Source: Lysobacter stagni
GTDB taxonomy: Bacteria; Pseudomonadota; Gammaproteobacteria; Xanthomonadales; Xanthomonadaceae
DNA length: 64,000 bases
Assembly: GCF_030053425.1 (NCBI RefSeq)
Contig: NZ_JASGBI010000001.1
Coordinates: forward strand, 3,232,001 to 3,296,000
Direction of reading: 5' to 3'
The notes beneath the pieces are model-generated. The model was not told the DNA's origin and did no database searches. It saw nothing but the letters and a program-made list of their open reading frames with translations. The number at the start of each line of letters is the position of its first letter. Positions within the stretch are counted from its first letter, which is position 1. The translations under genes and the position numbers were made by a program. Positions 1 to 64,000 of the stretch are shown piece by piece.

Positions 1-387
1 GTGGGCGAGTTGTTGTTCCTGTCCGGCATCGGCCCGCGTGACCCGGCCAGCAACGCCATCGTCGGCAACGTCCACGATGCCGACGGCCGGTTGATCAGCT
101 ACGACATCGACGCGCAGACGCGCGCGGTGTTCGCCAACGTGCGCACCGTGCTGGAAGCCAGCGGCGCACGCTGGGAGGACCTGGTCGACGTCACCGTCTA
201 CCTCACCGACATGGCCCGCGATTTCAAGACGTACAACGCGGTGTGGGCCGAATGGTTCCCCGACATCGACACCGCGCCGTGCCGCACCACGCTGGGCATT
301 ACCGCGCTGCCGACGCCGATAGCGATCGAACTCAAGTGCACCGCCGTCGTGCGCGGCGCGACATCCTCGAGCAAGGCACCGGAGTAA
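1..387 (+). CDS. RidA-family protein, probable 2-aminomuconate deaminase (5' end cut by window edge)
   Basis: RidA/YjgF-fold enzyme. The visible 128 residues lack the usual first ten or so (the family normally begins with a short IGPY-type stretch before LLFLSG), so the true start lies left of the window and the GTG at base 1 is probably an internal Val. The Arg and Glu that bind carboxylate substrates in RidA proteins are present at visible residues 95 (CRTTLG) and 110 (IAIELK), with the same 15-residue spacing as R105/E120 of E. coli RidA. Known members of this superfamily (NbaF/AmnD type) deaminate 2-aminomuconate. Placement directly before 3-hydroxyanthranilate dioxygenase and ACMS decarboxylase supports that role here, as the step turning 2-aminomuconate into 4-oxalocrotonate. 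A general enamine/imine deaminase is the alternative. Confidence 0.85.
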   Translation: MGELLFLSGIGPRDPASNAIVGNVHDADGRLISYDIDAQTRAVFANVRTVLEASGARWEDLVDVTVYLTDMARDFKTYNAVWAEWFPDIDTAPCRTTLGITALPTPIAIELKCTAVVRGATSSSKAPE

Positions 388-390
388 CGC

Positions 391-921
391 ATGCTGCCCG
401 CACCGCTCAACCTGCAGGCGTGGATCGACGAACACCGCCACCTGCTCAAGCCGCCGGTCGGCAACAAGGTGATCTACGTCGGCGACTTCATCGTGATGGT
501 CGTCGGCGGCCCGAACCAGCGCACCGACTACCACTGGGACGAAGGCGCCGAGTGGTTCTACCAGCTCGAAGGCGAGATGGTGCTGCGCATCCAGGAAGAC
601 GGAAAGGTGCGCGATATCCCCATCAAGGCCGACGAGATCTTCCTGCTTCCGCCGCGCGTGCCGCATTCGCCGCAGCGCATGCCCGACTCCATCGGCCTGG
701 TGATCGAGCGCCGCCGCCTGCCGGACGAACTCGACGGCCTGCTGTGGTTCTGCGAACAGTGCAACCACAAGCTGTTCGAAGCGTTTTTCAAGCTGCAGAA
801 CATCGAGACCGACTTCCCGCCGGTGTTCGACCGCTTCTATTCCTCGCGCGAGCACCGCACGTGCAAGGAATGCGGCCACCTGAACCCCGCGCCCGCCAAG
901 TACGTGATGCCGGACACCTGA
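391..921 (+). CDS. nbaC: 3-hydroxyanthranilate 3,4-dioxygenase
   Basis: Cytoplasmic cupin dioxygenase that opens the ring of 3-hydroxyanthranilate to 2-amino-3-carboxymuconate semialdehyde (ACMS). The 176-residue length is typical of the bacterial enzyme. The Fe(II) ligands expected from the Cupriavidus enzyme are at H48, E54 and H92, with substrate Arg candidates at R44 and R96. The C-terminal rubredoxin-like second metal site of bacterial members is intact as CEQC (121-124) and CKEC (158-161). The ATG lies three bases after the upstream stop, and the gene overlaps the next one by a single base (TGATG), so it is translationally coupled in the kynurenine operon. The synonym haaO is also used for this family. 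Confidence 0.95.
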
Positions 922-1436
922 TGCACCGGACCCTTCCACTGCTTTCCGTTCTCCTCGCCTTTGCGACCGGCGCCGCCGCTGCCGACGACGGCGCGATCGG
1001 CTATCGCCCGTCGAAGATCGTGATGCTTCAGCCTGATTGGCTGATCGGCCAGCGCGTCGACGTGCAGCCGCTGGCCGAGACCATCCGCGCCGTGCAGGCC
1101 GCCGCGTCGTTCTATCGCGTGGAAGGCAAGCCCGACGAATGGGTGAATACCTGCTCGATCTTCCTCGTCCTGCGTCCGCAATCGCACCTGCGCACCTGGT
1201 CGGTCTGCAATGACGAGGACGCTCCGGACCTCGACACGCTGATCGCCTCGTCGCTGCCCGCCGAATCCGTCGCCGACGTACGCGAGGGCAGCGTGATACT
1301 GCAACTGTCCGCGCAGGACGCGCCGTCCGGCCCGCAGGTCGGCACGCTGCCGCTGGCATGGCAACATGCCCTGCAGGGCCGTCGCGACGCGCCGCTCGAA
1401 GCGGAACAACTGGTCAACCAGATCTGGCCGATGTGA
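921..1436 (+). CDS. Small exported protein of unknown function in the kynurenine operon
   Basis: I do not recognise this 171-residue protein. It starts with a clear Sec signal peptide (hydrophobic residues about 5-20, likely cleavage after Ala-Ala-Ala before DDG), so the product should be periplasmic. The mature part has two cysteines in short motifs (NTCSIF, SVCND) that could form a disulphide, and no membrane segment or known catalytic motif. The ATG overlaps the dioxygenase stop by one base and the gene is followed within four bases by ACMS decarboxylase, so it is embedded in a cytoplasmic catabolic operon although exported. A role in sensing or binding an aromatic compound is possible, but nothing in the sequence shows it. 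Confidence 0.8.
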   Translation: MHRTLPLLSVLLAFATGAAAADDGAIGYRPSKIVMLQPDWLIGQRVDVQPLAETIRAVQAAASFYRVEGKPDEWVNTCSIFLVLRPQSHLRTWSVCNDEDAPDLDTLIASSLPAESVADVREGSVILQLSAQDAPSGPQVGTLPLAWQHALQGRRDAPLEAEQLVNQIWPM

Positions 1437-1440
1437 TCCG

Positions 1441-2451
1441 ATGCTGAAAATCGACACCCACGCCCACTACATGCCGCGCGACTGGCCCAACCTGGCGCGC
1501 AAGTATGGCGACGATCGTTTCCCGGTGATCCACCACACCGACGATGGCCGCCATCGCATCTACAAGGACGGCAAGTTCTTCCGCGAGATCTGGTCCAAGA
1601 CCTGGGATCCGCAGGAGCGCATCGACGACTACGCGCGCTTCGGCGTGCAGGTGCAGGTGATCAGCACCGTGCCGGTGATGTTCAGCTACTGGGCCAAGCC
1701 GCACCACGCGCTGGAACTGCACCAGGCGCTCAACGAGCACATGGCCGAGGCCTGCCGCGAGTACCCGCGCCACTACGCCGGCATCGGCACCGTACCGATG
1801 CAGTCGCCGCGCCTGGCCATCCAGGAACTGGAACGCTGCATGGACCAGTTGGGCCTGCAGGGCGTGCAGATCGGCAGCCACATCAACGACTGGAACCTCG
1901 ACGCGCCGGAGCTGTTCGATTTCTTCCAGGCGGCGGGCGAACTGGGCGCAGCGATCCTCGTGCACCCGTGGGACATGATGGGCGCGGCGACCATGCCGAA
2001 GTACTGGCTGCCCTGGCTGGTCGGCATGCCGGCCGAGCAGTCGCGCGCGGCGTGCTGCCTGATCTTCGGCGGAGTGCTCGAACGCGTGCCGAACCTGAAG
2101 GTGTGCATGGCGCACGGCGGCGGCAGTTTCCCCTACACCATCGGGCGCATCGAGCACGGCTTCAACATGCGCCCGGACCTGGTCGCCACCGACAATCCAC
2201 GCAATCCGCGCGACTATCTCGACCAGCTGTTCTTCGATTCCTGGGTGGCCGACCCACGCGCGCTGCGCTATCTGCTCGACACCTGCGGCGTGGACCGCGT
2301 GATGCTGGGCACCGACTACCCGTTCCCGCTGGGCGAGCAGGAACCCGGCGCCGGCATCGCCGCATTGCAGTTGTCCGAAACCGAGCAGAAGCGGCTTTAC
2401 CACGGCACCGCGCTGGAATGGCTGGGCCTGCCGCTGTCGCGCTTCGCCTGA
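1441..2451 (+). CDS. nbaD: 2-amino-3-carboxymuconate-6-semialdehyde decarboxylase (ACMSD)
   Basis: Zinc-dependent amidohydrolase-superfamily decarboxylase that converts ACMS to 2-aminomuconate semialdehyde and so diverts the kynurenine pathway away from quinolinate. The 336-residue protein shows the full metal set by comparison with Pseudomonas ACMSD: HAH at 7-9, H175 (LVHPWD), H225 (AHGGGSFP) and D292 (GTDYPFP). The ATG four bases after the previous stop gives the family-typical N terminus MLKIDTHAH; the open frame continues upstream but would put that motif too far in. Its presence implies that the operon degrades tryptophan for carbon and nitrogen rather than feeding NAD synthesis. Confidence 0.95.
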   Translation: MLKIDTHAHYMPRDWPNLARKYGDDRFPVIHHTDDGRHRIYKDGKFFREIWSKTWDPQERIDDYARFGVQVQVISTVPVMFSYWAKPHHALELHQALNEHMAEACREYPRHYAGIGTVPMQSPRLAIQELERCMDQLGLQGVQIGSHINDWNLDAPELFDFFQAAGELGAAILVHPWDMMGAATMPKYWLPWLVGMPAEQSRAACCLIFGGVLERVPNLKVCMAHGGGSFPYTIGRIEHGFNMRPDLVATDNPRNPRDYLDQLFFDSWVADPRALRYLLDTCGVDRVMLGTDYPFPLGEQEPGAGIAALQLSETEQKRLYHGTALEWLGLPLSRFA

Positions 2452-2454
2452 GTC

Positions 2455-2823
2455 ATGCCGCACGTCACGCTGCACTACACCGGCAACGTCGAGGGGTTCG
2501 ATCCCGACGCGGCCCTGCACGCGATCAACCGCTGCCTGGCCGACAGCGGCCATTTCAACGAGGCCGCGATCAAGAGCCGCGCGCTGCGCCTGGACCATTA
2601 CCGCATCGGAGTCGCCGAGGAAACGCGTGCGTTCCTCCACGTCCAGCTGAAAGTGCTGCCCGGGCGCGACGCGGCCACGCGCGCAGGCTTCGCCACGTTG
2701 ATCGTTGCCGCGCTCGAGGCCACGCTGCCCGCGCGCCATCCACATCTCCAGCTTTGCGTCGAAGTGGACGAGCTGGACGCAGACACCTACACCAAGCGCG
2801 TGATCGACGCGCACAACGCCTGA
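2455..2823 (+). CDS. 5-carboxymethyl-2-hydroxymuconate isomerase-type tautomerase
   Basis: The 122-residue protein matches the CHMI branch of the tautomerase superfamily: it begins Met-Pro-His (MPHVTLHYTGN), so removal of Met exposes the N-terminal Pro used as catalytic base. The C-terminal half (LQLCVEVDELD) is typical of the family. CHMI normally serves homoprotocatechuate degradation, but no other genes of that route are visible. In this operon the natural substrate downstream of 2-aminomuconate deaminase is 2-hydroxymuconate/4-oxalocrotonate, so a stand-in 4-oxalocrotonate tautomerase role is plausible (inference). It lies three bases after ACMSD and four before kynureninase. Confidence 0.85.
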   Translation: MPHVTLHYTGNVEGFDPDAALHAINRCLADSGHFNEAAIKSRALRLDHYRIGVAEETRAFLHVQLKVLPGRDAATRAGFATLIVAALEATLPARHPHLQLCVEVDELDADTYTKRVIDAHNA

Positions 2824-2827
2824 TCCC

Positions 2828-4114
2828 ATGACCGACCTGTATTCCGATTCCTACGCACAGACCCAGGATGCCGCCGACCCGTTGCGTGCATACCGCGATG
2901 AATTCCTGATCCCGCGCCACGACGGCGTCGAACAGGCCTACTTCGTCGGCAACTCGCTGGGCCTGCAACCGCGCGGTGCGCGCGCGCACGTCGAGGAAGT
3001 GCTTTCCAAGTGGGCGGCCGAAGCGGTGGAAGGCCACTTCACCGGGCAGGCGCAGTGGCTGGACTACCACGACCTCGTGCGCGATTCGCTGGCGCGCCTC
3101 GTCGGCGCCAAGCCGCTCGAAGTGGTGGCGATGAACACGCTCACGGTGAACCTGCACCTGATGATGGTGAGCTTCTACCGCCCCACGCGCGAGCGTCCCG
3201 CGATCCTGATCGAGGCCGGCGCGTTCCCGTCGGACCGCTACGCGGTGGAGTCGCAGGTTTCCTTCCACGGCTTCGATCCTGACGTCGACCTGATCGAACT
3301 CCAGCCAGATCAGGCCGACGGCACCACGTCGATGGAGGCGATCGCACGCGCCATCGCCGAGCACGGCCCGCGACTGGCGCTGGTGCTGTGGCCCGGCGTG
3401 CAGTACCGCACCGGCCAGGCATTCGACCTGCCCCGCATCGCCAGCCTCGCGCATGCGCAGGGCGCGGTGTGCGGCTTCGACCTCGCGCACGGCGTCGGCA
3501 ATCTCGATCTCGCGCTGCACGACAGCGGCGTCGACTTCGCCGTGTGGTGCCACTACAAGTACCTCAACAGCGGGCCGGGCGCGGTCGCGGGCTGCTTCGT
3601 GCACGAGCGTCACGCGCACAGCGACCGCCCCCGCTTCGCTGGCTGGTGGGGCCACGACCAGTCCACGCGTTTCCGCATGGGTCCACACTTCGTGCCCACG
3701 CCCGGCGCCGATGGCTGGCAGCTGAGCAACCCGCCCATCCTCGGCATGGCGCCGCTGCGCGCCTCGCTGGAGCTGTTCGACCGCGCTGGCATGCCGGCGT
3801 TGCGCGAGAAGTCCCGCAAGCTCACCGGCTATCTGGAGACGCTGATCCAGCAGCGCCTGGCCGGCACGCTGCAGATCGTCACTCCTGCCGATCCGAACCA
3901 GCGCGGCTGCCAGCTTTCACTGCGCGTGATCGGCGGCCGCGGCCTCACCGGTCGTGACGCCGGACGCGCCCTGTTCGATTACCTCGCCACGCAGGGTGTG
4001 CTGGGCGACTGGCGCGAACCGGATGTGATCCGAATCTCCCCCGCTCCGCTCTACAACACCCACGCCGATGTGTTGCGTTTCGTGCGGGCGGTGGAGGCGT
4101 GGCGGGATGCATAA
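2828..4114 (+). CDS. kynU: Kynureninase
   Basis: PLP-dependent hydrolase that splits kynurenine or 3-hydroxykynurenine into (3-hydroxy)anthranilate and alanine. The 428-residue length is that of bacterial/eukaryotic KynU. The N-terminal GNSLGL signature is at 41-46, and the aldimine lysine is K244 in CHYKYLNSGPG. The cofactor-ring Asp is in the GFDLAHGVGN stretch (about 216-225). Paired with the monooxygenase downstream, it produces the 3-hydroxyanthranilate that the dioxygenase upstream consumes. Its TAA stop lies only four bases before a REP-like palindrome, which is where the otherwise tight operon is broken by the GIY-YIG insert. Confidence 0.96.
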   Translation: MTDLYSDSYAQTQDAADPLRAYRDEFLIPRHDGVEQAYFVGNSLGLQPRGARAHVEEVLSKWAAEAVEGHFTGQAQWLDYHDLVRDSLARLVGAKPLEVVAMNTLTVNLHLMMVSFYRPTRERPAILIEAGAFPSDRYAVESQVSFHGFDPDVDLIELQPDQADGTTSMEAIARAIAEHGPRLALVLWPGVQYRTGQAFDLPRIASLAHAQGAVCGFDLAHGVGNLDLALHDSGVDFAVWCHYKYLNSGPGAVAGCFVHERHAHSDRPRFAGWWGHDQSTRFRMGPHFVPTPGADGWQLSNPPILGMAPLRASLELFDRAGMPALREKSRKLTGYLETLIQQRLAGTLQIVTPADPNQRGCQLSLRVIGGRGLTGRDAGRALFDYLATQGVLGDWREPDVIRISPAPLYNTHADVLRFVRAVEAWRDA

Positions 4115-4118
4115 AGCC

Positions 4119-4144
4119 GTCATTCCCGCGAAGGCGGGAATCCA
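4119..4144 (+). repeat. REP-like palindrome, left copy flanking the GIY-YIG gene
   Basis: A 26-base element of the form GTC-ATTCCCGC-GAAG-GCGGGAAT-CCA. It has an 8-bp perfect stem (4122-4129 with 4134-4141) and a GAAG loop, directly after the kynU stop. It belongs to the common proteobacterial REP type whose translations read VIPAKAGIQ or SFPRRRES. It matches the inverted copy at 4472-4497 at 24 of 26 positions, and the two differences are a compensatory base-pair change in the stem. By eye I find no further copy in the window. Confidence 0.9.
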
Positions 4145-4170
4145 AGGTTCAGATGCATCAAGGACGAACC

Positions 4171-4467
4171 ATGCAGAAGCAACCGGCGGTCTACATGCTG
4201 GCGAGCAGCCGCAATGGAACGATCTACATCGGCGTCACGAGCAACTTGCTGGGTCGTACATGGCAACACCGCGAGCATCTGGTCGATGGCTTCAGCAAGT
4301 TCCATGACGTAACGCGACTCGTCTGGTATGAACAGTGTGACGACATGGCTTCTGCCATCGAACGTGAGAAGCAACTCAAGAAGTGGAACCGGGCATGGAA
4401 GATCCGGTTGATCGAGGAACGTAATCCGGAGTGGATCGACCTTTGGCCCGGCCTTGTCGGCCGCTGA
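4171..4467 (+). CDS. GIY-YIG nuclease-domain protein, REP-flanked
   Basis: A 98-residue single-domain GIY-YIG (URI/UvrC-N type) protein. The GIY-like VYM occurs near residue 7-9 and YIGVTSN near 19-25, followed by the conserved Arg/His region (GRTWQHREH), a Glu in the SAIEREKQLKKWNR helix, and NPEW near the C terminus. Members are predicted metal-dependent nucleases, usually solitary and of unknown biological role. The ATG is chosen because AAGGA lies six bases upstream; longer reading frames would translate the REP element. Base composition is visibly lower in GC than kynU and kmo on either side, and inverted REP-like palindromes bracket it. It therefore looks like an inserted cassette rather than a pathway gene. 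Confidence 0.9.
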   Translation: MQKQPAVYMLASSRNGTIYIGVTSNLLGRTWQHREHLVDGFSKFHDVTRLVWYEQCDDMASAIEREKQLKKWNRAWKIRLIEERNPEWIDLWPGLVGR

Positions 4468-4471
4468 CAGT

Positions 4472-4497
4472 TGGATCCCCGCCTTCGCGGGGATGAC
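4472..4497 (-). repeat. REP-like palindrome, right (inverted) copy flanking the GIY-YIG gene
   Basis: Read on the minus strand it is GTC-ATCCCCGC-GAAG-GCGGGGAT-CCA. It is the same element as the left copy but with a C:G pair replacing the T:A pair at one stem position, so the hairpin is kept. It starts five bases after the GIY-YIG stop and ends four bases before the kmo ribosome binding site (AGGGA at 4501-4505). It thus lies exactly between the insert and the resumed kynurenine operon. Confidence 0.9.
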
Positions 4498-4513
4498 AGC
4501 AGGGAACGATGAA

Positions 4514-5881
4514 GTGACCCAACCTGACAACCGCCACATCACCCTCATCGGCGCCGGCCTTGCCGGCGCAGTGCTTGCCACGCTGCTGGTACGACGCGGT
4601 TGGCGCGTGGACGTGTACGAGAAGCGTGGCGACCCGCGGGTTCAGGGCTATGGCGGCGGACGCTCGATCAACCTGGCGCTGGCCGAGCGCGGCCGCCACG
4701 CCCTGCGCCTGGCCGGCGCTGATGAGGCGGTCATGCAGCATGCGGTGATGATGCGCGGGCGCATGGTGCACTTTCTCGACGGCCGCACCGACCTGCAACG
4801 CTACGGCCGCGACGACAGCGAAGTGATCTGGTCGGTGCATCGTGGCGAGCTCAACGTGATCCTGCTCGACATCGCCGAGCGTGCCGGCGCGAAGCTGCAT
4901 TTCGACCGGGGCCTGTCCGGTGTCGACTTCGACGCGCGCACCGCCCGCTTCACCGATCCACGCGACGGCAGCACGCACGAGGCGCGCTTCGAATCGCTGG
5001 TCGGTGCGGACGGAGCCGGTTCCTCGTTGCGCGCGGCGATGAGCGCGCACGTCGAACTCGGCGAGCGCACGGAGTTCCTTGGCCATTCCTACAAGGAGCT
5101 CGAAATACCGCCGGCCGCCGACGGCAGCTTCAGCATCGAACCCAATGCCCTGCACATCTGGCCGCGCGGCCGTTACATGTGCATCGCGCTGCCCAACGAT
5201 GAACGCACCTTCACCGTCACGCTGTTCCTGCCCAACGAGGGCGACCCCAGCTTCGCCACGGTGCGCAATGGCGAGGATGCGCGCGCCCTGTTCGAACGCG
5301 ACTTCGCCGACGCGGTGCCGTTGATCCCTGCGCTGGAAGAGGATTTCGAGCGCAATCCGGCGGGCCTTCTGGCCACGCTGTATCTGGACCGCTGGCACCT
5401 GGACGGCCGCGCCGTGCTGCTCGGCGATGCCGCGCACGCGATGGTGCCTTTCCACGGCCAGGGCATGAACTGCGCGTTCGAGGATTGCGTGGCGCTGGCC
5501 GAGCACCTGGACGCGAACCCCGATCGCGCTGCCGCGTTCGCCGCGTTCCAGGCCGAACGCCTTCCCAATGCGCGCGCGATCCAGGCCATGGCGCTGGAGA
5601 ACTACCTTGAAATGCGCGATCGCGTCGACGACGACGATTACCTGCTGCAACGCGCACTGGAACGCACGCTGGCGCAGCGCCACCCGGAGCGCTTCATGCC
5701 GCGCTATTCGATGGTGACCTTCCAGCGCATGCCCTATGCGACGGCATACGAGCGTGGCCGCCAGCAGCGCGAGCTGCTGATCGACTTGACGCGCGGCCAC
5801 ACCAGCCTGGATACGCTGGACTGGTCCGCGGTGGACCACGCCGTGCGTGAACGTCTGACGCTCTTGCCGATGGATGCCTGA
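4514..5881 (+). CDS. kmo: Kynurenine 3-monooxygenase
   Basis: FAD- and NADPH-dependent hydroxylase giving 3-hydroxykynurenine. The 455-residue protein has the Rossmann FAD motif GAGLAG (13-18) and an Arg-rich substrate/flavin loop (GGGRSINLALAERG). It also has the DG motif (VGADGAGSSLR) and the second FAD motif GDAAHAMVPFHGQGMN near 306-322. A GTG start is chosen: AGGGA lies eight bases upstream, whereas the in-frame ATGs at 4454 and 4493 would translate the GIY-YIG tail or the REP palindrome. The gene overlaps sbcB by eight bases. With kynU it forms the upper part of the pathway whose lower enzymes lie upstream. Confidence 0.93.
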   Translation: MTQPDNRHITLIGAGLAGAVLATLLVRRGWRVDVYEKRGDPRVQGYGGGRSINLALAERGRHALRLAGADEAVMQHAVMMRGRMVHFLDGRTDLQRYGRDDSEVIWSVHRGELNVILLDIAERAGAKLHFDRGLSGVDFDARTARFTDPRDGSTHEARFESLVGADGAGSSLRAAMSAHVELGERTEFLGHSYKELEIPPAADGSFSIEPNALHIWPRGRYMCIALPNDERTFTVTLFLPNEGDPSFATVRNGEDARALFERDFADAVPLIPALEEDFERNPAGLLATLYLDRWHLDGRAVLLGDAAHAMVPFHGQGMNCAFEDCVALAEHLDANPDRAAAFAAFQAERLPNARAIQAMALENYLEMRDRVDDDDYLLQRALERTLAQRHPERFMPRYSMVTFQRMPYATAYERGRQQRELLIDLTRGHTSLDTLDWSAVDHAVRERLTLLPMDA

Positions 5882-7325
5882 CGTGCCGGCAAGCTTCCTG
5901 TTCTACGACCTGGAAACCTTCGGCGCGGACCCGCGCACCTCGCGCATCGCCCAGTTCGCTGCCATCCGCACCGATGCCGACCTGAACCAGGTCGACGAAG
6001 CGATCAGCGTCTTCGTGCGTCCCGCCGACGACCTGCTGCCCTCGCCCGGCGCGACGATGGTCACGGGCATCTCTCCCCAGCATGCGCTGGCCGAAGGCAT
6101 GGCCGAGGCCGACGCCCTCGCGCTGATGTTCGAGGAGATGTCGCGACCGGAAACCTGCTCGCTGGGCTACAACTCGCTGCGCTTCGACGACGAGTTCGTG
6201 CGCCATGGGTTGTTCCGCAACTTCTTCGACGCCTACGAACGCGAATGGCGCGGCGGGAACTCGCGCTGGGACCTGCTCGACGTGCTGCGCCTGGCGCACG
6301 CGCTGCGCCCCGACGGACTGGTCTGGCCCCGCCGCGAAGACGGCGCCACCTCCTTCAAGCTGGAACACCTCGCCCACGCCAACGATGTGCGCATCGGCGA
6401 CGCGCACGAGGCGTTGTCCGACGTGCGCGCGCTCATCGGCCTTGCGCGCAGGCTGAAGGTTGCGCAACCGAAACTGTGGGACTACGCACTGCGGTTGCGC
6501 GACAAGCGTTACGCGGCCAGCCTGCTGGACGTGGTCGCGATGAAGCCCGTGCTGCATGTCTCGCAACGCTATCCAGCCAGCCGCCTGTGCGCCGCGGCGG
6601 CGCTGCCGATCGCGCGGCATCCGCGCATCGACAGCCGCGTGATCGTGTTCGACCTGGACCAGGATCCGGACGCGCTGCTGCAGCTGGCGCCCGAGGAGAT
6701 TGCCGAACGCCTGTACGTGCGACAGGCCGACCTGCCCGAGGGCGAATCGCGCGTGGCACTGAAAGAGGTGCACACCAACCGCTGCCCGGCGCTGATTTCA
6801 TGGGACCACCTGCGCGGGCCCGACTTCGACCGGCTCGGCATCGATCCCGCCCTCGCCGAAGCGCGTGCCGCGCGCATCCGTGACGCCGGCCCGGGGCTGG
6901 TCGAGAAAGTCCGGCAGGTGTTCTCGACCGAACGCGAGCGCACGACGTCCGACGTCGACGCCTCGCTGTACGACGGTTTCATCGGCGACGGCGACAAGCG
7001 CATGTTCGCGCAGGTGCGCACCACGCCGCCCGAGGCGCTGGGGCTGGCCGAGTTCGGGTTCCGCGATGCGCGCCTGCCGGAGATGCTGTTCCGCTATCGC
7101 GCGCGCAACTGGCCGCAGACCCTGACGGCGCAGGAATGGTCGCGCTGGAACGACTACCGTCGTGCGCGCCTTTGCACCGAATCGGGCTTGTCCGAGTACA
7201 GCTTCGCGCGTTACGCCGAAGAGATCGCGATGCTGCGCGCCCTGCATGCACAGGACACGGCCAGGCAGGTATTGCTCGACCGGCTGGAGGCCTGGGGCGG
7301 CGACATCGCCGCAAGCCTCGCCTGA
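5874..7325 (+). CDS. sbcB: Exodeoxyribonuclease I
   Basis: Single-strand-specific 3'-5' DNA exonuclease of the DEDDh family (483 residues; E. coli ExoI has 475). The first acidic motif is FYDLETFG (D12, E14). The second is YNSLRFDDEF near 100-109, and the third His/Asp pair is in DAHEALSDVRA near 178-183. The C-terminal half carries the SH3-like and helical regions of ExoI (for example KEVHTNRCP). It acts in recombination repair and mismatch repair. The ATG overlaps the kmo stop, so it may be co-transcribed with the catabolic operon, but functional linkage is not implied. Confidence 0.95.
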   Translation: MPDVPASFLFYDLETFGADPRTSRIAQFAAIRTDADLNQVDEAISVFVRPADDLLPSPGATMVTGISPQHALAEGMAEADALALMFEEMSRPETCSLGYNSLRFDDEFVRHGLFRNFFDAYEREWRGGNSRWDLLDVLRLAHALRPDGLVWPRREDGATSFKLEHLAHANDVRIGDAHEALSDVRALIGLARRLKVAQPKLWDYALRLRDKRYAASLLDVVAMKPVLHVSQRYPASRLCAAAALPIARHPRIDSRVIVFDLDQDPDALLQLAPEEIAERLYVRQADLPEGESRVALKEVHTNRCPALISWDHLRGPDFDRLGIDPALAEARAARIRDAGPGLVEKVRQVFSTERERTTSDVDASLYDGFIGDGDKRMFAQVRTTPPEALGLAEFGFRDARLPEMLFRYRARNWPQTLTAQEWSRWNDYRRARLCTESGLSEYSFARYAEEIAMLRALHAQDTARQVLLDRLEAWGGDIAASLA

Positions 7326-7372
7326 CCTTTCCCCCTTTCACGAACCCGTCCCACGCGGGCTGCGACGTCACC

Positions 7373-8059
7373 ATGGCTACCTATTTCAGCGACGCGAGTT
7401 TCAAGTTCCTGCGCGGCATCGCGCGACACAACGACCGCGCCTGGTTCCAGGCGCACAAGGCCGACTACGACGAGCACATCCGCGCGCCGTTCCAGCGCCT
7501 GCTCACCGATCTTCAGCCCATCCTTGCCGGCGTGAGCCTGCATTACCGCGCCGAGCCCAAGACCGTGGGCGGTTCGTTGTTCCGCATCCAGCGCGACACG
7601 CGCTTCGCCAACGACAAGACGCCCTACAAGACCTGGCAGGGCGCGCGCCTGTTCCATGAGCGCGGACGGCAGGTGGAAGCGCCGTCGTTCTATGTGCAGA
7701 TCCAGCCGGGCAACTGCTTCATCGGCACGGGCCTGTGGCATCCGGAACCGGACACGCTGCGCCGCGTGCGCCACTTCATCCTGGACAACCCGGGAAGCTG
7801 GAAGGCCGCCGCGCACGATGCGAAGTTCCGTCGTCGTTTCGATCTGGACGACAGCGAAACGCTGACCCGCATGCCGCGCGGTTTCCCGGACGATTTCGAG
7901 TTCGCCGACGACCTCAAGCGCAAGAACTTCGTGGCCTACCGCATGATCGACGACGCGACCATGACCGGTCCGCGCCTGTTGAAGACGCTGGAGACGGACC
8001 TGCAGGGCCTGGCGCGCTTCACGGATTACCTGTGCGCGTCGCTGGACCTGGAGTTCTGA
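7373..8059 (+). CDS. DUF2461 family protein
   Basis: A 228-residue cytoplasmic protein recognisable as DUF2461 (TIGR02453) by FLRGIARHNDRAWF near the N terminus and RIQRDTRFANDKTPYK about residues 68-83, followed by FYVQIQPG. No biochemical function is established for the family. The chosen ATG gives the normal MATYFSD-type start; the frame upstream of it overlaps sbcB. It is convergent with cfa, separated by only 15 bases with no clear terminator between them. Confidence 0.85.
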   Translation: MATYFSDASFKFLRGIARHNDRAWFQAHKADYDEHIRAPFQRLLTDLQPILAGVSLHYRAEPKTVGGSLFRIQRDTRFANDKTPYKTWQGARLFHERGRQVEAPSFYVQIQPGNCFIGTGLWHPEPDTLRRVRHFILDNPGSWKAAAHDAKFRRRFDLDDSETLTRMPRGFPDDFEFADDLKRKNFVAYRMIDDATMTGPRLLKTLETDLQGLARFTDYLCASLDLEF

Positions 8060-8074
8060 TCGCGCAGCCTGGTC

Positions 8075-9202
8075 TCACCGCGGCGCCACGTAGCCGCCCT
8101 GCACGCCACGGGGCGAGAGCATCAGCTGCCACAGTTGCGAATGCCGACTGCGGAACGTGGCCATCGAGGCCGACAGGTAGAAGCGCCACATGCGGCGGAA
8201 GCGCTCGTCGTAGCGCGTGTCGAGCGTCGGCCAGGCATGCTCGACGTTGTCGCGCCAGGCCTTGAGCGTCTTCTCGTAGTCGGCACCGAAGTTGTGCCAG
8301 TCCTCCAGCACGAACAGGCCTTCAGTGGCCGCGGCGATCTGCGCCGCGGAGGGCAGCATCGAGTTGGGGAAGATGTACTTGCCGATCCACGGGTCGGTGT
8401 AGGTCACCGAGCGGTTGGTGCCGATGGTGTGCAACAGGAACAGGCCATCGTCGTCCAGACAGCGTTGCGCGACTTCGAAATAGGTGCGGTAGTTCTTCAC
8501 GCCGACGTGCTCGAACATGCCCAGCGAGAACGCACGGTCGAAGCGTTCGTCCAGCTCGCGATAGTCCTGCAGACGGATCTCGATCGGCAGTCCGCTGCAC
8601 AGTTCGCGCGCGTAGGCCGCCTGCTCGCGCGAGACGGTCACGCCCACGCCGCTGACACCGTAGCGCTCGGCGGCGAACTTCAGCGCCTCGCCCCAGCCGC
8701 AGCCGATGTCGAGCACGCGCATGCCCGGGCGCAGACCGAGCTTGCGACAGACCAGGTCCAGCTTGGCTTCCTGCGCGGCGTCGAGATCGTGCAATGGCGC
8801 ACCATCGCGGTCGCGCCAGTAGGCGCAGCTGTAGACCATTCGGCGGCCGAGCATGGCCTGGTACAGATCGTTGCCGAGGTCGTAGTGGCGCTCGCCGACC
8901 TGGAAGCTGCGGCGGCGGCTCTGCAGATTGGTCAAACGCGCGCGGACCGCGTCCAGCGCCACGCCCCAACCGCGGACCTTCTCATCGAGGCCGGCGATCA
9001 GCAGGTGCGTGAGCAGGCCATCGAGCGAGGCGGTATTCCACCAGCCTTCCATGTACGACTCGCCCAGCCCCAGCGAGCCCTTCGCCAGCACGCGCGCGTG
9101 GAACCGCTCGTCATCCACGCGCAGGTCCCAGGGGCGGCTTCCGTCCAGACGGACGTCGGCCAACGACAACAGTTTCTCGACCCGATTACGCAATGAGGAC
9201 AT
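8075..9202 (-). CDS. cfa: Cyclopropane-fatty-acyl-phospholipid synthase-type methyltransferase
   Basis: SAM-dependent enzyme of the CFA family (375 residues, close to E. coli Cfa at 382) that methylenates double bonds of membrane phospholipid acyl chains. It has the N-terminal LGESYMEGWW region and HYDLGNDLY/MVYSCAYW before the Rossmann domain. The SAM-binding motif is VLDIGCGWG and the active-site region FSLGMFEHVG (Glu). FYLSASMATFRSRHSQLWQ closes the C terminus, as in the family. It is transcribed alone on the minus strand. Homologues act on related lipids, so the exact product is inferred. Confidence 0.92.
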   Translation of the reverse strand: MSSLRNRVEKLLSLADVRLDGSRPWDLRVDDERFHARVLAKGSLGLGESYMEGWWNTASLDGLLTHLLIAGLDEKVRGWGVALDAVRARLTNLQSRRRSFQVGERHYDLGNDLYQAMLGRRMVYSCAYWRDRDGAPLHDLDAAQEAKLDLVCRKLGLRPGMRVLDIGCGWGEALKFAAERYGVSGVGVTVSREQAAYARELCSGLPIEIRLQDYRELDERFDRAFSLGMFEHVGVKNYRTYFEVAQRCLDDDGLFLLHTIGTNRSVTYTDPWIGKYIFPNSMLPSAAQIAAATEGLFVLEDWHNFGADYEKTLKAWRDNVEHAWPTLDTRYDERFRRMWRFYLSASMATFRSRHSQLWQLMLSPRGVQGGYVAPR

Positions 9203-9251
9203 GATGGCCCCGGCGGTCTGGACGGTGCCCGGTCAGCGGGCAGAAACGATG

Positions 9252-10121
9252 CTAGCGCGGGGCGGGCTCCGATGCAGCTGCCGGCGGGGCCGACGGCACG
9301 GCAAACAGTGTTCTGAATTCCGGCGCGATGTACGGCAGCAACACCTCGACGGGTACTTCCACCGTCTGCGTGCCATCCGAATAGGGCCCCACCTGGTACG
9401 GCGCGAACACGAAGCGCAGCCCGGACAGGCGGCCGTCCGGCGCCTGCATCGGTTCGAACAGGGCGAAGTCGCCCGGCTCGGGCTGCGTGCCGTCGTCGAT
9501 CATGCGCGAGGCGTTCTTCACCACCTCGGCGCGCTCTTCCGGCGGCAGGTCGTCGGCGTCCACGCGCTGCGACAGCGCCGCGTGCAGTTGTTCGCGCACG
9601 TAATCGGAGATGGCGGTCCAGCCGGCCGGAGTGTTGATCAGCTCGCCGGCGGTCAGCAGGCGGTTCTGTTTCGGCAGCCAGACGAAACGCGCGATCAGCG
9701 GCGCACCGTGCGCCCCACCGGTATAGCTGCTGCCGTCGGCGGCCACGGCCACGATGTCCGGCGTCTCCATCAGGCCGGTGAAACTGAGCGAAAGGTCGTA
9801 CGGCGCGCTGGTCGCACCGCCCGGCGTGCTGCGCGCCTTGGCCGCCTCCATCAGGTCGGCGCGGGCGGCGTCGGCGTACTTCCTCAGTTCCGCCGCCAGC
9901 CCGGGGTAACGCTCCGACGGCACCTGGTAGCTGATGCCGATGACGTAGTCCGAGGTGGACTCGGACACATCCTCCAGGCGCGCGGACGCAGCCGCGCCTT
10001 CGCCCGGCGCGGGAGCGGTGGCGGAAGTCGCGGGTGCGGTGGGAGCGACGGCGGGTTCGGCTTCGCGCTTGCAGGCCACCAGTGCCGCCGCCATCGCGAG
10101 CAGCAGGAGCAGTCGCATCAT
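9252..10121 (-). CDS. Lipoprotein with DUF4163/DUF3298 (RsiV-like) domains
   Basis: A 289-residue predicted outer-membrane or periplasmic lipoprotein: hydrophobic leader followed by the lipobox LVAC, then an Ala/Pro-rich linker. The body has the DUF3298-type layout: a beta-rich domain with SSYTGGAHGA and LTAGELI, and a C-terminal stretch about a computed response (FALFEPMQAPDG, LRFVFAPYQVGPYSDG). RsiV-type extracellular domains bind lysozyme in Bacillus, but here there is no anti-sigma region, so only the fold is claimed. The start is the first of two tandem ATGs, six bases after AAAGGA (10128-10133). The bases up to rluF contain nothing I can name. Confidence 0.82.
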   Translation of the reverse strand: MMRLLLLLAMAAALVACKREAEPAVAPTAPATSATAPAPGEGAAASARLEDVSESTSDYVIGISYQVPSERYPGLAAELRKYADAARADLMEAAKARSTPGGATSAPYDLSLSFTGLMETPDIVAVAADGSSYTGGAHGAPLIARFVWLPKQNRLLTAGELINTPAGWTAISDYVREQLHAALSQRVDADDLPPEERAEVVKNASRMIDDGTQPEPGDFALFEPMQAPDGRLSGLRFVFAPYQVGPYSDGTQTVEVPVEVLLPYIAPEFRTLFAVPSAPPAAASEPAPR

Positions 10122-10203
10122 GGGCAGTCCTTTGTCATGCAACGAAGGTTAGCGGCGCGCGCGTGATGCCCGAATCACAGCGTTTTCACTACCGCTGCGC
10201 TGC

Positions 10204-10962
10204 TCACCAGTGGTCGCGCTGGGGCAGCAGGCCCTGCAGTTCGGCGTCGGTGAGGTTGCGCCATTGGCCGGGTTTCAGGTGTCCCAGCTTGACGTTGCCG
10301 ATGCGCACGCGCAGCAGCTGCTTCACGCGGAAGCCGAAGTGCGCCGCCATCAGGCGGATCTGCCGGTTCAGGCCCTGCACCAGCACGACCCGGAAGCCGA
10401 ACTTGCCCAGCCGGCCGGTCTTGCACGGCAGCGTCGTCTGCCCGTGCACCGGCACGCCGCGGGCCATGCCGCGCAGGAATTCGTCGGTGACCGCGTGGTT
10501 CACCGCCACCAGGTATTCCTTCTCGAGCTTGTTCTCGGCGCGCAGGATCTCGTTGACGATGTCGCCGTTGCTGGTCAGCAGGATCAGCCCTTCAGAGTCC
10601 TTGTCCAGCCGCCCCACCGGGAAGATGCGGCGATCGTGGCCGACGAAGTCGACGATGTTGCCCTTCACGGTCGACTCGGTCGTGCAGGTGATCCCCACCG
10701 GCTTGTTGAGCGCGATGTAGACGTGCTGGCGCTTGCCCTTGGCCGCGGTGCGCACCTTCAGCGGCTGGCCGTCGACCAGGACTTCGTCGCCCTCGCCCAC
10801 CTCGGCGCCGACGCGGGCGCGCACGCCGCCGACGGTGACCCGCCCTTCGGCGATGAGGCGGTCGGCCTCGCGCCGGGAGCAGTAGCCGGTGTCGCTGATG
10901 TGTTTGTTCAGGCGCATGCGGGCCGGCGCCTCGGGCGCCGCGGTCGGGGGACGGGCGCGCAT
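10204..10962 (-). CDS. rluF: 23S rRNA pseudouridine synthase, RluF-like
   Basis: RsuA-family pseudouridine synthase (252 residues with the chosen start). It has an N-terminal S4 RNA-binding domain (RLNKHISDTGYCSRREAD) and the catalytic core. LNKPVGITCTTE precedes the catalytic Asp in GRLDKDSEGLILLT, and the closing KQLLRVRIGNVKLG is shared with RluF/RluB. The LNKPVGI-TTE wording and the overall order fit RluF, which modifies U2604 of 23S rRNA in E. coli. RsuA/RluE cannot be excluded. The exact start is uncertain: an ATG at 10917 would begin directly at the S4 domain. Confidence 0.88.
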   Translation of the reverse strand: MRARPPTAAPEAPARMRLNKHISDTGYCSRREADRLIAEGRVTVGGVRARVGAEVGEGDEVLVDGQPLKVRTAAKGKRQHVYIALNKPVGITCTTESTVKGNIVDFVGHDRRIFPVGRLDKDSEGLILLTSNGDIVNEILRAENKLEKEYLVAVNHAVTDEFLRGMARGVPVHGQTTLPCKTGRLGKFGFRVVLVQGLNRQIRLMAAHFGFRVKQLLRVRIGNVKLGHLKPGQWRNLTDAELQGLLPQRDHW

Positions 10963-11081
10963 GCTGTCATACCTGCGCGCCGCGCGCAGCATCGGTGGAC
11001 CCCAAGGCCGGAAGCGGCGCCCCGCGCGACCTGTCGTCGGCGCCTGCCGCGACGGATCGCCGCCTCCGGGTCCTGGTCGGC

Positions 11082-11360
11082 CTAGCCGAGCTGCTGGTTG
11101 TATTCGGGGTGACGCTCCACCCAACCGGCGGCGTAGGCGCATTTCGGACGCACGTGCCAGCCCTGCGCCTTCGCGTACTCGAAGGCGGCCCGGACCAGTT
11201 CGCCGGCGATGCCGCGCCCGCCGATGGCGTCCGGCACGCCGGTATGGACGATGACCATCTGATCGCCCTCGCGGTGGTACTCCAGTACCGCGACCTCGCC
11301 GTCCACCTGGGTCGTGAAAACTCCCGTTACCGGGTCGTGCTGGATGGTGTGCGAGGTCAT
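11082..11360 (-). CDS. Small GNAT-like N-acetyltransferase (COG2388 type)
   Basis: A 92-residue single-domain protein of the short GNAT-like family (YidJ/COG2388). It has an antiparallel sheet ending in LEYHREGDQMVIVHTGVP, then the acetyl-CoA loop GGRGIAGELVRAAFEYAKAQGW and the conserved tail KCAYAAGWVERHPEY. The substrate is unknown; related proteins are annotated only as predicted acetyltransferases. It starts at the ATG giving MTSHTI, 35 bases after the H1-like gene on the same strand. Extension further upstream would read through that gene's downstream sequence. Confidence 0.85.
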   Translation of the reverse strand: MTSHTIQHDPVTGVFTTQVDGEVAVLEYHREGDQMVIVHTGVPDAIGGRGIAGELVRAAFEYAKAQGWHVRPKCAYAAGWVERHPEYNQQLG

Positions 11361-11395
11361 GCGCGTGCCGGATGGGGAGGGATCGTCATGATGGC

Positions 11396-12121
11396 TCAAC
11401 GGGCGTCCCGCTTGCCCTGGTTGCGCCGGTCCTGGCTGCCCATGTGGCCCTGGATGGCCTGCATGCGCGTCTCGGCGGCATGGAGCTCGTTGGCCTTGGA
11501 CGAAGCGCTGTCGGACTGGAAGCCCGGCTTGGGCACGTGGGCGTGCTCGGTATCGAACTGCTGCCATGCGTGAGGCTGGTGGTCGCGCTCGTGCTTGGCG
11601 GCGAGCAGTTCGTGGGTATTGGCCAGGGCCTGCTCCGGGGTGATCCGGGGCCTGGCGGCGCGGACGCGTTTGCGCGGAGCGGCGGTCTTGCGTGCCGTCG
11701 TCTTGCTGGGGGGTTTGCGAGCGGGCGCAGCGGCCTTCTTCGCCGTGGACTTGCGCACGGTCTTCCGGGCGGCCTTCTTCGGCGCAGCCTTGCGGGCGGC
11801 AGTCTTCGCCGGCGCCTTGCGGACGGCCTTCTTCGTCGCTGTCTTCTTCGCCGCCGCCTTCTTCGCCGCGGTCTTTCGGGCAGGCGTCTTGCGAACGACC
11901 TTCTTCGCCGCCTTCTTTGCGGCAGCCGTCTTGCGGACGGACTTCTTCGTCGCCTTCTTCGCGGCGGCCGCCTTGCGGGCGGTGGTACCGGTGGTCTTCT
12001 TCGCGACCTTCTTCGCCGCCTTCTTCGTCGCCTTCTTCGCGGTTCCGGCCGCCTTGCGGGCGGTGGCCTTCTTCGCGGGGCGCTTGCGGGTGGTGGTCTT
12101 GCCGGCCTTCCTCATCGCCAT
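11396..12121 (-). CDS. Histone H1-like Lys/Ala-rich DNA-binding protein
   Basis: 241 residues. The first two thirds (to about residue 165) are low-complexity Lys-Ala-Thr-Arg repeats of the AKKA/RKTA type, like the C-terminal domain of eukaryotic H1 and bacterial H1-like proteins. The remainder is a non-repetitive acidic/polar tail (PRITPEQALANTHELLAAKHERD and HMGSQDRRNQGKRDAR in sequence). It is expected to be a nucleoid-associated polycation that binds DNA or RNA without sequence specificity. The start is the ATG seven bases after AGGAG. The antisense strand carries long Leu/Ala/Gly-rich open frames that are artefacts of the repeats. Repeat length is likely to vary between strains. Confidence 0.85.
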   Translation of the reverse strand: MAMRKAGKTTTRKRPAKKATARKAAGTAKKATKKAAKKVAKKTTGTTARKAAAAKKATKKSVRKTAAAKKAAKKVVRKTPARKTAAKKAAAKKTATKKAVRKAPAKTAARKAAPKKAARKTVRKSTAKKAAAPARKPPSKTTARKTAAPRKRVRAARPRITPEQALANTHELLAAKHERDHQPHAWQQFDTEHAHVPKPGFQSDSASSKANELHAAETRMQAIQGHMGSQDRRNQGKRDAR

Positions 12122-12152
12122 GCCTGGACTCCTGGGCACTGTCGGGAATTCC

Positions 12153-12180
12153 GGCATATCACGCGCGACATTCATGCCAA
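12153..12180 (-). promoter_or_regulatory. Possible sigma-70 promoter of the H1-like gene
   Basis: On the minus strand TTGGCA (12180-12175), a 16-base spacer and TATGCC (12158-12153) lie about 30 bases before the start codon. The -35 match is good and the -10 is weak, so this is a proposal only. Confidence 0.35.
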
Positions 12181-12332
12181 GTGATCGCGACCCACAGCGT
12201 CAGTCGATGCGAACCCATCACGGCCATCACTGACCCGACGCGTCACCCCGCCGCACGCAAACCCGCATACGGACGAATGGCACGGAATCTGCGTGATCCA
12301 TTACCGGAATTCACGCTCCGGAGAACATCCCC

Positions 12333-12518
12333 ATGACCGTGCATCACCTCACCTTCGACCACCTGAGCGACGACGCACTGATGTCGCGCCTGTTCGATCT
12401 GGCCCAGGCGGGCCGCCAGGACTCGGTCGAGACGGCGCAGATCGACGCCGAGGTTTACAACCGCCTGCTCCTGGCCTACGGCGAAGCTGGCTCCGACGCG
12501 GGCCTCCGCGCCGCCTGA
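12333..12518 (+). CDS. Small hypothetical protein
   Basis: A 61-residue soluble protein that I do not recognise, starting MTVHHLTFDHLSDD and predicted to be mainly helical (two helices around LSDDALMSRLFDLAQ and TAQIDAEVYNRLLLAYGE). A GGAGA ribosome-binding site is seven to eight bases upstream of the ATG. It is divergent from the H1-like gene and convergent with the rhomboid gene, with its own upstream region of about 200 bases. Third-position GC is high, supporting real coding. Confidence 0.65.
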   Translation: MTVHHLTFDHLSDDALMSRLFDLAQAGRQDSVETAQIDAEVYNRLLLAYGEAGSDAGLRAA

Positions 12519-12535
12519 TCCACGCCGCATCGCGA

Positions 12536-12552
12536 ATCCGGCCCGGCCGGAT
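12536..12552. terminator. Hairpin between convergent genes
   Basis: A perfect inverted repeat ATCCGGCC-C-GGCCGGAT lies in the 43 bases between the ends of the small hypothetical gene and the rhomboid gene. It has no T-tract on either side, so a bidirectional terminator role is only likely, not shown. Confidence 0.4.
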
Positions 12553-12561
12553 CGCCGGCGG

Positions 12562-13164
12562 TCAGCGGAAGGATGGGCTCATCAGCCGGTCCAGGAACAA
12601 CGGGCCGATGCGCGGGTCCATCAGCAGCATGAACAGCACGCCGTAGATCGCGCCCGACAGGTGCGCGCTGTGGTTGATGTTGTCGCCGCCACGGCGGTCC
12701 ATCCAGAACGAATAGCCCACGTACGCCACTGCGTACAGAAACGCCGGCACCGGCACCGGTACGTAGATCATCGCCCAGGGCTGCAGCAGGATGAAGGCGA
12801 ACAACACCGCCGACACCGCGCCCGACGCGCCCAGGCTGCGGTAATGCGGATCGTGCCGGTGGCGTAGATAGCTCGGCAGGATCGCGATGACTATCGCCGA
12901 CAGATAGAACAGCAGGAATCCCAGCGGCCCCATCAGCTGCGACACCACGTTCTCGATCGCACGACCGAAGAAGAACAGCGTGAGCATGTTGAACAGCAGG
13001 TGCGACCAGTCCGCGTGGATGAAACCGTGCGTGATCAGGCGGTCGTACTGGTGTTTGCGGTCGATCGCCGGCGGCCACAGGATCAACCGCTCCAGCAGCC
13101 GCGGCCGGTCGAAAGCCAGCCACGACACCACGACGGTCACGGCGATCAGGATGAAGGTCAGCAT
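12562..13164 (-). CDS. Rhomboid-family intramembrane serine protease
   Basis: A 200-residue protein with about six membrane helices. The rhomboid catalytic dyad is visible as the Ser in GASGAVS (about residue 114) and the His in NHSAHLSGA (about 166-169), with the oxyanion/structural HGFIHADWSHLLFNM motif at about 46-60. Such enzymes cut single-pass membrane proteins within the bilayer; the substrate is unknown. It lies 17 bases downstream of the POT transporter gene on the same strand and is probably co-transcribed with it. Confidence 0.9.
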   Translation of the reverse strand: MLTFILIAVTVVVSWLAFDRPRLLERLILWPPAIDRKHQYDRLITHGFIHADWSHLLFNMLTLFFFGRAIENVVSQLMGPLGFLLFYLSAIVIAILPSYLRHRHDPHYRSLGASGAVSAVLFAFILLQPWAMIYVPVPVPAFLYAVAYVGYSFWMDRRGGDNINHSAHLSGAIYGVLFMLLMDPRIGPLFLDRLMSPSFR

Positions 13165-13181
13165 CGGTCGGGATTCCGGAC

Positions 13182-14813
13182 TCAGGCGGTGCGGTAGTTG
13201 TCCTGCATCGGGTATGTCCGCGCGTACAGCGCGAACGCAGCCGCGGCGAGGAACGCGAAGCCGGCGAAGAAGAACATCAGGAAGGCGTTCTCGCTCAGGC
13301 CCGTGGCGCCGATGTGCGACATCACCGTTTCGTTACGCACGCCCGCGTTGGTCAGCAGCACCCACAGGCTGCCGAACGTGCTGGCCAGGTACCAGAACGC
13401 CATGATGACGCCCTTCATCGCCTGCGGCGCCTGGCTGTAGGCGAATTCCAGCGCGGTGGCCGACACCAGCACCTCACCGAACGTGAGCAGCGCATACGGC
13501 AGGATCTGCCACGCCAGCGAGACCGGATCGCCACCGTCGATCCACAACTGCAGGATGCCGGCGAAGATCCAGGCCGCGCCCGAGAACGCGATGCCCGCAC
13601 CCATGCGGCGCAGCGGCGTGGGATTGAAGCCCAGATGGCGAAGCGCCGGGTACAACACCAGATTGTTGAACGGGATCAGCAGCATCACCAGCGCGGGATT
13701 GAGCGCCTGCATCTGCGCGGCGTCGCGCACCAGCCAGCTCGGCCACCACCACGCATCGTGCGGCATGGCCATCGCATTGCCCTGCAGCACCCAGGTCGAC
13801 GCTTTCTGGTCGAACAACGACCAGAACGGCGTGGTCAGTGCGAACACGATCAGGATACGCAGCACCGCGCGCACGCCGTCGACGGCCGCATCCGGGTGCA
13901 CGCCGCGGGCGCGCTCCAGTTGCAGCGAAGCGCCCATGCCGCCGAAGGCGATCACCGCGCCCAGCGCAAGGCAGGCCGAGATGACGAAGCCGAACGATTC
14001 GGGCCACCACGACAGCCCCACCGTCGCGTGCACCGCCCAGCCCAGCAGCAGGCCGGCGGCCAGCGCGAAGCCGCCCACCGCCACCGCGAAACCCGGACGT
14101 CCCTGCCCCGGCGCCTGCGCCAGCAGCGCGGTGCGCGCCACGTGCAGGAAGGAATCCGGATCGGATTTCGCCGGCGGCACGTTGATGTACTGCTTGCGGC
14201 CCAGCCAGAAGATGAAGGTCGCCACGAACATCAGCGCGCCCGGGATGCCGAACGCCACCGCCGGCCCGTACTCGCGCAGGAAGATGGGCATCAGCAGCGA
14301 AGCGAAGAAGCTGCCGAAGTTGATGATCCAGTAGAAGGCGTCGAACACCTTGCGCGCCAGATGCTTGTTGGTCTGGTCGAACTGGTCGCCGACGAAGGAC
14401 ACCACCAGTGGCTTGATGCCGCCCGAGCCCAGCGCGATCAGGAACAGGCCCGTGTAGAACCCGGTGCGGTGGTTCTCGAACATCGCCAGGCACGCATGGC
14501 CGGCGCAGTAGATCAGCGAGAACCACAGGACGGTCCTGTACTTGCCGAAGAACCGGTCCGAGAGCCAGCCGCCCAGCAGCGGGAAGAAGTACACGCCGAT
14601 GACGAAGGTGTGGAACACCTCCTTCGCCATGCCCGCGCGTTCGGCTTCCGGCAGGTAGGCCAGCATCGCGCTGCTGGCCAGGAACTGCACCAGGATGTTG
14701 CGCATCCCGTAGAAGCTGAAGCGCTCGCAGCCCTCGTTGCCGATGATGTAGGGAATCTGGCGCGGGAGCTTTGCGGCGCCCTGTGCCGTGGCCGCGCTTG
14801 CGGAAATCGTCAT
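13182..14813 (-). CDS. POT/PTR-family proton-dependent peptide transporter
   Basis: A 543-residue inner-membrane MFS transporter with 12 or more helices. The N-terminal POT signature GNEGCERFSFYG corresponds to the ExxERFxYYG proton-coupling motif. The PTR2 signature region (LIALGSGGIKPLVVSFVGDQF) follows near residue 125-150, and the second-half motif FWSLFDQKASTWVLQGN is present. It takes up di-/tripeptides driven by the proton gradient. The ATG giving MTISAS is chosen; the frame extends upstream through a terminator hairpin, so the longer form is rejected. Confidence 0.9.
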   Translation of the reverse strand: MTISASAATAQGAAKLPRQIPYIIGNEGCERFSFYGMRNILVQFLASSAMLAYLPEAERAGMAKEVFHTFVIGVYFFPLLGGWLSDRFFGKYRTVLWFSLIYCAGHACLAMFENHRTGFYTGLFLIALGSGGIKPLVVSFVGDQFDQTNKHLARKVFDAFYWIINFGSFFASLLMPIFLREYGPAVAFGIPGALMFVATFIFWLGRKQYINVPPAKSDPDSFLHVARTALLAQAPGQGRPGFAVAVGGFALAAGLLLGWAVHATVGLSWWPESFGFVISACLALGAVIAFGGMGASLQLERARGVHPDAAVDGVRAVLRILIVFALTTPFWSLFDQKASTWVLQGNAMAMPHDAWWWPSWLVRDAAQMQALNPALVMLLIPFNNLVLYPALRHLGFNPTPLRRMGAGIAFSGAAWIFAGILQLWIDGGDPVSLAWQILPYALLTFGEVLVSATALEFAYSQAPQAMKGVIMAFWYLASTFGSLWVLLTNAGVRNETVMSHIGATGLSENAFLMFFFAGFAFLAAAAFALYARTYPMQDNYRTA

Positions 14814-14864
14814 CCGGTTCTGCCTGTGCTGGGGTCGCCGGCGAATCCGTTCGCGGGACGGGAC

Positions 14865-14893
14865 AAAAAAACCGGCGGAGACACGCTCCGCCG
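14865..14893 (-). terminator. Rho-independent terminator after the lipoprotein gene
   Basis: On the minus strand an 8-bp perfect stem (CGGCGGAG with CTCCGCCG, 5-base loop, 14873-14893) is followed by seven T's (14871-14865). It sits 100 bases after the lipoprotein stop and about 50 bases before the POT start, separating the two transcription units. Confidence 0.85.
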
Positions 14894-14993
14894 CACCCCC
14901 GAGAGTACCAAGGGGCACGTGGCAAGCGAAGTCTTGATTCCCGTGGGCAGGGACGAGCGGCGGCGGCGCGGGTGTCGCGCCGCCGCGGCGGAC

Positions 14994-15803
14994 TTACTGA
15001 ACGGCGGCGTCCGTGGCGAGGTCCGCGGCAGCGTCCTGGTCGAGGGCGGCGGCGGTGTCGTCCGCCGGCTGAGCGCCTTCGGCCAGCACGTCGAGCTCGT
15101 AACGGAAGTTCTGCATCATCTGGCGCGGACCGTCGCGCCAGGCGGCGGAGATGGCGAGCTGGTGCTTGCCCGGCGGCAGCGGCTTGAGCATCAGCCAGTA
15201 ACCGTCGGTGGTCGCCGAAAACACTTCGTCCGACATCGCGAAGCAGCCGCCGGCGGCGACGCGCATGCGTTCCAGCTTGCCGATGGGACGCCCGTCCAGC
15301 AGCACCAGCCCCGTGCCGACGTTGTCGGCCAAGCGAGCGGCGGCGGCCCGCTTCTCGTCGCAGGAAACCGTGTCGCCGCCCTGCCCCATCACCCAGTTGA
15401 TCAACGGTACGAACAGGTGCTTGTCGGCCGGAACCGTGCAGGTGCGCACCGCATCGAAGCGACCATCGGTGCCGGCCAGGAACCACACCGGACCTTCCTG
15501 GTGCAGCGTGCACAGACTGCCGTCGCGGTCGGCGTACGGCACGCCGGTGTCGGCGCCGAAGCGACCCACCCATTGCCACCAGCGCGCGGTCCACTGCGCC
15601 TGGTTGAGGTCGCCGACGATGCCATCGGACGGAACCCAGCGATCGTCCAGCGTGACCACCGGCGGCGGCGGCGGGGCTTCGCGCTGTCGCGACCAGCCCA
15701 TTTCCTCGCTGATGTCCTTGGCTTCCTTGCAACCGGAAGCGAGCAGCAGGCCCGTCAGGCACGTCGCGGCGAGCGCGGCGCGCCACAGGCGCGGAGGCGT
15801 CAT
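14994..15803 (-). CDS. Predicted lipoprotein of unknown function
   Basis: 269 residues with an N-terminal lipoprotein signal (hydrophobic stretch ending LLASGC) and a charged, Pro-rich linker. The body is unnamed and Trp-rich (ARWWQWVGRF, QEGPVWFLAG) with several Cys (CTLH, RTCTVPADKHLFVPLINW, SCDEK, GGCFAM). The GPVWFLAGT...C-VPADK pattern recurs in uncharacterised exported proteins, but I know no function. The C terminus is acidic and Ala/Asp-rich. The ATG overlaps the GST stop (ATGA), so translation is probably coupled to that gene; a terminator follows. Confidence 0.75.
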   Translation of the reverse strand: MTPPRLWRAALAATCLTGLLLASGCKEAKDISEEMGWSRQREAPPPPPVVTLDDRWVPSDGIVGDLNQAQWTARWWQWVGRFGADTGVPYADRDGSLCTLHQEGPVWFLAGTDGRFDAVRTCTVPADKHLFVPLINWVMGQGGDTVSCDEKRAAAARLADNVGTGLVLLDGRPIGKLERMRVAAGGCFAMSDEVFSATTDGYWLMLKPLPPGKHQLAISAAWRDGPRQMMQNFRYELDVLAEGAQPADDTAAALDQDAAADLATDAAVQ

Positions 15804-16429
15804 GCCCATTCGGTCAGTCCCTCGCGTTCGTACAGGGTGGCGAACGAAGGCCGCGCCTTCATGCGCCGCGCCAGCTCGGCCAGGTGCGGCCACTCGTGCC
15901 CGGGACGCGGCATGTTGCGCGTCCAGCGCATCAGCATGGCCAGATAGAAGTCGGCAGCGCTCAGGCGTTCGCCGAGCAGGTACGGGCCGTTCGCGGCCAG
16001 ATGCGCGTCCAGTCGTTCCCAGGTGCTTTCGATGCGGCGGCGCGCGCCATCCTTCACGGTGTCGGCATGTTCGCCATCGATGTCCTGCGGGTACCACCAC
16101 AGGCGCAGCGGCGACTGCAGCGTGTTGGCCAGGTTGAGCACCCATTGCAGGTACAGCCCGCGCTGCGGATCGCCCTGCGCAGGAGCGAGACCCGCTTCGG
16201 CATGACGGTCGGCCACGTGAAGCACCAGCGCAGCGGCCTCGTACAGCGGTTGCCCATGGTCGACCAGCGTCGGCACCACGCCGTTCGGGTTCAGCCGGAG
16301 GTATTCGGGACTCTTCTGCTGCTTGGCGGCCGTATCGACCAGGCGCAGTTCGTGCGGCACGCCCAGCTCGATCAGCAGCCAATGGACGACCATGCTCGCC
16401 GCGCCCGGCGAGTAATACAGGCTGTACAT
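15800..16429 (-). CDS. Glutathione S-transferase family protein
   Basis: 209 residues with the two-domain GST layout. The thioredoxin-like N-terminal half begins YSLYYSPGAASM and has the cis-Pro in NGVVPTL (about residue 53) and the gamma-glutamyl-binding site LYEAAALVLHVAD (Glu-Ala in place of the usual Glu-Ser). The all-helical C-terminal half contains YLLGERLSAADFYLAM, the conserved N-capping/hydrophobic-staple motif. It is cytosolic; the substrate (detoxification or reductive) is not predictable. First gene of a two-gene unit with the lipoprotein; the divergent neighbour ligD starts 157 bases away. Confidence 0.88.
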   Translation of the reverse strand: MYSLYYSPGAASMVVHWLLIELGVPHELRLVDTAAKQQKSPEYLRLNPNGVVPTLVDHGQPLYEAAALVLHVADRHAEAGLAPAQGDPQRGLYLQWVLNLANTLQSPLRLWWYPQDIDGEHADTVKDGARRRIESTWERLDAHLAANGPYLLGERLSAADFYLAMLMRWTRNMPRPGHEWPHLAELARRMKARPSFATLYEREGLTEWA

Positions 16430-16585
16430 GCGTCATTCCCCTTGAATGAGGCGTCCATCATCGCACGCGCGCGCGATGCCCCGGCAGCCATCGAAGGTCA
16501 TGGTATCGCCACCTCCGTGGCCATTTCGCGTCGCCTCCACCGTGGCCGTCGGAAGGTGGGACGACCACCTCACTCCGGCGAAGCG

Positions 16586-19132
16586 ATGAGCCTCACCGAA
16601 TACCGCCGCAAGCGCCGCTTTGTCGGCACGTCCACCGGCACGCGCGAACCCGAGCCCGGCAAGCGCCTGCCGCAGGGCAAGCGCGCGATCTTCGTCGTCC
16701 AGCTGCACCATGCCAGTCGCCGGCACTACGACTTCCGCCTGCAGATCGGCGACGCGCTCAAGAGCTGGGCCGTGCCCAAGGGCCCCAGCTACGACCCCAG
16801 CGTCAAGCGCATGGCCGTGGAGGTGGAGGACCATCCCGTCGACTACGCGCAGTTCGAAGGCGAGATTCCCAAAGGGCATTACGGCGGCGGGCACGTGGCG
16901 CAGTTCGACCACGGCGTGTGGGCGACCGAGCACGACCCCGAAGCGCAGCTCGCCAAGGGGCATCTGCATTTCGAACTGTTCGGCGACAAGCTCAAGGGTG
17001 GCTGGCACCTGGTGCGTTCGGGGAAAGCCTCGCGGCAACCACAGTGGCTGTTGTTCAAGGACCGCGACGAATACGCCGGCACGCTGGAAGCCGACGATCT
17101 GCTCGCCGACGTCACTCCCCCGCCGGAGGAAGACGCAAGACGTGCGGGCCGCGGAAAGGCCACGCGCAAGCATCGTAGCGAGGTCCCCGTGCAGGCCGGC
17201 ACGAAGGCGCGCGACTGGGCGAAGCTCGCTGCAAAGCTGACCCGTGCGCGCAAGGCGCCGGCGCCCACCGGGTTCTTTCCGCCGCAGCTCGCGAAGCTGG
17301 GCGGTGCGCCGCCCGAAGGCGACCAGTGGCTGCACGAAATCAAATGGGACGGCTATCGCATCATCGCCACCATCGCCAAGGGCCAGGTGCGGTTGTGGTC
17401 GCGCAATGCGCTGGAATGGACCGACAAGGTGCCCGAGATCACCGGCGCACTGGAGGGACTGGGCCTGAAATCGGCCGCGCTCGACGGCGAGCTCATCGCC
17501 GGCACCGGCACGCGCGAAGACTTCAACCTGCTGCAGGGCACGCTCTCCGGCGAACGCCTGGGCACGCTCTCGTACGCCTTGTTCGATCTGCTGCACCTGG
17601 ACGGCGTGGACCTGTCCGAGGCGCCGCTGATCGAACGCAAGACGTTGCTGGAACAACTCCTCGGCACGGGCACGCGCCATCTTTCGTACAGCTCGCATGC
17701 CATCGGCAACGGCGAGGAAGCGTTCGAACTGGCGGGCCAGCAACACTTCGAAGGCATCATTTCCAAGCGCGCAGACCGACCGTACCGTCCGGGTCGCGGT
17801 GACGACTGGCGCAAGACCAAGAGCCTGCACAGCGACGAATACGCGGTGGTCGGTTTCACTGCGCCCAAAGGCAGTCGCAGCGGTTTCGGTTCGCTGTTGC
17901 TGGCCACGCCGGACCAGACTCACAGTTGGCGGTACGTCGGTCGCGTCGGCAGCGGTTTCAGCGACACGCTGCTGAAAGACCTGACGCGGCGTATCGGCCG
18001 CGCCGGCTCGAAAGAGCCGACCGTCTTCGTGCCCGAGAACGACACCGACCTGCGCAGCGCGAAGTGGTTCGAGCCGCGCTTCGTGGTGGAGGTGAACTTC
18101 CGCGGCGTCGGCGGACAGGGGCTGTTGCGGCAGCCTTCGCTCAAGGCCGTGCGCGAGGACAAATCGATCGACGACCTGCGCGACAGCGATCGTGGCGCAG
18201 GCGGTCCCGCGCGTAAGGCAGCCGCCGCGAAGCAGACCAGACGCAGCGCGAAACCCGTCGCGCGCACGCCGCCGAAACTCAGCAGCCCCACCAAGGTGCT
18301 CTACCCCGACGACGGCTACCGCAAGCTCGATGTCGCCCAGTACTACGAAGCGGTGATGGACCACCTGCTGCCGGAGATCGCCGGACGTCCGCTGTCGATC
18401 ATCCGTTGCCCGGCGGGCACCGGCAAAGCCTGCTTTTTCCAGAAACACCACACGCCCGGCATGGAGCTGGTGCGATTCGTCCGCTTGAAGGAAGAAGCCG
18501 GCAACAACGCCAACTACCTCGTCGTGGACGATGCGGCCGCGGTGATGGAACTGGTGCAGTTCAACGCGCTGGAGTTCCACCCGTGGGGCGCACACGCGGA
18601 CGATCCCGATCGCGCCGATCGCATCGTGTTCGACCTCGATCCCGGCCCGGACGTGCCCTTCGCGGAAGTACGCCGCGCCGCGATGGACGTGCGTCGCCGA
18701 TTGGAGGAGCTGGAACTGGAATCGTTCCTGCGCACCACCGGCGGCAAGGGCCTGCACGTGGTGGTGCCGCTGCAGCCGCGCGACGACTGGACGCTGGTGA
18801 AACCCTTCGCGCAGAGCTTCGCCGAAGCGCTGGCGCAGTCCGAACCCGACCGCTTCCTCTCCGTCGCCAGCAAGCGCCTGCGCAACAAACGCATCTTCGT
18901 GGACTACCTGCGCAACGGCCGGGGCGCGACCGCGGTGGCGTCGTATTCGCTGCGCGCGCGTCCGGGTGCGCCGGTCGCCATGCCGTTGGCATGGAGCGAG
19001 TTGTCCAAGCTCACGCGCGGCGACGCATTCACGCTGGCCGACGTTCCCGCGCGGCTGAAACGCCGGCGCAAGGACCCGTGGGCCGGCATCGAACTGGTGA
19101 AGCAGAGCCTGGGACGGTTCCGGCCGAAGTGA
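16586..19132 (+). CDS. ligD: NHEJ DNA ligase D (phosphoesterase-ligase-polymerase)
   Basis: An 848-residue multifunctional enzyme with the order of Pseudomonas LigD. The 3'-phosphoesterase domain comes first (about 20-175; LHHASRRHYDFRLQ and EGEIPKGHYGGG). The ATP-dependent ligase domain (about 225-520) has the adenylated lysine K253 in EIKWDGYR plus ALDGELI, FEGIISKR and RKTKSLHSDEY motifs. The archaeo-eukaryotic primase-type polymerase domain (about 550-840) has CFFQKHH, FDLDPGPD (metal-binding Asp pair near 681-683), TTGGKGLHVVVPL and SVASKRLRNKRIFVDYLRN. It repairs double-strand breaks with Ku. The ATG giving MSLTEYRRKR is the family-typical start. Confidence 0.96.
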   Translation: MSLTEYRRKRRFVGTSTGTREPEPGKRLPQGKRAIFVVQLHHASRRHYDFRLQIGDALKSWAVPKGPSYDPSVKRMAVEVEDHPVDYAQFEGEIPKGHYGGGHVAQFDHGVWATEHDPEAQLAKGHLHFELFGDKLKGGWHLVRSGKASRQPQWLLFKDRDEYAGTLEADDLLADVTPPPEEDARRAGRGKATRKHRSEVPVQAGTKARDWAKLAAKLTRARKAPAPTGFFPPQLAKLGGAPPEGDQWLHEIKWDGYRIIATIAKGQVRLWSRNALEWTDKVPEITGALEGLGLKSAALDGELIAGTGTREDFNLLQGTLSGERLGTLSYALFDLLHLDGVDLSEAPLIERKTLLEQLLGTGTRHLSYSSHAIGNGEEAFELAGQQHFEGIISKRADRPYRPGRGDDWRKTKSLHSDEYAVVGFTAPKGSRSGFGSLLLATPDQTHSWRYVGRVGSGFSDTLLKDLTRRIGRAGSKEPTVFVPENDTDLRSAKWFEPRFVVEVNFRGVGGQGLLRQPSLKAVREDKSIDDLRDSDRGAGGPARKAAAAKQTRRSAKPVARTPPKLSSPTKVLYPDDGYRKLDVAQYYEAVMDHLLPEIAGRPLSIIRCPAGTGKACFFQKHHTPGMELVRFVRLKEEAGNNANYLVVDDAAAVMELVQFNALEFHPWGAHADDPDRADRIVFDLDPGPDVPFAEVRRAAMDVRRRLEELELESFLRTTGGKGLHVVVPLQPRDDWTLVKPFAQSFAEALAQSEPDRFLSVASKRLRNKRIFVDYLRNGRGATAVASYSLRARPGAPVAMPLAWSELSKLTRGDAFTLADVPARLKRRRKDPWAGIELVKQSLGRFRPK

Positions 19133-19154
19133 CAACGCATGGCCAGGGGCGACG

Positions 19155-20072
19155 TCAACCGTCTCGTTCGGCCCAGGGTGCCTTCTCGAACTGTTTCACC
19201 AGATGCTCGATCAGCACCTGCACGCGCGCTGGCCGCACGCGCCCCGGCGGCGTCACCAGGTGCAGCGCGATCGGCGGCGGCGCCCACTCGGGCATCACCA
19301 CTTCCAGCCGGCCTTCCTTCAGTTCGCGCCAGATCAGGAACTCCGGCTGCAGCGCCAGCCCCATGCCGGCCAGCAACGCGGGGTTGAGCGCCTCGGCGTT
19401 GTTCACGCGCAGCGGTGTGGGCACGCTGATGGAAAAGTCGCCATGGCGCTTGTGATGGAAGCGCCACGCGTTGCCGAAACGCGACAGCGTGTAGAACAAC
19501 GCGCTGTGCTGGGCCAGTTCGCGCGGATGGCGCGGACGGCCGTGGCGTTCCAGGTAATCGGGCGATGCCACCAGCAGCACACGCACGCCGCACAGCCGCC
19601 GCGCCAGCAGACTGGAATCGGCCAGCGCGGAGATGCGCAACGCCACGTCGAAACCACCGCCCACCAGATCGACGATGCCATCGTCGAAATCGATCTCCAG
19701 CGAGACCTCGGGGTGGCGCGCCATGAATTCGGGCAGCAGCGGCGAGACGTGTTCGATGCCGAACGACATCGGCACCGCCATGCGCACCTGTCCGCGCGGG
19801 CTGGACGCCTGCGCGGTGACTTCCGCCTCCACCGCTTCGCCCTCGGCCAGGATGCGGTTGGCGCGCTCCAGCGCGCCGCGCCCGCTTTCGGTCAGCGACA
19901 TGCGCCGCGAAGTGCGGTGGAACAGCACGGTCTTCAGGCGGGTTTCCAGGCGCGTGATCGCCTTGGAGACGGTGGCCTGCGAAAGGCCCAGTTCCGCGGC
20001 GGCCCGCGCGAACGAGCCGGTTTCGGCGACCTTGGCGAAGATCGCCCAGGCTTCCAGGTCAGGCAGCTTCAT
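19155..20072 (-). CDS. LysR-family transcriptional regulator (divergent to pirin)
   Basis: 305 residues. N-terminal winged helix-turn-helix about 18-37 ([25 protein letters not shown]) with the usual LysR continuation ([15 protein letters not shown]), then a periplasmic-binding-protein-like effector domain. It is of the CrgA/YafC type often found next to pirin genes. It is transcribed away from the pirin gene, and the 115-base gap holds a near-perfect 13-bp-arm palindrome that is the natural operator candidate. It therefore probably autoregulates and controls the pirin gene. The inducer is unknown. Ends 22 bases from the convergent ligD stop. Confidence 0.9.
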
Positions 20073-20097
20073 TGGCGGCGCCCTCGATCATGCAATT

Positions 20098-20129
20098 AAT
20101 GGAAACGATCATATTCGATCGGTTCCATT
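20098..20129. promoter_or_regulatory. Candidate LysR operator between LysR and pirin genes
   Basis: Inverted repeat with 13-base arms AATGGAAACGATC (20098-20110) and GATCGGTTCCATT (20117-20129). The arms match at 12 of 13 positions around a 6-base AT-rich spacer. It lies in the divergent intergenic region, where a LysR regulator would be expected to bind. The surrounding bases are unusually AT-rich for this genome. Confidence 0.7.
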
Positions 20130-20187
20130 CTAATCCTGCCGGCGGACGCCTATCGTGTCGCCACTGTCCACACACCGGAGCAAGGCC

Positions 20188-20889
20188 ATGATCGAACGCC
20201 GCCCGTTCAACAGCCTGGGTGGAGCCAACCACGGTTGGCTCGACGCCAAGCACCACTTCTCGTTCGCCAGCTACCACGACGCCGCCCGCATGGGCTGGGG
20301 CGCGCTGCGGGTCTGGAACGACGACACCATCGCCGCCAATACCGGTTTCCCGCCGCATCCCCATTCGGACATGGAAATCATCACCTACGTCCGCGACGGC
20401 GCGATCACCCACCAGGACAACCTGGGCAACAAGGGCCGCACCGAAGCCGGCGACGTGCAGGTGATGAGCGCCGGCACCGGCATCCAGCACGCCGAATACA
20501 ACCTGGAGCCGGGCACCACGCGCATCTTCCAGATCTGGATCATCCCCGACGCCCGCGGCGGTGCACCGACCTGGGGCAGCAAGCCCTTCCCCAAGGGCGA
20601 CCGCTCGGGCCGTTTCGTCACGCTGGCCAGCGGTATCGATGGCGATGAGGACGCGTTGCCGATCCGCAGCAATGCGCGCGTGCTGGGTCTGAACCTCGCC
20701 GCCGGCGAATCGGCGCAGTACGACTTCGCCGGCAACCGCTTCGGCTACCTCGTGCCGGCCAAGGGCGCGATCGAAGTGAACGGCGTGCGCATCGAAGCGC
20801 GCGACGGCGCGGCTATCCGCAACGAAGGCACCATCACCGTGAAGGCTCTGGAGGACGCGGAAGTGGTGCTGGTGGACTCGGCGCCGTAA
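20188..20889 (+). CDS. Pirin-family bicupin protein
   Basis: 233 residues, two cupin barrels. The N-terminal metal-binding motif is HPHSDMEIITYV (about residues 57-68), and the third/fourth ligands lie in GIQHAEYN (about 101-108). Bacterial pirins such as YhhW have quercetinase activity, and others regulate metabolism, so the reaction here is open. The ATG giving MIERRPF follows CGGAG/AAGG at suitable spacing; an upstream start would run into the operator region. Expression is probably controlled by the divergent LysR protein. Confidence 0.9.
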   Translation: MIERRPFNSLGGANHGWLDAKHHFSFASYHDAARMGWGALRVWNDDTIAANTGFPPHPHSDMEIITYVRDGAITHQDNLGNKGRTEAGDVQVMSAGTGIQHAEYNLEPGTTRIFQIWIIPDARGGAPTWGSKPFPKGDRSGRFVTLASGIDGDEDALPIRSNARVLGLNLAAGESAQYDFAGNRFGYLVPAKGAIEVNGVRIEARDGAAIRNEGTITVKALEDAEVVLVDSAP

Positions 20890-20904
20890 CGCGCGCCGTA
20901 CTCG

Positions 20905-20931
20905 AAAAAGCCCCCTCCCCATCGGGAGAGG
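20905..20931. repeat. GC-rich inverted repeat after the pirin gene
   Basis: GCCCC-CTCCC and GGGAG-A-GGGGC form a 10-bp stem with one bulged A and a short loop, preceded on the plus strand by five A's (T5 when read on the minus strand). It resembles the widespread CCCTC/GAGGG intergenic palindromes of proteobacteria. It may end pirin transcription, although the T-tract faces the wrong way for that. Confidence 0.5.
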
Positions 20932-21104
20932 GGCTCGAGCGGGGATCCCTCCCCGCACCGAAGGCCTCACCCCCTTCGACCGCCCGTCGGCCCGTAACCG
21001 GCGCGCTTCCCGGGCATGGCAGCATCGTGATGGCTGCGACCGGTCCGACTCCCGCAGCACATTCGAGAAGTTCGAACCGCCCCGCTCCCACACGAGGTGA
21101 CGCC

Positions 21105-21629
21105 ATGCTCGAGCTGCTGAACATCACCCCCTTCGGTGCGCTGCACACGCTGATCGCGATCATCGGCGTCCTCGCCGGTTTCATCGCATTGTTCCGCCAC
21201 CGCCAGATCCGACTGGACTCCACTGCGGGGCGCCTGTTCTTCTGGTTCACACTCGGTGCGGCCGTGACCGGCCTCTTCATCTTCCGCCGCGGCGGATTCG
21301 GTCCGCCGCACGTACTGAGCGTGCTGACGCTGCTGGTGCTCGGACTGGCGTGGTTCGCCGAGAAGCGTTCCGGCTTCGGAAGGCTGTCGGGTTACGCCGC
21401 GGTGCTGCTCAACCTGACCGCGCTGTTCTTCCATTTCATTCCGGCCTCGGTCGAGACACTGACCCGCCTGCCGCTGGGCGCACCCTATGCCGCCGGGCCG
21501 GAAGACCCGCGCCTGTTTGGCCCCATTGGCGCCGCGTTCGCGGCCTATCTGATCGGAGCCGTTTGGCAGCTGCTGCGCGTGCGTGGCGCCGCAAGGCGGG
21601 CCTCCAGCGCGGGCGCCGATCTGGCCTGA
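21105..21629 (+). CDS. Small multi-pass membrane protein of unknown function
   Basis: 174 residues with about five hydrophobic segments (around 10-30, 43-60, 65-82, 90-110, 138-155) and short charged loops. I recognise no family with certainty. The first helix (LHTLIAIIGVLAGFIALF) and the RRGGFGPPHVLSVLTLL stretch are the most distinctive parts. GAGGTGA precedes the ATG by four to ten bases. It sits between pirin and ku but has its own hairpin terminator, so there is no reason to link it to NHEJ. Confidence 0.7.
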   Translation: MLELLNITPFGALHTLIAIIGVLAGFIALFRHRQIRLDSTAGRLFFWFTLGAAVTGLFIFRRGGFGPPHVLSVLTLLVLGLAWFAEKRSGFGRLSGYAAVLLNLTALFFHFIPASVETLTRLPLGAPYAAGPEDPRLFGPIGAAFAAYLIGAVWQLLRVRGAARRASSAGADLA

Positions 21630-21653
21630 CGCCATTCGCCTGCGTGAATTCAC

Positions 21654-21683
21654 GCCCCGGCCACGCGCCGGGGCGGCGGTTTT
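21654..21683 (+). terminator. Hairpin terminator after the membrane gene
   Basis: Eight-bp perfect arms GCCCCGGC (21654-21661) and GCCGGGGC (21667-21674) around CACGC, followed after five bases by TTTT. It lies 24 bases past the stop and before the ku ribosome binding site. Confidence 0.6.
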
Positions 21684-21757
21684 CACCGCCTGCCAACGCA
21701 CTGCGCCGGAAAGTCGCTCTCCCACCCTTCAGATTCGCGCCCCGGGAGAGGTGTCCC

Positions 21758-22666
21758 ATGGCCCGCCCCATCTGGACCGGCACGCTGTCGTTCGGCCTGC
21801 TGAACATCCCCATCAAGCTGATGACCGGCGAGCGTCGCGTCGACCTGCATTTCCGCATGCTCGACAGCCGCAACAATGCGCCAGTCCGCTACGAGCGCGT
21901 CAACGCCGAGACTGGCGAGGAAGTGCCGTGGAAGGAAATCGTCAAGGCCTTCGAGTACGACAAGGGCAGCTACGTCGTGCTGGAGGAATCCGACATCGTC
22001 GCGGCTTCGCCGGATCACAAGGAGACCGTGGACATCGAGACCTTCGTTCCGATCGACTCGATCGGCCCGGAGTTCTACGAGAAGCCCTATGTGCTCGAGC
22101 CGGGAAAGAAGGCCGAGAAGGGGTACGTGCTGCTGCGTGAAGTGCTCAAGCGCACCGGCCAGGCGGGCGTGGGTCGCGTGGTCATCCGCACGCGCGAATA
22201 CCTGGCCGCGGTGGTGCCCAAGGACGACGCACTGATGCTGCTGATCCTGCGTTTCGCGCAGGAGCTGGTGGACCCGGAGGAATACAAGCTGCCCGAGGGA
22301 AACCTGGAGAAGTGGAAGATCTCCACGCGCGAGATCGACATGGCCAAACAGCTCATCGAATCGATGAGCTCGGACTGGAAGCCGGACGAGTTCAGGGACG
22401 ACTTCCGCGAACGCCTGACGAAGGTCATCGAGGAGCGCGTGAAGTCCAAGCACGTGGTGCGCAAGCCCGTCGCCGAGGACGCGCTGCCGGAGAACGCCGC
22501 CACCAACGTCATCGATTTCGCCGACCTGCTCAAGCGCAGCCTGGAGAAGAAGGGCGGCAAGCCCGCGCCGGCGCCCGCGCCAGCGCCGGCCAAGAAGGCG
22601 ACCAAGAAGGCCGCGGCCAAGAAGGCGCCAGCGCCGCGCAAGCGCACCGGACGAAAGTCCGCCTGA
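21758..22666 (+). CDS. ku: NHEJ end-binding protein Ku
   Basis: A 302-residue bacterial Ku homodimer subunit that rings DNA double-strand ends and recruits LigD. It has the standard start MARPIWTGTLSFGLLNIP, the core beta-barrel (EEVPWKEIVKAFEYDKG, FYEKPYVLEP, GRVVIRTREYLA) and the LigD-interacting region near EYKLPEG. The C-terminal tail (from about 270) is Lys/Ala/Pro-rich, a DNA-contacting extension typical of proteobacterial Ku. GGGAG lies about ten bases upstream of the ATG. The stand-alone polymerase gene follows 24 bases later, in the same probable operon. Confidence 0.96.
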   Translation: MARPIWTGTLSFGLLNIPIKLMTGERRVDLHFRMLDSRNNAPVRYERVNAETGEEVPWKEIVKAFEYDKGSYVVLEESDIVAASPDHKETVDIETFVPIDSIGPEFYEKPYVLEPGKKAEKGYVLLREVLKRTGQAGVGRVVIRTREYLAAVVPKDDALMLLILRFAQELVDPEEYKLPEGNLEKWKISTREIDMAKQLIESMSSDWKPDEFRDDFRERLTKVIEERVKSKHVVRKPVAEDALPENAATNVIDFADLLKRSLEKKGGKPAPAPAPAPAKKATKKAAAKKAPAPRKRTGRKSA

Positions 22667-22690
22667 GACCGGACGCACACGGCCACCGAG

Positions 22691-23557
22691 ATGGACGCGC
22701 CACGCCTGACCAGCGCCGAGCGCGTCGTGTTCCCCGATGCCGGCATCACCAAGGGTGACGTCGCTGATTACTACCGCGCCGTCGCGCGCTGGCTTCTTCC
22801 CGAACTGGTGCACAGACCGCTCTCGCTGGTGCGTTGCCCGGATGGCATCGCATCGCACTGTTTTTTCCAGAAGCACCATGCCGGCGCGCTGGGCGAGCAC
22901 GTCCGCGCGATCCGCCTGCAGGAACTGGAAGGCGAGGACGACTATCTGTACGTGGACGATCTCGCCGGCGTACTCGAACTGGTGCAGATGAACACGCTCG
23001 AATTCCATGTCTGGGGCGCGCGCGTGGACGATGTCGAGAAGCCCGACCGGCTCGTCTTCGACCTGGATCCCGATGAAGGCATCGCCTGGAACGACGTCAA
23101 GTCCGCCGCACGACAGGTGCGCGACCGCCTCGCGCATGTAGGCCTGCGCAGCTGGGTGCGCCTGTCCGGTGGCAAGGGACTGCACGTGGTGGTGCCGTTG
23201 CGTCGCAGCGCGGACTGGGGACAGGCGAAGGCGTTCAGCGATGCCTTCGCCGATGCGATGGTCGAGCACGCACCGGACCGTTTCGTATCCACGGCGTCCA
23301 AGAGCGCACGCACCGGACGCATCTTCATCGACTGGCTGCGCAATGCGCGTGGCGCCACCAGCGTGACCGGTTGGTCGCTGCGTGCACGCGCGGGCGCGCC
23401 GGTGGCGATGCCGCTGAGCTGGGACGAACTGGGCCGCGTGCGCCATCCCGGTGCGTTCGACCTTCGCAAGGCCATGCGCCGCGCACGCCTGCTGCGCCGC
23501 GACCCGTGGACCGGACTGCTGCGCGTGCGCCAGACGATTCCCGCCAGCATCGACTGA
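22691..23557 (+). CDS. Stand-alone LigD-type polymerase/primase domain protein
   Basis: 288 residues equal to the polymerase domain of LigD alone. It has SAERVVFPDAGITKGDVADYY at the start, HCFFQKHH, the metal-binding FDLDPDEG near residues 126-133, LSGGKGLHVVVPL, and STASKSARTGRIFIDWLRNARGAT. It should add ribo- or deoxynucleotides at broken ends. It lacks ligase and phosphoesterase domains, so it complements rather than replaces the three-domain LigD about 3.5 kb upstream. Together with ku it forms a two-gene operon. Divergence from the LigD polymerase domain is clear, so this is not a recent duplicate. Confidence 0.92.
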   Translation: MDAPRLTSAERVVFPDAGITKGDVADYYRAVARWLLPELVHRPLSLVRCPDGIASHCFFQKHHAGALGEHVRAIRLQELEGEDDYLYVDDLAGVLELVQMNTLEFHVWGARVDDVEKPDRLVFDLDPDEGIAWNDVKSAARQVRDRLAHVGLRSWVRLSGGKGLHVVVPLRRSADWGQAKAFSDAFADAMVEHAPDRFVSTASKSARTGRIFIDWLRNARGATSVTGWSLRARAGAPVAMPLSWDELGRVRHPGAFDLRKAMRRARLLRRDPWTGLLRVRQTIPASID

Positions 23558-23619
23558 ACTTCACGCCCGCCTTGCATGGGTGAACGTCGATTGCGGATGC
23601 GTTTGCTAGCGTGATTGGC

Positions 23620-24054
23620 ATGAACACGCGGATCCTGCTCCTCTGCAAGGGAAACATCTGCCGCAGCCCGATGGCCGAGGTCATGCTGCGCGACCGACTG
23701 CGGCGAGACGACGTGCACATCGAATCGGCCGGATTGGCCGCGATGCGCGGCGCCCCCATCGACCCTCGCGCGCAGAACGCACTGCTCGCGCACGGCCTGA
23801 GCGCCTCCGACCATGTCGGACGTCAGGCCGATCGCATGGTGCTGCAACGCGCCGACCTGGTGCTTGCGATGGAGCAGCGGCAGGTCGCCGCGGTACTCGC
23901 GCAGTGCCCGATCCTGCGCGGACGCGTGGCGCTGTTCTCGCACTGGAACGGCGCAGACGACATCGACGACCCCTACGGCCGCGATCAGCGCGTGTTCGAC
24001 GAAACGTATGAACGTCTGCATGCATGTATCAGTCAATGGCAAACAAAACTGTGA
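23620..24054 (+). CDS. Low-molecular-weight protein-tyrosine phosphatase (Wzb-like)
   Basis: 144 residues. The P-loop CKGNICRSP (CX5R) lies at the N terminus, and the general-acid Asp in DDPYGRD near residue 121, typical of Wzb/Etp phosphatases that dephosphorylate the Wzc tyrosine kinase. The kinase gene lies 2.8 kb downstream, with one gene between, so the pairing is well supported by context. ATG chosen; a GTG nine bases upstream would add three residues. No strong ribosome binding site is visible. Confidence 0.9.
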   Translation: MNTRILLLCKGNICRSPMAEVMLRDRLRRDDVHIESAGLAAMRGAPIDPRAQNALLAHGLSASDHVGRQADRMVLQRADLVLAMEQRQVAAVLAQCPILRGRVALFSHWNGADDIDDPYGRDQRVFDETYERLHACISQWQTKL

Positions 24055-24133
24055 CGCGGTGATTTCATTCGCTTCATGGTTGTGCTCGCGCAGTGAATGA
24101 TTCATTCATCTGAACACAAGTTATCGCGATCAA

Positions 24134-24155
24134 CAGGTTCACGAGGGTGAACCTG
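24134..24155. promoter_or_regulatory. Perfect hairpin upstream of the polysaccharide operon
   Basis: CAGGTTCAC-GAGG-GTGAACCTG, 9-bp perfect arms, in an AT-richer 268-base gap between the phosphatase and the WecA-fusion gene. It is followed by CTTTATTTC. It could terminate the phosphatase transcript or act as an operator or leader hairpin for the capsule operon; the sequence alone does not decide. Confidence 0.5.
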
Positions 24156-24322
24156 CTTTATTTCATCTCATCATCAACTCGCGATACATAGATTCGTTCG
24201 CGCATGGAGGCATGGCGTCGATATCGACATCGCGAACGATGCCTTCATGCCTGAGCGGTTGGTTGTTGTCGGTGCGCATGCACACGGAATCCAACATCAC
24301 TGTTTCCATCCGAGGTGCGTGC

Positions 24323-26740
24323 ATGAGGGACCCAAAGCTGGTTGCAGCCAGCGCCATTGCGTTGGCCGTGACGTTGTTCGCTCTCTTCTCCATGCGCACG
24401 TGGGCGAAGAAGATCGGCCTCGTCGACCGGCCCAGTTCGCGCAAGCACCACCGCGGAAGCATTCCGCTGATCGGCGGGCTGTGCTTCTTCCTCGGCACGC
24501 TGGTGGGATTGAGCTACCTGGGTTACCTCGACGGATTCGTGACCGCCCTGCTGGCCGGCAGCGTGCTGATCGTCGCCGCCGGCGCGCTGGACGACGCCAG
24601 CGACCTCAGCGTGGCCTCGCGCCTGCTCATCGAAGCCGGCGCCTGCGGGCTGGTGATCTTCATGTCCGGCTTCTATGTGCACGACCTGGGCGAGATCATC
24701 GGCACGCGCCACATCGACATCGGCCTGTTCGGCATACCGTTCACGATCATCGCCGTGATCGGGCTCATCAACGCCTTCAACATGATGGACGGCATCGACG
24801 GCCTGGCCGCCTCGATGGCGATGGTGTGCATCGTGGCCATCGGGATGTTCGACGATTCCGGCTGGTCGGTGCCCGGCGTTCTGGTGATGCTGCAGGTGTT
24901 GTTCGCGGCCCTGGTGCCCTACCTGTTCGTCAACATGGGCTGGCCGGATGGCCGCAAGGTGTTCATGGGCGACGCCGGCAGCACGCTGATCGGTTTCCTG
25001 CTGGCGTGGGGGCTGGTCTACATGAGCCATGCGAAGGTCGGACGACTGGCGCCGCCGGATGTGCTGTGGTGCGTGGCGCTGCCTGTGATGGACACCCTGG
25101 CCGTGATGTATCGCCGCATCCGGATGGGCAGCTCGCCGTTCCGCGCGGATCGTCAGCACCTGCATCACTTGCTGCTCGACACCGGGATGCCTTCGCGCCT
25201 GGTGCTGCTGTGCATGGTCGTCGCGGCCTGCGCGCTGATGCTTCTGGGCTATGGGCTGCGCAACGCGCCACAGTCGCTGGGGCTGGCCGCTTTCGTCCTG
25301 CTGATGGCACTGCACGTGTGGTGGGTGCCGAGAATGCTGGTACGACTGCGTGGACGCTGGCCCGCGCGCGAGCCACGCCCGGCCCCGGTCGCGTCGCCGC
25401 TGCAGAGCGCGCCCAACCATGGCATTTCCTTCCTCAGCGCACTCGCCCGCTTCGACGATGAGGACGATGAGCGCAGCTACAACGCGTCCCATCGCGTGGG
25501 CGTCGCCCTGGCGGCGGGGCCGCGCGCGGGGAATCCGTCGCCGGACGACGAAGGCCCGGTCGTGCCGGTGCGTGCGCTGTGCGTGCTGAGCGATTCACCG
25601 GATGCGGTGCAGGTGGCGCCGATCGCCCAGCAACTGGTGCGCGACGAGCGGTTCGAAACCACGCTGTGCGTGGCGTCCGAGGCCGAACAGGAAACGCCCA
25701 CCGTGCTGCACCTGTTCGACCTGTCGGCCGACGTGCAGCTCGACATGCCCGCCGGCGACGACCACATGGAGGTCACCTCCGGTGCGCTGGGTGGAATGAG
25801 GCAGGTGATGGACCAGGTGCAGCCGGACCTGGTGGTTGTGCCGGGCGATGCGCCCGCGACGTTGGCGGCCACGCTGGCCGCGCATTACCACCAGGTCCCC
25901 GTGGTGTGCATCGACGGTGGACTGCCCACCGACGATGCCGCCACGGCGGTGGACGATCCGGGTCGTCGCATCGCGCGCACGCTGGCCTCGCTGCACGTGG
26001 CGTCGGATCAGTCCACCGGACGCCAGCTGGTGGCCGAAGGCGTACCGGCGCATCGCGTGATCGTCAGCGGCAACAGTGGGCTCGTCACGTTGCACGGCGC
26101 GCTGCAGCGTCTTCAACCGGGTGCCGACCTCGGGCGCGAGTTCGCCGAACGCTATGCCTTCCTGCGCGAAGGCGCGCCACTGGCACTGATGCTTCCCCTG
26201 GACGCGGAGGATGGCCACGCCACGCCGCTGCTGGACGCGTTGTACGTTGCGGCGACGCAGCGCCCGGCGATGGACCTGGTGTGCGTGGCCGGCCGCGCGA
26301 GCCACAGGTCCCGTGCAGACAACGTCCATCTGATCGAGCCGCCGGATTACCTCGCAGCGGTGTTCCTGCTGTGCCGCGCACAGATCGCGCACGTCGCACC
26401 GGGCCTGTACGCCGAAGCGTGCGCGATGCACGTGCCGCTGCTCGCGCTGGAACCGTTGCACCTTCCCGAAGGCGTGCGACCGCAGGTCCACCTGCTGGGC
26501 GGCGGGACCGATGCCATGGTCGAGCACCTGCTGCGCCTGGTGGACGAGCGCGCGGTCGCGCCGTCCACGCCGGCTTCCATGGCCGAGCGCGAAACGCTCC
26601 CCGGATTCCCCGACGGTGCCGCAATCCGCATCGTCGACGCCTTGGCGGGCCTGCGTTCTGCAGCCCATTCGTCGACCCTGTCGCGGGGCGCGGGTTCGCC
26701 AAACCTTGCCGGCGTCGGCCGTGCGTGGGAGGTCTCATGA
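24323..26740 (+). CDS. WecA-type undecaprenyl-phosphate sugar-1-phosphate transferase fused to a UDP-GlcNAc 2-epimerase-like domain
   Basis: 805 residues in two parts. Residues 1 to about 350 form a MraY/WecA-type transferase with about ten or eleven membrane helices. Its Asp-rich motifs are GALDDASD, NMMDGIDGLAA (near 153-163) and FMGDAGST (near 214-221), and the cytoplasmic HLHH motif is near 278; it should start glycan repeat synthesis on undecaprenyl phosphate. After a charged linker (about 350-415), residues about 416-775 follow the WecB epimerase/GT-B fold (PDLVVVPGDAPATLAATLAAHY, VVCIDGGLPT, EGVPAHRVIVSGNSG). Usual catalytic positions are altered (SDSPD instead of GTRPE, IDGG instead of VEAG), suggesting an inactive, binding or repurposed domain. 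GAGGTG precedes the ATG; in-frame ATGs at 24212 and 24278 are less likely starts. Confidence 0.88.
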   Translation: MRDPKLVAASAIALAVTLFALFSMRTWAKKIGLVDRPSSRKHHRGSIPLIGGLCFFLGTLVGLSYLGYLDGFVTALLAGSVLIVAAGALDDASDLSVASRLLIEAGACGLVIFMSGFYVHDLGEIIGTRHIDIGLFGIPFTIIAVIGLINAFNMMDGIDGLAASMAMVCIVAIGMFDDSGWSVPGVLVMLQVLFAALVPYLFVNMGWPDGRKVFMGDAGSTLIGFLLAWGLVYMSHAKVGRLAPPDVLWCVALPVMDTLAVMYRRIRMGSSPFRADRQHLHHLLLDTGMPSRLVLLCMVVAACALMLLGYGLRNAPQSLGLAAFVLLMALHVWWVPRMLVRLRGRWPAREPRPAPVASPLQSAPNHGISFLSALARFDDEDDERSYNASHRVGVALAAGPRAGNPSPDDEGPVVPVRALCVLSDSPDAVQVAPIAQQLVRDERFETTLCVASEAEQETPTVLHLFDLSADVQLDMPAGDDHMEVTSGALGGMRQVMDQVQPDLVVVPGDAPATLAATLAAHYHQVPVVCIDGGLPTDDAATAVDDPGRRIARTLASLHVASDQSTGRQLVAEGVPAHRVIVSGNSGLVTLHGALQRLQPGADLGREFAERYAFLREGAPLALMLPLDAEDGHATPLLDALYVAATQRPAMDLVCVAGRASHRSRADNVHLIEPPDYLAAVFLLCRAQIAHVAPGLYAEACAMHVPLLALEPLHLPEGVRPQVHLLGGGTDAMVEHLLRLVDERAVAPSTPASMAERETLPGFPDGAAIRIVDALAGLRSAAHSSTLSRGAGSPNLAGVGRAWEVS

Positions 26741-26867
26741 CCCACGCCAGCGCGATCCCGTTGCCGTACCTGCCGATGACCGTCCGGTCGTGGCCGCGAA
26801 CCATGCAGAGCCTCGCGCCGTCGCGCGCGCTCGCGCTTGTCCCGCCCTCCCCCTACGGTGAAGAACC

Positions 26868-29135
26868 ATGGCCACTCACGTGATCTCCCGGGCCGATACC
26901 GCCTACGTACCGCCCGCCGCAACCGCGGCCCGCGAAGACGATATCGACATCCCCACCCTGGTCTCGACGCTCAACGACAACAAGTGGCCGATCCTGATCG
27001 GCACACTGGCGTTCTTCGTGATCGCCGCGGCGTATGTGCTGATCGCGACGCCGAAGTACGAGGCCAATGCCGTCGTGCAGGTCGAATCGCGGCCGCCAAC
27101 GGTGCCGGGTCTGAACAACAGCAACAGCGCCGCCCCCGCACCGCCCATCGTCGATGCACCCGCCGCGACGGAAACCCAGCTGCTCACCTCGCGTCGCGTG
27201 CTGGGCGAAGCGATCGAACGCCTGGACCTGGACACCGTCGCCAAGCCCGTGCGCATGCCATGGATCGGCGACATGGCCGCGCGTGCGCAGCAACGCATCG
27301 CACCGGGACAGCTGGCCTCGCCCATGTTCGGTCTGAACAGCTACGGCTGGGGCGGTGAACAGATCGACATCGGCCGTCTCGAGTTGCCCGACGCGCTGGT
27401 CGGCATGCCGCTCTCGCTCATCGTCGGCGAAGGCAAGCGCTACACACTGCTCGACCCCGACGGCCGCACGCTGGTGGAAGGTCGCGTTGGCCAGCCGGCC
27501 ACCAACAACCGCGGCGTGACGCTCGACGTGCAACGCCTGATCGCCAATCCGGGCACGCGCTTCGAGGTGAAGCGCCTGAACTCGATGGCGATCATGGGCG
27601 AGCTCAAGAACGACATCACCGTCACCGAGCAGGGCCGCAATTCCGGCATCATCGCGCTGACCTATGCGCACGCCGATCCGCTGCGCGCAAAGCAGGTACT
27701 CGACCAGATCACCCAGGCCTACGTGCGCCAGAACGTGGCGCGCAACTCCGCCGAAGCCGCCAAGCGACTGCAGTTCGTCACCGAGCAGCTGCCCAAGGTG
27801 CGCCGTGAGCTCGCCGATGCGCAGGCGCGCCTGAACGACTTCCAATCGCGCACCCGCACCATGGACGTTGGCGTGCAGAACCAGGCGCTTCTCAACCAGA
27901 GCGTCGCGCTGGAGACAAGCATCCAGCAGTTGCAGGTGCAGCGCGCCGACATCGCCAGCAAGTACACGCCGGAGCATCCGGTGCACCAGTCGCTGATGCG
28001 CCAGATCGGTCAGTTCGAAGCGAAGAAGAACCAGATCCTCGGCCGCATCGGCGAGCTGCCGGACACGCAGCAGGGTCTGTTCCGCCTGAACCGCGATGTG
28101 GAGGTGATCAACCAGACCTACGCCAGCCTGCTCGACCAGGCGCAGCAGCTCAACATCGCCGCCGCCAGCGCGGTGGGCAATGCGCGCGTGATCGATCCTG
28201 CCGACGTGAACATGGACAGCCCGTCGTGGCCGAAACCGCTGCTGGTGGTCGCCGGTGGCACGCTGCTGGGCGCGATGCTGATGGTCGCCTTCGTGCTGAC
28301 CCGACAGATGTTCCGTCGCGGCGTGGAAGACCCGGTGGACATCGAACTGCTTGGCCTGCCGGTGTATGCGTCCATTCCGTTCAGCGCCAAGGGCAAGCAG
28401 ATCGCCGGGCCGCCGGGGCAGCGCCGTCGTGACGGCAAACAGCGCCTGCTGGCGTTCCGTTCGCCTTCGGACCTTGCGGTGGAAGCGCTGCGCACGCTGC
28501 GTACCAGCCTGCATTTCGCGCGCTTCGAGATGAAGAACAACATGCTGATGATCACCGCGCCCAGCCCGGGCGTGGGCAAGACGTTCGTCTGCGCCAACCT
28601 GGCGGTGACCATCGCCCAGGCGGGCCAGCGGGTACTGCTGATCGATGCCGACATGCGTCGCGGCACGCTGCACCAGGCGCTTGGCACGCGTTCGGAGAAC
28701 GGTCTGTCGGAGCTGATTTCCGGCCAGATCGACACCCAGACTGCCGTACGCACCGTGCCGGGCACCGACAACCTGTCGTTCATCTCGCGCGGCTCCGTGC
28801 CGCCGAATCCGTCCGAACTGCTGATGCATCCGCGCTTCCCGGCGCTGATCGACCGGCTGTCGTCGGAGTACGACATCGTGGTGATCGATACGCCACCGGT
28901 GCTGGCCGTAACCGACGCGGCGGTGATCGGCCACCACGTCGGCACCTGCCTGATGGTGGTGCGCTGGGGCCTGAACCAGCAGCGCGAAATCGCGTTGGCC
29001 AAGCAGCGTCTGGAGCAGAACGGCGTGGAGGTGCGCGGCGCCATCTTCAACGCGGTGCAGAAGCGCGGTTCGGGCCAGTACGCCTACACCTACTACGACT
29101 ACCAGCCGGTGCGCGACCCGGCCCCGGCCCGGTGA
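26868..29135 (+). CDS. Polysaccharide co-polymerase and tyrosine autokinase (Wzc-like)
   Basis: 755 residues. Short cytoplasmic N terminus, first membrane helix about 43-60, a large periplasmic Wzz-type domain with coiled coil (about 290-420) and the second helix about 465-485. The cytoplasmic BY-kinase domain has Walker A SPGVGKT near 564-572, Walker A' LLIDADMRR near 590-598 and Walker B VVIDTPP near 670-677. A tyrosine-rich tail (YAYTYYDYQ) is the autophosphorylation cluster. It controls chain length and export with Wza, and is reset by the Wzb-like phosphatase. It starts 127 bases after the preceding stop and ends in a GTGA overlap with the next gene. Confidence 0.94.
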   Translation: MATHVISRADTAYVPPAATAAREDDIDIPTLVSTLNDNKWPILIGTLAFFVIAAAYVLIATPKYEANAVVQVESRPPTVPGLNNSNSAAPAPPIVDAPAATETQLLTSRRVLGEAIERLDLDTVAKPVRMPWIGDMAARAQQRIAPGQLASPMFGLNSYGWGGEQIDIGRLELPDALVGMPLSLIVGEGKRYTLLDPDGRTLVEGRVGQPATNNRGVTLDVQRLIANPGTRFEVKRLNSMAIMGELKNDITVTEQGRNSGIIALTYAHADPLRAKQVLDQITQAYVRQNVARNSAEAAKRLQFVTEQLPKVRRELADAQARLNDFQSRTRTMDVGVQNQALLNQSVALETSIQQLQVQRADIASKYTPEHPVHQSLMRQIGQFEAKKNQILGRIGELPDTQQGLFRLNRDVEVINQTYASLLDQAQQLNIAAASAVGNARVIDPADVNMDSPSWPKPLLVVAGGTLLGAMLMVAFVLTRQMFRRGVEDPVDIELLGLPVYASIPFSAKGKQIAGPPGQRRRDGKQRLLAFRSPSDLAVEALRTLRTSLHFARFEMKNNMLMITAPSPGVGKTFVCANLAVTIAQAGQRVLLIDADMRRGTLHQALGTRSENGLSELISGQIDTQTAVRTVPGTDNLSFISRGSVPPNPSELLMHPRFPALIDRLSSEYDIVVIDTPPVLAVTDAAVIGHHVGTCLMVVRWGLNQQREIALAKQRLEQNGVEVRGAIFNAVQKRGSGQYAYTYYDYQPVRDPAPAR

Positions 29136-30583
29136 ACGCGATGCGCGAACAGATCACGATGTCGCCCTACTACGGCACGCCGGACTTCTCGCGGCTGATG
29201 CAGACCGGCGCGCCACGCCCGCCGCTGGACCCGGTGTCGGTCGCCGACCTGCTGCGCAATGCCTTCGTCTATCCGCCGTTCTCGATCTACGAAGGCGTAC
29301 GGCTGGTCACGTTCGGCTTCTGTCCGCACGACGACATGCACACCGCGCCGCGCTTCCACTTCAAGTTCCGCAATGCCGGTGAGGTACCCGAACACCCGGA
29401 ATCCGACCAGGACTGGGTGGGCGTGTACCACCGCATGCTGTGCGACGCCGTGCGCCACACCTGCACCGGCATGCATTCGCCGTGGCTGATGCAGAGCGGC
29501 GGCAAGGACTCCACCACGCTGGCCATCGCCATCGCCGACGCGCGCCCCGACACCACCTGCATCACGTATCTGGGAGGCAGCGAGGAAGACGAGATCGCAT
29601 CGGCCACGCACGTCGCGCGCACGCTGGGCCTTCGTCACGAAACTCTGGTGTGCGATCCGGCGCGCGCGTACGACCGCTACCTGGCCGTGGTGGATCGCAT
29701 GCCACTGCTCACGGCCGATTTCGCGCTCCTGTCGTATGTGGACCTGGGCACCGAGATTGCGATGCACGGCGGCGATGGCGTCATCGACGGCCTGGGTGCC
29801 GACAGCTACTTCGGTACACCGATGAGTCGCAACCAGCACATCCTCAAGCGACTCTCGCGCGACCTTCCCCTGCCCGGCCGTCTGTCGGAGCTTCCAGGCA
29901 TCGAACGCAGTTTCCGTCTGTGCTACCTGCTGAGCACGCTGCGGATGAACCCAATCGAGCGCGTCTTTCCCGGCTCGCGCTTCAGCGACGACGAAGTGGA
30001 CGAGCTGTTCGGACGCGACATCGCGCATTCATCGCGCCAGCGCCTTGAGCTGTTCAAGGAGGAGATCGAGTCGGCGACCAGCTCATGGGAGTGGCGCGAC
30101 ATGTCCACGTCCATCGCCGGTTCCGCGGGCGCGTTCGCCAAGGGACTGTACGCGAGCGCGGCGCTCTCGCTGCAGGTCGCCTACCCCTTCTGCGATCTGG
30201 ACCTGCGCGAATGGATCCATCACGAGGTGCCGCGTTACCAGAAGGTCGATCCGGCCACCAGGCTCAACAAACTCCTGATCCGCGAGCACATCGCCACGCG
30301 CTTCGACGATCTTCCCTACGTGCGCGGCAAGGGCAGCTTCCGTTTCGACGTTCGGGGACTGGCGCGCACGCGCTTTGATCGCGTCCGCGAGCTGGCCGAA
30401 CGCTCGCGCGACTTCCTGCCGGGTGCCGTCGGCTGGCTCGACCGCAACCGCTCGCGACTGGACAACAAGTACCACGCCTCGCGCTTCTACCTGCTCGCCA
30501 TCGTCCTGCCATGGCTGGAACACGCGGTCGCCGCCGGCACACGGGACGACAGGGAGTCGACGCGTACCCTCGCCCATGCCTGA
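29132..30583 (+). CDS. Asparagine synthetase-like ATP pyrophosphatase lacking the glutaminase domain
   Basis: 483 residues. The PP-loop SGGKDSTTLA (about 125-134) and the following LGGSEEDE and GLGADSYFG stretches are those of the asparagine synthase C-terminal synthetase domain. The N-terminal Ntn glutaminase domain with its Cys2 is absent, replaced by about 110 unfamiliar residues. In surface glycan loci such proteins are thought to amidate sugar carboxylates or attach amino acids; here the substrate is unknown and ammonia or a separate glutaminase would be needed. The GTG start overlaps the wzc stop (GTGA); an ATG nine bases later is the alternative. It overlaps the next gene by eight bases. 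Confidence 0.82.
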   Translation: MNAMREQITMSPYYGTPDFSRLMQTGAPRPPLDPVSVADLLRNAFVYPPFSIYEGVRLVTFGFCPHDDMHTAPRFHFKFRNAGEVPEHPESDQDWVGVYHRMLCDAVRHTCTGMHSPWLMQSGGKDSTTLAIAIADARPDTTCITYLGGSEEDEIASATHVARTLGLRHETLVCDPARAYDRYLAVVDRMPLLTADFALLSYVDLGTEIAMHGGDGVIDGLGADSYFGTPMSRNQHILKRLSRDLPLPGRLSELPGIERSFRLCYLLSTLRMNPIERVFPGSRFSDDEVDELFGRDIAHSSRQRLELFKEEIESATSSWEWRDMSTSIAGSAGAFAKGLYASAALSLQVAYPFCDLDLREWIHHEVPRYQKVDPATRLNKLLIREHIATRFDDLPYVRGKGSFRFDVRGLARTRFDRVRELAERSRDFLPGAVGWLDRNRSRLDNKYHASRFYLLAIVLPWLEHAVAAGTRDDRESTRTLAHA

Positions 30584-31652
30584 CCGCCAACGCCGGCGCG
30601 TGTCGTGGTGTCTGCTGCTGGCGCCGGCCGCGCCGGTGCTGGTTTACGCCGCCGCGCCGGCGCGTGGCGATGCAAAGGTCGACGTCCGCGACTACGATGC
30701 GCGCGGCAATGGCGTGGCGGACGACACGCGCGCCTTCCAGGCCGCCATCAACGCGTTGCCCGACAGCGGCGGCACCGTGCAGGTCCCGCCGGGCGATTAC
30801 CTGATCAATCCCGTGGTCGGCGTACAGCTGCGCGACCGCATGCACCTGGCGATGGCGCCGGGAACGCGGCTGATGGCCAAGCCCAATGCGGCCGAACGCG
30901 CTTACGTGCTCAATGTGAATCGCGTCGAGGACGTGGAGATCTCCGGCGGCCGCATCATCGGCGAACGCGGTGCGCACCTGGGCTCGACCGGTGAATGGGG
31001 ACACGGCGTGATGATCCGCGGTTCGCAACGCGTCACCGTGCGGGATATCCACATTTCGCACTGCTGGGGCGACGGCATTTCCATCGGCGGCGCGAAGGAA
31101 GGCGGCCGCATCGTGCCCAGTCGCGACATCACCATCCAGCGCGTGCAGAGCATCGGCAACCGTCGCCAGGGCCTGACCATCGGCCGCTCGCGCCAGGTGC
31201 GGGTGTACGACTCCACCTTCGCCGACACGGAGGGCACGCTTCCCGCCAGCGGCATCGACGTCGAGCCGGATGCCGGCGACATGGCCGACGACGTCCTGAT
31301 CGCCCGATGCATCGTCCGCGGAAACCGGGGCGCCGGCATCCAGCTGTACAAGCAGGTGTCCAACGCCATCGTGCGTGAATGCACGATCGAGGATAACCGC
31401 GGCGCGGGCATCCTCACGCTGGGCGCGCGCCAATGCACCATCGAGGACAATCGCATCCGGCTCAACGCCCTCGGTGGAATAGCCGTGCGGCCGGGAACGC
31501 GCGAACTGACGATCGCGCGCAACGAGTTCTCCGACAACGGGCCGCGCATCCGCACGAAGGACGGATCAGCGCGCAAAGGCAAGCGGCACGTTGCCATCGG
31601 CGACGCCACGTCCGATATTCGCGTGGACAACGACAACCGCTATCTCGACTGA
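30576..31652 (+). CDS. Exported right-handed beta-helix protein (pectate-lyase-3-like), copy 1
   Basis: 358 residues with an N-terminal export signal (basic RQRRR then hydrophobic LLLAPAAPVLVYAAAPA). The body begins with the typical DYDARGNGVADDTRAFQAAINAL and is built of parallel beta-helix coils (repeated V-I-x-x-n/c-x-I patterns). Such proteins are polysaccharide lyases, hydrolases or epimerases. Conserved points shared with copy 2 include GEWGHGVMIRG, CWGDGISIGG and GIDVEPD, the last two being candidate active-site or Ca-binding loops (inference). The ATG overlaps the upstream gene by eight bases, so it belongs to the polysaccharide operon. It probably trims or modifies the exported glycan. 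Confidence 0.82.
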   Translation: MPDRQRRRVSWCLLLAPAAPVLVYAAAPARGDAKVDVRDYDARGNGVADDTRAFQAAINALPDSGGTVQVPPGDYLINPVVGVQLRDRMHLAMAPGTRLMAKPNAAERAYVLNVNRVEDVEISGGRIIGERGAHLGSTGEWGHGVMIRGSQRVTVRDIHISHCWGDGISIGGAKEGGRIVPSRDITIQRVQSIGNRRQGLTIGRSRQVRVYDSTFADTEGTLPASGIDVEPDAGDMADDVLIARCIVRGNRGAGIQLYKQVSNAIVRECTIEDNRGAGILTLGARQCTIEDNRIRLNALGGIAVRPGTRELTIARNEFSDNGPRIRTKDGSARKGKRHVAIGDATSDIRVDNDNRYLD

Positions 31653-31845
31653 GCAATCGCGTGCGTCGTTCGCGCGTTGTGCATCGCAAATAGCGCAAGC
31701 GCAGTCATCAACTTGAACACGGCTCTGACTGAACGATTCAGTTTCGTTTGTTTGCGCGCGTCCGCAAAAACGCGAATCGCAGGCTGAAATTCAAATTCGT
31801 TGCGATAAGGTGCGTGGCAAGTCACGAAGATGATCGTGGCGTGAG

Positions 31846-31862
31846 GATGCTGAATCAGCATC
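31846..31862. promoter_or_regulatory. Palindrome upstream of beta-helix copy 2
   Basis: A perfect 17-base palindrome GATGCTGA-A-TCAGCATC lies 53 bases before the start codon, within an AT-richer 263-base intergenic region. This region separates copy 2 from the upstream operon and so probably holds its promoter. Candidate operator or leader hairpin; no binding protein is known. Confidence 0.45.
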
Positions 31863-31915
31863 TCCCGCCCCGCCGCACCACGCGGCAACGGGGGCGCTTT
31901 ACTCCCGGAACCGAC

Positions 31916-33121
31916 ATGAATCCACCGCTTTCTCCTGCATCCGCGGCGACGCCTGAACGTCGCGAATTCCTCCGCAAGAGCCTCCTGCTCAGCATTCCGC
32001 CGATGCTCGGCTTCACCGGCATCGGAAAGGTCTTCGCCGCCACGGGCGCGACGACCGCCGCCACCTACTCACCGTCCGCGCGTGCGCGCGGCTCGGCCAC
32101 GGTGAGCGTGCGCACCTATGGCGCGCAGGGAAACGGCAGCAATGACGACACCGCGGCCTTCCAGGCGGCGATCGATGCCCTGCCCTCCAGCGGCGGCACC
32201 GTGACCGTTCCGGCCGGCGACTACGTCATCGATCCGACCGTCAACGTCCGCCTGCGCAGCAAGATGCACCTGCAGCTGGCCAGCGGTGCCCGCCTGCGCG
32301 CCAAGCGCAACAGTTCCGAACGCGCCTATGTGCTGATGGTCTACAAGGTGTCCGACGTGGAAATCTCCGGCGGTCAGATCATCGGCGACCGCGATACACA
32401 CCTGGGCACCACCGGCGAATGGGGCCACGGCATCATGATCCGCGGCGCTTCACGCGTCACTGTCCGCGACATGCGCATCTCCGATTGCTGGGGCGATGGC
32501 GTGTCGATCGGCGGCGCGATGGTCACCGGCGCACCGACCATTCCCTGCAACGACGTTGTCATCACCAACATCGTTTCGACCAACAACCGCCGCCAGGGCC
32601 TCACCATCGGCTGTTCGAGCAACGTGAAGGTCTACGACAGCGAGTTCAGTTACTCCAACGGCATCGCGCCGCAGTGCGGCATCGACATCGAGCCGGACTC
32701 GGACGATTCGCGAACCACCGACACGGTACTGATCCAGAACTGCCTGATCCGCCGCAACAAGGGCAACGGGATCCTGTCGTACAAGCGTGTGAAGGGCGTG
32801 ACGGTGAAGAACTGCACGCTCGAGTACAACGGCGGCTACGGCCTGCTGACGGTGGGCGCCATAAGCGGATACATCGCGCAGAACCGATTCCAGCACAACT
32901 ACCTGTACGGTGCGATGTTCTCGGCGGCCAGCAAGAGCTACCAGACCAGCGGCAACGTCTTCAAGAACAATCACACCCGCATGCATGGCGTGAACACGGC
33001 CACCACACCGTACGTGACCATGACGGGGCTGGTGGCCGGCAACAACGGCAATGGCGCGCACATCGCCAAGACCGGCGACAGCACCGACATCCGCGTGACG
33101 AGCAACCAGTACGCGAAGTAG
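31916..33121 (+). CDS. Tat-exported right-handed beta-helix protein, copy 2
   Basis: 401 residues, paralogous to the gene 264 bases upstream over nearly the whole helix ([49 protein letters not shown]); I judge them more than half identical. It differs by a longer N terminus with a clear twin-arginine signal ERREFLRKS, so it should be exported folded, and by extra coils near the C terminus (about 310-400). It probably acts as a lyase, hydrolase or epimerase on the extracellular glycan. It has its own upstream region and a strong terminator hairpin downstream. Confidence 0.84.
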
Positions 33122-33143
33122 ACGGAACGCAACCCAGGCACGA

Positions 33144-33174
33144 AACGGCCGGCATCTGCCGGCCGTTCTCGTTT
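33144..33174 (+). terminator. Terminator after beta-helix copy 2
   Basis: Eleven-bp complementary arms AACGGCCGGCA and TGCCGGCCGTT around TC (so effectively a 4-base loop), followed by CTCGTTT. It lies 22 bases after the stop. Confidence 0.75.
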
Positions 33175-33377
33175 GTGATGCCTGCATCGAATCCGGCGTG
33201 CGAATCCGTGACACGCACTGCAATGTGTCGACTGCACGCGCGATGCAAAGTGTCGTTCATGTCCCGATGGAAAGATGATCGCAGCGTGGACGGCTGCGCG
33301 GATGCGTCTGGCTAGAATCCGGACGACCTTCCCGATGGACGCACGCCGCACGCATCGCAGCAGGGACCTTGCGATGC

Positions 33378-34568
33378 ATGCCACCCACGACGATGCGCAT
33401 TGCCCTCTTCGCAAACACCGACTGGTACCTCTACAACTTCCGGCTCTCGACCGCCCAGCACCTGCAGGCCAACGGGGCCGACGTGGTGATGGTTTCGCCC
33501 CCTGGCGAGTTCGGCGAGCGTTTCGCCGAGCACGGCATCCGTTGGGTGACGCTGCCGATGGACCGCGCCAGCCTCAACCCGCTGCGCGAGGCGTTCACGG
33601 TGCGGCACCTCACCGCCCTTCTGCGGCGCGAGCGACCCGACCTGATCCACAACTTCACGGTGAAGTGCGCCGTGTACGGAGCGCTTGCCGCGCGCTTGTC
33701 CGGCGTTCCTGCCGTGGTGAATGCCGTGGCAGGCCTGGGCTATGTGTATGCAAGCAACGGCCTGAAAGCGCGTGTTCTGCGCCCGGTGGTGAGCACCCTG
33801 TTGCGCGCGACGCTGGGCCACGGCGCGTCAAGGGTGATCGTGCAGAACCCTGACGACGCAGCCGCGCTGTCCGCATCGAACCTGGTGTCGGACGACAAGA
33901 TCCGCCTCATCCGCAGCTCCGGCGTGGATGTGGAACGCTTCCAGCCGAGCGAACCCGACGATGCGCAACGCCCCCTGCGCGTACTGCTCGCCGCGCGCTT
34001 GCTGCGCGAGAAAGGCGTGGCGGAGTTCGTCGAGGCGTCGCGCATGCTGCAGGTGCGCGGTCGCAACGTCGAATTTCTTCTGGCCGGAACCCCGGACCCG
34101 GGCAATCCCAGCTCGTTCGCGCGCGAGGAAGTGGAACAGTGGGGCCGGAAGGGATTGGTGCGATGGCTGGGCCATGTCGACGACATGCCGGCGCTGCTCG
34201 CCTCGGTGGACGTGATGGCGCTGCCCAGCTACTACCGCGAGGGCGTCCCGCGCTGCCTGATCGAAGGCGCCGCCAGTGGTCTTTGCCTGATCACCACCGA
34301 CCTTCCCGGTTGTCGCGAAGTGGTCACGCGCCACGGCGAAGACGGATTGCAGGTGCCGCCACGGGACGCGCCTTCGCTTGCGGCGCTGCTGATGCACCTG
34401 GACGATGATCGTGCGACGGTCCATCGGCTGGGCGCGAAGGCGCGGGAACGCGCGGTCGCCCATTTCGATGAGCGACTGGTCATCGGCAGGACGCTGGACG
34501 TGTACGAAGAGCTGCTGTCGACGCCGCTTCCGGCGCGCGTCGACGCGCTGGAATGCGCACGCGAATGA
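33378..34568 (+). CDS. Glycosyltransferase family 4 (GT-B) of the polysaccharide locus
   Basis: 396 residues. GT-B fold starting RIALFANTDWYLYNFR, with an N-terminal acceptor domain and the family-4 signature in the C-terminal half: LLAARLLREKGVAEFVEA, FLLAGTPDPGNP, then YYREGVPRCLIEGAASGLCLITTD with the E-x7-E type motif. It resembles WbpA/PglA-type transferases that extend lipid-linked repeats in the cytoplasm. The start is uncertain: ATG 33378 has AGGGA eleven bases upstream, ATG 33393 gives the family-typical MRI start without an obvious binding site. Ends in an ATGA overlap with wzx. Roughly 255 bases upstream hold the preceding terminator and presumably a promoter (TAGAAT at 33313-33318 is a possible -10). 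Confidence 0.88.
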   Translation: MPPTTMRIALFANTDWYLYNFRLSTAQHLQANGADVVMVSPPGEFGERFAEHGIRWVTLPMDRASLNPLREAFTVRHLTALLRRERPDLIHNFTVKCAVYGALAARLSGVPAVVNAVAGLGYVYASNGLKARVLRPVVSTLLRATLGHGASRVIVQNPDDAAALSASNLVSDDKIRLIRSSGVDVERFQPSEPDDAQRPLRVLLAARLLREKGVAEFVEASRMLQVRGRNVEFLLAGTPDPGNPSSFAREEVEQWGRKGLVRWLGHVDDMPALLASVDVMALPSYYREGVPRCLIEGAASGLCLITTDLPGCREVVTRHGEDGLQVPPRDAPSLAALLMHLDDDRATVHRLGAKARERAVAHFDERLVIGRTLDVYEELLSTPLPARVDALECARE

Positions 34569-35857
34569 GCGTGAACGCATGGCGACCGGCGGCGACGGCG
34601 ATCAGCCTGCTCTGGCTGGCCACACTCGCGGGCGCGGGCATGGTGTTCCTCGCGCAACTGCTGCTGGCGCGGCGACTCGGCCCCGAGGAGTACGGCCTGT
34701 TCGCCTCGTCGCTGGCGACGGTGAGCGTGATCGCGCCGCTGGCGGGATTCGGCCTGTCGCAGTTCCGCCTGAAAGCGTATGGCAGCGAAGGTTGGCAGGC
34801 AGACCGCTGGCTACGTCCGGCGCTGCGCTTCTCCACGTTCACGGGTGCGATCGCGATCGCCTGCGTCGTCGCGTGGGCGGTGTTCGGCAATGCGGTGGAC
34901 GACGCAACCCAGCGGACGTTGCTGCTGCTGGTTCCGGTGATTGCGGGCGTGTTCGCGGTCGACCTGGTCGGCAGCAAGCTGCGCCTGGAGGAACGCCATC
35001 GCGCGCTCGCCGGTTGGCAGTTGCTGATGCCGGCGGGTCGATTGGCGGTGGCGACGACACTGCTGGCATGGCCCATCGCCAACGCCTCCGCGGCAGCGTT
35101 GGGCTATGGGCTGGTGGCACTGCTGATCGGTTCGCTGGCGATGCCGCAGTTGCTGGCGATGCAGCGCGGGCGTATCGAGCTGAAGGGCCATGGTCCGCGC
35201 CCACCCTCGCTGGAACTGTCTTCGCCCGGAGCGATGCAGCTGTGGTCGCAGGCGTGGGCGTTCGGCGTGGCGGCGGTGCTGTATCCGGTGTTCTTCCAGG
35301 TGAGCACGGTGCTGTTGAAGTACCTGCACAGCAACGCGCAGGCGGGCCACTACGGCGTCGCGCTCGCCGTGATGACCGCGCTCTACCTGTTCCCGGCGAC
35401 GGTCTACCAGAAGTACCTGCTGTCGCGCCTGCACCGTTGGGCCGTGCACGACCGCCCGCGTTTCTGGCAGGTGTATCGCCTGGGAAACCTGGCGATGTTC
35501 GCCGCCGGGCTGGTGGTCGGGCTCGCGCTGGCCGTGCTTTCTCCGTGGGTGATCCCCTGGGCGTTTGGCCCTGCTTACGCGGATGTTCCCGTTCTGCTGG
35601 GAATCCTCGCAATCTGCGTGCCCATTCGATTCCTTTCGACGGCCGTTGGCTCGGCGCTGCTGACCGAACATCACATGCGCTATCGCGTCGTCGCGATGCT
35701 GCTGGCGACCGTCGTCGCGGTGCTGCTCAACTGGCTGGCGATACCGCGTTTCGGCGGTATCGGCGCGGCCTGCGCAACCGTCATCGCCGAAGCCGTGCTG
35801 CTTGCGGCGATGTGGTTCGGCGTACGCCATTGGGTGAAACGGGAGATCGTGCCTTGA
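34565..35857 (+). CDS. Wzx-like lipid-linked repeat-unit flippase
   Basis: A 430-residue inner-membrane protein with about 12 helices of the polysaccharide-specific transporter (MOP) superfamily. It has the N-terminal LARRLGPEEYGLFASSLATVSV, typical of Wzx/RfbX, and the mid-protein FPATVYQKYLLSRLH. It should move the undecaprenyl-linked repeat to the periplasm. The ATGA overlap with the upstream glycosyltransferase and a TTGA overlap with the downstream pyruvyl transferase show tight coupling. Confidence 0.88.
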   Translation: MSVNAWRPAATAISLLWLATLAGAGMVFLAQLLLARRLGPEEYGLFASSLATVSVIAPLAGFGLSQFRLKAYGSEGWQADRWLRPALRFSTFTGAIAIACVVAWAVFGNAVDDATQRTLLLLVPVIAGVFAVDLVGSKLRLEERHRALAGWQLLMPAGRLAVATTLLAWPIANASAAALGYGLVALLIGSLAMPQLLAMQRGRIELKGHGPRPPSLELSSPGAMQLWSQAWAFGVAAVLYPVFFQVSTVLLKYLHSNAQAGHYGVALAVMTALYLFPATVYQKYLLSRLHRWAVHDRPRFWQVYRLGNLAMFAAGLVVGLALAVLSPWVIPWAFGPAYADVPVLLGILAICVPIRFLSTAVGSALLTEHHMRYRVVAMLLATVVAVLLNWLAIPRFGGIGAACATVIAEAVLLAAMWFGVRHWVKREIVP

Positions 35858-37020
35858 GTCCCCATCTGCGCACCGCCTTCACCGGCTACTACGGCATGTG
35901 CAACTTCGGCGACGATCTGTTCGGCGTGCTCTGCGCGGCCGCGGCACGCCGCTACTGGAATGCCGATCCGCGACTCATCGGCCCGCCACTGGCCGGTGTG
36001 GACGCCGATGCCACCTGGCCATTGCCGCGTGCGCTTTACGGTTCTGGTGGCGCGATCGGCAAAGCGGCGCGGCTGCTCGGCTTCGCGCGCGGGCTGCGCG
36101 GGACCGATGTGCTGGTGATGGGTGGCGGATCGGTGATCAACGCGCGCGAATCCTTCCGGCAGCCGATGATGCTGTCGGCACAGGCGCGTGGCCGGCTGCA
36201 GCTCGCCGCCGTGGGCGTGTCCATCGGTCCATTCGCCGACGCGGCGAGCGAGGAAGCAGCGGCGCGCTTCGCCCGTCATTTCGCCTACCTCTCGGTTCGC
36301 GACCACCGCTCATTCGAACTGGCCCAGCGCATGGGGCTGGAACGTATCGTCCACCGCGGTCGCGATCTCGCCGGCCTGCTGCCCATGGTTTCGGCCCCAC
36401 TGCCGGCCGCGACCGACGACGACCGCAGCGTGCCGCGCATCGGCCTGGCGCCGTGTTGCTACTCCGTTCGCGCCGACCATCCCGCGCCCACGCCCGAGCG
36501 CTGGCACGAGGACTGCGCCAACGCGCTTGCGCGCATGGCCGCGCGGACACCGTTGCAGGTGGATGTGTTCAGCCTGAACGGCCATCCCGTGCATGGCGAC
36601 GCAGCATTGGCACGCGACCTTCACGCACGCCTGCGCGCGTCTGGCATTCCGGTGCGCGTGCGCCAGTACGCGGGCGGCGATCCGATGGCGATGGTGCAGG
36701 CCATCCGCGGCTGCGATGCGTTCATCAGCGCGCGCCTGCACGGCGCCATCGTCGCCTACGTCTGCTCCATCCCGTTCGCCATCGTCGACTACCACCCGAA
36801 GTGTCGCGATTTCGCCGACGACGTTGGTCTCGCCGCGCATCTTCGCATCGATGAACGATCGAACGGAGAAGAGACGTTCACGCAGGTGCTCGATGCATTG
36901 CTGAACGATAGAGCGTGCAGGCCACTGCTTTCACCCGACGTATACGCGCGGGAGGCCCAGGACATATTCCAATGCGCTCCATGGTCGAACATCCCCGACT
37001 TCGCGACGAGAGCCGCCTGA
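35854..37020 (+). CDS. Polysaccharide pyruvyl transferase family protein
   Basis: 388 residues, polysaccharide pyruvyl transferase fold (CsaB/WcaK type). It has the glycine-rich start TGYYGMCNFGDDLFG, VLVMGGGSVIN, VGVSIGPFAD, and the C-terminal RGCDAFISARLHGAIVAYVCSIPF containing the conserved Arg-Leu-His. It would add ketal-linked pyruvate to a sugar of the repeat, giving negative charge. A TTG start is inferred: it overlaps the wzx stop (TTGA) and has GGGAG eight bases upstream, while the first ATG (35895) would cut into the conserved glycine-rich motif. Confidence 0.85.
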   Translation: MSPHLRTAFTGYYGMCNFGDDLFGVLCAAAARRYWNADPRLIGPPLAGVDADATWPLPRALYGSGGAIGKAARLLGFARGLRGTDVLVMGGGSVINARESFRQPMMLSAQARGRLQLAAVGVSIGPFADAASEEAAARFARHFAYLSVRDHRSFELAQRMGLERIVHRGRDLAGLLPMVSAPLPAATDDDRSVPRIGLAPCCYSVRADHPAPTPERWHEDCANALARMAARTPLQVDVFSLNGHPVHGDAALARDLHARLRASGIPVRVRQYAGGDPMAMVQAIRGCDAFISARLHGAIVAYVCSIPFAIVDYHPKCRDFADDVGLAAHLRIDERSNGEETFTQVLDALLNDRACRPLLSPDVYAREAQDIFQCAPWSNIPDFATRAA

Positions 37021-37850
37021 TGACGTCCGACGCCTTCACCGCGCCGGTCTCGGTGGTGGTGCCGTGCTACCGCTGCGGCGACACCATCGGCGATGCCGTC
37101 GCCTCCATCGCGGCGCAGACGCTGCCGCCACGCCAGGTGGTACTGGTTGACGACGCCAGCGGCGACGGTACGGTGCAGGCGTTGCACGCACTGGCGTCCG
37201 GCTATCCGCGCGGGTGGATCGATGTCGTCGCGCTGGCGCGCAACGGCGGCCCCTCGCGCGCGCGCAATGTGGGTTGGCAGCAGGCGCGCCAGGAGTACGT
37301 TGCCTTCCTCGACTCGGACGACACCTGGTCGGAGACCAAGCTTGAACTGCAGATGCGCGCACTGCGCGATGATCCGAAGATCGTGCTGATCGCACATCGC
37401 ATGCAGGTGCGCGACCGCGCCGTCTCGCCCCCGTCCGCACCCACGACTGCGCGCACGCGCATCGTGCCGCGACGCCGCCTGCTTCTGAACAACCCGTTTC
37501 CGACGGCCTCGGTGGTGCTCCGTCGCGACCTTCCGTTCCGCTTCAACGAGGACTACCGCCGCGTGGAGGACTTCCTGCTCTGGGGCCAGATCGCGTTCTC
37601 GGGCTACCGCTGCGCGAAACTCGACCAGGTGCTGGCGTACTGGCACAAACCGAACTATGGCGCCGGCGGCCTGAGCGAAGACCTGCGCGCGATGCATCGT
37701 GCCGGCCGCGAAGTGCGTCGCGAGTTGTTGCGCCAGGGCCTGGTGAGCCTGCCCGAGCACTGCTTCGCGCGCAGCGTTGGAATGCTGCGCAAGTCGAGGC
37801 AACGCCTGCTGCTGGCATGGCGCCGCGCACAGGCGGGAGGTGCACCATGA
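37020..37850 (+). CDS. Glycosyltransferase family 2 (GT-A)
   Basis: 276 residues. GT-A nucleotide-binding start SVVVPCYRCGDTIGDAV, then LVDDASGDGT, GGPSRARNVGW and the metal-binding FLDSDDTW (near residue 97-104). The C-terminal region has RRVEDFLLW, the acceptor-side ED motif. It adds one sugar of the repeat from a nucleotide sugar on the cytoplasmic face. The one-base TGATG overlap upstream and ATGA overlap downstream place it inside the operon. In-frame upstream ATGs lie inside the pyruvyl transferase gene and are rejected. Confidence 0.9.
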   Translation: MTSDAFTAPVSVVVPCYRCGDTIGDAVASIAAQTLPPRQVVLVDDASGDGTVQALHALASGYPRGWIDVVALARNGGPSRARNVGWQQARQEYVAFLDSDDTWSETKLELQMRALRDDPKIVLIAHRMQVRDRAVSPPSAPTTARTRIVPRRRLLLNNPFPTASVVLRRDLPFRFNEDYRRVEDFLLWGQIAFSGYRCAKLDQVLAYWHKPNYGAGGLSEDLRAMHRAGREVRRELLRQGLVSLPEHCFARSVGMLRKSRQRLLLAWRRAQAGGAP

Positions 37851-38905
37851 ACGCATCCGTCGACATGCTCTCGGCTCCGCAACCAAGGCGGCAAGCGGAC
37901 GCACCCGCCGCCGCGGCCCTCAGCGCGCTGCTGTTGATCGCCGTCGCGCTGTTCGGCCTGTGGCTGGTGGGCATGCGCTCGCCCGACATCGGCACCGACA
38001 CGCACACCTATGCCGGATTCTTCGAGAACCAGAACGAACAGGGCGTGGAGACGCGCCTGGAGCCCGGGTTCGTCTACCTGACCTACCTGCTGTGGAAGCT
38101 GGACGTCGGCGTCATCGGCTACCAGATCGTGCTGTTCGCGCTGTTGCTTGGCAGCATCGTGGTCTCCACACGACGCTACTTCGATTACCTGGGCGATACG
38201 CGGGGCTACCTCACCTTCCTCGGCGCGGCACTGATGCTGCTGTATGTCTCGCCGATGTTCGTCAACGCCTCGATAAACGCGGTGCGGCAGGGGCTGGCGG
38301 CACTGCTGGTGTTCACCTCGCTGCTGTCGTTCAAGGAACGGAGGTGGTGGTCGTTCGTCATCTACGGCGCCATCGCCAGCAGCCTGCATCTGTCGTCCTT
38401 GCTGTACCTGGTCTTTGCACCGGTGCTGCTGTTCGGAACGCGCATGCAGCGCGTCATCGCGGCCACCGCCTTCGTCATGTATGTCACGGGCCTTTCGATG
38501 GCCCTGGTGCGCGCGCTCATTCCCGGGCTGTATGAGGTGGTGATGAGCTACACCGCAAACTCGTACTACCGGTCGGGCGTGCGCGCTGATTTCGCGCTGT
38601 TCTCCATCTTCTGGTACATGGTTCCGCACGCCCTGGCGCCGCTGGTTCGCGCCGAGTACCGGCAGAAGATCAAGGACAGCACCGCTGTGTATCTGGCGAT
38701 GATGCTGCCGTTCTTCGGCATCGGCTGGGGCTACTTCTCCAATCGCTACCTGCTGCCGGCATGGCTGTCGGTATCGTTGATCCTGGCTGCGATGCTCGTT
38801 CACAGCCGGATCCCGCTGGTGCGGCATCCGCTGTTGCTGCGCTTCGGACTGCTGCTGTCGTGCGCTGCGTTCTATTACTACGTCACCCACGAAATCGTCA
38901 TCTGA
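37847..38905 (+). CDS. EpsG/Wzy-like polysaccharide polymerase
   Basis: A 352-residue inner-membrane protein with about ten helices. Recognisable as EpsG family by SPDIGTDTHTYAGFF after the first helix, EPGFVYLTYLLWKL, and the SINAVRQGLAALLVF helix with its conserved Arg-Gln. In Wzx/Wzy systems this protein joins flipped repeats in the periplasm. It begins in an ATGA overlap with the glycosyltransferase. Wzy proteins are poorly conserved, so the call leans on both motif and context. Confidence 0.85.
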   Translation: MNASVDMLSAPQPRRQADAPAAAALSALLLIAVALFGLWLVGMRSPDIGTDTHTYAGFFENQNEQGVETRLEPGFVYLTYLLWKLDVGVIGYQIVLFALLLGSIVVSTRRYFDYLGDTRGYLTFLGAALMLLYVSPMFVNASINAVRQGLAALLVFTSLLSFKERRWWSFVIYGAIASSLHLSSLLYLVFAPVLLFGTRMQRVIAATAFVMYVTGLSMALVRALIPGLYEVVMSYTANSYYRSGVRADFALFSIFWYMVPHALAPLVRAEYRQKIKDSTAVYLAMMLPFFGIGWGYFSNRYLLPAWLSVSLILAAMLVHSRIPLVRHPLLLRFGLLLSCAAFYYYVTHEIVI

Positions 38906-38920
38906 GGAAACGCACCACGC

Positions 38921-39685
38921 ATGCAGTCGCTGCAGAAGCTCGCGGTCGCCCTGACCTACCCCCCTGCCCTGACCCTTGTGCTGCTGTTCCTCGCCGTCGC
39001 GCTGCTGCTGTTGCGCCAGAGGAAGGTGGGCCTGGTGGCGGCGGCATTTGGAATCGCATGGTCCGGATTCCTCTCGATCCCGGTGGCGTCGGACTGGGTG
39101 CGCGGGCGTCTGGAACAGCGCTATCCCGTCGTCGACGAATCGCAACTGCCGCTAGCCGACGCGATCGTGGTGCTCGGCGGCGGCAGCCGCTATCGCTGGC
39201 TCGATCGCCCCAACATCACCGCGGACGACCTGGAAAGCAGCCGTCTGGCCGCGGGAGCGCGCGCCTGGTTGGCAGGGCGTGCGCCACTGGTGGTCCTTTC
39301 GGGAGGTGGCGACGACGGTGGCGATGTGGACGCGAGCGAAGCCCATCGCATGGCGCGCGCGATCACGCGGCTCGGTGTCCCGAACGATGCGCTGCTGCTG
39401 GAAGACCGCAGTCGCAACACGCGCGACAACGCACGCTATACCGCTGCACTGGCGGACGAGCACCGCTTGCATCGCATGCTGCTGGTCACCTCCTCGCTGC
39501 ACATGCCGCGGGCGATGATCCAGTTCCGCGATGAAGGAGTTAACGTGATACCGGTCCCGGTTCCGGAACGCGCGCACCGCGACCGATGGACGCAGCGGTG
39601 GATTCCTTCACGAAGTGCACTGTGGCGCAGCGGCCGCGCAATCAAGGAATTCGCAGGCATCGTGATGGCGCGTCTACAGAACTGA
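38921..39685 (+). CDS. YdcF/ElyC (DUF218) membrane protein
   Basis: 254 residues: two N-terminal membrane helices (about 14-32 and 37-55) followed by a DUF218 domain with DAIVVLGGGSRYR (about 80-92), LVVLSGGGDDGG, the acidic SRNTRDNARYT motif and LLVTSSLHMPRA. ElyC of this family affects undecaprenyl-phosphate use in envelope synthesis in E. coli, which suits a place at the end of a Wzx/Wzy operon. The biochemical activity is not established. GAGGAA lies about eleven bases before the ATG. Confidence 0.85.
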   Translation: MQSLQKLAVALTYPPALTLVLLFLAVALLLLRQRKVGLVAAAFGIAWSGFLSIPVASDWVRGRLEQRYPVVDESQLPLADAIVVLGGGSRYRWLDRPNITADDLESSRLAAGARAWLAGRAPLVVLSGGGDDGGDVDASEAHRMARAITRLGVPNDALLLEDRSRNTRDNARYTAALADEHRLHRMLLVTSSLHMPRAMIQFRDEGVNVIPVPVPERAHRDRWTQRWIPSRSALWRSGRAIKEFAGIVMARLQN

Positions 39686-39873
39686 ACGATCGGCGTTGCG
39701 CCTTCAGCAATGTGTGCGTCGCGATACTGAATGTTTCTGCACCGCAGCGAACGATAATCACGCGACTTGCGCCACATGCGCTATAGGCTCCATGTGCAGT
39801 ACATGCGATGGCCATGGATGACGCCGCGCACGCATCGTTATCAGTCGGCACGTCGTACAGGGACGCGTGACGG

Positions 39874-39891
39874 TGGCATCGGACGATGCCA
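39874..39891. promoter_or_regulatory. Inverted repeat just upstream of wza
   Basis: TGGCATCG-GA-CGATGCCA, perfect 8-base arms, ends 12 bases before the GAGGG binding site of the wza gene. The preceding 230-base gap is AT-richer than the genes and probably contains the wza promoter. A role in translation control or as an operator is possible but unproven. Confidence 0.4.
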
Positions 39892-39915
39892 TGCCATGAA
39901 CTCGAGGGCCCCGCA

Positions 39916-40998
39916 TTGAAGACGCTCACTCTTTCCTGTTCGATCGCCATTGCCGTAGCAACGGCAGGCTGTGTACCGGGTCAGCAGATGTCGCGCAGCG
40001 ACGCGAGCAACGCACAGACCGTTGGCAGCGATGTACGGATGGTGCCGATCACGGCGGAAGTGGTTTCAGCGCCCGTCAAGGCTGCGGTGGTCGCTCCGGA
40101 ACTCACCGCGTACAAGGGAGAGGCCTACCGCATCCAGCCCGGCGACACGCTGATTGTCACCGTGTGGGATCACCCTGAACTCACCACGCCTGCCGGCAAC
40201 CAGCAGCAGGCCGTCACCAACGGCCGACTGGTGCAGCCCGACGGCACGTTCTACTTCCCCTATGCCGGCAAGATCAACGTCACCGGCATGACCATCGAAG
40301 ACCTGCGCGGCACTCTGAGCACGCGCCTGGCGAAGTATCTGCAGAACCCGCAGCTCGACGTCAACGTCGTCGGATTCGGCAGCCGCGTGGCGCTGCAGGG
40401 CGCGTTCGAGGACACCACGCCGCAGGAGTTGACGACGGTGCCACTGACGCTGTCGCAGGCCATCGGCCGTGCACGCATCGATGTCGAACAGGCCGACCTC
40501 GCGGGCTTCGTGCTGACGCGCGATGGACGCAACTATCCGCTCGACCTGGACGCGCTGAACCGCGACGGGAAGATCGCGGCGGACATCTATCTCAAGCCGG
40601 GCGATCGGTTGTTCCTGCCGTTCAACGACCGCAAGGAGGTCTACGTGATCGGCGAGGTGCTGCGTCCGCAGGCCCTGACCTTCAAGACCACCGACATGAC
40701 GCTCACGCAGGCACTGGGCCGCACGGGCGGCCTCAACCCGGTAACGTCGAAGGGCGAGGCGGTGTATGTGATCCGCGGCATCGAGGAAATGCAGCAGGCG
40801 CCCGCGACGGTGTACCAGCTCGATGCGAAATCGCCGGTGGCCTTCGCGCTGGGCGACAAGTTCCGGCTGAAGCCGGGCGATGTGGTCTGGGTGGGCCCGG
40901 CCGGCATCACGCGCTGGAACCGCTTCCTGTCGCAGCTGTTGCCGCTGTCGGCCATCCTGACCAACGCGGCGGCGGCGCAGTCCGATATCACGAACTGA
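39916..40998 (+). CDS. Outer-membrane polysaccharide export lipoprotein (Wza-like)
   Basis: 360 residues. Lipoprotein signal with lipobox ATAGC, then a Poly_export domain (YRIQPGDTLIVTVWDHPEL, DGTFYFPYAGKINVTGMT) and SLBB-type repeats (VYVIGEVLRPQALTFKTTDMTL, LKPGDVVWVGP). It forms the outer-membrane export channel that works with Wzc. A TTG start is chosen: GAGGG is seven bases upstream and the product then begins directly with the signal peptide, whereas ATG 39886 would put ten unusual residues before it. Unusually it lies last in the locus, 11 kb from wzc, with its own upstream region. Confidence 0.9.
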   Translation: MKTLTLSCSIAIAVATAGCVPGQQMSRSDASNAQTVGSDVRMVPITAEVVSAPVKAAVVAPELTAYKGEAYRIQPGDTLIVTVWDHPELTTPAGNQQQAVTNGRLVQPDGTFYFPYAGKINVTGMTIEDLRGTLSTRLAKYLQNPQLDVNVVGFGSRVALQGAFEDTTPQELTTVPLTLSQAIGRARIDVEQADLAGFVLTRDGRNYPLDLDALNRDGKIAADIYLKPGDRLFLPFNDRKEVYVIGEVLRPQALTFKTTDMTLTQALGRTGGLNPVTSKGEAVYVIRGIEEMQQAPATVYQLDAKSPVAFALGDKFRLKPGDVVWVGPAGITRWNRFLSQLLPLSAILTNAAAAQSDITN

Positions 40999-41011
40999 GC
41001 CGGACCTGAGC

Positions 41012-41041
41012 GGCGCACGCCATCCGACGATGGCGTGCGCC
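41012..41041 (+). terminator. Strong hairpin after wza
   Basis: Thirteen-bp perfect arms GGCGCACGCCATC and GATGGCGTGCGCC with a CGAC loop, 13 bases after the stop. No T-tract follows, so the strength as an intrinsic terminator is uncertain, but it marks the end of the polysaccharide locus. Confidence 0.6.
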
Positions 41042-41125
41042 TGCGTCGTCCGTCGGATGTCGATTCCCTCCCGCCCCACTCGTCGGAGAAGATGAGGCAG
41101 TCCGCCTCGCCTCCGGGGAGTCCCC

Positions 41126-41785
41126 ATGCTGCAGCTGTACGCCCATCCGTTCTCGTCCTACTGCCAGAAGGTGCTGACGGCGCTCTACGAGAACGCCACA
41201 CCGTTCCAGATGCGCCTGCTGGAATCGCCGCAATGCGAGGCGTGGCAGGAACTCGCGCGGATGTGGCCCGTGCAACGCTTTCCCGTGCTGGTGGAAGACG
41301 GCCGCATGGTGGCCGAGGCCAGCTGCATCATCGAGTACCTGCAACTGAATCATCCCGGGCCGGTGACGCTGCTCCCGCACGATCCACGCGAGGCGTTGGA
41401 GGTGCGGATGATGGACCGCTTCTTCGACAACTACCTTTCCACGCCGCAGCAGAAGGTGGTGTTCGACGCGCTGCGCCCGGAGGCCGAGCGCGACACGTAC
41501 GGCGTGGCCGAAGCGCGGCGTTTGCTGGACACCGCGTACGGCTGGCTGGAAGGCGTGCTGTCCGACGGTCGTGAGTGGGCGACGGGCCCATCCTTCACCC
41601 TGGCCGACTGCGGCGCGGGACCGTTCCTGTTCTATGCAGACTGGACACATCGCATCGGCGCGCAGTTCCCGCGCGTGCATGAGTACCGGCAGCGCTTGCT
41701 CGCACGGCCCGCCTTCGCGCGTGCCGTGGACGAAGCGCGTCCGTTCCGCCCGTTCTTCCCGCTGGGCGCGCCCGACCGGGACTGA
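41126..41785 (+). CDS. Glutathione S-transferase family protein
   Basis: 219 residues. Thioredoxin-like N-terminal half (LQLYAHPFSSYCQKVLTALYE, a catalytic Ser or Cys candidate in SSYC at about 10-13; cis-Pro in RFPVLVEDG; EASCIIEYLQ for the glutathione gamma-glutamyl group) and a helical C-terminal half (GPSFTLADCGAGPFLFYADW). It most resembles the beta/zeta-like bacterial GSTs; the substrate is unknown. GGGGAG lies eight bases before the ATG. Confidence 0.9.
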   Translation: MLQLYAHPFSSYCQKVLTALYENATPFQMRLLESPQCEAWQELARMWPVQRFPVLVEDGRMVAEASCIIEYLQLNHPGPVTLLPHDPREALEVRMMDRFFDNYLSTPQQKVVFDALRPEAERDTYGVAEARRLLDTAYGWLEGVLSDGREWATGPSFTLADCGAGPFLFYADWTHRIGAQFPRVHEYRQRLLARPAFARAVDEARPFRPFFPLGAPDRD

Positions 41786-41835
41786 CGCCCGTCGTGCAGG
41801 CATGATGTCGGTCGTCGCCGAACGGAATCACGCGC

Positions 41836-42483
41836 ATGATCGCCCTCGCACTTGCCACCGCCGTCGTACTGGTCGTGCTGATTGGCCCGCTTCTGTTGGG
41901 CATCGCCGGCTGGCGGCATGTGCGCGCCGCACCATCGGCCGTCGCGCCGCCGGCATGGGACTGGACGCGGGTGATCGTCTCGGCGCTGATCTACACGCTC
42001 GCGTTCAACCTGACGTTCTTCGTGCAGGAATTGTTTCTGGTGCTGCCCAAAGCGCTCACGCCGGGCCTGCAACCGACGCTGTTCCACAACAACCATCGCT
42101 GGAACGGGGACAACCCGCTGGCGGGTCTGTTCCAGGGCACGGGCGCACTGGCGACGGCACTGGTCGGGCTTGCGTGCCTGTGGGCAGTGCGGCACCTGCC
42201 GCCGCGCTCGGTGAAGTCGCGGCTGTTCGGCATCTGGATGGCCTATTGCGGGCTGCTGATGGCATTGCCGCAGGTGGTGATCGGTGCACTGAGCACGGGC
42301 AGCGACGTGGGCATGGCGATGGAATACCTGCATCTGGCCGCCACGACGAAGGCCGCTGCCGCACTCCTGGCGTTGGCGGCCATGCCGCTGGTCGCGCTGC
42401 GGCTTGTGCGGCCGTTGCTGGAGACCGCACGCGAGCCGCTGCAGATCGGCGATCCGGTGGCGCGTACGCGCTTCGTCGTGTAG
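41836..42483 (+). CDS. Multi-pass membrane protein, upstream part of a frame split by an amber stop
   Basis: 215 residues with about five membrane helices (around 3-24, 45-65, 93-113, 130-150, 170-190) and no family I can name. The frame stops at TAG 42481-42483 and then continues open in the same frame for another 85 codons, which also encode membrane helices. The intact gene was probably 301 codons. The TAG could be a true stop creating two proteins, a nonsense mutation, or a sequencing error (CAG to TAG). A hydrophobic, Leu/Ala-rich composition runs across the stop without change. Confidence 0.65.
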   Translation: MIALALATAVVLVVLIGPLLLGIAGWRHVRAAPSAVAPPAWDWTRVIVSALIYTLAFNLTFFVQELFLVLPKALTPGLQPTLFHNNHRWNGDNPLAGLFQGTGALATALVGLACLWAVRHLPPRSVKSRLFGIWMAYCGLLMALPQVVIGALSTGSDVGMAMEYLHLAATTKAAAALLALAAMPLVALRLVRPLLETAREPLQIGDPVARTRFVV

Positions 42484-42492
42484 ACGGCGCTG

Positions 42493-42741
42493 GTGCCGGT
42501 ACTGCTCGGCACCGCACTCATCATTCCCTTCCGCGTGCCGCGCGAAGCGATCGAGGTGGTGCTGCTGCCGGTGCTGGTAGGCGTGATCGGCGTGCCGTGG
42601 ATGCTGGCCGGCGCCTGGCGCGTGCGCGATGCGCGCGCCTGCGGCCGTCAGACCGATTCGTTCGTGCTGCCGCTGCTGGCGGCCATCGCCCTGCTGCTGG
42701 TGTTCCAGCTGCTGCTGCGGCCAGGCATCGACTTCTATTGA
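42493..42741 (+). pseudogene. Downstream part of the amber-split membrane gene
   Basis: 82 residues from a GTG three codons past the in-frame TAG: two or three hydrophobic segments (VLLPVLVGVIGVPWMLAG; LPLLAAIALLLVFQLLL). No ribosome binding site precedes the GTG, so independent translation is doubtful. It is best read as the C-terminal part of the upstream membrane protein. It stops ten bases from the convergent small periplasmic gene. Confidence 0.55.
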
Positions 42742-42750
42742 GCGCGCCGG

Positions 42751-43059
42751 TCAGCGGTGGACGTCGACCACCACCGCCGCGCCGTCGCTCATCACGTCCA
42801 CGGCTTTGGCCTGCACCAGGGCGGCATCGCGTTCGGCCGGCGTGAGCTGCACGTACTTGCCGTCGACCAGGAACACCGTCGGCTTGCCGTGGTCCAGTTC
42901 CAGCTGGTTGGATTTCGCGTACTCGCCCACCAGGGCCGGCACCGACGCAAGGCCCTGCTCGCGCAGCGACTGCCCGGTATAGGTCGATTTGTGGGTGAGT
43001 TCGCCCGCGTGGGCGATGCCCGACGCCAGCAGGATGCATGCGACTGCCACACGGACCAT
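42751..43059 (-). CDS. Small periplasmic protein of unknown function
   Basis: 102 residues with a short Sec signal peptide (MVRVAVACILLASGIAHA, cleavage after AHA). The mature part is soluble (QLELDHGKPTVFLVDGKYV, LTPAERDAALVQAKAV) with no recognised domain. AAGGAG lies five bases upstream of the ATG, a strong start signal. The 309 bases between this start and the divergent mscS-type gene are ordinary high-GC sequence; I see no promoter I would defend and no gene there. Confidence 0.7.
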   Translation of the reverse strand: MVRVAVACILLASGIAHAGELTHKSTYTGQSLREQGLASVPALVGEYAKSNQLELDHGKPTVFLVDGKYVQLTPAERDAALVQAKAVDVMSDGAAVVVDVHR

Positions 43060-43368
43060 GAGCGCTCCTTCGAATAGGGACGTACGAGGTGGATGGTGAG
43101 CATCGCTCGCATGCCCGTTCGGCAGGGAGCGCGCGCTATTACACGGGCCCGCGCGGCGGCGATCAAGAGACCCGCGGCTGCGGCCGACGGATCTGTGAAC
43201 GCCGTGGCATCCGCGGGGGTCCGCACGCTTCGCCCGCCGATCACGCCCCGGTCCGGACACTGCGGCCTTGCCGGATCCATCGGCATCGATCGCGTATCCG
43301 GCGCAGCGCCGCCCGTGGCGTGCCCCAGCCGCTACGCTGGTCCTCCGCCCAGACGCCGTCGCGACGCC

Positions 43369-43947
43369 ATGAACGTGTTCTCACCCACCGCTTCCCTGCC
43401 CACCGCGACCTGGTTGCGCGACTGGACAGGCATGCTGGTGCCGATCGGCGAGGCCGCGCTGATCCTGGTCGCCGCATGGGCGTTGCGCGCATTGCTGCGC
43501 CTGGCGCTCAAGCGCATCTGCGCGCGCTACGAGCTGCCGCCGGAACTGGCCATCGGCGCACGGCGCCTGCTGGGCACGCTGATCTACCTGGCCGCGGGGC
43601 TGCTCATCCTGGAACGGCTGGGCGTCTCCGGCGCAGTGCTGTGGACGGCGCTGACCGGCTTCACCGCCGTCGCGGCCGTGGCGTTCTTCGCGGCATGGAG
43701 CGTGCTGTCGAACATCTTCTGCACCTTCCTCATCCTCACCGCCCGGCCCTTCCGCCTGCACGACCACATCGAACTGCTGGAGAACGGCGAGAAGCCGGGC
43801 CTGCAGGGCCGCGTGGTCGACATCAACCTCATCTACACGACACTGCAGGAAACACGCACCGACGGTGCCGACACGACGCTGCAGATCCCCAACAGCCAGT
43901 TCTTCCAGCGAAGCATCCGGCGCTGGCGCAGCGAGGCGACGGGCTGA
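43369..43947 (+). CDS. Small MscS-family mechanosensitive channel
   Basis: 192 residues: one N-terminal membrane helix (about 24-45), then the MscS-like pair with GARRLLGTLIYLAAGLLILERLGV and the pore-lining Gly/Ala-rich helix (ALTGFTAVAAVAFFAAWSVLSNIFCTFLIL). The beta domain follows (RPFRLHDHIEL, GRVVDINLIYTTLQ, IPNSQFFQRSIRRW). The protein ends right after the beta domain, so it is shorter than E. coli MscS (286). It should open on membrane tension during osmotic downshift. ATG chosen; the open frame upstream has non-coding character (Arg/Pro-rich). Confidence 0.88.
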   Translation: MNVFSPTASLPTATWLRDWTGMLVPIGEAALILVAAWALRALLRLALKRICARYELPPELAIGARRLLGTLIYLAAGLLILERLGVSGAVLWTALTGFTAVAAVAFFAAWSVLSNIFCTFLILTARPFRLHDHIELLENGEKPGLQGRVVDINLIYTTLQETRTDGADTTLQIPNSQFFQRSIRRWRSEATG

Positions 43948-43952
43948 ACGCG

Positions 43953-43979
43953 CGCCGGAGGGCACGGTGCCCTCCGGCG
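43953..43979. terminator. Bidirectional hairpin between mscS-like and terC genes
   Basis: Twelve-bp perfect arms CGCCGGAGGGCA and TGCCCTCCGGCG around CGG, centred between two convergent stops (43947 and 43992). No long T-tract, but position and stability make a shared terminator likely. Confidence 0.7.
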
Positions 43980-43991
43980 TTCGCAACCCCG

Positions 43992-44762
43992 TCAGTCGAC
44001 GGCGGGATCTTCCACGTACCGCCCGAGCAGTTTCACCGGTTCGCGCTTGCGCTGTTCGCGCTTGCGCACCCACAGGTTGATCAGCTCCACGAACACCGAG
44101 AAGGCCATCGAGGCATAGATGTAGCCCTTCGGGATGTGCTGGCCGAAGCCGTCGGCGATCAGCACCAGTCCGATCATGATCAGGAAGCTCAGCGCGAGCA
44201 CCTTCACCGTCGGGTGGCGTTCGACGAAGTCGCCGATGGGCCGCGCGAACATCAGCATGAATACGATCGAGATCAGGATCGCGGCGACCATCACCCAGCG
44301 CTCGTCCACCATGCCCACCGCGGTGATGATGGAATCGAGCGAGAAGACGATGTCCAGCACCATGATCTGGGCGATGACGGCGGCGAAGCTGGCCGTGACC
44401 GCCGCGCCCGCGCCGCCGCTGTCGCCGGCGCCTTCCAGCTTCTGGTGGATCTCGTGCGTGGCCTTGGCGATCAGGAACAGGCCACCGCCGATGAGGATCA
44501 GGTCGCGCCAGGAGAACTCATGCCCCAGCACCGAGAACAGCGGTGCGGTCAGGCCCACGATCCACGCGATGGTGAGCAGCAAACCCAGTCGCGTGATCGC
44601 CGCCAGGGCGATGCCCAGTCGCCGGGCCTTGTTGCGCTGCTCCGGCGGCAGGCGGCCGGCGAGGATGGAGATGAAGATGATGTTGTCGATGCCGAGCACC
44701 AGCTCGAGCGCCGTCAACGTGGCAAGGGCTATCCAGACTTCGGGATTGAGTAGGGTTTCCAT
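43992..44762 (-). CDS. TerC-family integral membrane protein (probable Mn2+ exporter)
   Basis: 256 residues with about seven helices. TerC signatures are LELVLGIDNIIFISILAGRLP (about 18-38) with the conserved Asp-Asn, and the second acidic motif IMVLDIVFSLDSIITAVGMV about 132-151. The C-terminal part has IGDFVERHPTVKVLALSFLIMIG. TerC proteins such as Alx and MeeF/MeeY are manganese exporters. The gene is preceded by a yybP-ykoY riboswitch, which strongly supports the manganese role. The ATG giving METLLNPE lies about 18 bases after a hairpin that may serve as the expression platform. Confidence 0.92.
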   Translation of the reverse strand: METLLNPEVWIALATLTALELVLGIDNIIFISILAGRLPPEQRNKARRLGIALAAITRLGLLLTIAWIVGLTAPLFSVLGHEFSWRDLILIGGGLFLIAKATHEIHQKLEGAGDSGGAGAAVTASFAAVIAQIMVLDIVFSLDSIITAVGMVDERWVMVAAILISIVFMLMFARPIGDFVERHPTVKVLALSFLIMIGLVLIADGFGQHIPKGYIYASMAFSVFVELINLWVRKREQRKREPVKLLGRYVEDPAVD

Positions 44763-44779
44763 CGGGCATTGCGCATCCA

Positions 44780-44795
44780 GTGGTCGAGGGACCAC
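44780..44795 (-). promoter_or_regulatory. Hairpin between riboswitch aptamer and terC start
   Basis: GTGGTC-CCTC-GACCAC on the minus strand, 6-bp perfect stem, about 18 bases upstream of the terC ATG. Its place between aptamer and start codon makes it a candidate expression-platform stem that would be rearranged on Mn2+ binding. Confidence 0.45.
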
Positions 44796-44820
44796 GACGC
44801 GGTTGCACCCGGGAATGAAC

Positions 44821-44940
44821 GGGACGCACCTTCGCCGTGGAACGGCGAAGGTCTTGCCCACAGGCCGGACGGCCTGCTGCTGCACCGGAGGTGGATACCT
44901 CGTAGTGACGGCGACAGCACGATGGAGCTACTCCCCTTCG
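44821..44940 (-). promoter_or_regulatory. yybP-ykoY (Mn2+-sensing) riboswitch
   Basis: The minus-strand leader of terC carries both conserved metal-binding loops of the yybP-ykoY class: GGGGAGTAGC at the 5' side (about 44936-44927) and GGGCAAGACCTTC at the 3' side (about 44859-44847). The latter is followed by the paired CGGCGAAGGTGCGTCC that closes the helix. The variable arm between them contains GGCCGTCCGGCC. Members of this class bind Mn2+ and switch on exporters of the TerC or MntP type, matching the gene downstream. Confidence 0.88.
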
Positions 44941-44946
44941 AGGGCG

Positions 44947-44974
44947 ATCCTAGCACGGCCTCGCGAACCGGCAA
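44947..44974 (-). promoter_or_regulatory. Probable sigma-70 promoter of the riboswitch-terC transcript
   Basis: TTGCCG (44974-44969), 16-base spacer, TAGGAT (44952-44947). Transcription would start at about 44940, exactly at the 5' end of the riboswitch, which supports the assignment. Confidence 0.65.
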
Positions 44975-44997
44975 TGCGCGCCGGGTGCGTGGCCGGT

Positions 44998-45180
44998 TCA
45001 GGCATACCCGGCGCTGAGGCGACGCAGGCGCAGTTGGTGCTCGGCCCGGTCGGCACGTGTGGCGCGCGGCATGTCCTCCCGCGGCGGAACGGCGTCGCGG
45101 CGGGCCCGGGCTACGTCGCGTGGAACACGCGGCACGCGCGGGCGGGAAGCTTTCACATCGGGGGGCTTCCGGAGGCTCAT
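44998..45180 (-). CDS. Possible small basic protein
   Basis: A 60-codon frame (begins MSLRKPPDVK, ends RRLSAGYA) with AGGTG seven bases before the ATG and high third-position GC. It is very Arg/Pro-rich, with no recognised motif. It lies in the roughly 400 bases between the terC promoter and the DUF1328 gene, which are otherwise empty. It may be a real small gene or chance; composition alone cannot decide. Confidence 0.35.
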   Translation of the reverse strand: MSLRKPPDVKASRPRVPRVPRDVARARRDAVPPREDMPRATRADRAEHQLRLRRLSAGYA

Positions 45181-45346
45181 GCGGGGGCACCTCTTCTCGG
45201 GTAACCAGCTTGTACGCAGGAGAGTTAAGACCCGGCGAAGCCCTGCCCCGCGCGTGCTCACGATGCATTGCGCCGCTGGTGCGCCGACGTCGCCGACCCA
45301 CGTTGCGCGGGCTCGCGCCCCGCGCACCTCACCGCTCGCCATGACC

Positions 45347-45378
45347 TCATGACATGTCGTCATGACACCGCGGTGTCA
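45347..45378. repeat. Two adjoining palindromes after the DUF1328 gene
   Basis: TCATGAC-ATGTC-GTCATGA (45347-45365) overlaps the perfect 16-base palindrome TGACACCGCGGTGTCA (45363-45378), seven bases beyond the DUF1328 stop. They could form alternative hairpins at the transcript end; there is no T-tract. Confidence 0.5.
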
Positions 45379-45384
45379 GTTGCG

Positions 45385-45558
45385 TCAGCTCACCTTCCGC
45401 GCGATGGCCAGTCCGATCAGCAACAACACGACCGCGATGGCCAGGCCGACCCAGAACAGGAACTTGGCGATGCCCATCGCCGCACCGGCGGCGCCGGAAA
45501 AACCCAGCGCGCCGGCGATGAGTCCGATGATCGCGAAGATGATGGCCCACTTGAACAT
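45385..45558 (-). CDS. DUF1328 (YtjA-like) small membrane protein
   Basis: 57 residues, two hydrophobic helices: MFKWAIIFAIIGLIAGALGF, then a Gly/Ala loop (SGAAGAAMGIAK) and FLFWVGLAIAVVLLLIGLAI, ending ARKVS. This matches the short DUF1328/UPF0391 family of [16 protein letters not shown] inner-membrane peptides in length, order and the GFSGAAG loop. The function is unknown. GGAG lies eight bases before the ATG. Confidence 0.88.
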   Translation of the reverse strand: MFKWAIIFAIIGLIAGALGFSGAAGAAMGIAKFLFWVGLAIAVVLLLIGLAIARKVS

Positions 45559-45628
45559 GACGTGCGCTCCGATCGAATCCGTATCCGCACGCTAGCCAGC
45601 ACGCCGTCGCACCGGCGTGATCGGCAGG

Positions 45629-48325
45629 TCAGGCCGGCTCGATGGGCAGCGTGGCCACGACCAGGCCGGGATCATCGGGATGGGTCACCACCGAGAAGCC
45701 CAGTCGCTGGCACATGGCGATCATGGTGCGGTTTTCCTGCAGCACTTCGCCCTCGACCACGCGCAGGCCGAGCCAGCGTGCGTACTCGATCATGATCTGC
45801 ATGAGCCGCCAGCCCAGTCCGTGCCCCTTGAGGTCCGAGCGCACGAGGATGCCGTACTCGCCGCGGTCGTAGTTGGCATCGGCATGCAGGCGGACGGCGC
45901 CGAGCATTTCACCGGTGTCGGGGGCGATGGCGACCAGCGCGATGGAACGCGCGTAGTCCAGCTGGGTGAGTTGCGCGATGAATTCGTGGCTGAAGTTGCG
46001 CACGGTCTGGAAGAAACGCATGCGCAGGTCTTCGTCGGACACGCGACCGAAGAAGGTGCGGAACATCTCCTCGTCCTCGGGACGTACCGGGCGCACGAAC
46101 GCGGTGTCGCCGTCCGCCAGCGTGATCGTGCGTTCCCACTCCTTCGGATACGGCAGGATGGCGAAGCGCGGATGCCCCGGCCCTTTGTGCAAAGCGCGCG
46201 AGCGCGACACGCCGATGCGGGCATCCACGGCGATCAATCCATCGCGATCGGCCAGCAGCGGGTTGATGTCCACCTCGCGGATGCCCGGGATGTCCGCCAC
46301 CAGCTGCGCCAGTTTGACCAGCACCAGCGCCACGGCACGTTCGTCTGCGGCGGGCACGTCACGATAGGCCTTGAGGATGCGCGAAACGCGCGTGCGCCCG
46401 ATCATCTCGTGCGCCAAGCGCAGATCCAGCGGCGGCAGCGCCAGCACCTTGTCGTCGATCACCTCCACGGCCGTGCCGCCGCGACCGAACACGATCACCG
46501 GGCCGAAGGTTTCGTCGTCCACCACGCCGGCGATGAGTTCGCGCGCCTTGGGACGAACCACCATCGGATGGACGGTGACACCTTCGATCCGCGCCTGCGG
46601 GCGAAGCGCGCGTGCACGCGAGAGGATGGCATCGGCGGCCTCGCGCACGGCCTGCATCGTGAACAGGTTCAGGCGCACGCCATCCACATCGGACTTGTGG
46701 TCGATGTCCGGCGACAGGATCTTCACCGCGACCGGCGCGCCGCCGCCCAGCATCGGCGCCGCAACGCGCGCGGCCTCGTCGGGATCGCGCGCGGACGCAA
46801 CCGGCGTGATCGCAATGCCGTATGCGCCCAGCACGCGCGCGACCTCGACGGGGTCGAGCCATCCGCGTCCCGCATCGATGGCGCCGTCCACGATGCTGCG
46901 CGCGGTCGCCGTATCGACGACCAGGTCGTCGGGCAGGCTCGGCGGCGTTTCCATCAGCGTCTGCTGCGCCTCGCGATGACGCACCAGGTACATGAAGCCG
47001 CGCACTGCGTCGGCCTCGGTCGCGTAGCCGGGAATGCGCGCGGCGTTGAGCCAGGCGACGGCATCGTCGTCCGCGCCCAGCCACACCGCGAACACCGGCT
47101 TGCGGATCCACTCCCGCGGCAACGCGCCGCGCGCCTCGGCCAGCGCCTTCGCGCGGCTGTTGGCGCTCATCAGCGCGGTGGGAACGTTAAGCACGAGGAG
47201 GGCGTCGTTGTTGGGATCGGCGATGAGCGCCTTGAACGCCGCGGTGTACGAGGCATGGTCGATATCGCCGTAGAAATCCACGGGATGGGTGCCAGGCCAC
47301 GTCGCCGAGGCGATGTTGGCCACCTGTGCGCGCGCTTCGTCGGACAGCGTAGCCAGCGTACCGCCCATGTCGATGAGTCGGTCGGCGGCGAGCAGGCCCG
47401 TACCGCGACCGTTGGCGAGGATGGCGAGCCGGCGTCCGGGAAAGGTGTCGGTGCGGCCGAGCGCTTCGGCGGCGGCGAACAGCTCGTCCAGTGCGAGCAC
47501 GCGCAGCATGCCCGCACGATGGAACGCGGCCGAGTACACCGCGTCGGGCGTCGCCAGTGCGGCGGCGTGCGTGGCCGGCTGTGCCACGCCCTGCGCGTGC
47601 CGTCCGGATTTCACCACCACCACCGGCTTCAGGCGCGCGGCTGCACGCGCGGCGGACATGAACTTGCGCGCGTCGCGGAGCGATTCGACGTAAAGCAGGA
47701 TGGCCCGCGTGTGGCGGTCGCGCGCGAAGTAGTCCAGCAGGTCGGCGAAATCGACATCGACCGCGTCGCCCAGCGCCGCGACCGCGGAGAATCCGATGGA
47801 ACGTACCGCGCCCCACTCCACCAGCGCCGCGGCGATGGCCGCCGAATGCGAGATCACTGCGATGTCGCCCGGCAGCGGCACGTGCGCGGCGAAACTGGCG
47901 TTCAAGCGCGCATGCGGCGCGATCACGCCCAGGCTGCTGGGGCCGATCACGCGCAGTCCGCGCGCACGCGCGATGGCCTGCAGCTGCTCGGCGAACGAGC
48001 CTTCCCCGCTACCCAGTCCCGTGCTGAGCACCACCACCGCCGACGCGCCCGCATCGGCCGCGGCTTCGGCGTGGACGGGGACCATCGGTGCCGGCGTGGC
48101 GATCACCACCAGCTCGGGCCTGAAGGCCAGGTCGGCCAGTCGCGCCACCGCGGCGACGCCTTCGATCTCGCGGTGACGCGGATTCACCAGACCGATGGGC
48201 CCGGAGAATCCACCGGCCTGCAGGTTGTGCAGCACCGCGCGGGCGATGGAACGCTCGCGCGGACTGCCACCCACCACGGCGACGGAAGCCGGATTGAAGA
48301 TCGACTGCAGCGAATAGGTGCTCAT
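45629..48325 (-). CDS. Pat/YfiQ-type protein lysine acetyltransferase (acyl-CoA-synthetase-like domain + GNAT)
   Basis: 898 residues, the size of Salmonella Pat (886). The N-terminal NDP-forming acyl-CoA synthetase-like part runs to about residue 700: CoA-binding IFNPASVAVVGGSPRERS, Rossmann GPSSLGVIAPHARLN, and an ATP-grasp-like section with APVAVKILSPDIDHKSDVDGV and VIVFGRGGTAVEVI. The C-terminal GNAT domain (about 730-890) contains FVRPVRPEDEEMFRTFF and the acetyl-CoA loop RSDLKGHGLGWRLM. Such enzymes acetylate acetyl-CoA synthetase and other proteins. The start giving MSTYSLQSIFNP is the family norm. It is divergent from dinB. Confidence 0.92.
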   Translation of the reverse strand: MSTYSLQSIFNPASVAVVGGSPRERSIARAVLHNLQAGGFSGPIGLVNPRHREIEGVAAVARLADLAFRPELVVIATPAPMVPVHAEAAADAGASAVVVLSTGLGSGEGSFAEQLQAIARARGLRVIGPSSLGVIAPHARLNASFAAHVPLPGDIAVISHSAAIAAALVEWGAVRSIGFSAVAALGDAVDVDFADLLDYFARDRHTRAILLYVESLRDARKFMSAARAAARLKPVVVVKSGRHAQGVAQPATHAAALATPDAVYSAAFHRAGMLRVLALDELFAAAEALGRTDTFPGRRLAILANGRGTGLLAADRLIDMGGTLATLSDEARAQVANIASATWPGTHPVDFYGDIDHASYTAAFKALIADPNNDALLVLNVPTALMSANSRAKALAEARGALPREWIRKPVFAVWLGADDDAVAWLNAARIPGYATEADAVRGFMYLVRHREAQQTLMETPPSLPDDLVVDTATARSIVDGAIDAGRGWLDPVEVARVLGAYGIAITPVASARDPDEAARVAAPMLGGGAPVAVKILSPDIDHKSDVDGVRLNLFTMQAVREAADAILSRARALRPQARIEGVTVHPMVVRPKARELIAGVVDDETFGPVIVFGRGGTAVEVIDDKVLALPPLDLRLAHEMIGRTRVSRILKAYRDVPAADERAVALVLVKLAQLVADIPGIREVDINPLLADRDGLIAVDARIGVSRSRALHKGPGHPRFAILPYPKEWERTITLADGDTAFVRPVRPEDEEMFRTFFGRVSDEDLRMRFFQTVRNFSHEFIAQLTQLDYARSIALVAIAPDTGEMLGAVRLHADANYDRGEYGILVRSDLKGHGLGWRLMQIMIEYARWLGLRVVEGEVLQENRTMIAMCQRLGFSVVTHPDDPGLVVATLPIEPA

Positions 48326-48444
48326 GGGCGTTCGCGGATCATCCTGCGCCAATCCGTGCGCGGCATCTTGAGTGCCCTCAAGGCGAAGGCGCGGGCGTCG
48401 TGCTCACTATAGGCGGCGCCCGCAAAGCCCCGCTCACACCTGCA

Positions 48445-48473
48445 TCGACGAATCGCGAATGCGGCGTTAGTAT
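48445..48473 (+). promoter_or_regulatory. Probable dinB promoter
   Basis: TCGACG (48445-48450), 17-base spacer, TAGTAT (48468-48473). The -10 lies inside the LexA-like box, the normal arrangement for SOS repression. Confidence 0.5.
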
Positions 48474-48483
48474 TTTCACTAAC
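48466..48483 (+). promoter_or_regulatory. LexA-like SOS box upstream of dinB
   Basis: Perfect inverted repeat GTTAGT-ATTTTC-ACTAAC in an AT-rich island. It fits the Xylella/Xanthomonas LexA consensus TTAG-N6-TACTA with one mismatch (TTAG-TATTTT-CACTA). It overlaps the -10 of the proposed promoter and lies 34 bases before the dinB start, so SOS control of this polymerase is likely. Confidence 0.65.
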
Positions 48484-48516
48484 ACGCCGCCCGACGCCGG
48501 CGTTCCCGTCGCCGCC

Positions 48517-49635
48517 TTGTTGCCCACGCCCCGCAAGATCCTGCATGTCGACATGGACGCGTTCTACGCGTCGGTCGAGCAGCGCGACGACCCCTCGTTG
48601 CAGGGACGTCCGGTAGTGGTGGCCTGGCGCGGCGCGCGTTCGGTGGTCTGTGCGGCCAGCTATGAAGCGCGGCGTTTCGGCGTGCGTTCGGCGATGCCCG
48701 CGGTCCGGGCCGAGCGGCTGTGCCCCCAGGCGGTGTTCGTGCCGCCGGACTTCAGCCGCTACAAGGCAGTGTCGCGACAGGTGCGGGAGATCTTCGCGCG
48801 CCACACCGATCTGATCGAACCACTCTCGCTGGACGAGGCCTATCTCGACGTCACGGTCACGCACACGGGCCTGCCGACGGCCACCGCGACGGCACAGGCC
48901 ATCCGCGACGCCATCCGCGAGGAAACGCAGCTGACGGCATCGGCGGGCGTGGCACCCAACAAGTTCCTGGCGAAGATCGCCTCCGACTGGCGCAAGCCCG
49001 ATGGGCTGTTCGTGATCCGCCCGCATCAGGTGGAAGCCTTCCTCGCGCCGCTGCCGGTGGGGCGTCTGCCGGGCGTGGGCAAGGTCATGGAGCAGCGCCT
49101 GCAGGAGCTGCACATCGCCACGGTGGCCGATCTGCGGACGATGGGCGCGGTGGAACTGGAGCAACGTTTCGGACGCTGGGGACGTCGATTGCACGAGCTG
49201 TCGCTGGGCATCGACGAGAGCCCGGTCGAACCCGAGCGCCCGACGCTGCAGGTGTCCTCCGAGGACACGTTCGAGCGCGACCTGCCGCTGGAAGAACTGG
49301 AACCGCACATCCGCCGGCTCGCCGCGAAGACGTGGGAAGGCCATGGCCGCGAAGTCGAGCGCCACCCGGGCCGCATCGCGCGCACGGTGGTGCTCAAGCT
49401 CAAGACCTCCGACTTCCGCATCCTCACGCGCAGCCTCACGCCGACGGAGCCGCCCGCGTCGGAAGCCGCGCTGGCGCAGCTCGCATGCGACCTGCGCGCG
49501 CGCGTGGCGCTGCCGGAACACACGCGCTATCGACTGGTCGGCGTGGGCCTGTCGGGTTTCAGCGACCGCGACGACGCAGCGGCACAACGCGACCTCTTCG
49601 CGCGGACCGACGCGGTGGACATCGCGTCCGACTAG
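48517..49635 (+). CDS. dinB: DNA polymerase IV (Y-family translesion polymerase)
   Basis: 372 residues. Motif I KILHVDMDAFYASVEQ holds the first metal Asp; steric-gate and finger motifs are SYEARRFGVRSAMP, and the second acidic motif is EPLSLDEAYLDV. Then come ASAGVAPNKFLAKIASD, the thumb HhH LPGVGKVMEQRL and a little-finger domain ending in SGFSDRDDAAAQRDLF. The last stretch resembles a beta-clamp binding QxxLF motif. A TTG start is inferred: longer starts would include the promoter and SOS box, and no ATG precedes motif I. It shares the CTAG bases of its stop with the convergent peptidase gene. Confidence 0.9.
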   Translation: MLPTPRKILHVDMDAFYASVEQRDDPSLQGRPVVVAWRGARSVVCAASYEARRFGVRSAMPAVRAERLCPQAVFVPPDFSRYKAVSRQVREIFARHTDLIEPLSLDEAYLDVTVTHTGLPTATATAQAIRDAIREETQLTASAGVAPNKFLAKIASDWRKPDGLFVIRPHQVEAFLAPLPVGRLPGVGKVMEQRLQELHIATVADLRTMGAVELEQRFGRWGRRLHELSLGIDESPVEPERPTLQVSSEDTFERDLPLEELEPHIRRLAAKTWEGHGREVERHPGRIARTVVLKLKTSDFRILTRSLTPTEPPASEAALAQLACDLRARVALPEHTRYRLVGVGLSGFSDRDDAAAQRDLFARTDAVDIASD

Positions 49636-51131
49636 CGACGCTCGTACGGGCCCGCGGCCTGCAGCCGGCGCGCAGCATCTTCAAGGGCCGCGGACGTGCG
49701 TCCATCGATGCCGGCGCGGCGGACGAAATCGGCCAGGTCGCGGAACACGCCCGCGTCGCGGCGGCTGCGCAATGCGCGCGTCGCCGTCGCCGCATCGATG
49801 CCCGGCAACGTCTGCAGGGCTTCGGCCTGCGCGGTGTTGAGATTCACCGCGATGTCCTGAGACGTCATGCCGGGCAACCGCGCCGCCGAGTGGCCCAGCA
49901 GCCACAGGTCCGGCCCCAGCGCCGCGCGCAGCATCGACGGCTGCCGCGCGACATCGGCTTGCAGCTGCGCCATCTGTGCACGCACCTGCTTGAGGCCGCT
50001 GACGTAGCCGGCCATATCGCCGATGCGACCACGCTCGGCCACGGCCTCGGTCGCGCGCGCCAGCGACGGATCCGCGGTGGCGCCGTAGGTAGTGTCCAGA
50101 ACGAGAGTGCGCGATCGCGCGCAGTCGGCCGGCACGGCGACGCAATGGCGATCGACCAGTTCCAGGAACACCGGCGTGCCGGGTTCCAGCGTCCACGCAC
50201 CGGACGTGGCCAGCGTGCGGAACAGCGTCGAGTAGCGTGCGACCACGCTGTCACGATCGCCGTCCCCCGGCACCAGCCAGCGATGGAACAGCGTGGCGAT
50301 GACGCCCTCGGAAGACAGCATCTGCTGGCCGTTCTTCAGGCGCGCCATGTCCAGAGCGGTGCTTTCATTCGCGCGCGCCAACGCTTCGGCATCGTTCCCG
50401 GGCGGCACCAGCGGCAACTGGATGAACAGGTTGCGGCGCACACCCTCGATGCGGCCGGCGCGGTCCAGATTGCTGAGCCAGTACGGCAGGAACGGCTTGC
50501 CACCCAGGCCAAGCGTGAGGTCCTCCAGCGCGGGATTGTGCGAGTACCTGCGCACCAGGCTCTGGAAGTGCGTGGCGAAGCCTTCATCGAAGGCCGTGGG
50601 GTAGTCGGTCACGCTCATGCTGCTGTGCGGCGTGCGCGAGTATCCGGAAGGCAGGCCCGGTATCAGCCGGCGCAGGAACACGTGCCCCATCTCGTGGGCG
50701 AAGATCTCCTCGAAGCCGCCGTCGGCCACCGTGTCCTCGTCGACGACCAGATCGACGAACAGTTCGTCGACGAAGCGCCTGCTGCCGTTCTCTTCCAGCC
50801 AGAAACCGCGGCGCGCGAAGCCGCCGTCTTCCGCCGACAGGTACAGCCACGTCGGCGTGAGGATGCGTGCACCGGCGATGCGTTGCGCGCTTTCGTCCAG
50901 GGCCAGCACGGTGGCGAGGAAACCGTCGCGAGCCTCGCGCTGGATGCGGTCGTACAGCGCCCCGGAACGCACGCGCGTGACCACGGGTGCCGGCCGTCCA
51001 GAGGGGTCGTCCTGCACCTGCGGTGCACCGTTGGCCACGACAGGCGCCAGAACACCCAGCTCCGCTGCACCGGCAGGCATCATCGCCATTACCAGCATCA
51101 GACCTGCGCACCATCGCTGGATTCCGCCCAT
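49632..51131 (-). CDS. Exported HExxH metallopeptidase-like protein with a C-terminal helix-hairpin-helix domain
   Basis: 499 residues with a Sec signal (CAGLMLVMAMMPAGAAE). A gluzincin-like zinc site is visible: HEMGH at about 145-149 within EEIFAHEMGHVFLRR, and about 33 residues on the Glu of FDEGFATHF as third ligand. The middle is helical and unassigned. The last 80 residues (VNLNTAQAEALQTLPGIDAATATRALRSR in sequence, then DLADFVRRAGID) form the tandem helix-hairpin-helix fold of ComEA-type DNA-binding proteins. A secreted peptidase joined to a DNA-binding-type module is unusual. Strong GGAGG precedes the ATG. I know no named family. Confidence 0.78.
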   Translation of the reverse strand: MGGIQRWCAGLMLVMAMMPAGAAELGVLAPVVANGAPQVQDDPSGRPAPVVTRVRSGALYDRIQREARDGFLATVLALDESAQRIAGARILTPTWLYLSAEDGGFARRGFWLEENGSRRFVDELFVDLVVDEDTVADGGFEEIFAHEMGHVFLRRLIPGLPSGYSRTPHSSMSVTDYPTAFDEGFATHFQSLVRRYSHNPALEDLTLGLGGKPFLPYWLSNLDRAGRIEGVRRNLFIQLPLVPPGNDAEALARANESTALDMARLKNGQQMLSSEGVIATLFHRWLVPGDGDRDSVVARYSTLFRTLATSGAWTLEPGTPVFLELVDRHCVAVPADCARSRTLVLDTTYGATADPSLARATEAVAERGRIGDMAGYVSGLKQVRAQMAQLQADVARQPSMLRAALGPDLWLLGHSAARLPGMTSQDIAVNLNTAQAEALQTLPGIDAATATRALRSRRDAGVFRDLADFVRRAGIDGRTSAALEDAARRLQAAGPYERR

Positions 51132-51216
51132 CGCCTCGCCTCCTCGTTGCAGGGGGAGGATGGCGGAACGCCCGATGGCACCGCGCCTGCCATGCCGGCC
51201 ACCCACTGCCGACACT

Positions 51217-51230
51217 TGCACGGCCGTGCA
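51217..51230. repeat. Perfect 14-base palindrome between eptA and the peptidase gene
   Basis: TGCACGGCCGTGCA in the 191-base gap between two minus-strand genes. It could be a transcript-end hairpin for eptA or an operator for the peptidase gene; nothing distinguishes these. Confidence 0.35.
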
Positions 51231-51322
51231 CATGGGCACCGGTGCCGGGCCTGAACGCGATGTCCTCCCCGCGCCCTCCAGGAGGAACGCGGCGACGGTG
51301 CAGGACCGGCAATGTCGCTGCG

Positions 51323-53002
51323 TCAGCTGCCCGTGCAGCGGCCGAACAGGTCGAGTCGAGCGTCGTACTCGGGTGTGCTGACCTGCATCAGGCCCAGCAC
51401 GGAATGGAACAGGTTGTCCTGGCTCACCGGTGCGTCGCTGCCGCGTTTCATGCAGTCCACGTCCACGTCGCGGTCGGCCGCGAATCCGGGCGACAGCCAC
51501 ATCACCATCGGCACGTGCGTCTGCGTGTCGGGCGCGATGGCGTACGGCACGCCGTGCAGGTACAGGCCGTTCTCGCCCAGCGATTCGCCGTGGTCCGACA
51601 GGTAGATCAATGCCGTGTCGCGGTCCGTGCGCTCGGAAAGGAAGCGGATCGTACGGGCGAGGAAATCGTCGGTGTACATCACGGCGTTGTCGTAGGCGTT
51701 GACGATCTGTTCCCGGCTGCAGTCGCCCAGCTCGGCCGTGTCGCACGTGGGCGTGAACCGCCGCAGCCTCGATGGATAACGCTTGTAGTAGCTGGGTCCG
51801 TGATTGCCCAGCTGGTGCAGCACCACCACCATGTCGCCCGGCTGCCGTGCGATCTGCGACTCCAGGCCGTCCAGCATCACTTCGTCCAGGCATCCTTCCG
51901 CGTCGCAGACCTGCGGCTGTTTCGCGTGTTCGAAGGACTCGAACGCCAGGCCGTCGCACACGCCCTTGCATCCGGTCTGGTTGTCGCGCCACAGCGTGTG
52001 GATGCCAGCGTGCTCCAGCACGTGCAGCAGCGATTCGGAATGCTTGATGCGGTCCTTGTCGTAATGCGCGCGGCCGTACGGCGAGAACATGCACGGCACC
52101 GACACTTCGGTGGCCGAGCCGCACGAAGTCACGTGGCTGAAATTGATGGGACCGATGCCGCGCAGTTGCGGCGTGGTCTGCCGCTCATAGCCGTTGAGGC
52201 CCCAGTTCTGGGCGCGCACCGTTTCGCCGACGACCAGTACCAGCAGCCGTGGCTTCTGGCCGGCGACGCGGCCCACGACCTTCGCGTTGGCGCCCACCGG
52301 CATGCGCGGACCGTGATCCGCACCATCGTGCAGCGCCACGCGGGCCAGCGACACCACGTAGTTCCCGGGCGTGATGAGGTGGCGCACTTCACGGTGGTTG
52401 CGCATGAGCGCGGACAGGTTCTGGAACGACGACAGCGCCGCCCCACCCGCCACCAGCACCGCCAGCGCGATGCACGCCACCCGCACCAGCATCGCGCGCG
52501 TGATCGGTCGGCGCTTCAGCCGGACACGCCACACCATCAGCGAAGGCAGCACGCCCAGCCACAGCATCGGCGGCAGCACGCCCCACGACAGCAGCTCGCC
52601 AGATTCCTTGCCGTCGGTATGCAGGATGTTGCGCAGCATGTCGGCGTCGAGGTAAATCGTGTAGCGGCTCATGAAATGCGACGCCGCGGCCGTGGTCAGC
52701 AGCAGCACCGTCAGCAGCGGCTTGGCCGTCCAGCGGTTGAGCAGCACGCACAGCAGCGTCATGTTCAGCGCGGCGATCATCACCAGCAGCGCGACGCCTG
52801 TCAGCAGGCCGCCGGCGCCCTTCAGCGCGCCGGTCGCGGCGACCGCGCGGAAGAAGGCGGAGTTGCAGAACACGGCGAAGAACACGCTCGCCAGCAGGGC
52901 GAGTCTTTCGACGGTGATCTCGGGCCGATAGGAGAGCAGCGGGCCGAACCGGCGCGCAAGTTCCCCCAGGAAATCCGGGCGACGACGTACGACCGAGCTC
53001 AT
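51323..53002 (-). CDS. eptA: Lipid A phosphoethanolamine transferase (EptA/PmrC family)
   Basis: 559 residues: five N-terminal membrane helices (to about residue 220), then a periplasmic alkaline-phosphatase-like domain. By comparison with MCR-1/EptA the zinc and nucleophile residues are kept: Glu in VVGETVRA (about 260), the Thr at +4 of CGSATEVSVPC (about 297), and DH in LSDHGESLGE (about 468-469). The His in GLYLHGVP is also kept, as are paired Cys. It adds phosphoethanolamine to lipid A and lowers binding of polymyxin-like peptides. ATGA overlap with the upstream PAP2 gene; the divergent two-component system is the likely regulator. Confidence 0.92.
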   Translation of the reverse strand: MSSVVRRRPDFLGELARRFGPLLSYRPEITVERLALLASVFFAVFCNSAFFRAVAATGALKGAGGLLTGVALLVMIAALNMTLLCVLLNRWTAKPLLTVLLLTTAAASHFMSRYTIYLDADMLRNILHTDGKESGELLSWGVLPPMLWLGVLPSLMVWRVRLKRRPITRAMLVRVACIALAVLVAGGAALSSFQNLSALMRNHREVRHLITPGNYVVSLARVALHDGADHGPRMPVGANAKVVGRVAGQKPRLLVLVVGETVRAQNWGLNGYERQTTPQLRGIGPINFSHVTSCGSATEVSVPCMFSPYGRAHYDKDRIKHSESLLHVLEHAGIHTLWRDNQTGCKGVCDGLAFESFEHAKQPQVCDAEGCLDEVMLDGLESQIARQPGDMVVVLHQLGNHGPSYYKRYPSRLRRFTPTCDTAELGDCSREQIVNAYDNAVMYTDDFLARTIRFLSERTDRDTALIYLSDHGESLGENGLYLHGVPYAIAPDTQTHVPMVMWLSPGFAADRDVDVDCMKRGSDAPVSQDNLFHSVLGLMQVSTPEYDARLDLFGRCTGS

Positions 53003-53823
53003 CGCAGCACCATCCAGGTCATGCCGTCGGGCGAGCGCGGCGCATCGGGACCACCGCGGTGCCAGAAGGCCACGTACATGCACACCGCCACGGCCCAGCA
53101 GATGCCGGCCGTCCATACGTCATGCGAAAGGAAGTGCGCGCCACGCAGCTGCTGGGCCACGCCGAACACCAGCCCCAGGGCCAGCGCCACCCACAGCCCA
53201 ACCCATCGCAACCGCGGCTTCACCATCCACAGGAAGAAGTACAACGACAGCCACGCGTAGCCGCTGCTGGCGTGCCCGGCGGGAAAACACGCACCGCGCG
53301 AAAGCCCCACCGGCCGCATGCCGAACAAGCCCACATACGGGCGGCCGCCGCCGTAGCGCAGCAGGTCCCAGGGGCAATCCATGTTCGACCAGGACTTGAA
53401 CCACGCCACCAGCCCGGCCGCGAGCGCGGTGGTCACGCACAGATACGCCAGCGGTCGACGCAGGTACGCCCAACGCTCGCGCAGACACGCCACGATCCAG
53501 GCCGCGAGCACGCCCAGCCACGCCAGGGTGCTGGCGTCGCGGCCGCCCTCGTGGGCCAGCGTGTCGGTCAGGAAGGCGTCGCGAAGCAGCCACTGGTGGC
53601 CCTCCCACGCGTAGATGCGGTCGGCCAGCCAGCGGTCGCCGTTGGCGCCCATCGACACCAGCACCAGCAGGACGAACGCCGCCAGCGGCACCCATGCGTG
53701 CAGGACGAAAAAGCGCCTGTCGATGCGGACGGCACCGGGTTCGGGCGCCGGCCCGAAGACGCGCGCCAGCCACAGCGAGGAACCGCTGCGGACAGTGCGT
53801 GGAGAGGAAAACGTGGAAGGCAT
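52999..53823 (-). CDS. PAP2-family membrane phosphatase
   Basis: 274 residues, about six helices. The three acid-phosphatase motifs are present: K-x6-RP-like FKSWSNMDCPWDLLRYGG, the SGH-type FPAGHASSGYAW (PAGH instead of PSGH), and RGAHFLSHDVWTAG with the catalytic His and Asp. Homologues are LpxE/LpxT-type lipid A or undecaprenyl-pyrophosphate phosphatases. Being the first gene of an operon with eptA, a role in lipid A phosphate handling is the likeliest. ATG giving MPSTFSS chosen; longer forms run into the shared promoter region. Confidence 0.88.
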   Translation of the reverse strand: MPSTFSSPRTVRSGSSLWLARVFGPAPEPGAVRIDRRFFVLHAWVPLAAFVLLVLVSMGANGDRWLADRIYAWEGHQWLLRDAFLTDTLAHEGGRDASTLAWLGVLAAWIVACLRERWAYLRRPLAYLCVTTALAAGLVAWFKSWSNMDCPWDLLRYGGGRPYVGLFGMRPVGLSRGACFPAGHASSGYAWLSLYFFLWMVKPRLRWVGLWVALALGLVFGVAQQLRGAHFLSHDVWTAGICWAVAVCMYVAFWHRGGPDAPRSPDGMTWMVLR

Positions 53824-54047
53824 GACGACGCGCGGAAACAGAAGGCGCGGGTATGATCGAAACGCCCTTGTCGGAGAGCGGTAGGAAACGGACGCGGCGC
53901 ACACAACGCGCGGGGAACGATTCAGCTTCCTCCGTGAACCGCTGAACATGGCCGGGAAACGCGCTGTTTTTCCCACCGGTTTCCGACATGTGGCCACGGA
54001 TACTGGTCAGTTGGCCGCGCTGCCTGCGGCATCCCGAAGGACGGCAC

Positions 54048-54750
<703 letters not shown>

Positions 54751-54764
<14 letters not shown>

Positions 54765-56022
54765 GTCCGGCCTGCGCCGACGCATCCTGCTTTCGCTGCT
54801 GGGCTACGTGGTCGTGCTCACGATTGCCGTGATCCTGCACGGCTTCATCGTCAACGAACATGCCGAGCAGCTGGTGTGGCAGACGCTGCTCGATTCGGAA
54901 ATGGACCACCTGCTCGAACTGCGCCGCCAGGACCCGCACTACCGCTGGGTCAACACCGGCAGCATGGCCATGTACGACGCCCACGATGCCGCCGGCCTTC
55001 CGCCGGCGCTGCGCGACGTACCGCCCGGCGTGTACGACGAGATCTACATCGACGGCATCGAGCGCGTTGCGCTGGTGCGTGAAGTGGACGGCCGTTCCGT
55101 CGCGCTCGCACTGGACATCACCGATCTGGAGGAACGCGAGTTCGACATGGGCGTTACCGTGATCGGATCGGCGATCACGATGATCCTGCTGCTCGGCGTT
55201 GCCATCGCGTGGAGCGTGAACCGGCTGGTGCGCCCGCTGCGCGACATGGCGCAGTCCATCGCCGGCCTGCGCCCCGACCAGTCGGGGCAACGCGTCCATG
55301 CGCCGGCGTCGGCCAGTTCGGAGCTGGTCGTGATCGCCGACGCGCTCAACGACTACCTGCAACGCAACGACCGCTTCGTCGAGCGCGAACGCGTCTTCAT
55401 CGACAGCGCCAGCCATGAGTTGCGCACCCCGGTGGCCGTCATCGGCGGAGCGGCGGAGATCGCACTCCAGCAGCCGGAACTCCCGGACGCCGCACGCGGC
55501 CAGTTCGCGCGCATCCAACGCACCGCGCGCGAAGTCGAACAGCTCATCTCGTTGCTGCTGGTGCTGGCCAAGGATCCCGCACGCCTGGCGCGCTCCAGCG
55601 ACCACGTCGCGCTGGATCAGCTGATCCCTGAAATCGTGGACGACCATCGTCACCTCACGCGCGACAAGGACCTGCAGATCGACATCGCCGCAATGCCGCC
55701 GTGCGAAGTGGTCGCTCCCCTGCCCATCGTGCAGGCGGCCATCGGCAACCTGCTGCGCAACGCGATCGAGCACAGCGACCGGGGACACATACGCATCCGC
55801 CTGGAGGCACCCGCCACGGTGGTCATCGACGACCCCGGCCACGGCATGACGCCGGAGGAGATCAGCGCGATCTACGCCAAGGTCGCTCGCGGCGGCGGAC
55901 GAGACGGAGGCGGCATCGGCCTGGACCTCATCTCGCGCCTGTGCGAACACCTGGGCTGGTCGCTGGACATCGCCTCGGACGAAGGTGCGGGCACGACGAC
56001 AACGCTGCGGCTTCAGCCTTGA
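54751..56022 (+). CDS. Sensor histidine kinase
   Basis: 423 residues. First membrane helix about 10-33, a periplasmic sensor of about 100 residues, second helix about 131-152, then a HAMP linker (VNRLVRPLRDMAQSIAGL). The dimerisation/phosphoacceptor helix has H222 in SASHELRTPVAV. The ATPase domain shows NLLRNAIEHS (N box), DDPGHGMTPEE (G1) and GGGIGLDLISRL (G2). It has no aspartate-rich Mg/Fe sensor motif, so the signal is unknown. Overlaps the response regulator gene, forming one unit. Confidence 0.92.
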
Positions 56023-56049
56023 ACGAAGCAGCAAGCCCCTTGCGACTGA

Positions 56050-56490
56050 TCAGTCGTTGCGTTTGATGACCCGGTCGAAACAGTGCCGACCGGCAGGGTG
56101 TTGCCATTCGGGATCGGGCCATGGGATCTCGAACGTCCTTCGGCGGCCGACGCCCGACGCCGAATCGGTCTGGAACGTCGCGCACAGGCGATAGTGGCGG
56201 GCATCCAGCACCACATATTCGTAAGGCGCACCGGTGAACGGGTCGCGCGTCGTCGGACGCCCCGGCTGCTTCGCGATCGCATCCAGATCGTCCGGCACGC
56301 TCCCGTGCGTGGCCGCCACCATCTGCGTGAGCATCACGATGCGCCGCAGGTCCTCGAGGCGCCGCTCGTCCTGCCGCGCACGGCGTTGCATCTGCGGCGT
56401 GCCCATCACGACGACGGCTGCCACCACCGTGGCGACCACGACGCAGCCGGCCACGACCAGAAGCCAGAATCCCGGGCGACGGGCGCTCAT
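56050..56490 (-). CDS. Single-pass membrane protein, pseudopilin-like layout
   Basis: 146 residues: N-terminal membrane helix (about 8-30) followed by a charged helix (RRARQDERRLEDLRRIVMLTQMVAA) and a small globular part containing PGRPTTRDPFTGAPYEYVVLD, a phrase reminiscent of the C-terminal region of type II pseudopilins, and two Cys (RLCATF, GRHCFD). No prepilin cleavage site is evident, so it is not called a pilin. The ATGA overlap with the DUF5671 gene upstream suggests the two products work together. The stop lies inside a 14-base palindrome (CGACTGATCAGTCG). Confidence 0.7.
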   Translation of the reverse strand: MSARRPGFWLLVVAGCVVVATVVAAVVVMGTPQMQRRARQDERRLEDLRRIVMLTQMVAATHGSVPDDLDAIAKQPGRPTTRDPFTGAPYEYVVLDARHYRLCATFQTDSASGVGRRRTFEIPWPDPEWQHPAGRHCFDRVIKRND

Positions 56491-57125
56491 GCCTCCACCT
56501 CTTCACGGCGGAGGTCCCACAGGTAGTAACCGAACACGCCACCGGCGATGGCCGCCACGACCAGCACCTTCAGCACGAAGCGGGTGGTCAGCTCACCGCC
56601 GAGCAGGTTGTAGAGCAGCGTGGTCATGTCGCCGATGAGGATGGCCGCAGCGATGAACAGCGTCAGGTACGTCAGCCATCGGCGCACGGGCGACAGGCGC
56701 TTGATCGGGTATAGCGCGACGTCGCGGGAAACATAGTGCGAAACGTAGGCAAAGACGGGAAACGAAATGACGATGGCCGCCGTCGCCCAGCGCATGGAAC
56801 TGCCCAGCCGGCCGTGAATACTCTGCGCAGGGTCCGGCCAGACATGGTTGATCAGATCGAACAGCAGGCTGCCCAGGTGGTAGGCGAAGAAGTACAGCGT
56901 CGCGAACATCACCAGGTACAGGAACGCTTCTCGCGCCGACACCGATGCGCGCGGTCGCGGCACGGGCACCTCGAAAGGCGTGTCGGAATAGGCGGCAAGC
57001 GCACCGCGGATCTGCTCCTCGCGCCAGCCTGCCGACAGCAGCGCCTGCGTGATGTCCGACTTGCCGTGCCCGCGCAACAGCGCATCGCGGACGAACACCT
57101 CCAGTTCCTGCGGCCCCGATGCCAT
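56487..57125 (-). CDS. DUF5671-domain membrane protein
   Basis: 212 residues. A soluble N-terminal segment (LEVFVRDALLRGHGKSDITQALLSAGW, a helical SHOCT/TIM-like region) precedes about four membrane helices with SAREAFLYLVMFATLYFFAYHLG and YVSRDVALYPIKRLSPVRRWLTYLTLF, the recognised DUF5671 pattern. Function unknown. GGAGG lies six bases before the ATG. It follows the pnp terminator and overlaps the next gene by four bases. Confidence 0.8.
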   Translation of the reverse strand: MASGPQELEVFVRDALLRGHGKSDITQALLSAGWREEQIRGALAAYSDTPFEVPVPRPRASVSAREAFLYLVMFATLYFFAYHLGSLLFDLINHVWPDPAQSIHGRLGSSMRWATAAIVISFPVFAYVSHYVSRDVALYPIKRLSPVRRWLTYLTLFIAAAILIGDMTTLLYNLLGGELTTRFVLKVLVVAAIAGGVFGYYLWDLRREEVEA

Positions 57126-57201
57126 GAACTTCCTCCGCTGAAGTTGGCCCGATTCTGGCAGCCGCGCAGGCGCCGTCAAGCGCGACGGGCGCCGCACAAA
57201 G

Positions 57202-57226
57202 AAAAAGCGGGCCGAAGCCCGCTTTT
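57202..57226. terminator. Rho-independent terminator after pnp
   Basis: GCGGGC-CGAA-GCCCGC stem (57207-57222) flanked by A5 and T4, so it can end transcription in both directions. On the minus strand the stem is followed by TTTTTCTTTG, 40 bases past the pnp stop. It separates the pnp cluster from the DUF5671 operon. Confidence 0.88.
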
Positions 57227-57264
57227 CCGTGTTCCGGCGAATGTCGCCGAAGGCTGCGCGCGGC

Positions 57265-59373
57265 TTACTCGGCCGCGACACCCTCGCCTTCTTCGACGGC
57301 CTTCATCGACAGGCGGATACGGCCCTGCTTGTCGACTTCCAGCACCTTGACCTTCACCACGTCGCCTTCCTTGAGCTTGTCGGAAACCTTCTCGACGCGC
57401 TCGTTGGAGATCTGCGAGACGTGCACCAGACCGTCCTTGCCCGGCAGGATGGTGACGAACGCACCGAAGTCCATGATCTTGGCGACCTTGCCTTCGTAGA
57501 TGCGGCCCGGCTCGACGTCGGACGTGATCTGCTCGATGCGTGCCTTCGCGGCCTGCGCGGCGGCGGCATTGACCGAGGCGATGACGATGGTGCCGTCGTC
57601 CTGGATGTCGATCTGCGTGCCGGTTTCCTTGGTGATGGCCTGGATGGTCGAACCGCCCTTGCCGATCACTTCGCGGATCTTGTCCGGGTGGATCTTCATC
57701 GTCAGCAGGCGCGGGGCCCACTCGCTCAGCTCACCACGCGGCGCGGTGATGGCCTTGGCCATCTCGCCGAGGATGTGCAGACGGCCTTCCTTCGCCTGGG
57801 CGAGGGCGACCTTCATGATCTCCTCGGTGATGCCCTGGATCTTGATGTCCATCTGGAGGGCGCTGATGCCTTCCTTCGAACCGGCCACCTTGAAGTCCAT
57901 GTCGCCGAGGTGATCCTCGTCGCCCAGGATGTCGCTCAGCACGACGAACGCGTTGCCTTCCTTCACCAGGCCCATGGCGATGCCCGCGACCGGCGACTTC
58001 ACCGGCACGCCGGCATCCATCAGCGCAAGCGAGGAACCGCAGACCGAAGCCATCGACGAGGAGCCGTTCGACTCGGTGATTTCCGACACCACGCGGATGG
58101 TGTACGGGAACTCTTCCAGCGACGGCATCGTCGCCAGCACGCCGCGCTTGGCAAGGCGGCCGTGGCCGATCTCGCGACGCTTCGGCGCGCCGAAGCGACC
58201 GGTCTCACCCACCGAGTACGGCGGGAAGTTGTAATGGAACAGGAAGTTCTCTTTGTACTCGCCCGAGACGGCATCGATGATCTGGCCGTCGCGCGCGGTG
58301 CCCAGCGTGGTGACCACGATGGCCTGCGTCTCGCCGCGCGTGAACAGCGCCGAGCCGTGGGTACGCGGCAGCACGCCGATCTTGCATTCGATCGGACGCA
58401 CGGTGGTGAGGTCACGGCCGTCGATGCGGACCTTGGTGCTCAGCACCGAGTCGCGCATGGTCGCGTACTCGAGGTCGCCGAACTCCTTGGCGTACTCGGC
58501 GGCCTGCCAGCCGGAGGCTTCGGCGCGGCCCGACAGCTGCTCCCAGGTGTCCTTGCGGATGACCGAGATGGCGTCGCGGCGCTCGCCCTTGTTGCGGATC
58601 TGGTAGGCCTGCGCCAGCGAAGCGCCCGCCGATTCCTTGATCGCGGCGATCAGCGCGTCGTTCTTGGCCGGGGCGACCCACGTCGACGGCTTGGTGCCGG
58701 CTTCGACGGTCAGCTCGTTGATCGCGTTGATGACCTTCTGCATCTCGCGGTGGCCGAACATCACGGCGCCGAGCATGACGTCTTCCGACAGCATCTTCGC
58801 TTCGGACTCGACCATCAGCACCGCGTTCGACGTACCGGCGACGACCAGCTCCAGATCGGAGTCGGCCAGCTCGGTGGCGGTCGGGTTGAGGATGTACTGG
58901 CCGTTCTTGTAACCGACCTTGGCGGCGCCGATCGGGCCCTGGAACGGCGTGCCGGCCAGCGCCAGCGCGGCCGAGGCACCGATCATCGCCGGGATGTCAC
59001 CGTCGATTTCCGGATTCATCGACATCACCGTCGCGATGATCTGGACCTCGTTCTTGTATTCCTCGGGGAACAGCGGGCGGATCGGACGGTCGATCAGACG
59101 CGAGATCAGCGTTTCCTTCTCGGTCGGACGGCCTTCGCGCTTGAAGAAGCCGCCCGGGATGCGACCACCGGCGTAGAACTTTTCCTGGTAGTCCACCGTC
59201 AGCGGGAAGAAGTCCTGCCCTTCACGCGCGCTCTTGGCGGCAACGGCCGACACCAGCACCACGGTGTCGTCCATCTTGACGATCACGGCGCCGCTGGCCT
59301 GGCGCGCGATTTCGCCGGTTTCCAGGGTGACCTGATGGTTGCCGTACTGGAAGGTCTTGGTGATTTTTGCCAC
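57265..59373 (-). CDS. pnp: Polyribonucleotide nucleotidyltransferase (PNPase)
   Basis: 702 residues; phosphorolytic 3'-5' exoribonuclease of the degradosome. Two RNase PH-like domains (start [29 protein letters not shown] and [19 protein letters not shown] in the second, with active-site Asp residues). The KH domain is near 560-605 ([15 protein letters not shown]) and the S1 domain near 620-695 ([20 protein letters not shown]). It directly follows rpsO, as in most proteobacteria; a leader hairpin in the 184-base gap may be the RNase III/PNPase autoregulation site known from E. coli. Confidence 0.98.
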
Positions 59374-59400
59374 GTTGGGTTCCTATCGTTTCAATGCGTT

Positions 59401-59427
59401 CCGGTCAGGGCCCCTGCCCTGGTCCGG
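59401..59427 (-). promoter_or_regulatory. pnp leader hairpin
   Basis: CCGGTCAGGG and CCCTGGTCCGG can pair (about nine pairs with one mismatch and one bulge) 28 bases upstream of the pnp ATG. The position matches the leader stem cut by RNase III in E. coli pnp autoregulation; the homology of role is inferred. Confidence 0.4.
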
Positions 59428-59512
59428 TGGCCGCCGGGAGATGCGGCCGGGAATTCGTGCTGCCGTTGCGGCGAGGGGGACCGTGGCACGGCGCGTCAGG
59501 TGTTGCGACCTC

Positions 59513-59546
59513 AAAAACGAACCGCGGCGCATCGCTGCGCCGCGGT
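59513..59546 (-). terminator. rpsO terminator/attenuator
   Basis: Ten-bp perfect arms ACCGCGGCGC and GCGCCGCGGT with a 6-base loop, followed on the minus strand by TCG and TTTTT. It begins 11 bases after the rpsO stop and would limit read-through into pnp. Confidence 0.85.
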
Positions 59547-59557
59547 GGGTATTGCGA

Positions 59558-59818
59558 TTAGCGACGCAGGCCGAGTTTCTCGATCAGGGCCTTGTAGCGC
59601 TCGTTGTCCTTGCGCTTCAGGTAGTCGAGGAGGCTGCGGCGGCGGTTGACCATCTGCAGCAGGCCGCGACGGCTGTGGTGGTCCTGCTTGTGGACCTTGA
59701 AGTGGCCGGTCAGCTGCTCGATGCGGGCGGTCAGCAGGGCGACCTGGACTTCCGGCGAACCGGTGTCGCTGGCGCCGCGCTTGTTGTCTTCAATGATCTT
59801 GCTGGTGTCGATGGACAT
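59558..59818 (-). CDS. rpsO: 30S ribosomal protein S15
   Basis: 86 residues. S15 is a primary 16S rRNA-binding protein that organises the central domain. The sequence carries the family signature [23 protein letters not shown], with the helical [29 protein letters not shown] region contacting rRNA. ATG giving MSIDTSK is the standard start. It has its own promoter region after truB and a 115-base leader that could hold the S15 autoregulatory structure. Confidence 0.98.
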
Positions 59819-59859
59819 GTAGTGCCTCATGGATGCGTGGCCTGCAGAAGCGAATCGGT

Positions 59860-59874
59860 CGCGGACACTCCGCG
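59860..59874 (-). promoter_or_regulatory. Hairpin in the rpsO leader
   Basis: CGCGGA-GTG-TCCGCG on the minus strand, 6-bp perfect stem, about 40 bases before the rpsO ATG. Candidate part of an S15-binding leader structure; S15 leaders differ between bacterial groups so this needs structural testing. Confidence 0.35.
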
Positions 59875-59940
59875 CCGACGCACCGCCTGGCTCGCCGTTT
59901 GCTAGAAAGGGAAACTGCTAGGTGCTTGAAAAGCGGCGGA

Positions 59941-59946
59941 ATTGTA
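59941..59946 (-). promoter_or_regulatory. -10 element of an rpsO promoter
   Basis: TACAAT on the minus strand in an AT-rich stretch 70 bases after truB. No good -35 is seen 16-18 bases upstream, so only the -10 is claimed. The transcript would have a leader of about 115 bases. Confidence 0.45.
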
Positions 59947-60014
59947 TCAGTCCGCCTCGACGAATGCGACCCGCCATGCGGCATTTGTCTTTGCACGCGC
60001 CGGCGCGCGCGCCT

Positions 60015-60974
60015 TCACGCGGGAGGCGTGAGGGCCCGTTCAGGCGATGCCGGCGGCTGCACCGCCCAGCGGAACAGGCGCTGCGGGGACACCGATCCGC
60101 CTTCACGCTGCCCCATGCCCAGGCAGCGCCCCGCCTCCGAGAACACGGCGATCGGGCCCTCGGCCCCCGGGGCACACGGCACCGCCTGGCCCAGGCCCAG
60201 CCGGCGGGCGGCTTCGGCGTCCAGCTCGACACGCGGAAAAGCGGTGAGCCCCGCCTCCACCGGCAGCAGGCAGCGCTCCAGGGCGCCCTCGCCTTCACGC
60301 GCGAGGAGCTCACGCAGCGCCTCCAACGTGAACATGCGCGGCTCGCGAAACGGGTCGACCCAGAGACGGCGCAGCGTCGCCACGTGCGCGCCGCAGCCCA
60401 GGGTCTCGCCAAGGTCCCGCACGAGGCTGCGCACGTAGGTCCCTGAGCCGCACTCCACGTGAAGCCGCAGCCGGGGACCCTCGTGCTCGATCAGGTCCAG
60501 GCGGTGCACGACGACGTCACGTTCTGGCGCCTCGATGGCCTCCCCGCGACGCGCCTTCGCGTACAGCGGCTCGCCGCCCTGCTTCAGCGCGGAGAAGATC
60601 GGAGCGCGCTGGCGGATCGACCCGCGCAGCGGCGCGAGCGCGGCCTCGATATCGGCCGCGGCAAGCGCAGGCACGGGACGTTCGCGCAGGGGCGCGCCGT
60701 CGGCGTCGTCGGAATCGGTGGTCAGGCCGAACACGGCGGTGGTCTCGTAGGCCTTGGACGATCCGAGCAGCAGGCCGGCGATCTTGGTCGCCTCGCCGAA
60801 GCACAGCGGCAGAAGGCCGGTCGCCAGCGGATCCAGGCTGCCGGTGTGCCCGCCCTTCTCTGCCCGGAACAGGTGGCGGGCCTGCTGCAACGCCTGGTTG
60901 GAACTCAGCCCCTGGGGCTTGTCGAGCAGCAGGATGCCGTCGAGTGAGCGGAAGCGGGTCTTGGCTTTCGTCAT
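60015..60974 (-). CDS. truB: tRNA pseudouridine(55) synthase
   Basis: 319 residues. It makes Psi55 in the tRNA T-loop. The family motifs are [16 protein letters not shown] at the start, the catalytic Asp in [16 protein letters not shown] (about 45-60), [17 protein letters not shown], and [15 protein letters not shown]. The C-terminal part ([20 protein letters not shown]) corresponds to the PUA-like extension. Start at the ATG giving MTKAKTRF; the preceding frame is Arg/Pro-rich non-coding. Lies between rbfA and rpsO in conserved order. Confidence 0.97.
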
Positions 60975-61149
60975 GGATCGTCCGCTGATGCCATCGTCCG
61001 GGGCGCGCCGTTGCGGCCGATCTTGCGCCTGATCGGCCGCGGCGGCAAAGCCGGGGTCGGCCGGCCATCGCCGGCGCGGATGCACCCGTCGGGTTACCCG
61101 GAGAGGAAGTAGGAAACCTGCACGACGCAGGCGGTCTGGCGACCGGGGT

Positions 61150-61521
61150 TCAGTCGTCCGCGCTGTCGTCGGACGGGCCCGACTGCTCGCGCAGCAGGTT
61201 GCCGATGCGCTCGCCGCGGTCCACGGAATCGTCGTAGTGGAAATGCAGTTCCGGCACGTGGCGCATCTTCACCGCGCGGCCGAGCTGGAAGCGAATCTGC
61301 GGGGCCAGTTCCTTCAGTGCCTTCACGGCCTCCTTGGAACGTTCCTGCTGCAGAGCGGTGACGAACACCTTGGCGTGCGCCAGGTCGCGCGTGACTTCGA
61401 CATCGGACACGCTGACCGACGGCAGGCCGTGCTCACGCACGACCTCGTGCACCAGCGTGCCCAGCTCGCGACGGAGCTGGGCGGAAACGCGGTCGGTGCG
61501 ATGGAACGACTTGCCTGCCAT
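61150..61521 (-). CDS. rbfA: 30S ribosome-binding factor A
   Basis: 123 residues, KH-fold 30S maturation and cold-shock factor. Conserved start [21 protein letters not shown], central [18 protein letters not shown], and [32 protein letters not shown] near the C terminus. ATG at nine bases after the infB stop is chosen; the TTG three codons earlier is an alternative. The acidic tail ([10 protein letters not shown]) is normal. The 175 bases from its stop to truB are Arg-coding-like but show no separate gene. Confidence 0.97.
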
Positions 61522-61530
61522 GTTCTTCAA

Positions 61531-64000
61531 TTACAGCGTGCGCTGGACTTCGATACGCTCGAAGCACTCGATCTGGTCGCCCGGCTTGACGTCGTTGTAC
61601 GCCTTCACGCCGATGCCGCACTCGGTGCCGTTGCGCACTTCCTCGACGTTCTCCTTGAAGCGACGCAGCGATTCCAGCTCGCCCTCGAAGATGACGGCGT
61701 TGTCGCGCAGCACGCGGATCGGCTTGTGGCGCTTGACCACGCCCTCGATGACCATGCAGCCGGCCACCGCGCCGAACTTGGAGCTGCGGAACACATCGCG
61801 CACTTCCGCGGTACCGATGATCTCTTCGCGGATCTCGACGCCGAGGATGCCCGACGCCACCTGCTTCACCTGGTCGATCACGTCATAGATGATCGAGAAG
61901 TAACGCAGGTCGAGGGCGTTGGACTCGATCACCTTGCGGGCCGATGCGTCGGCACGGACGTTGAAGCCGATGATGGTGGCCTTCGCCGTGAGCGCCGCGT
62001 TCGCGTCGGACTCGGTGATGCCGCCCACGCCGGAGCTGATCACGTTGATGCGGATCTGGTCGTTGGACAGCGCCGTCAGCGACTGGCGCAGTGCTTCGAC
62101 CGAACCCTGCACGTCGGCCTTGACGACAAGGTTGAGGCTCAGCTGGCCCTCGCCCTTGCCCATCTGGGCCATGATGTCTTCCATGCGGTTACCCGCAGCG
62201 GCGACCAGGCGCGACTCGCGACGCTTGGCATCGCGCTGCTGCGCGACGTCCTTGGCCAGGCGCTCGTCGTCGACGACCACGAAGTCGTCGCCCGCATCCG
62301 GCACGCCGGACAGACCCAGCACCTGCACCGGAATCGACGGGCCGGCCTTGTCTACCTGCTTGCCGGTTTCGTCGAACAGCGCACGCACGCGGCCGTACTG
62401 CACGCCGCACACGAGGTAGTCGCCCTTCTTGAGTTCGCCCGCCTGGACCAGCACGGTCGCAACCGGACCGCGGCCCTTGTCGAGCGCGGATTCGATCACG
62501 GTGCCGGTGGCGCGGCCGGTCGGCACGGCCTGGAGCTCCAGCACCTCGGCCTGCAGCGAGATCGCGTCGAGCAGGTCGTCAACGCCCAGGCCGGTCTTCG
62601 CGGACAGCTCGACCATCTGGGTGTCGCCACCGAACTCCTCGGCCACGATCTCCTCGCCCAGCAGTTCGTTCTTCACGCGCAGCGGGTCGGCGTCGGACTT
62701 GTCCATCTTGTTGATCGCCACGATCAGCGGCACGCCGGCCGCCTTCGCATGCTGGATGGCTTCCTTCGTCTGCGGCATGACGCCGTCGTCGGCGGCCACC
62801 ACGATCACCACAATGTCGGTGAGCTTGGCGCCGCGAGCGCGCATCGAGGTGAACGCGGCGTGGCCCGGGGTGTCGAGGAAGCTGATGACTCCCTTGTCCG
62901 TCTCCACGTGGTACGCGCCGATGTGCTGGGTGATGCCGCCGGCTTCGCCGGAGGCCACCTTGGTACGGCGGATGTAGTCGAGCAGCGAGGTCTTGCCGTG
63001 GTCGACGTGACCCATGATGGTGACCACCGGCGGACGCGGTGCCTTGTCACCCTGCGTCTCCTCGACGTGGGCCAGCAGCGCGTCTTCGGCGGTGTCGGCA
63101 TCGGCCTTGACCACGACGTGGCCCAGCTCTTCCGTCACCAGTGCGGCGGTGTCGTGGTCGATGGCCTGGTTGATGGTCGCCATGACGCCCATCTTGAACA
63201 GCGCCTTCACCACGTCGCCGCCCTTCAGCGCCATCTTCTGCGCGAGATCCGCGACAGTGATGGTTTCGCCAATGGCGACCTCGCGCACGATCGGCGCGGT
63301 CGGACGGGTGAAGCCGCTGCCCGAACGGGACTGCTCGGCCTGGCGACGCGTCGGCTTGGATTTGCCGCGCGAGCTGGCGCCACGGCGGGCGCGCTCGGAG
63401 GCGCTCAGGTGCATCTGGCCGGCGAAACGGTTGGTGCGATCGTCGTCCTCGACGGTCGCGACCATCGCGTGCGAGCCGCGGGTCTTGTGCGCGGGCGTGC
63501 CACGTGCCGGTTCAGGGGCGCGCGGTGCGGCGGGCTTGGGATGGCCGTGACCGTGGCCGTGACCGACCGCGGCCGGCTTGCGGACCGGCTCGTCTTCCGA
63601 GGCGATCGCGCTGGCGTCGGCCAGCTTGGCGCGCTGTTCTTCCTCGGCCTTCGCACGTGCGATTTCCTCGGCCTCGCGGCGGACCGCCTCGGCTTCGTCC
63701 GCGCGACGCTTGTCGTCCGCCGCCAGGCGCTGCTGCTCGGCGATGTTGCGCTGCTTGGATTCCTCCAGCTTGCGCAGGATCTCGGAGCGCTCGTCGTCGC
63801 TGCCGGCCGCCGGGGATGCCTCGTTCGGCTTGACCAGCGTGACTTTCTTGCGCACGACGACGTCGACCGTCGTCTTGTTCTTGCCGCCGCCGACCGTGAT
63901 TTCCTGCTTGCGGCTGCGGTTGAGCGTGATCTTCTTCGAGGCCTCGCCCGGCTCTTCGGCCTTGTCGGCCTTGCCATGAGCGCGCTTGAGGAAGCCGAGC
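61531..64000 (-). CDS. infB: Translation initiation factor IF-2 (5' end cut by window edge)
   Basis: The coding frame runs to the right edge without reaching a start: the last visible upstream codons read [13 protein letters not shown]. About 823 codons are visible and roughly 50 residues are probably missing. The N-terminal part has a charged Ala/Glu/Arg-rich coiled linker. The IF2 G domain has [13 protein letters not shown] (G1), DTPGHAAF (G3) and NKMDK (G4), and domains II-IV end with [18 protein letters not shown]. It positions initiator tRNA on the ribosome. First visible gene of infB-rbfA-truB-rpsO-pnp; nusA is expected just beyond. Confidence 0.98.

Follow-up and report, generated by a model that had tools for sequence, protein, structure and literature searches.

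How does the gene of a small GIY-YIG nuclease come to lie between two inverted REP-type palindromes at the junction of kynU and kmo, and do the enzyme and the palindromes belong together? The question arises from the window analysed here, a 64-kb stretch of Lysobacter stagni DNA, in which an earlier note had seen a cassette delivered into the junction and had proposed either a GIY-YIG-driven REP element or a nuclease that recognises REP hairpins. We have therefore examined the locus, its relatives and the repeats themselves.

Architecture of the locus

The kynureninase gene kynU (2828..4114, + strand; KYNU_C 1.5e-24, Aminotran_5 6.6e-12) and the downstream host gene (4514..5881, + strand; FAD_binding_3 5.5e-27), named kmo for kynurenine 3-monooxygenase from its position and FAD-binding domain, enclose a 381-nt REP–GIY-YIG–REP cassette (4118..4498, + strand), whose presence, scarring and absence were compared within the genus. 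All three genes are on one strand. Both REPs fold into hairpins: an 8-bp stem closes a 4-nt loop, the head (CGTC or TGTC) points outward and the tail is CCA. The left REP (4118..4144, + strand) carries a CGTC head and is followed by a subterminal stretch, AGGTTCAGA (4145..4153, + strand), which is similar to the inner margin of the right REP and to that of some of the REPs elsewhere in the genome; the right REP (4472..4498, − strand) is inverted. Across 37 nt, the arms 4116-4152 and 4464-4500 are 84% complementary, and arms that are alike beyond the REP proper are also found in loci L035 and L036.

The enclosed gene (4171..4467, + strand), separated by 26 nt from the left REP and by 4 nt from the right one, encodes 98 amino acids with a Pfam GIY-YIG match at E 3.8e-16 (59.6 bits, cut-off 22.6). 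The Pfam match and the complementary arms thus confirm the earlier description of a 98-residue GIY-YIG gene bracketed by an inverted REP-like pair. The insert is indeed lower in GC than its surroundings, with 57.6% for the cassette against 67.3% for the window, a value equally low in 18 of 1988 same-size windows. The remark that kynU and kmo lie only a few bases apart does not always hold in relatives, since in their cassette-free junctions kmo starts anywhere from a slight overlap with kynU to about 250 nt past it.

The GIY-YIG protein

The GIY-YIG domain of the window protein has kept the Tyr, Arg, Glu and Asn positions that we take to be catalytic: among 23 aligned relatives, Y8, E66 and N85 are invariant, and Y19 and R29 nearly so. 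The gene is under purifying selection, with dN/dS values of 0.08–0.13 among the four copies of the genus, five of whose six pairs have a dS close to or exceeding 1; the G004 copy contains one in-frame stop. The only solved chains matched by sequence at E ≤0.01 were PDB 1zg2 and 1ywl (1.4e-5 and 0.0071), which belong to the UPF0213 proteins; these are likewise single-domain GIY-YIG proteins, but distant from the window protein. A profile built from 23 relatives (A1) was used in the genome and named-locus searches. It matched at E ≤0.001 in 148 of the 299 genomes of the phylum, and the named loci used below are the best 80 of 584.

REP copies across the genome

The REP pattern has two matches in the window, where 0.16 would be expected, in agreement with the earlier count of only two copies in 64 kb; the genome, however, holds 86 (40 + 46, ≤3 mismatches), and a reversed control pattern gave none. 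From these, 58 copies form 29 inverted pairs (+ then −) within less than 1 kb. The starts are 54–79 nt apart in 28 of the pairs, and the remaining pair, at 352 nt, is the one that encloses the GIY-YIG gene. When up to 5 mismatches are allowed, two further wide pairs appear, with starts 157 and 574 nt apart, of which the 574-nt pair looks non-coding.

These repeats, with an unpaired CGTC/TGTC head, a stem of 8 or 9 bp, a loop of 4–5 nt, a CCA-like tail and a predominance of head-to-head dimers (the 58 of 86 copies in pairs), correspond in every one of these traits to the CGTC REP superfamily, to which the main text of Di Nocera et al. 2013 (PMC3733652) gives a CGTC or TGTC head, an 8-bp stem, a 4-nt loop, a CCA tail and head-to-head dimers, and in which it includes dRS3 of Neisseria. 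That main text describes REPs as mostly intergenic, reports no dedicated transposase for the CGTC REPs beyond a few associations with transposase genes that it regards as fortuitous, and does not contain the string 'GIY'; here a GIY-YIG gene lies between the REPs. RepRanger (PMC12306157), which cites Di Nocera et al., contains no word beginning with nuclease or transposase in the text available to us. A literature search gave, among the matches listed, no paper tying GIY-YIG nucleases to REP-type repeats or RAYTs. The Y1 HUH transposase domain (PF01797) has no match in the whole genome; thus no RAYT was found, and a RAYT as REP mobiliser in this genome was set aside on that ground.

The two copies in the window differ by a compensatory change, a T-A pair in one and a C-G pair in the right one, as had been claimed. 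Genome-wide, 43 copies match the degenerate pattern without a mismatch, and every one of them is paired at this position (27 T-A and 16 C-G, with no mixed pair). Because they may descend from two subfamilies, the 43 paired copies are not 43 independent events.

A second class of dimers, about 125 nt long, was seen in G000 (C1:129588-129688, 766480-766580 and 2226409-2226509), one REP of which ends GGGGTCTTC instead of GGAATCCA; a repeat GTTACTTTTG..CAAAAGTAAC lies close to several of these dimers.

Inverted REPs around GIY-YIG genes

In the arm test, the upstream flank is aligned to the reverse complement of the downstream flank, and a score of ≥18 counts as positive. Inverted arms were found at 45 of 76 testable named loci (best 80 of 584, four being too short) as compared with 2 of 713 shifted windows, which leaves 31 of the 76 below the threshold. 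A second set of 60 loci from 23 genomes, mostly multi-copy, gave 46 of 59 (one left out) against 4 of 232. Among the relatives, own locus and genus orthologues included, 12 of 30 loci had arms against 1 of 236 shifted windows; in this set the windows were 170–200 nt, the orientation of L041, L053 and L054 was misread, a distant REP at L042 was missed, L048 was truncated and about seven loci were remote or fragments. The three sets overlap slightly, with L044 and L089 sharing the same arms.

Within the same named loci (62 of the best 80 of 584, 18 being left out of this and the hairpin-motif test), 39 of 62 GIY-YIG genes had inverted arms, compared with 5 of 190 other ORFs (Fisher 4e-24). REP flanking is therefore far commoner around GIY-YIG genes than around other genes, the comparison to which the earlier note had tied its reading. 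Hairpins with outward heads on both sides, sought by a motif for which the two arms need not be alike, were present at 42 of these 62 loci versus 2 of 372 windows; the other two sets gave 24 of 57 (three of 60 left out) and 15 of 23. The opposite arrangement, with heads pointing inward on both sides, occurred at 17 of 62, 6 of 57 and 1 of 23, respectively. By record title, the armed loci come from Nitrospira (L094), Planctomycetes (L101), Neisseria gonorrhoeae (L099), Methylomonas (L078) and Afipia (L131), among others, many of these records being metagenome bins, which may be mislabelled.

REP type and abundance in relation to the protein

Two GTC-headed arms could be read in 74 of 121 candidate loci. 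Over these 74 loci, the distance between proteins correlates with the distance between REPs (Mantel r 0.641, 0 of 2000 permutations). The REP cores of L254, L255, L257 and L258 had been misread, and after removal of the five rows within L254-L260 the correlation was still 0.599 (69 loci, 0 of 1000). It was 0.374 when no two proteins were closer than 0.30 (39 loci, 0 of 1000) and 0.356 with the GC difference partialled out (39 named loci from the best 80 of 584, 2 of 2000). In the 69 loci, the REP distance between same-genome paralogues (0.382) is no smaller than that for any pair (0.331), and to the nearest protein in another genome it is 0.179; part of this last nearness may reflect orthology. 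By these correlations and distances, it is the protein and not the host with which REP type goes.

REP numbers were compared across 299 genomes, own genome included, of which 94 are REP-positive and 81 have a GIY-YIG match at E ≤1e-15. At least 10 CGTC REPs were present in 30 of the 81 genomes with such a strong match and in 11 of the 218 without (Fisher 3e-11), the link giving p ~3e-4 when permuted within 16 families and the same direction at all four thresholds tried (1, 5, 10 and 20). REP abundance thus tracks the GIY-YIG gene, with exceptions both ways: 32 of the 81 gene-bearing genomes have no REP by the pattern used, which covers only some stem forms, and G074, G175 and G269 are rich in REPs (158, 120 and 57) without a strong match. 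Cassette REP types vary in how far they are dispersed: within 400 kb, the three types of G283 had 18, 9 and 0 copies and the three of G237 had 4, 2 and 0, the reversed controls giving 0.

History of the kynU-kmo junction

Of 12 genomes of the genus, four have the cassette between kynU and kmo, three retain all or part of one REP and five have no REP, so the gene is not at the same place in all relatives. Two REP-free genomes, G005 and G011, are nested within an occupied or scarred clade (support 100/99, tree of kynU and upstream DNA), and loss of the cassette in this pair is therefore likely, repeated gain being the alternative. In the family, the junction could be read in 30 of 58 genomes, and five (own genome included) have the cassette or a gene remnant, including two with a frameshift and one that is largely deleted. 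L038 and L073 are two more such kynU-kmo loci outside the genus. In a DNA tree of 36 rows, the nine kynU-kmo copies fall inside one group of 17 rows without being monophyletic, well-supported branches requiring at least two changes, and the four genus copies form one clade (100/99). The copies of the genus thus look vertical, and on the evidence of these trees the cassette at kynU-kmo is old, not fresh; the single clade of four species and the nested REP-free pair lead us to reject a fresh insertion.

The earlier note was accordingly right about the association of gene and REPs and about their patchy presence, but not about a recent delivery, given the single clade, the same junction being occupied in other genera and the scars elsewhere in the genus. 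Its search for insert-free junctions that would give exact boundaries and a target-site duplication yielded neither a duplication nor a nucleotide-exact empty site in the junctions compared, and for this reason we treat the GIY-YIG-driven REP element as a hypothesis. Its other proposal, a nuclease recognising REP hairpins, has indirect support from the covariation of protein and REP. At the kynU-kmo junction of G365 (L193), all that two REPs surround is a piece from the late part of the nuclease gene, an internally deleted cassette.

Loss and dispersal at other sites

Among Sphingobium megaplasmids with the corresponding region, the gene is covered by seven records, in one of which (TYG73) it is frameshifted, and four others have both flanks but lack the gene. 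TYG74 and TYG64 have one fused, double-headed hairpin made up of the outer halves of both REPs, and these scars look like deletions between stem repeats; TYG72 and TYG65 lack the fused hairpin and have other hairpins at the site. None of the four can thus serve as a true empty site, and a candidate in Shinella was set aside as its alignment is too divergent for placing the ends. Sphingobium megaplasmids also differ in a CTGAGC..TGTCGAAG repeat that is similar to the GTTCGCCCTGAGCTTGTCGAAGGGC arms of L215 described below: MM7A and TYG74 (L278, L280) carry it as an inverted pair, which is missing at the same junction from MM15 and TYG46 (L279, L281).

When about 400 kb each from G000 and G003 were compared, the two genomes had the GIY-YIG cassette and one REP dimer in common. 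For two dimers and a single REP seen in G000, and for three units seen in G003, the counterpart junction of the other genome is free of REPs; at one junction REPs are present in both and are possibly the same. Most single units in this comparison (≤6 mismatches) resemble chance matches inside genes, and divergence is too high for exact ends or duplications at the dimer boundaries.

A probable two-part unit and its alternatives

We consider it probable that a minimal single-domain GIY-YIG nuclease and its own CGTC-headed REPs, which it would recognise, form a two-part unit, the GIY-YIG counterpart of the RAYT REPtron. The pairing of nuclease and REP is well supported by the comparisons above. 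Since REP type covaries with the protein, recognition of its own REPs by the nuclease is predicted and would be the simplest explanation of the covariation; the enzyme would bind and cleave them and may also mobilise them. In such a unit, as in the cassette seen here, one REP lies inverted at each end of the gene with its head outward. When the strand is single, as in lagging-strand synthesis, repair or transforming DNA, the REP would fold; the nuclease would then bind the hairpin and the CGTC head and nick there, and the break would be repaired from another copy, or the bounded piece would move. The short dimers may derive from the unit and be non-autonomous, in the way that REPINs derive from RAYTs. 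RAYT REPtrons and REPINs resemble the present system in that a nuclease gene is flanked by inverted REPs of the type belonging to it, in their dispersed short dimers and in their enzyme-specific REP types; they differ in their Y1 HUH transposase and GTAG head, where we find GIY-YIG, no PF01797 match and a CGTC head, and mobility here is putative.

Several results count against the two-part unit: the vertical-looking genus copies, the deletion-like Sphingobium scars and the lack of an exact empty site or target duplication; the 32 of 81 REP-less gene-bearing genomes, the REP-rich genomes G074, G175 and G269 without a strong match, the 31 of 76 loci below threshold and the 17 of 62 head-inward pairs (both from the best 80 of 584); the six cassette REP types in 400 kb, of which two had no copy and one had two; and the hydrolytic chemistry, for GIY-YIG enzymes hydrolyse DNA and are not known to have a strand-transfer step.

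Alternatively, the nuclease may serve its host, cutting REPs as marker sites on single-stranded DNA and so limiting uptake or recombination, with the pairing kept by selection and not by mobility. Ssn in Neisseria reportedly acts in this way on repeat sites; these site-specific GIY-YIG nucleases, reported in Nature Communications in 2025 with many homologues, reportedly cut single-stranded DNA at a repeated Neisseria sequence and would already link small GIY-YIG nucleases to repeated genomic sequence. The resemblance lies in a small GIY-YIG nuclease with a repeat and a Neisseria member, and the present genome likewise has a many-copy repeat going with the nuclease (86 copies, with own-type REPs around the gene). 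A dN/dS of ~0.1, the old residence at kynU-kmo and a relative in Neisseria gonorrhoeae that has CGTC REPs, the class that includes dRS3, in its vicinity all favour a host function, which we regard as a serious if rather doubtful contender. Against it stand the patchy presence with scars at one site, paralogues with different REP types in one genome, and the finding that two related species have REP dimers at junctions that do not coincide.

The nuclease gene might instead be a guest, a homing-type gene that enters the spacer of existing dimers as its recognition sites and spreads no REPs. The GIY-YIG fold is classically associated with homing enzymes, the heads point outward in cassette and dimers alike, and the inner edges of the cassette resemble those of part of the genome's REPs. 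Such a guest is nevertheless unlikely, since REP types differ between paralogues of one genome and follow the protein, and two of six cassette REP types have no other copy in 400 kb. The window protein had no match at E 1e-5 in 50,697 phage records, and a phage-borne homing gene was rejected on that count, which speaks only against a phage carrier. That REPs simply collect in intergenic gaps, where they mostly lie according to the main text of Di Nocera et al. 2013 (PMC3733652), and that a gene happens to stand between two of them would fit the 5 of 190 other ORFs at the arm threshold. Chance or hitchhiking of this kind is nonetheless highly improbable in view of the 39 of 62 GIY-YIG genes in the same loci (best 80 of 584), set against other ORFs irrespective of size, and of the covariation between REP and protein.

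Returning to the two-part unit, CGTC REPs are present in species of several phyla, and the covarying nuclease is a testable candidate partner for them; many nuclease–hairpin pairs with differing REP types are on offer. A bolder reading, to which we would give a little under an even chance, is that the CGTC REP superfamily has its missing mobilising enzyme in this GIY-YIG subfamily, which would make up a second, independently evolved class of REPtron. The same reading, held just as tentatively in this part, would have a hydrolytic nuclease and not an HUH transposase spread hairpin repeats, with a separate REP family driven by each paralogue. If the nuclease does move REPs, the spread of REPs would have arisen twice, with unrelated enzymes.

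Other inverted ends around GIY-YIG genes

Loci L254-L260 (G194, G092, G108 and G088) contain GIY-YIG genes with long, elaborate inverted ends, TTCGTCATTCTAGGGCGGAGCAAGGAGCGAAG..., which in several of them are nearly identical on both sides. Two copies of this type in G194 are 91% alike across 738 nt, which suggests duplication within that genome. A more distant GIY-YIG gene (E 1.7e-14) at L215 (G162:C1:490382-492603) has inverted arms of the type GTTCGCCCTGAGCTTGTCGAAGGGC, and therefore another repeat class may have a GIY-YIG partner of its own.
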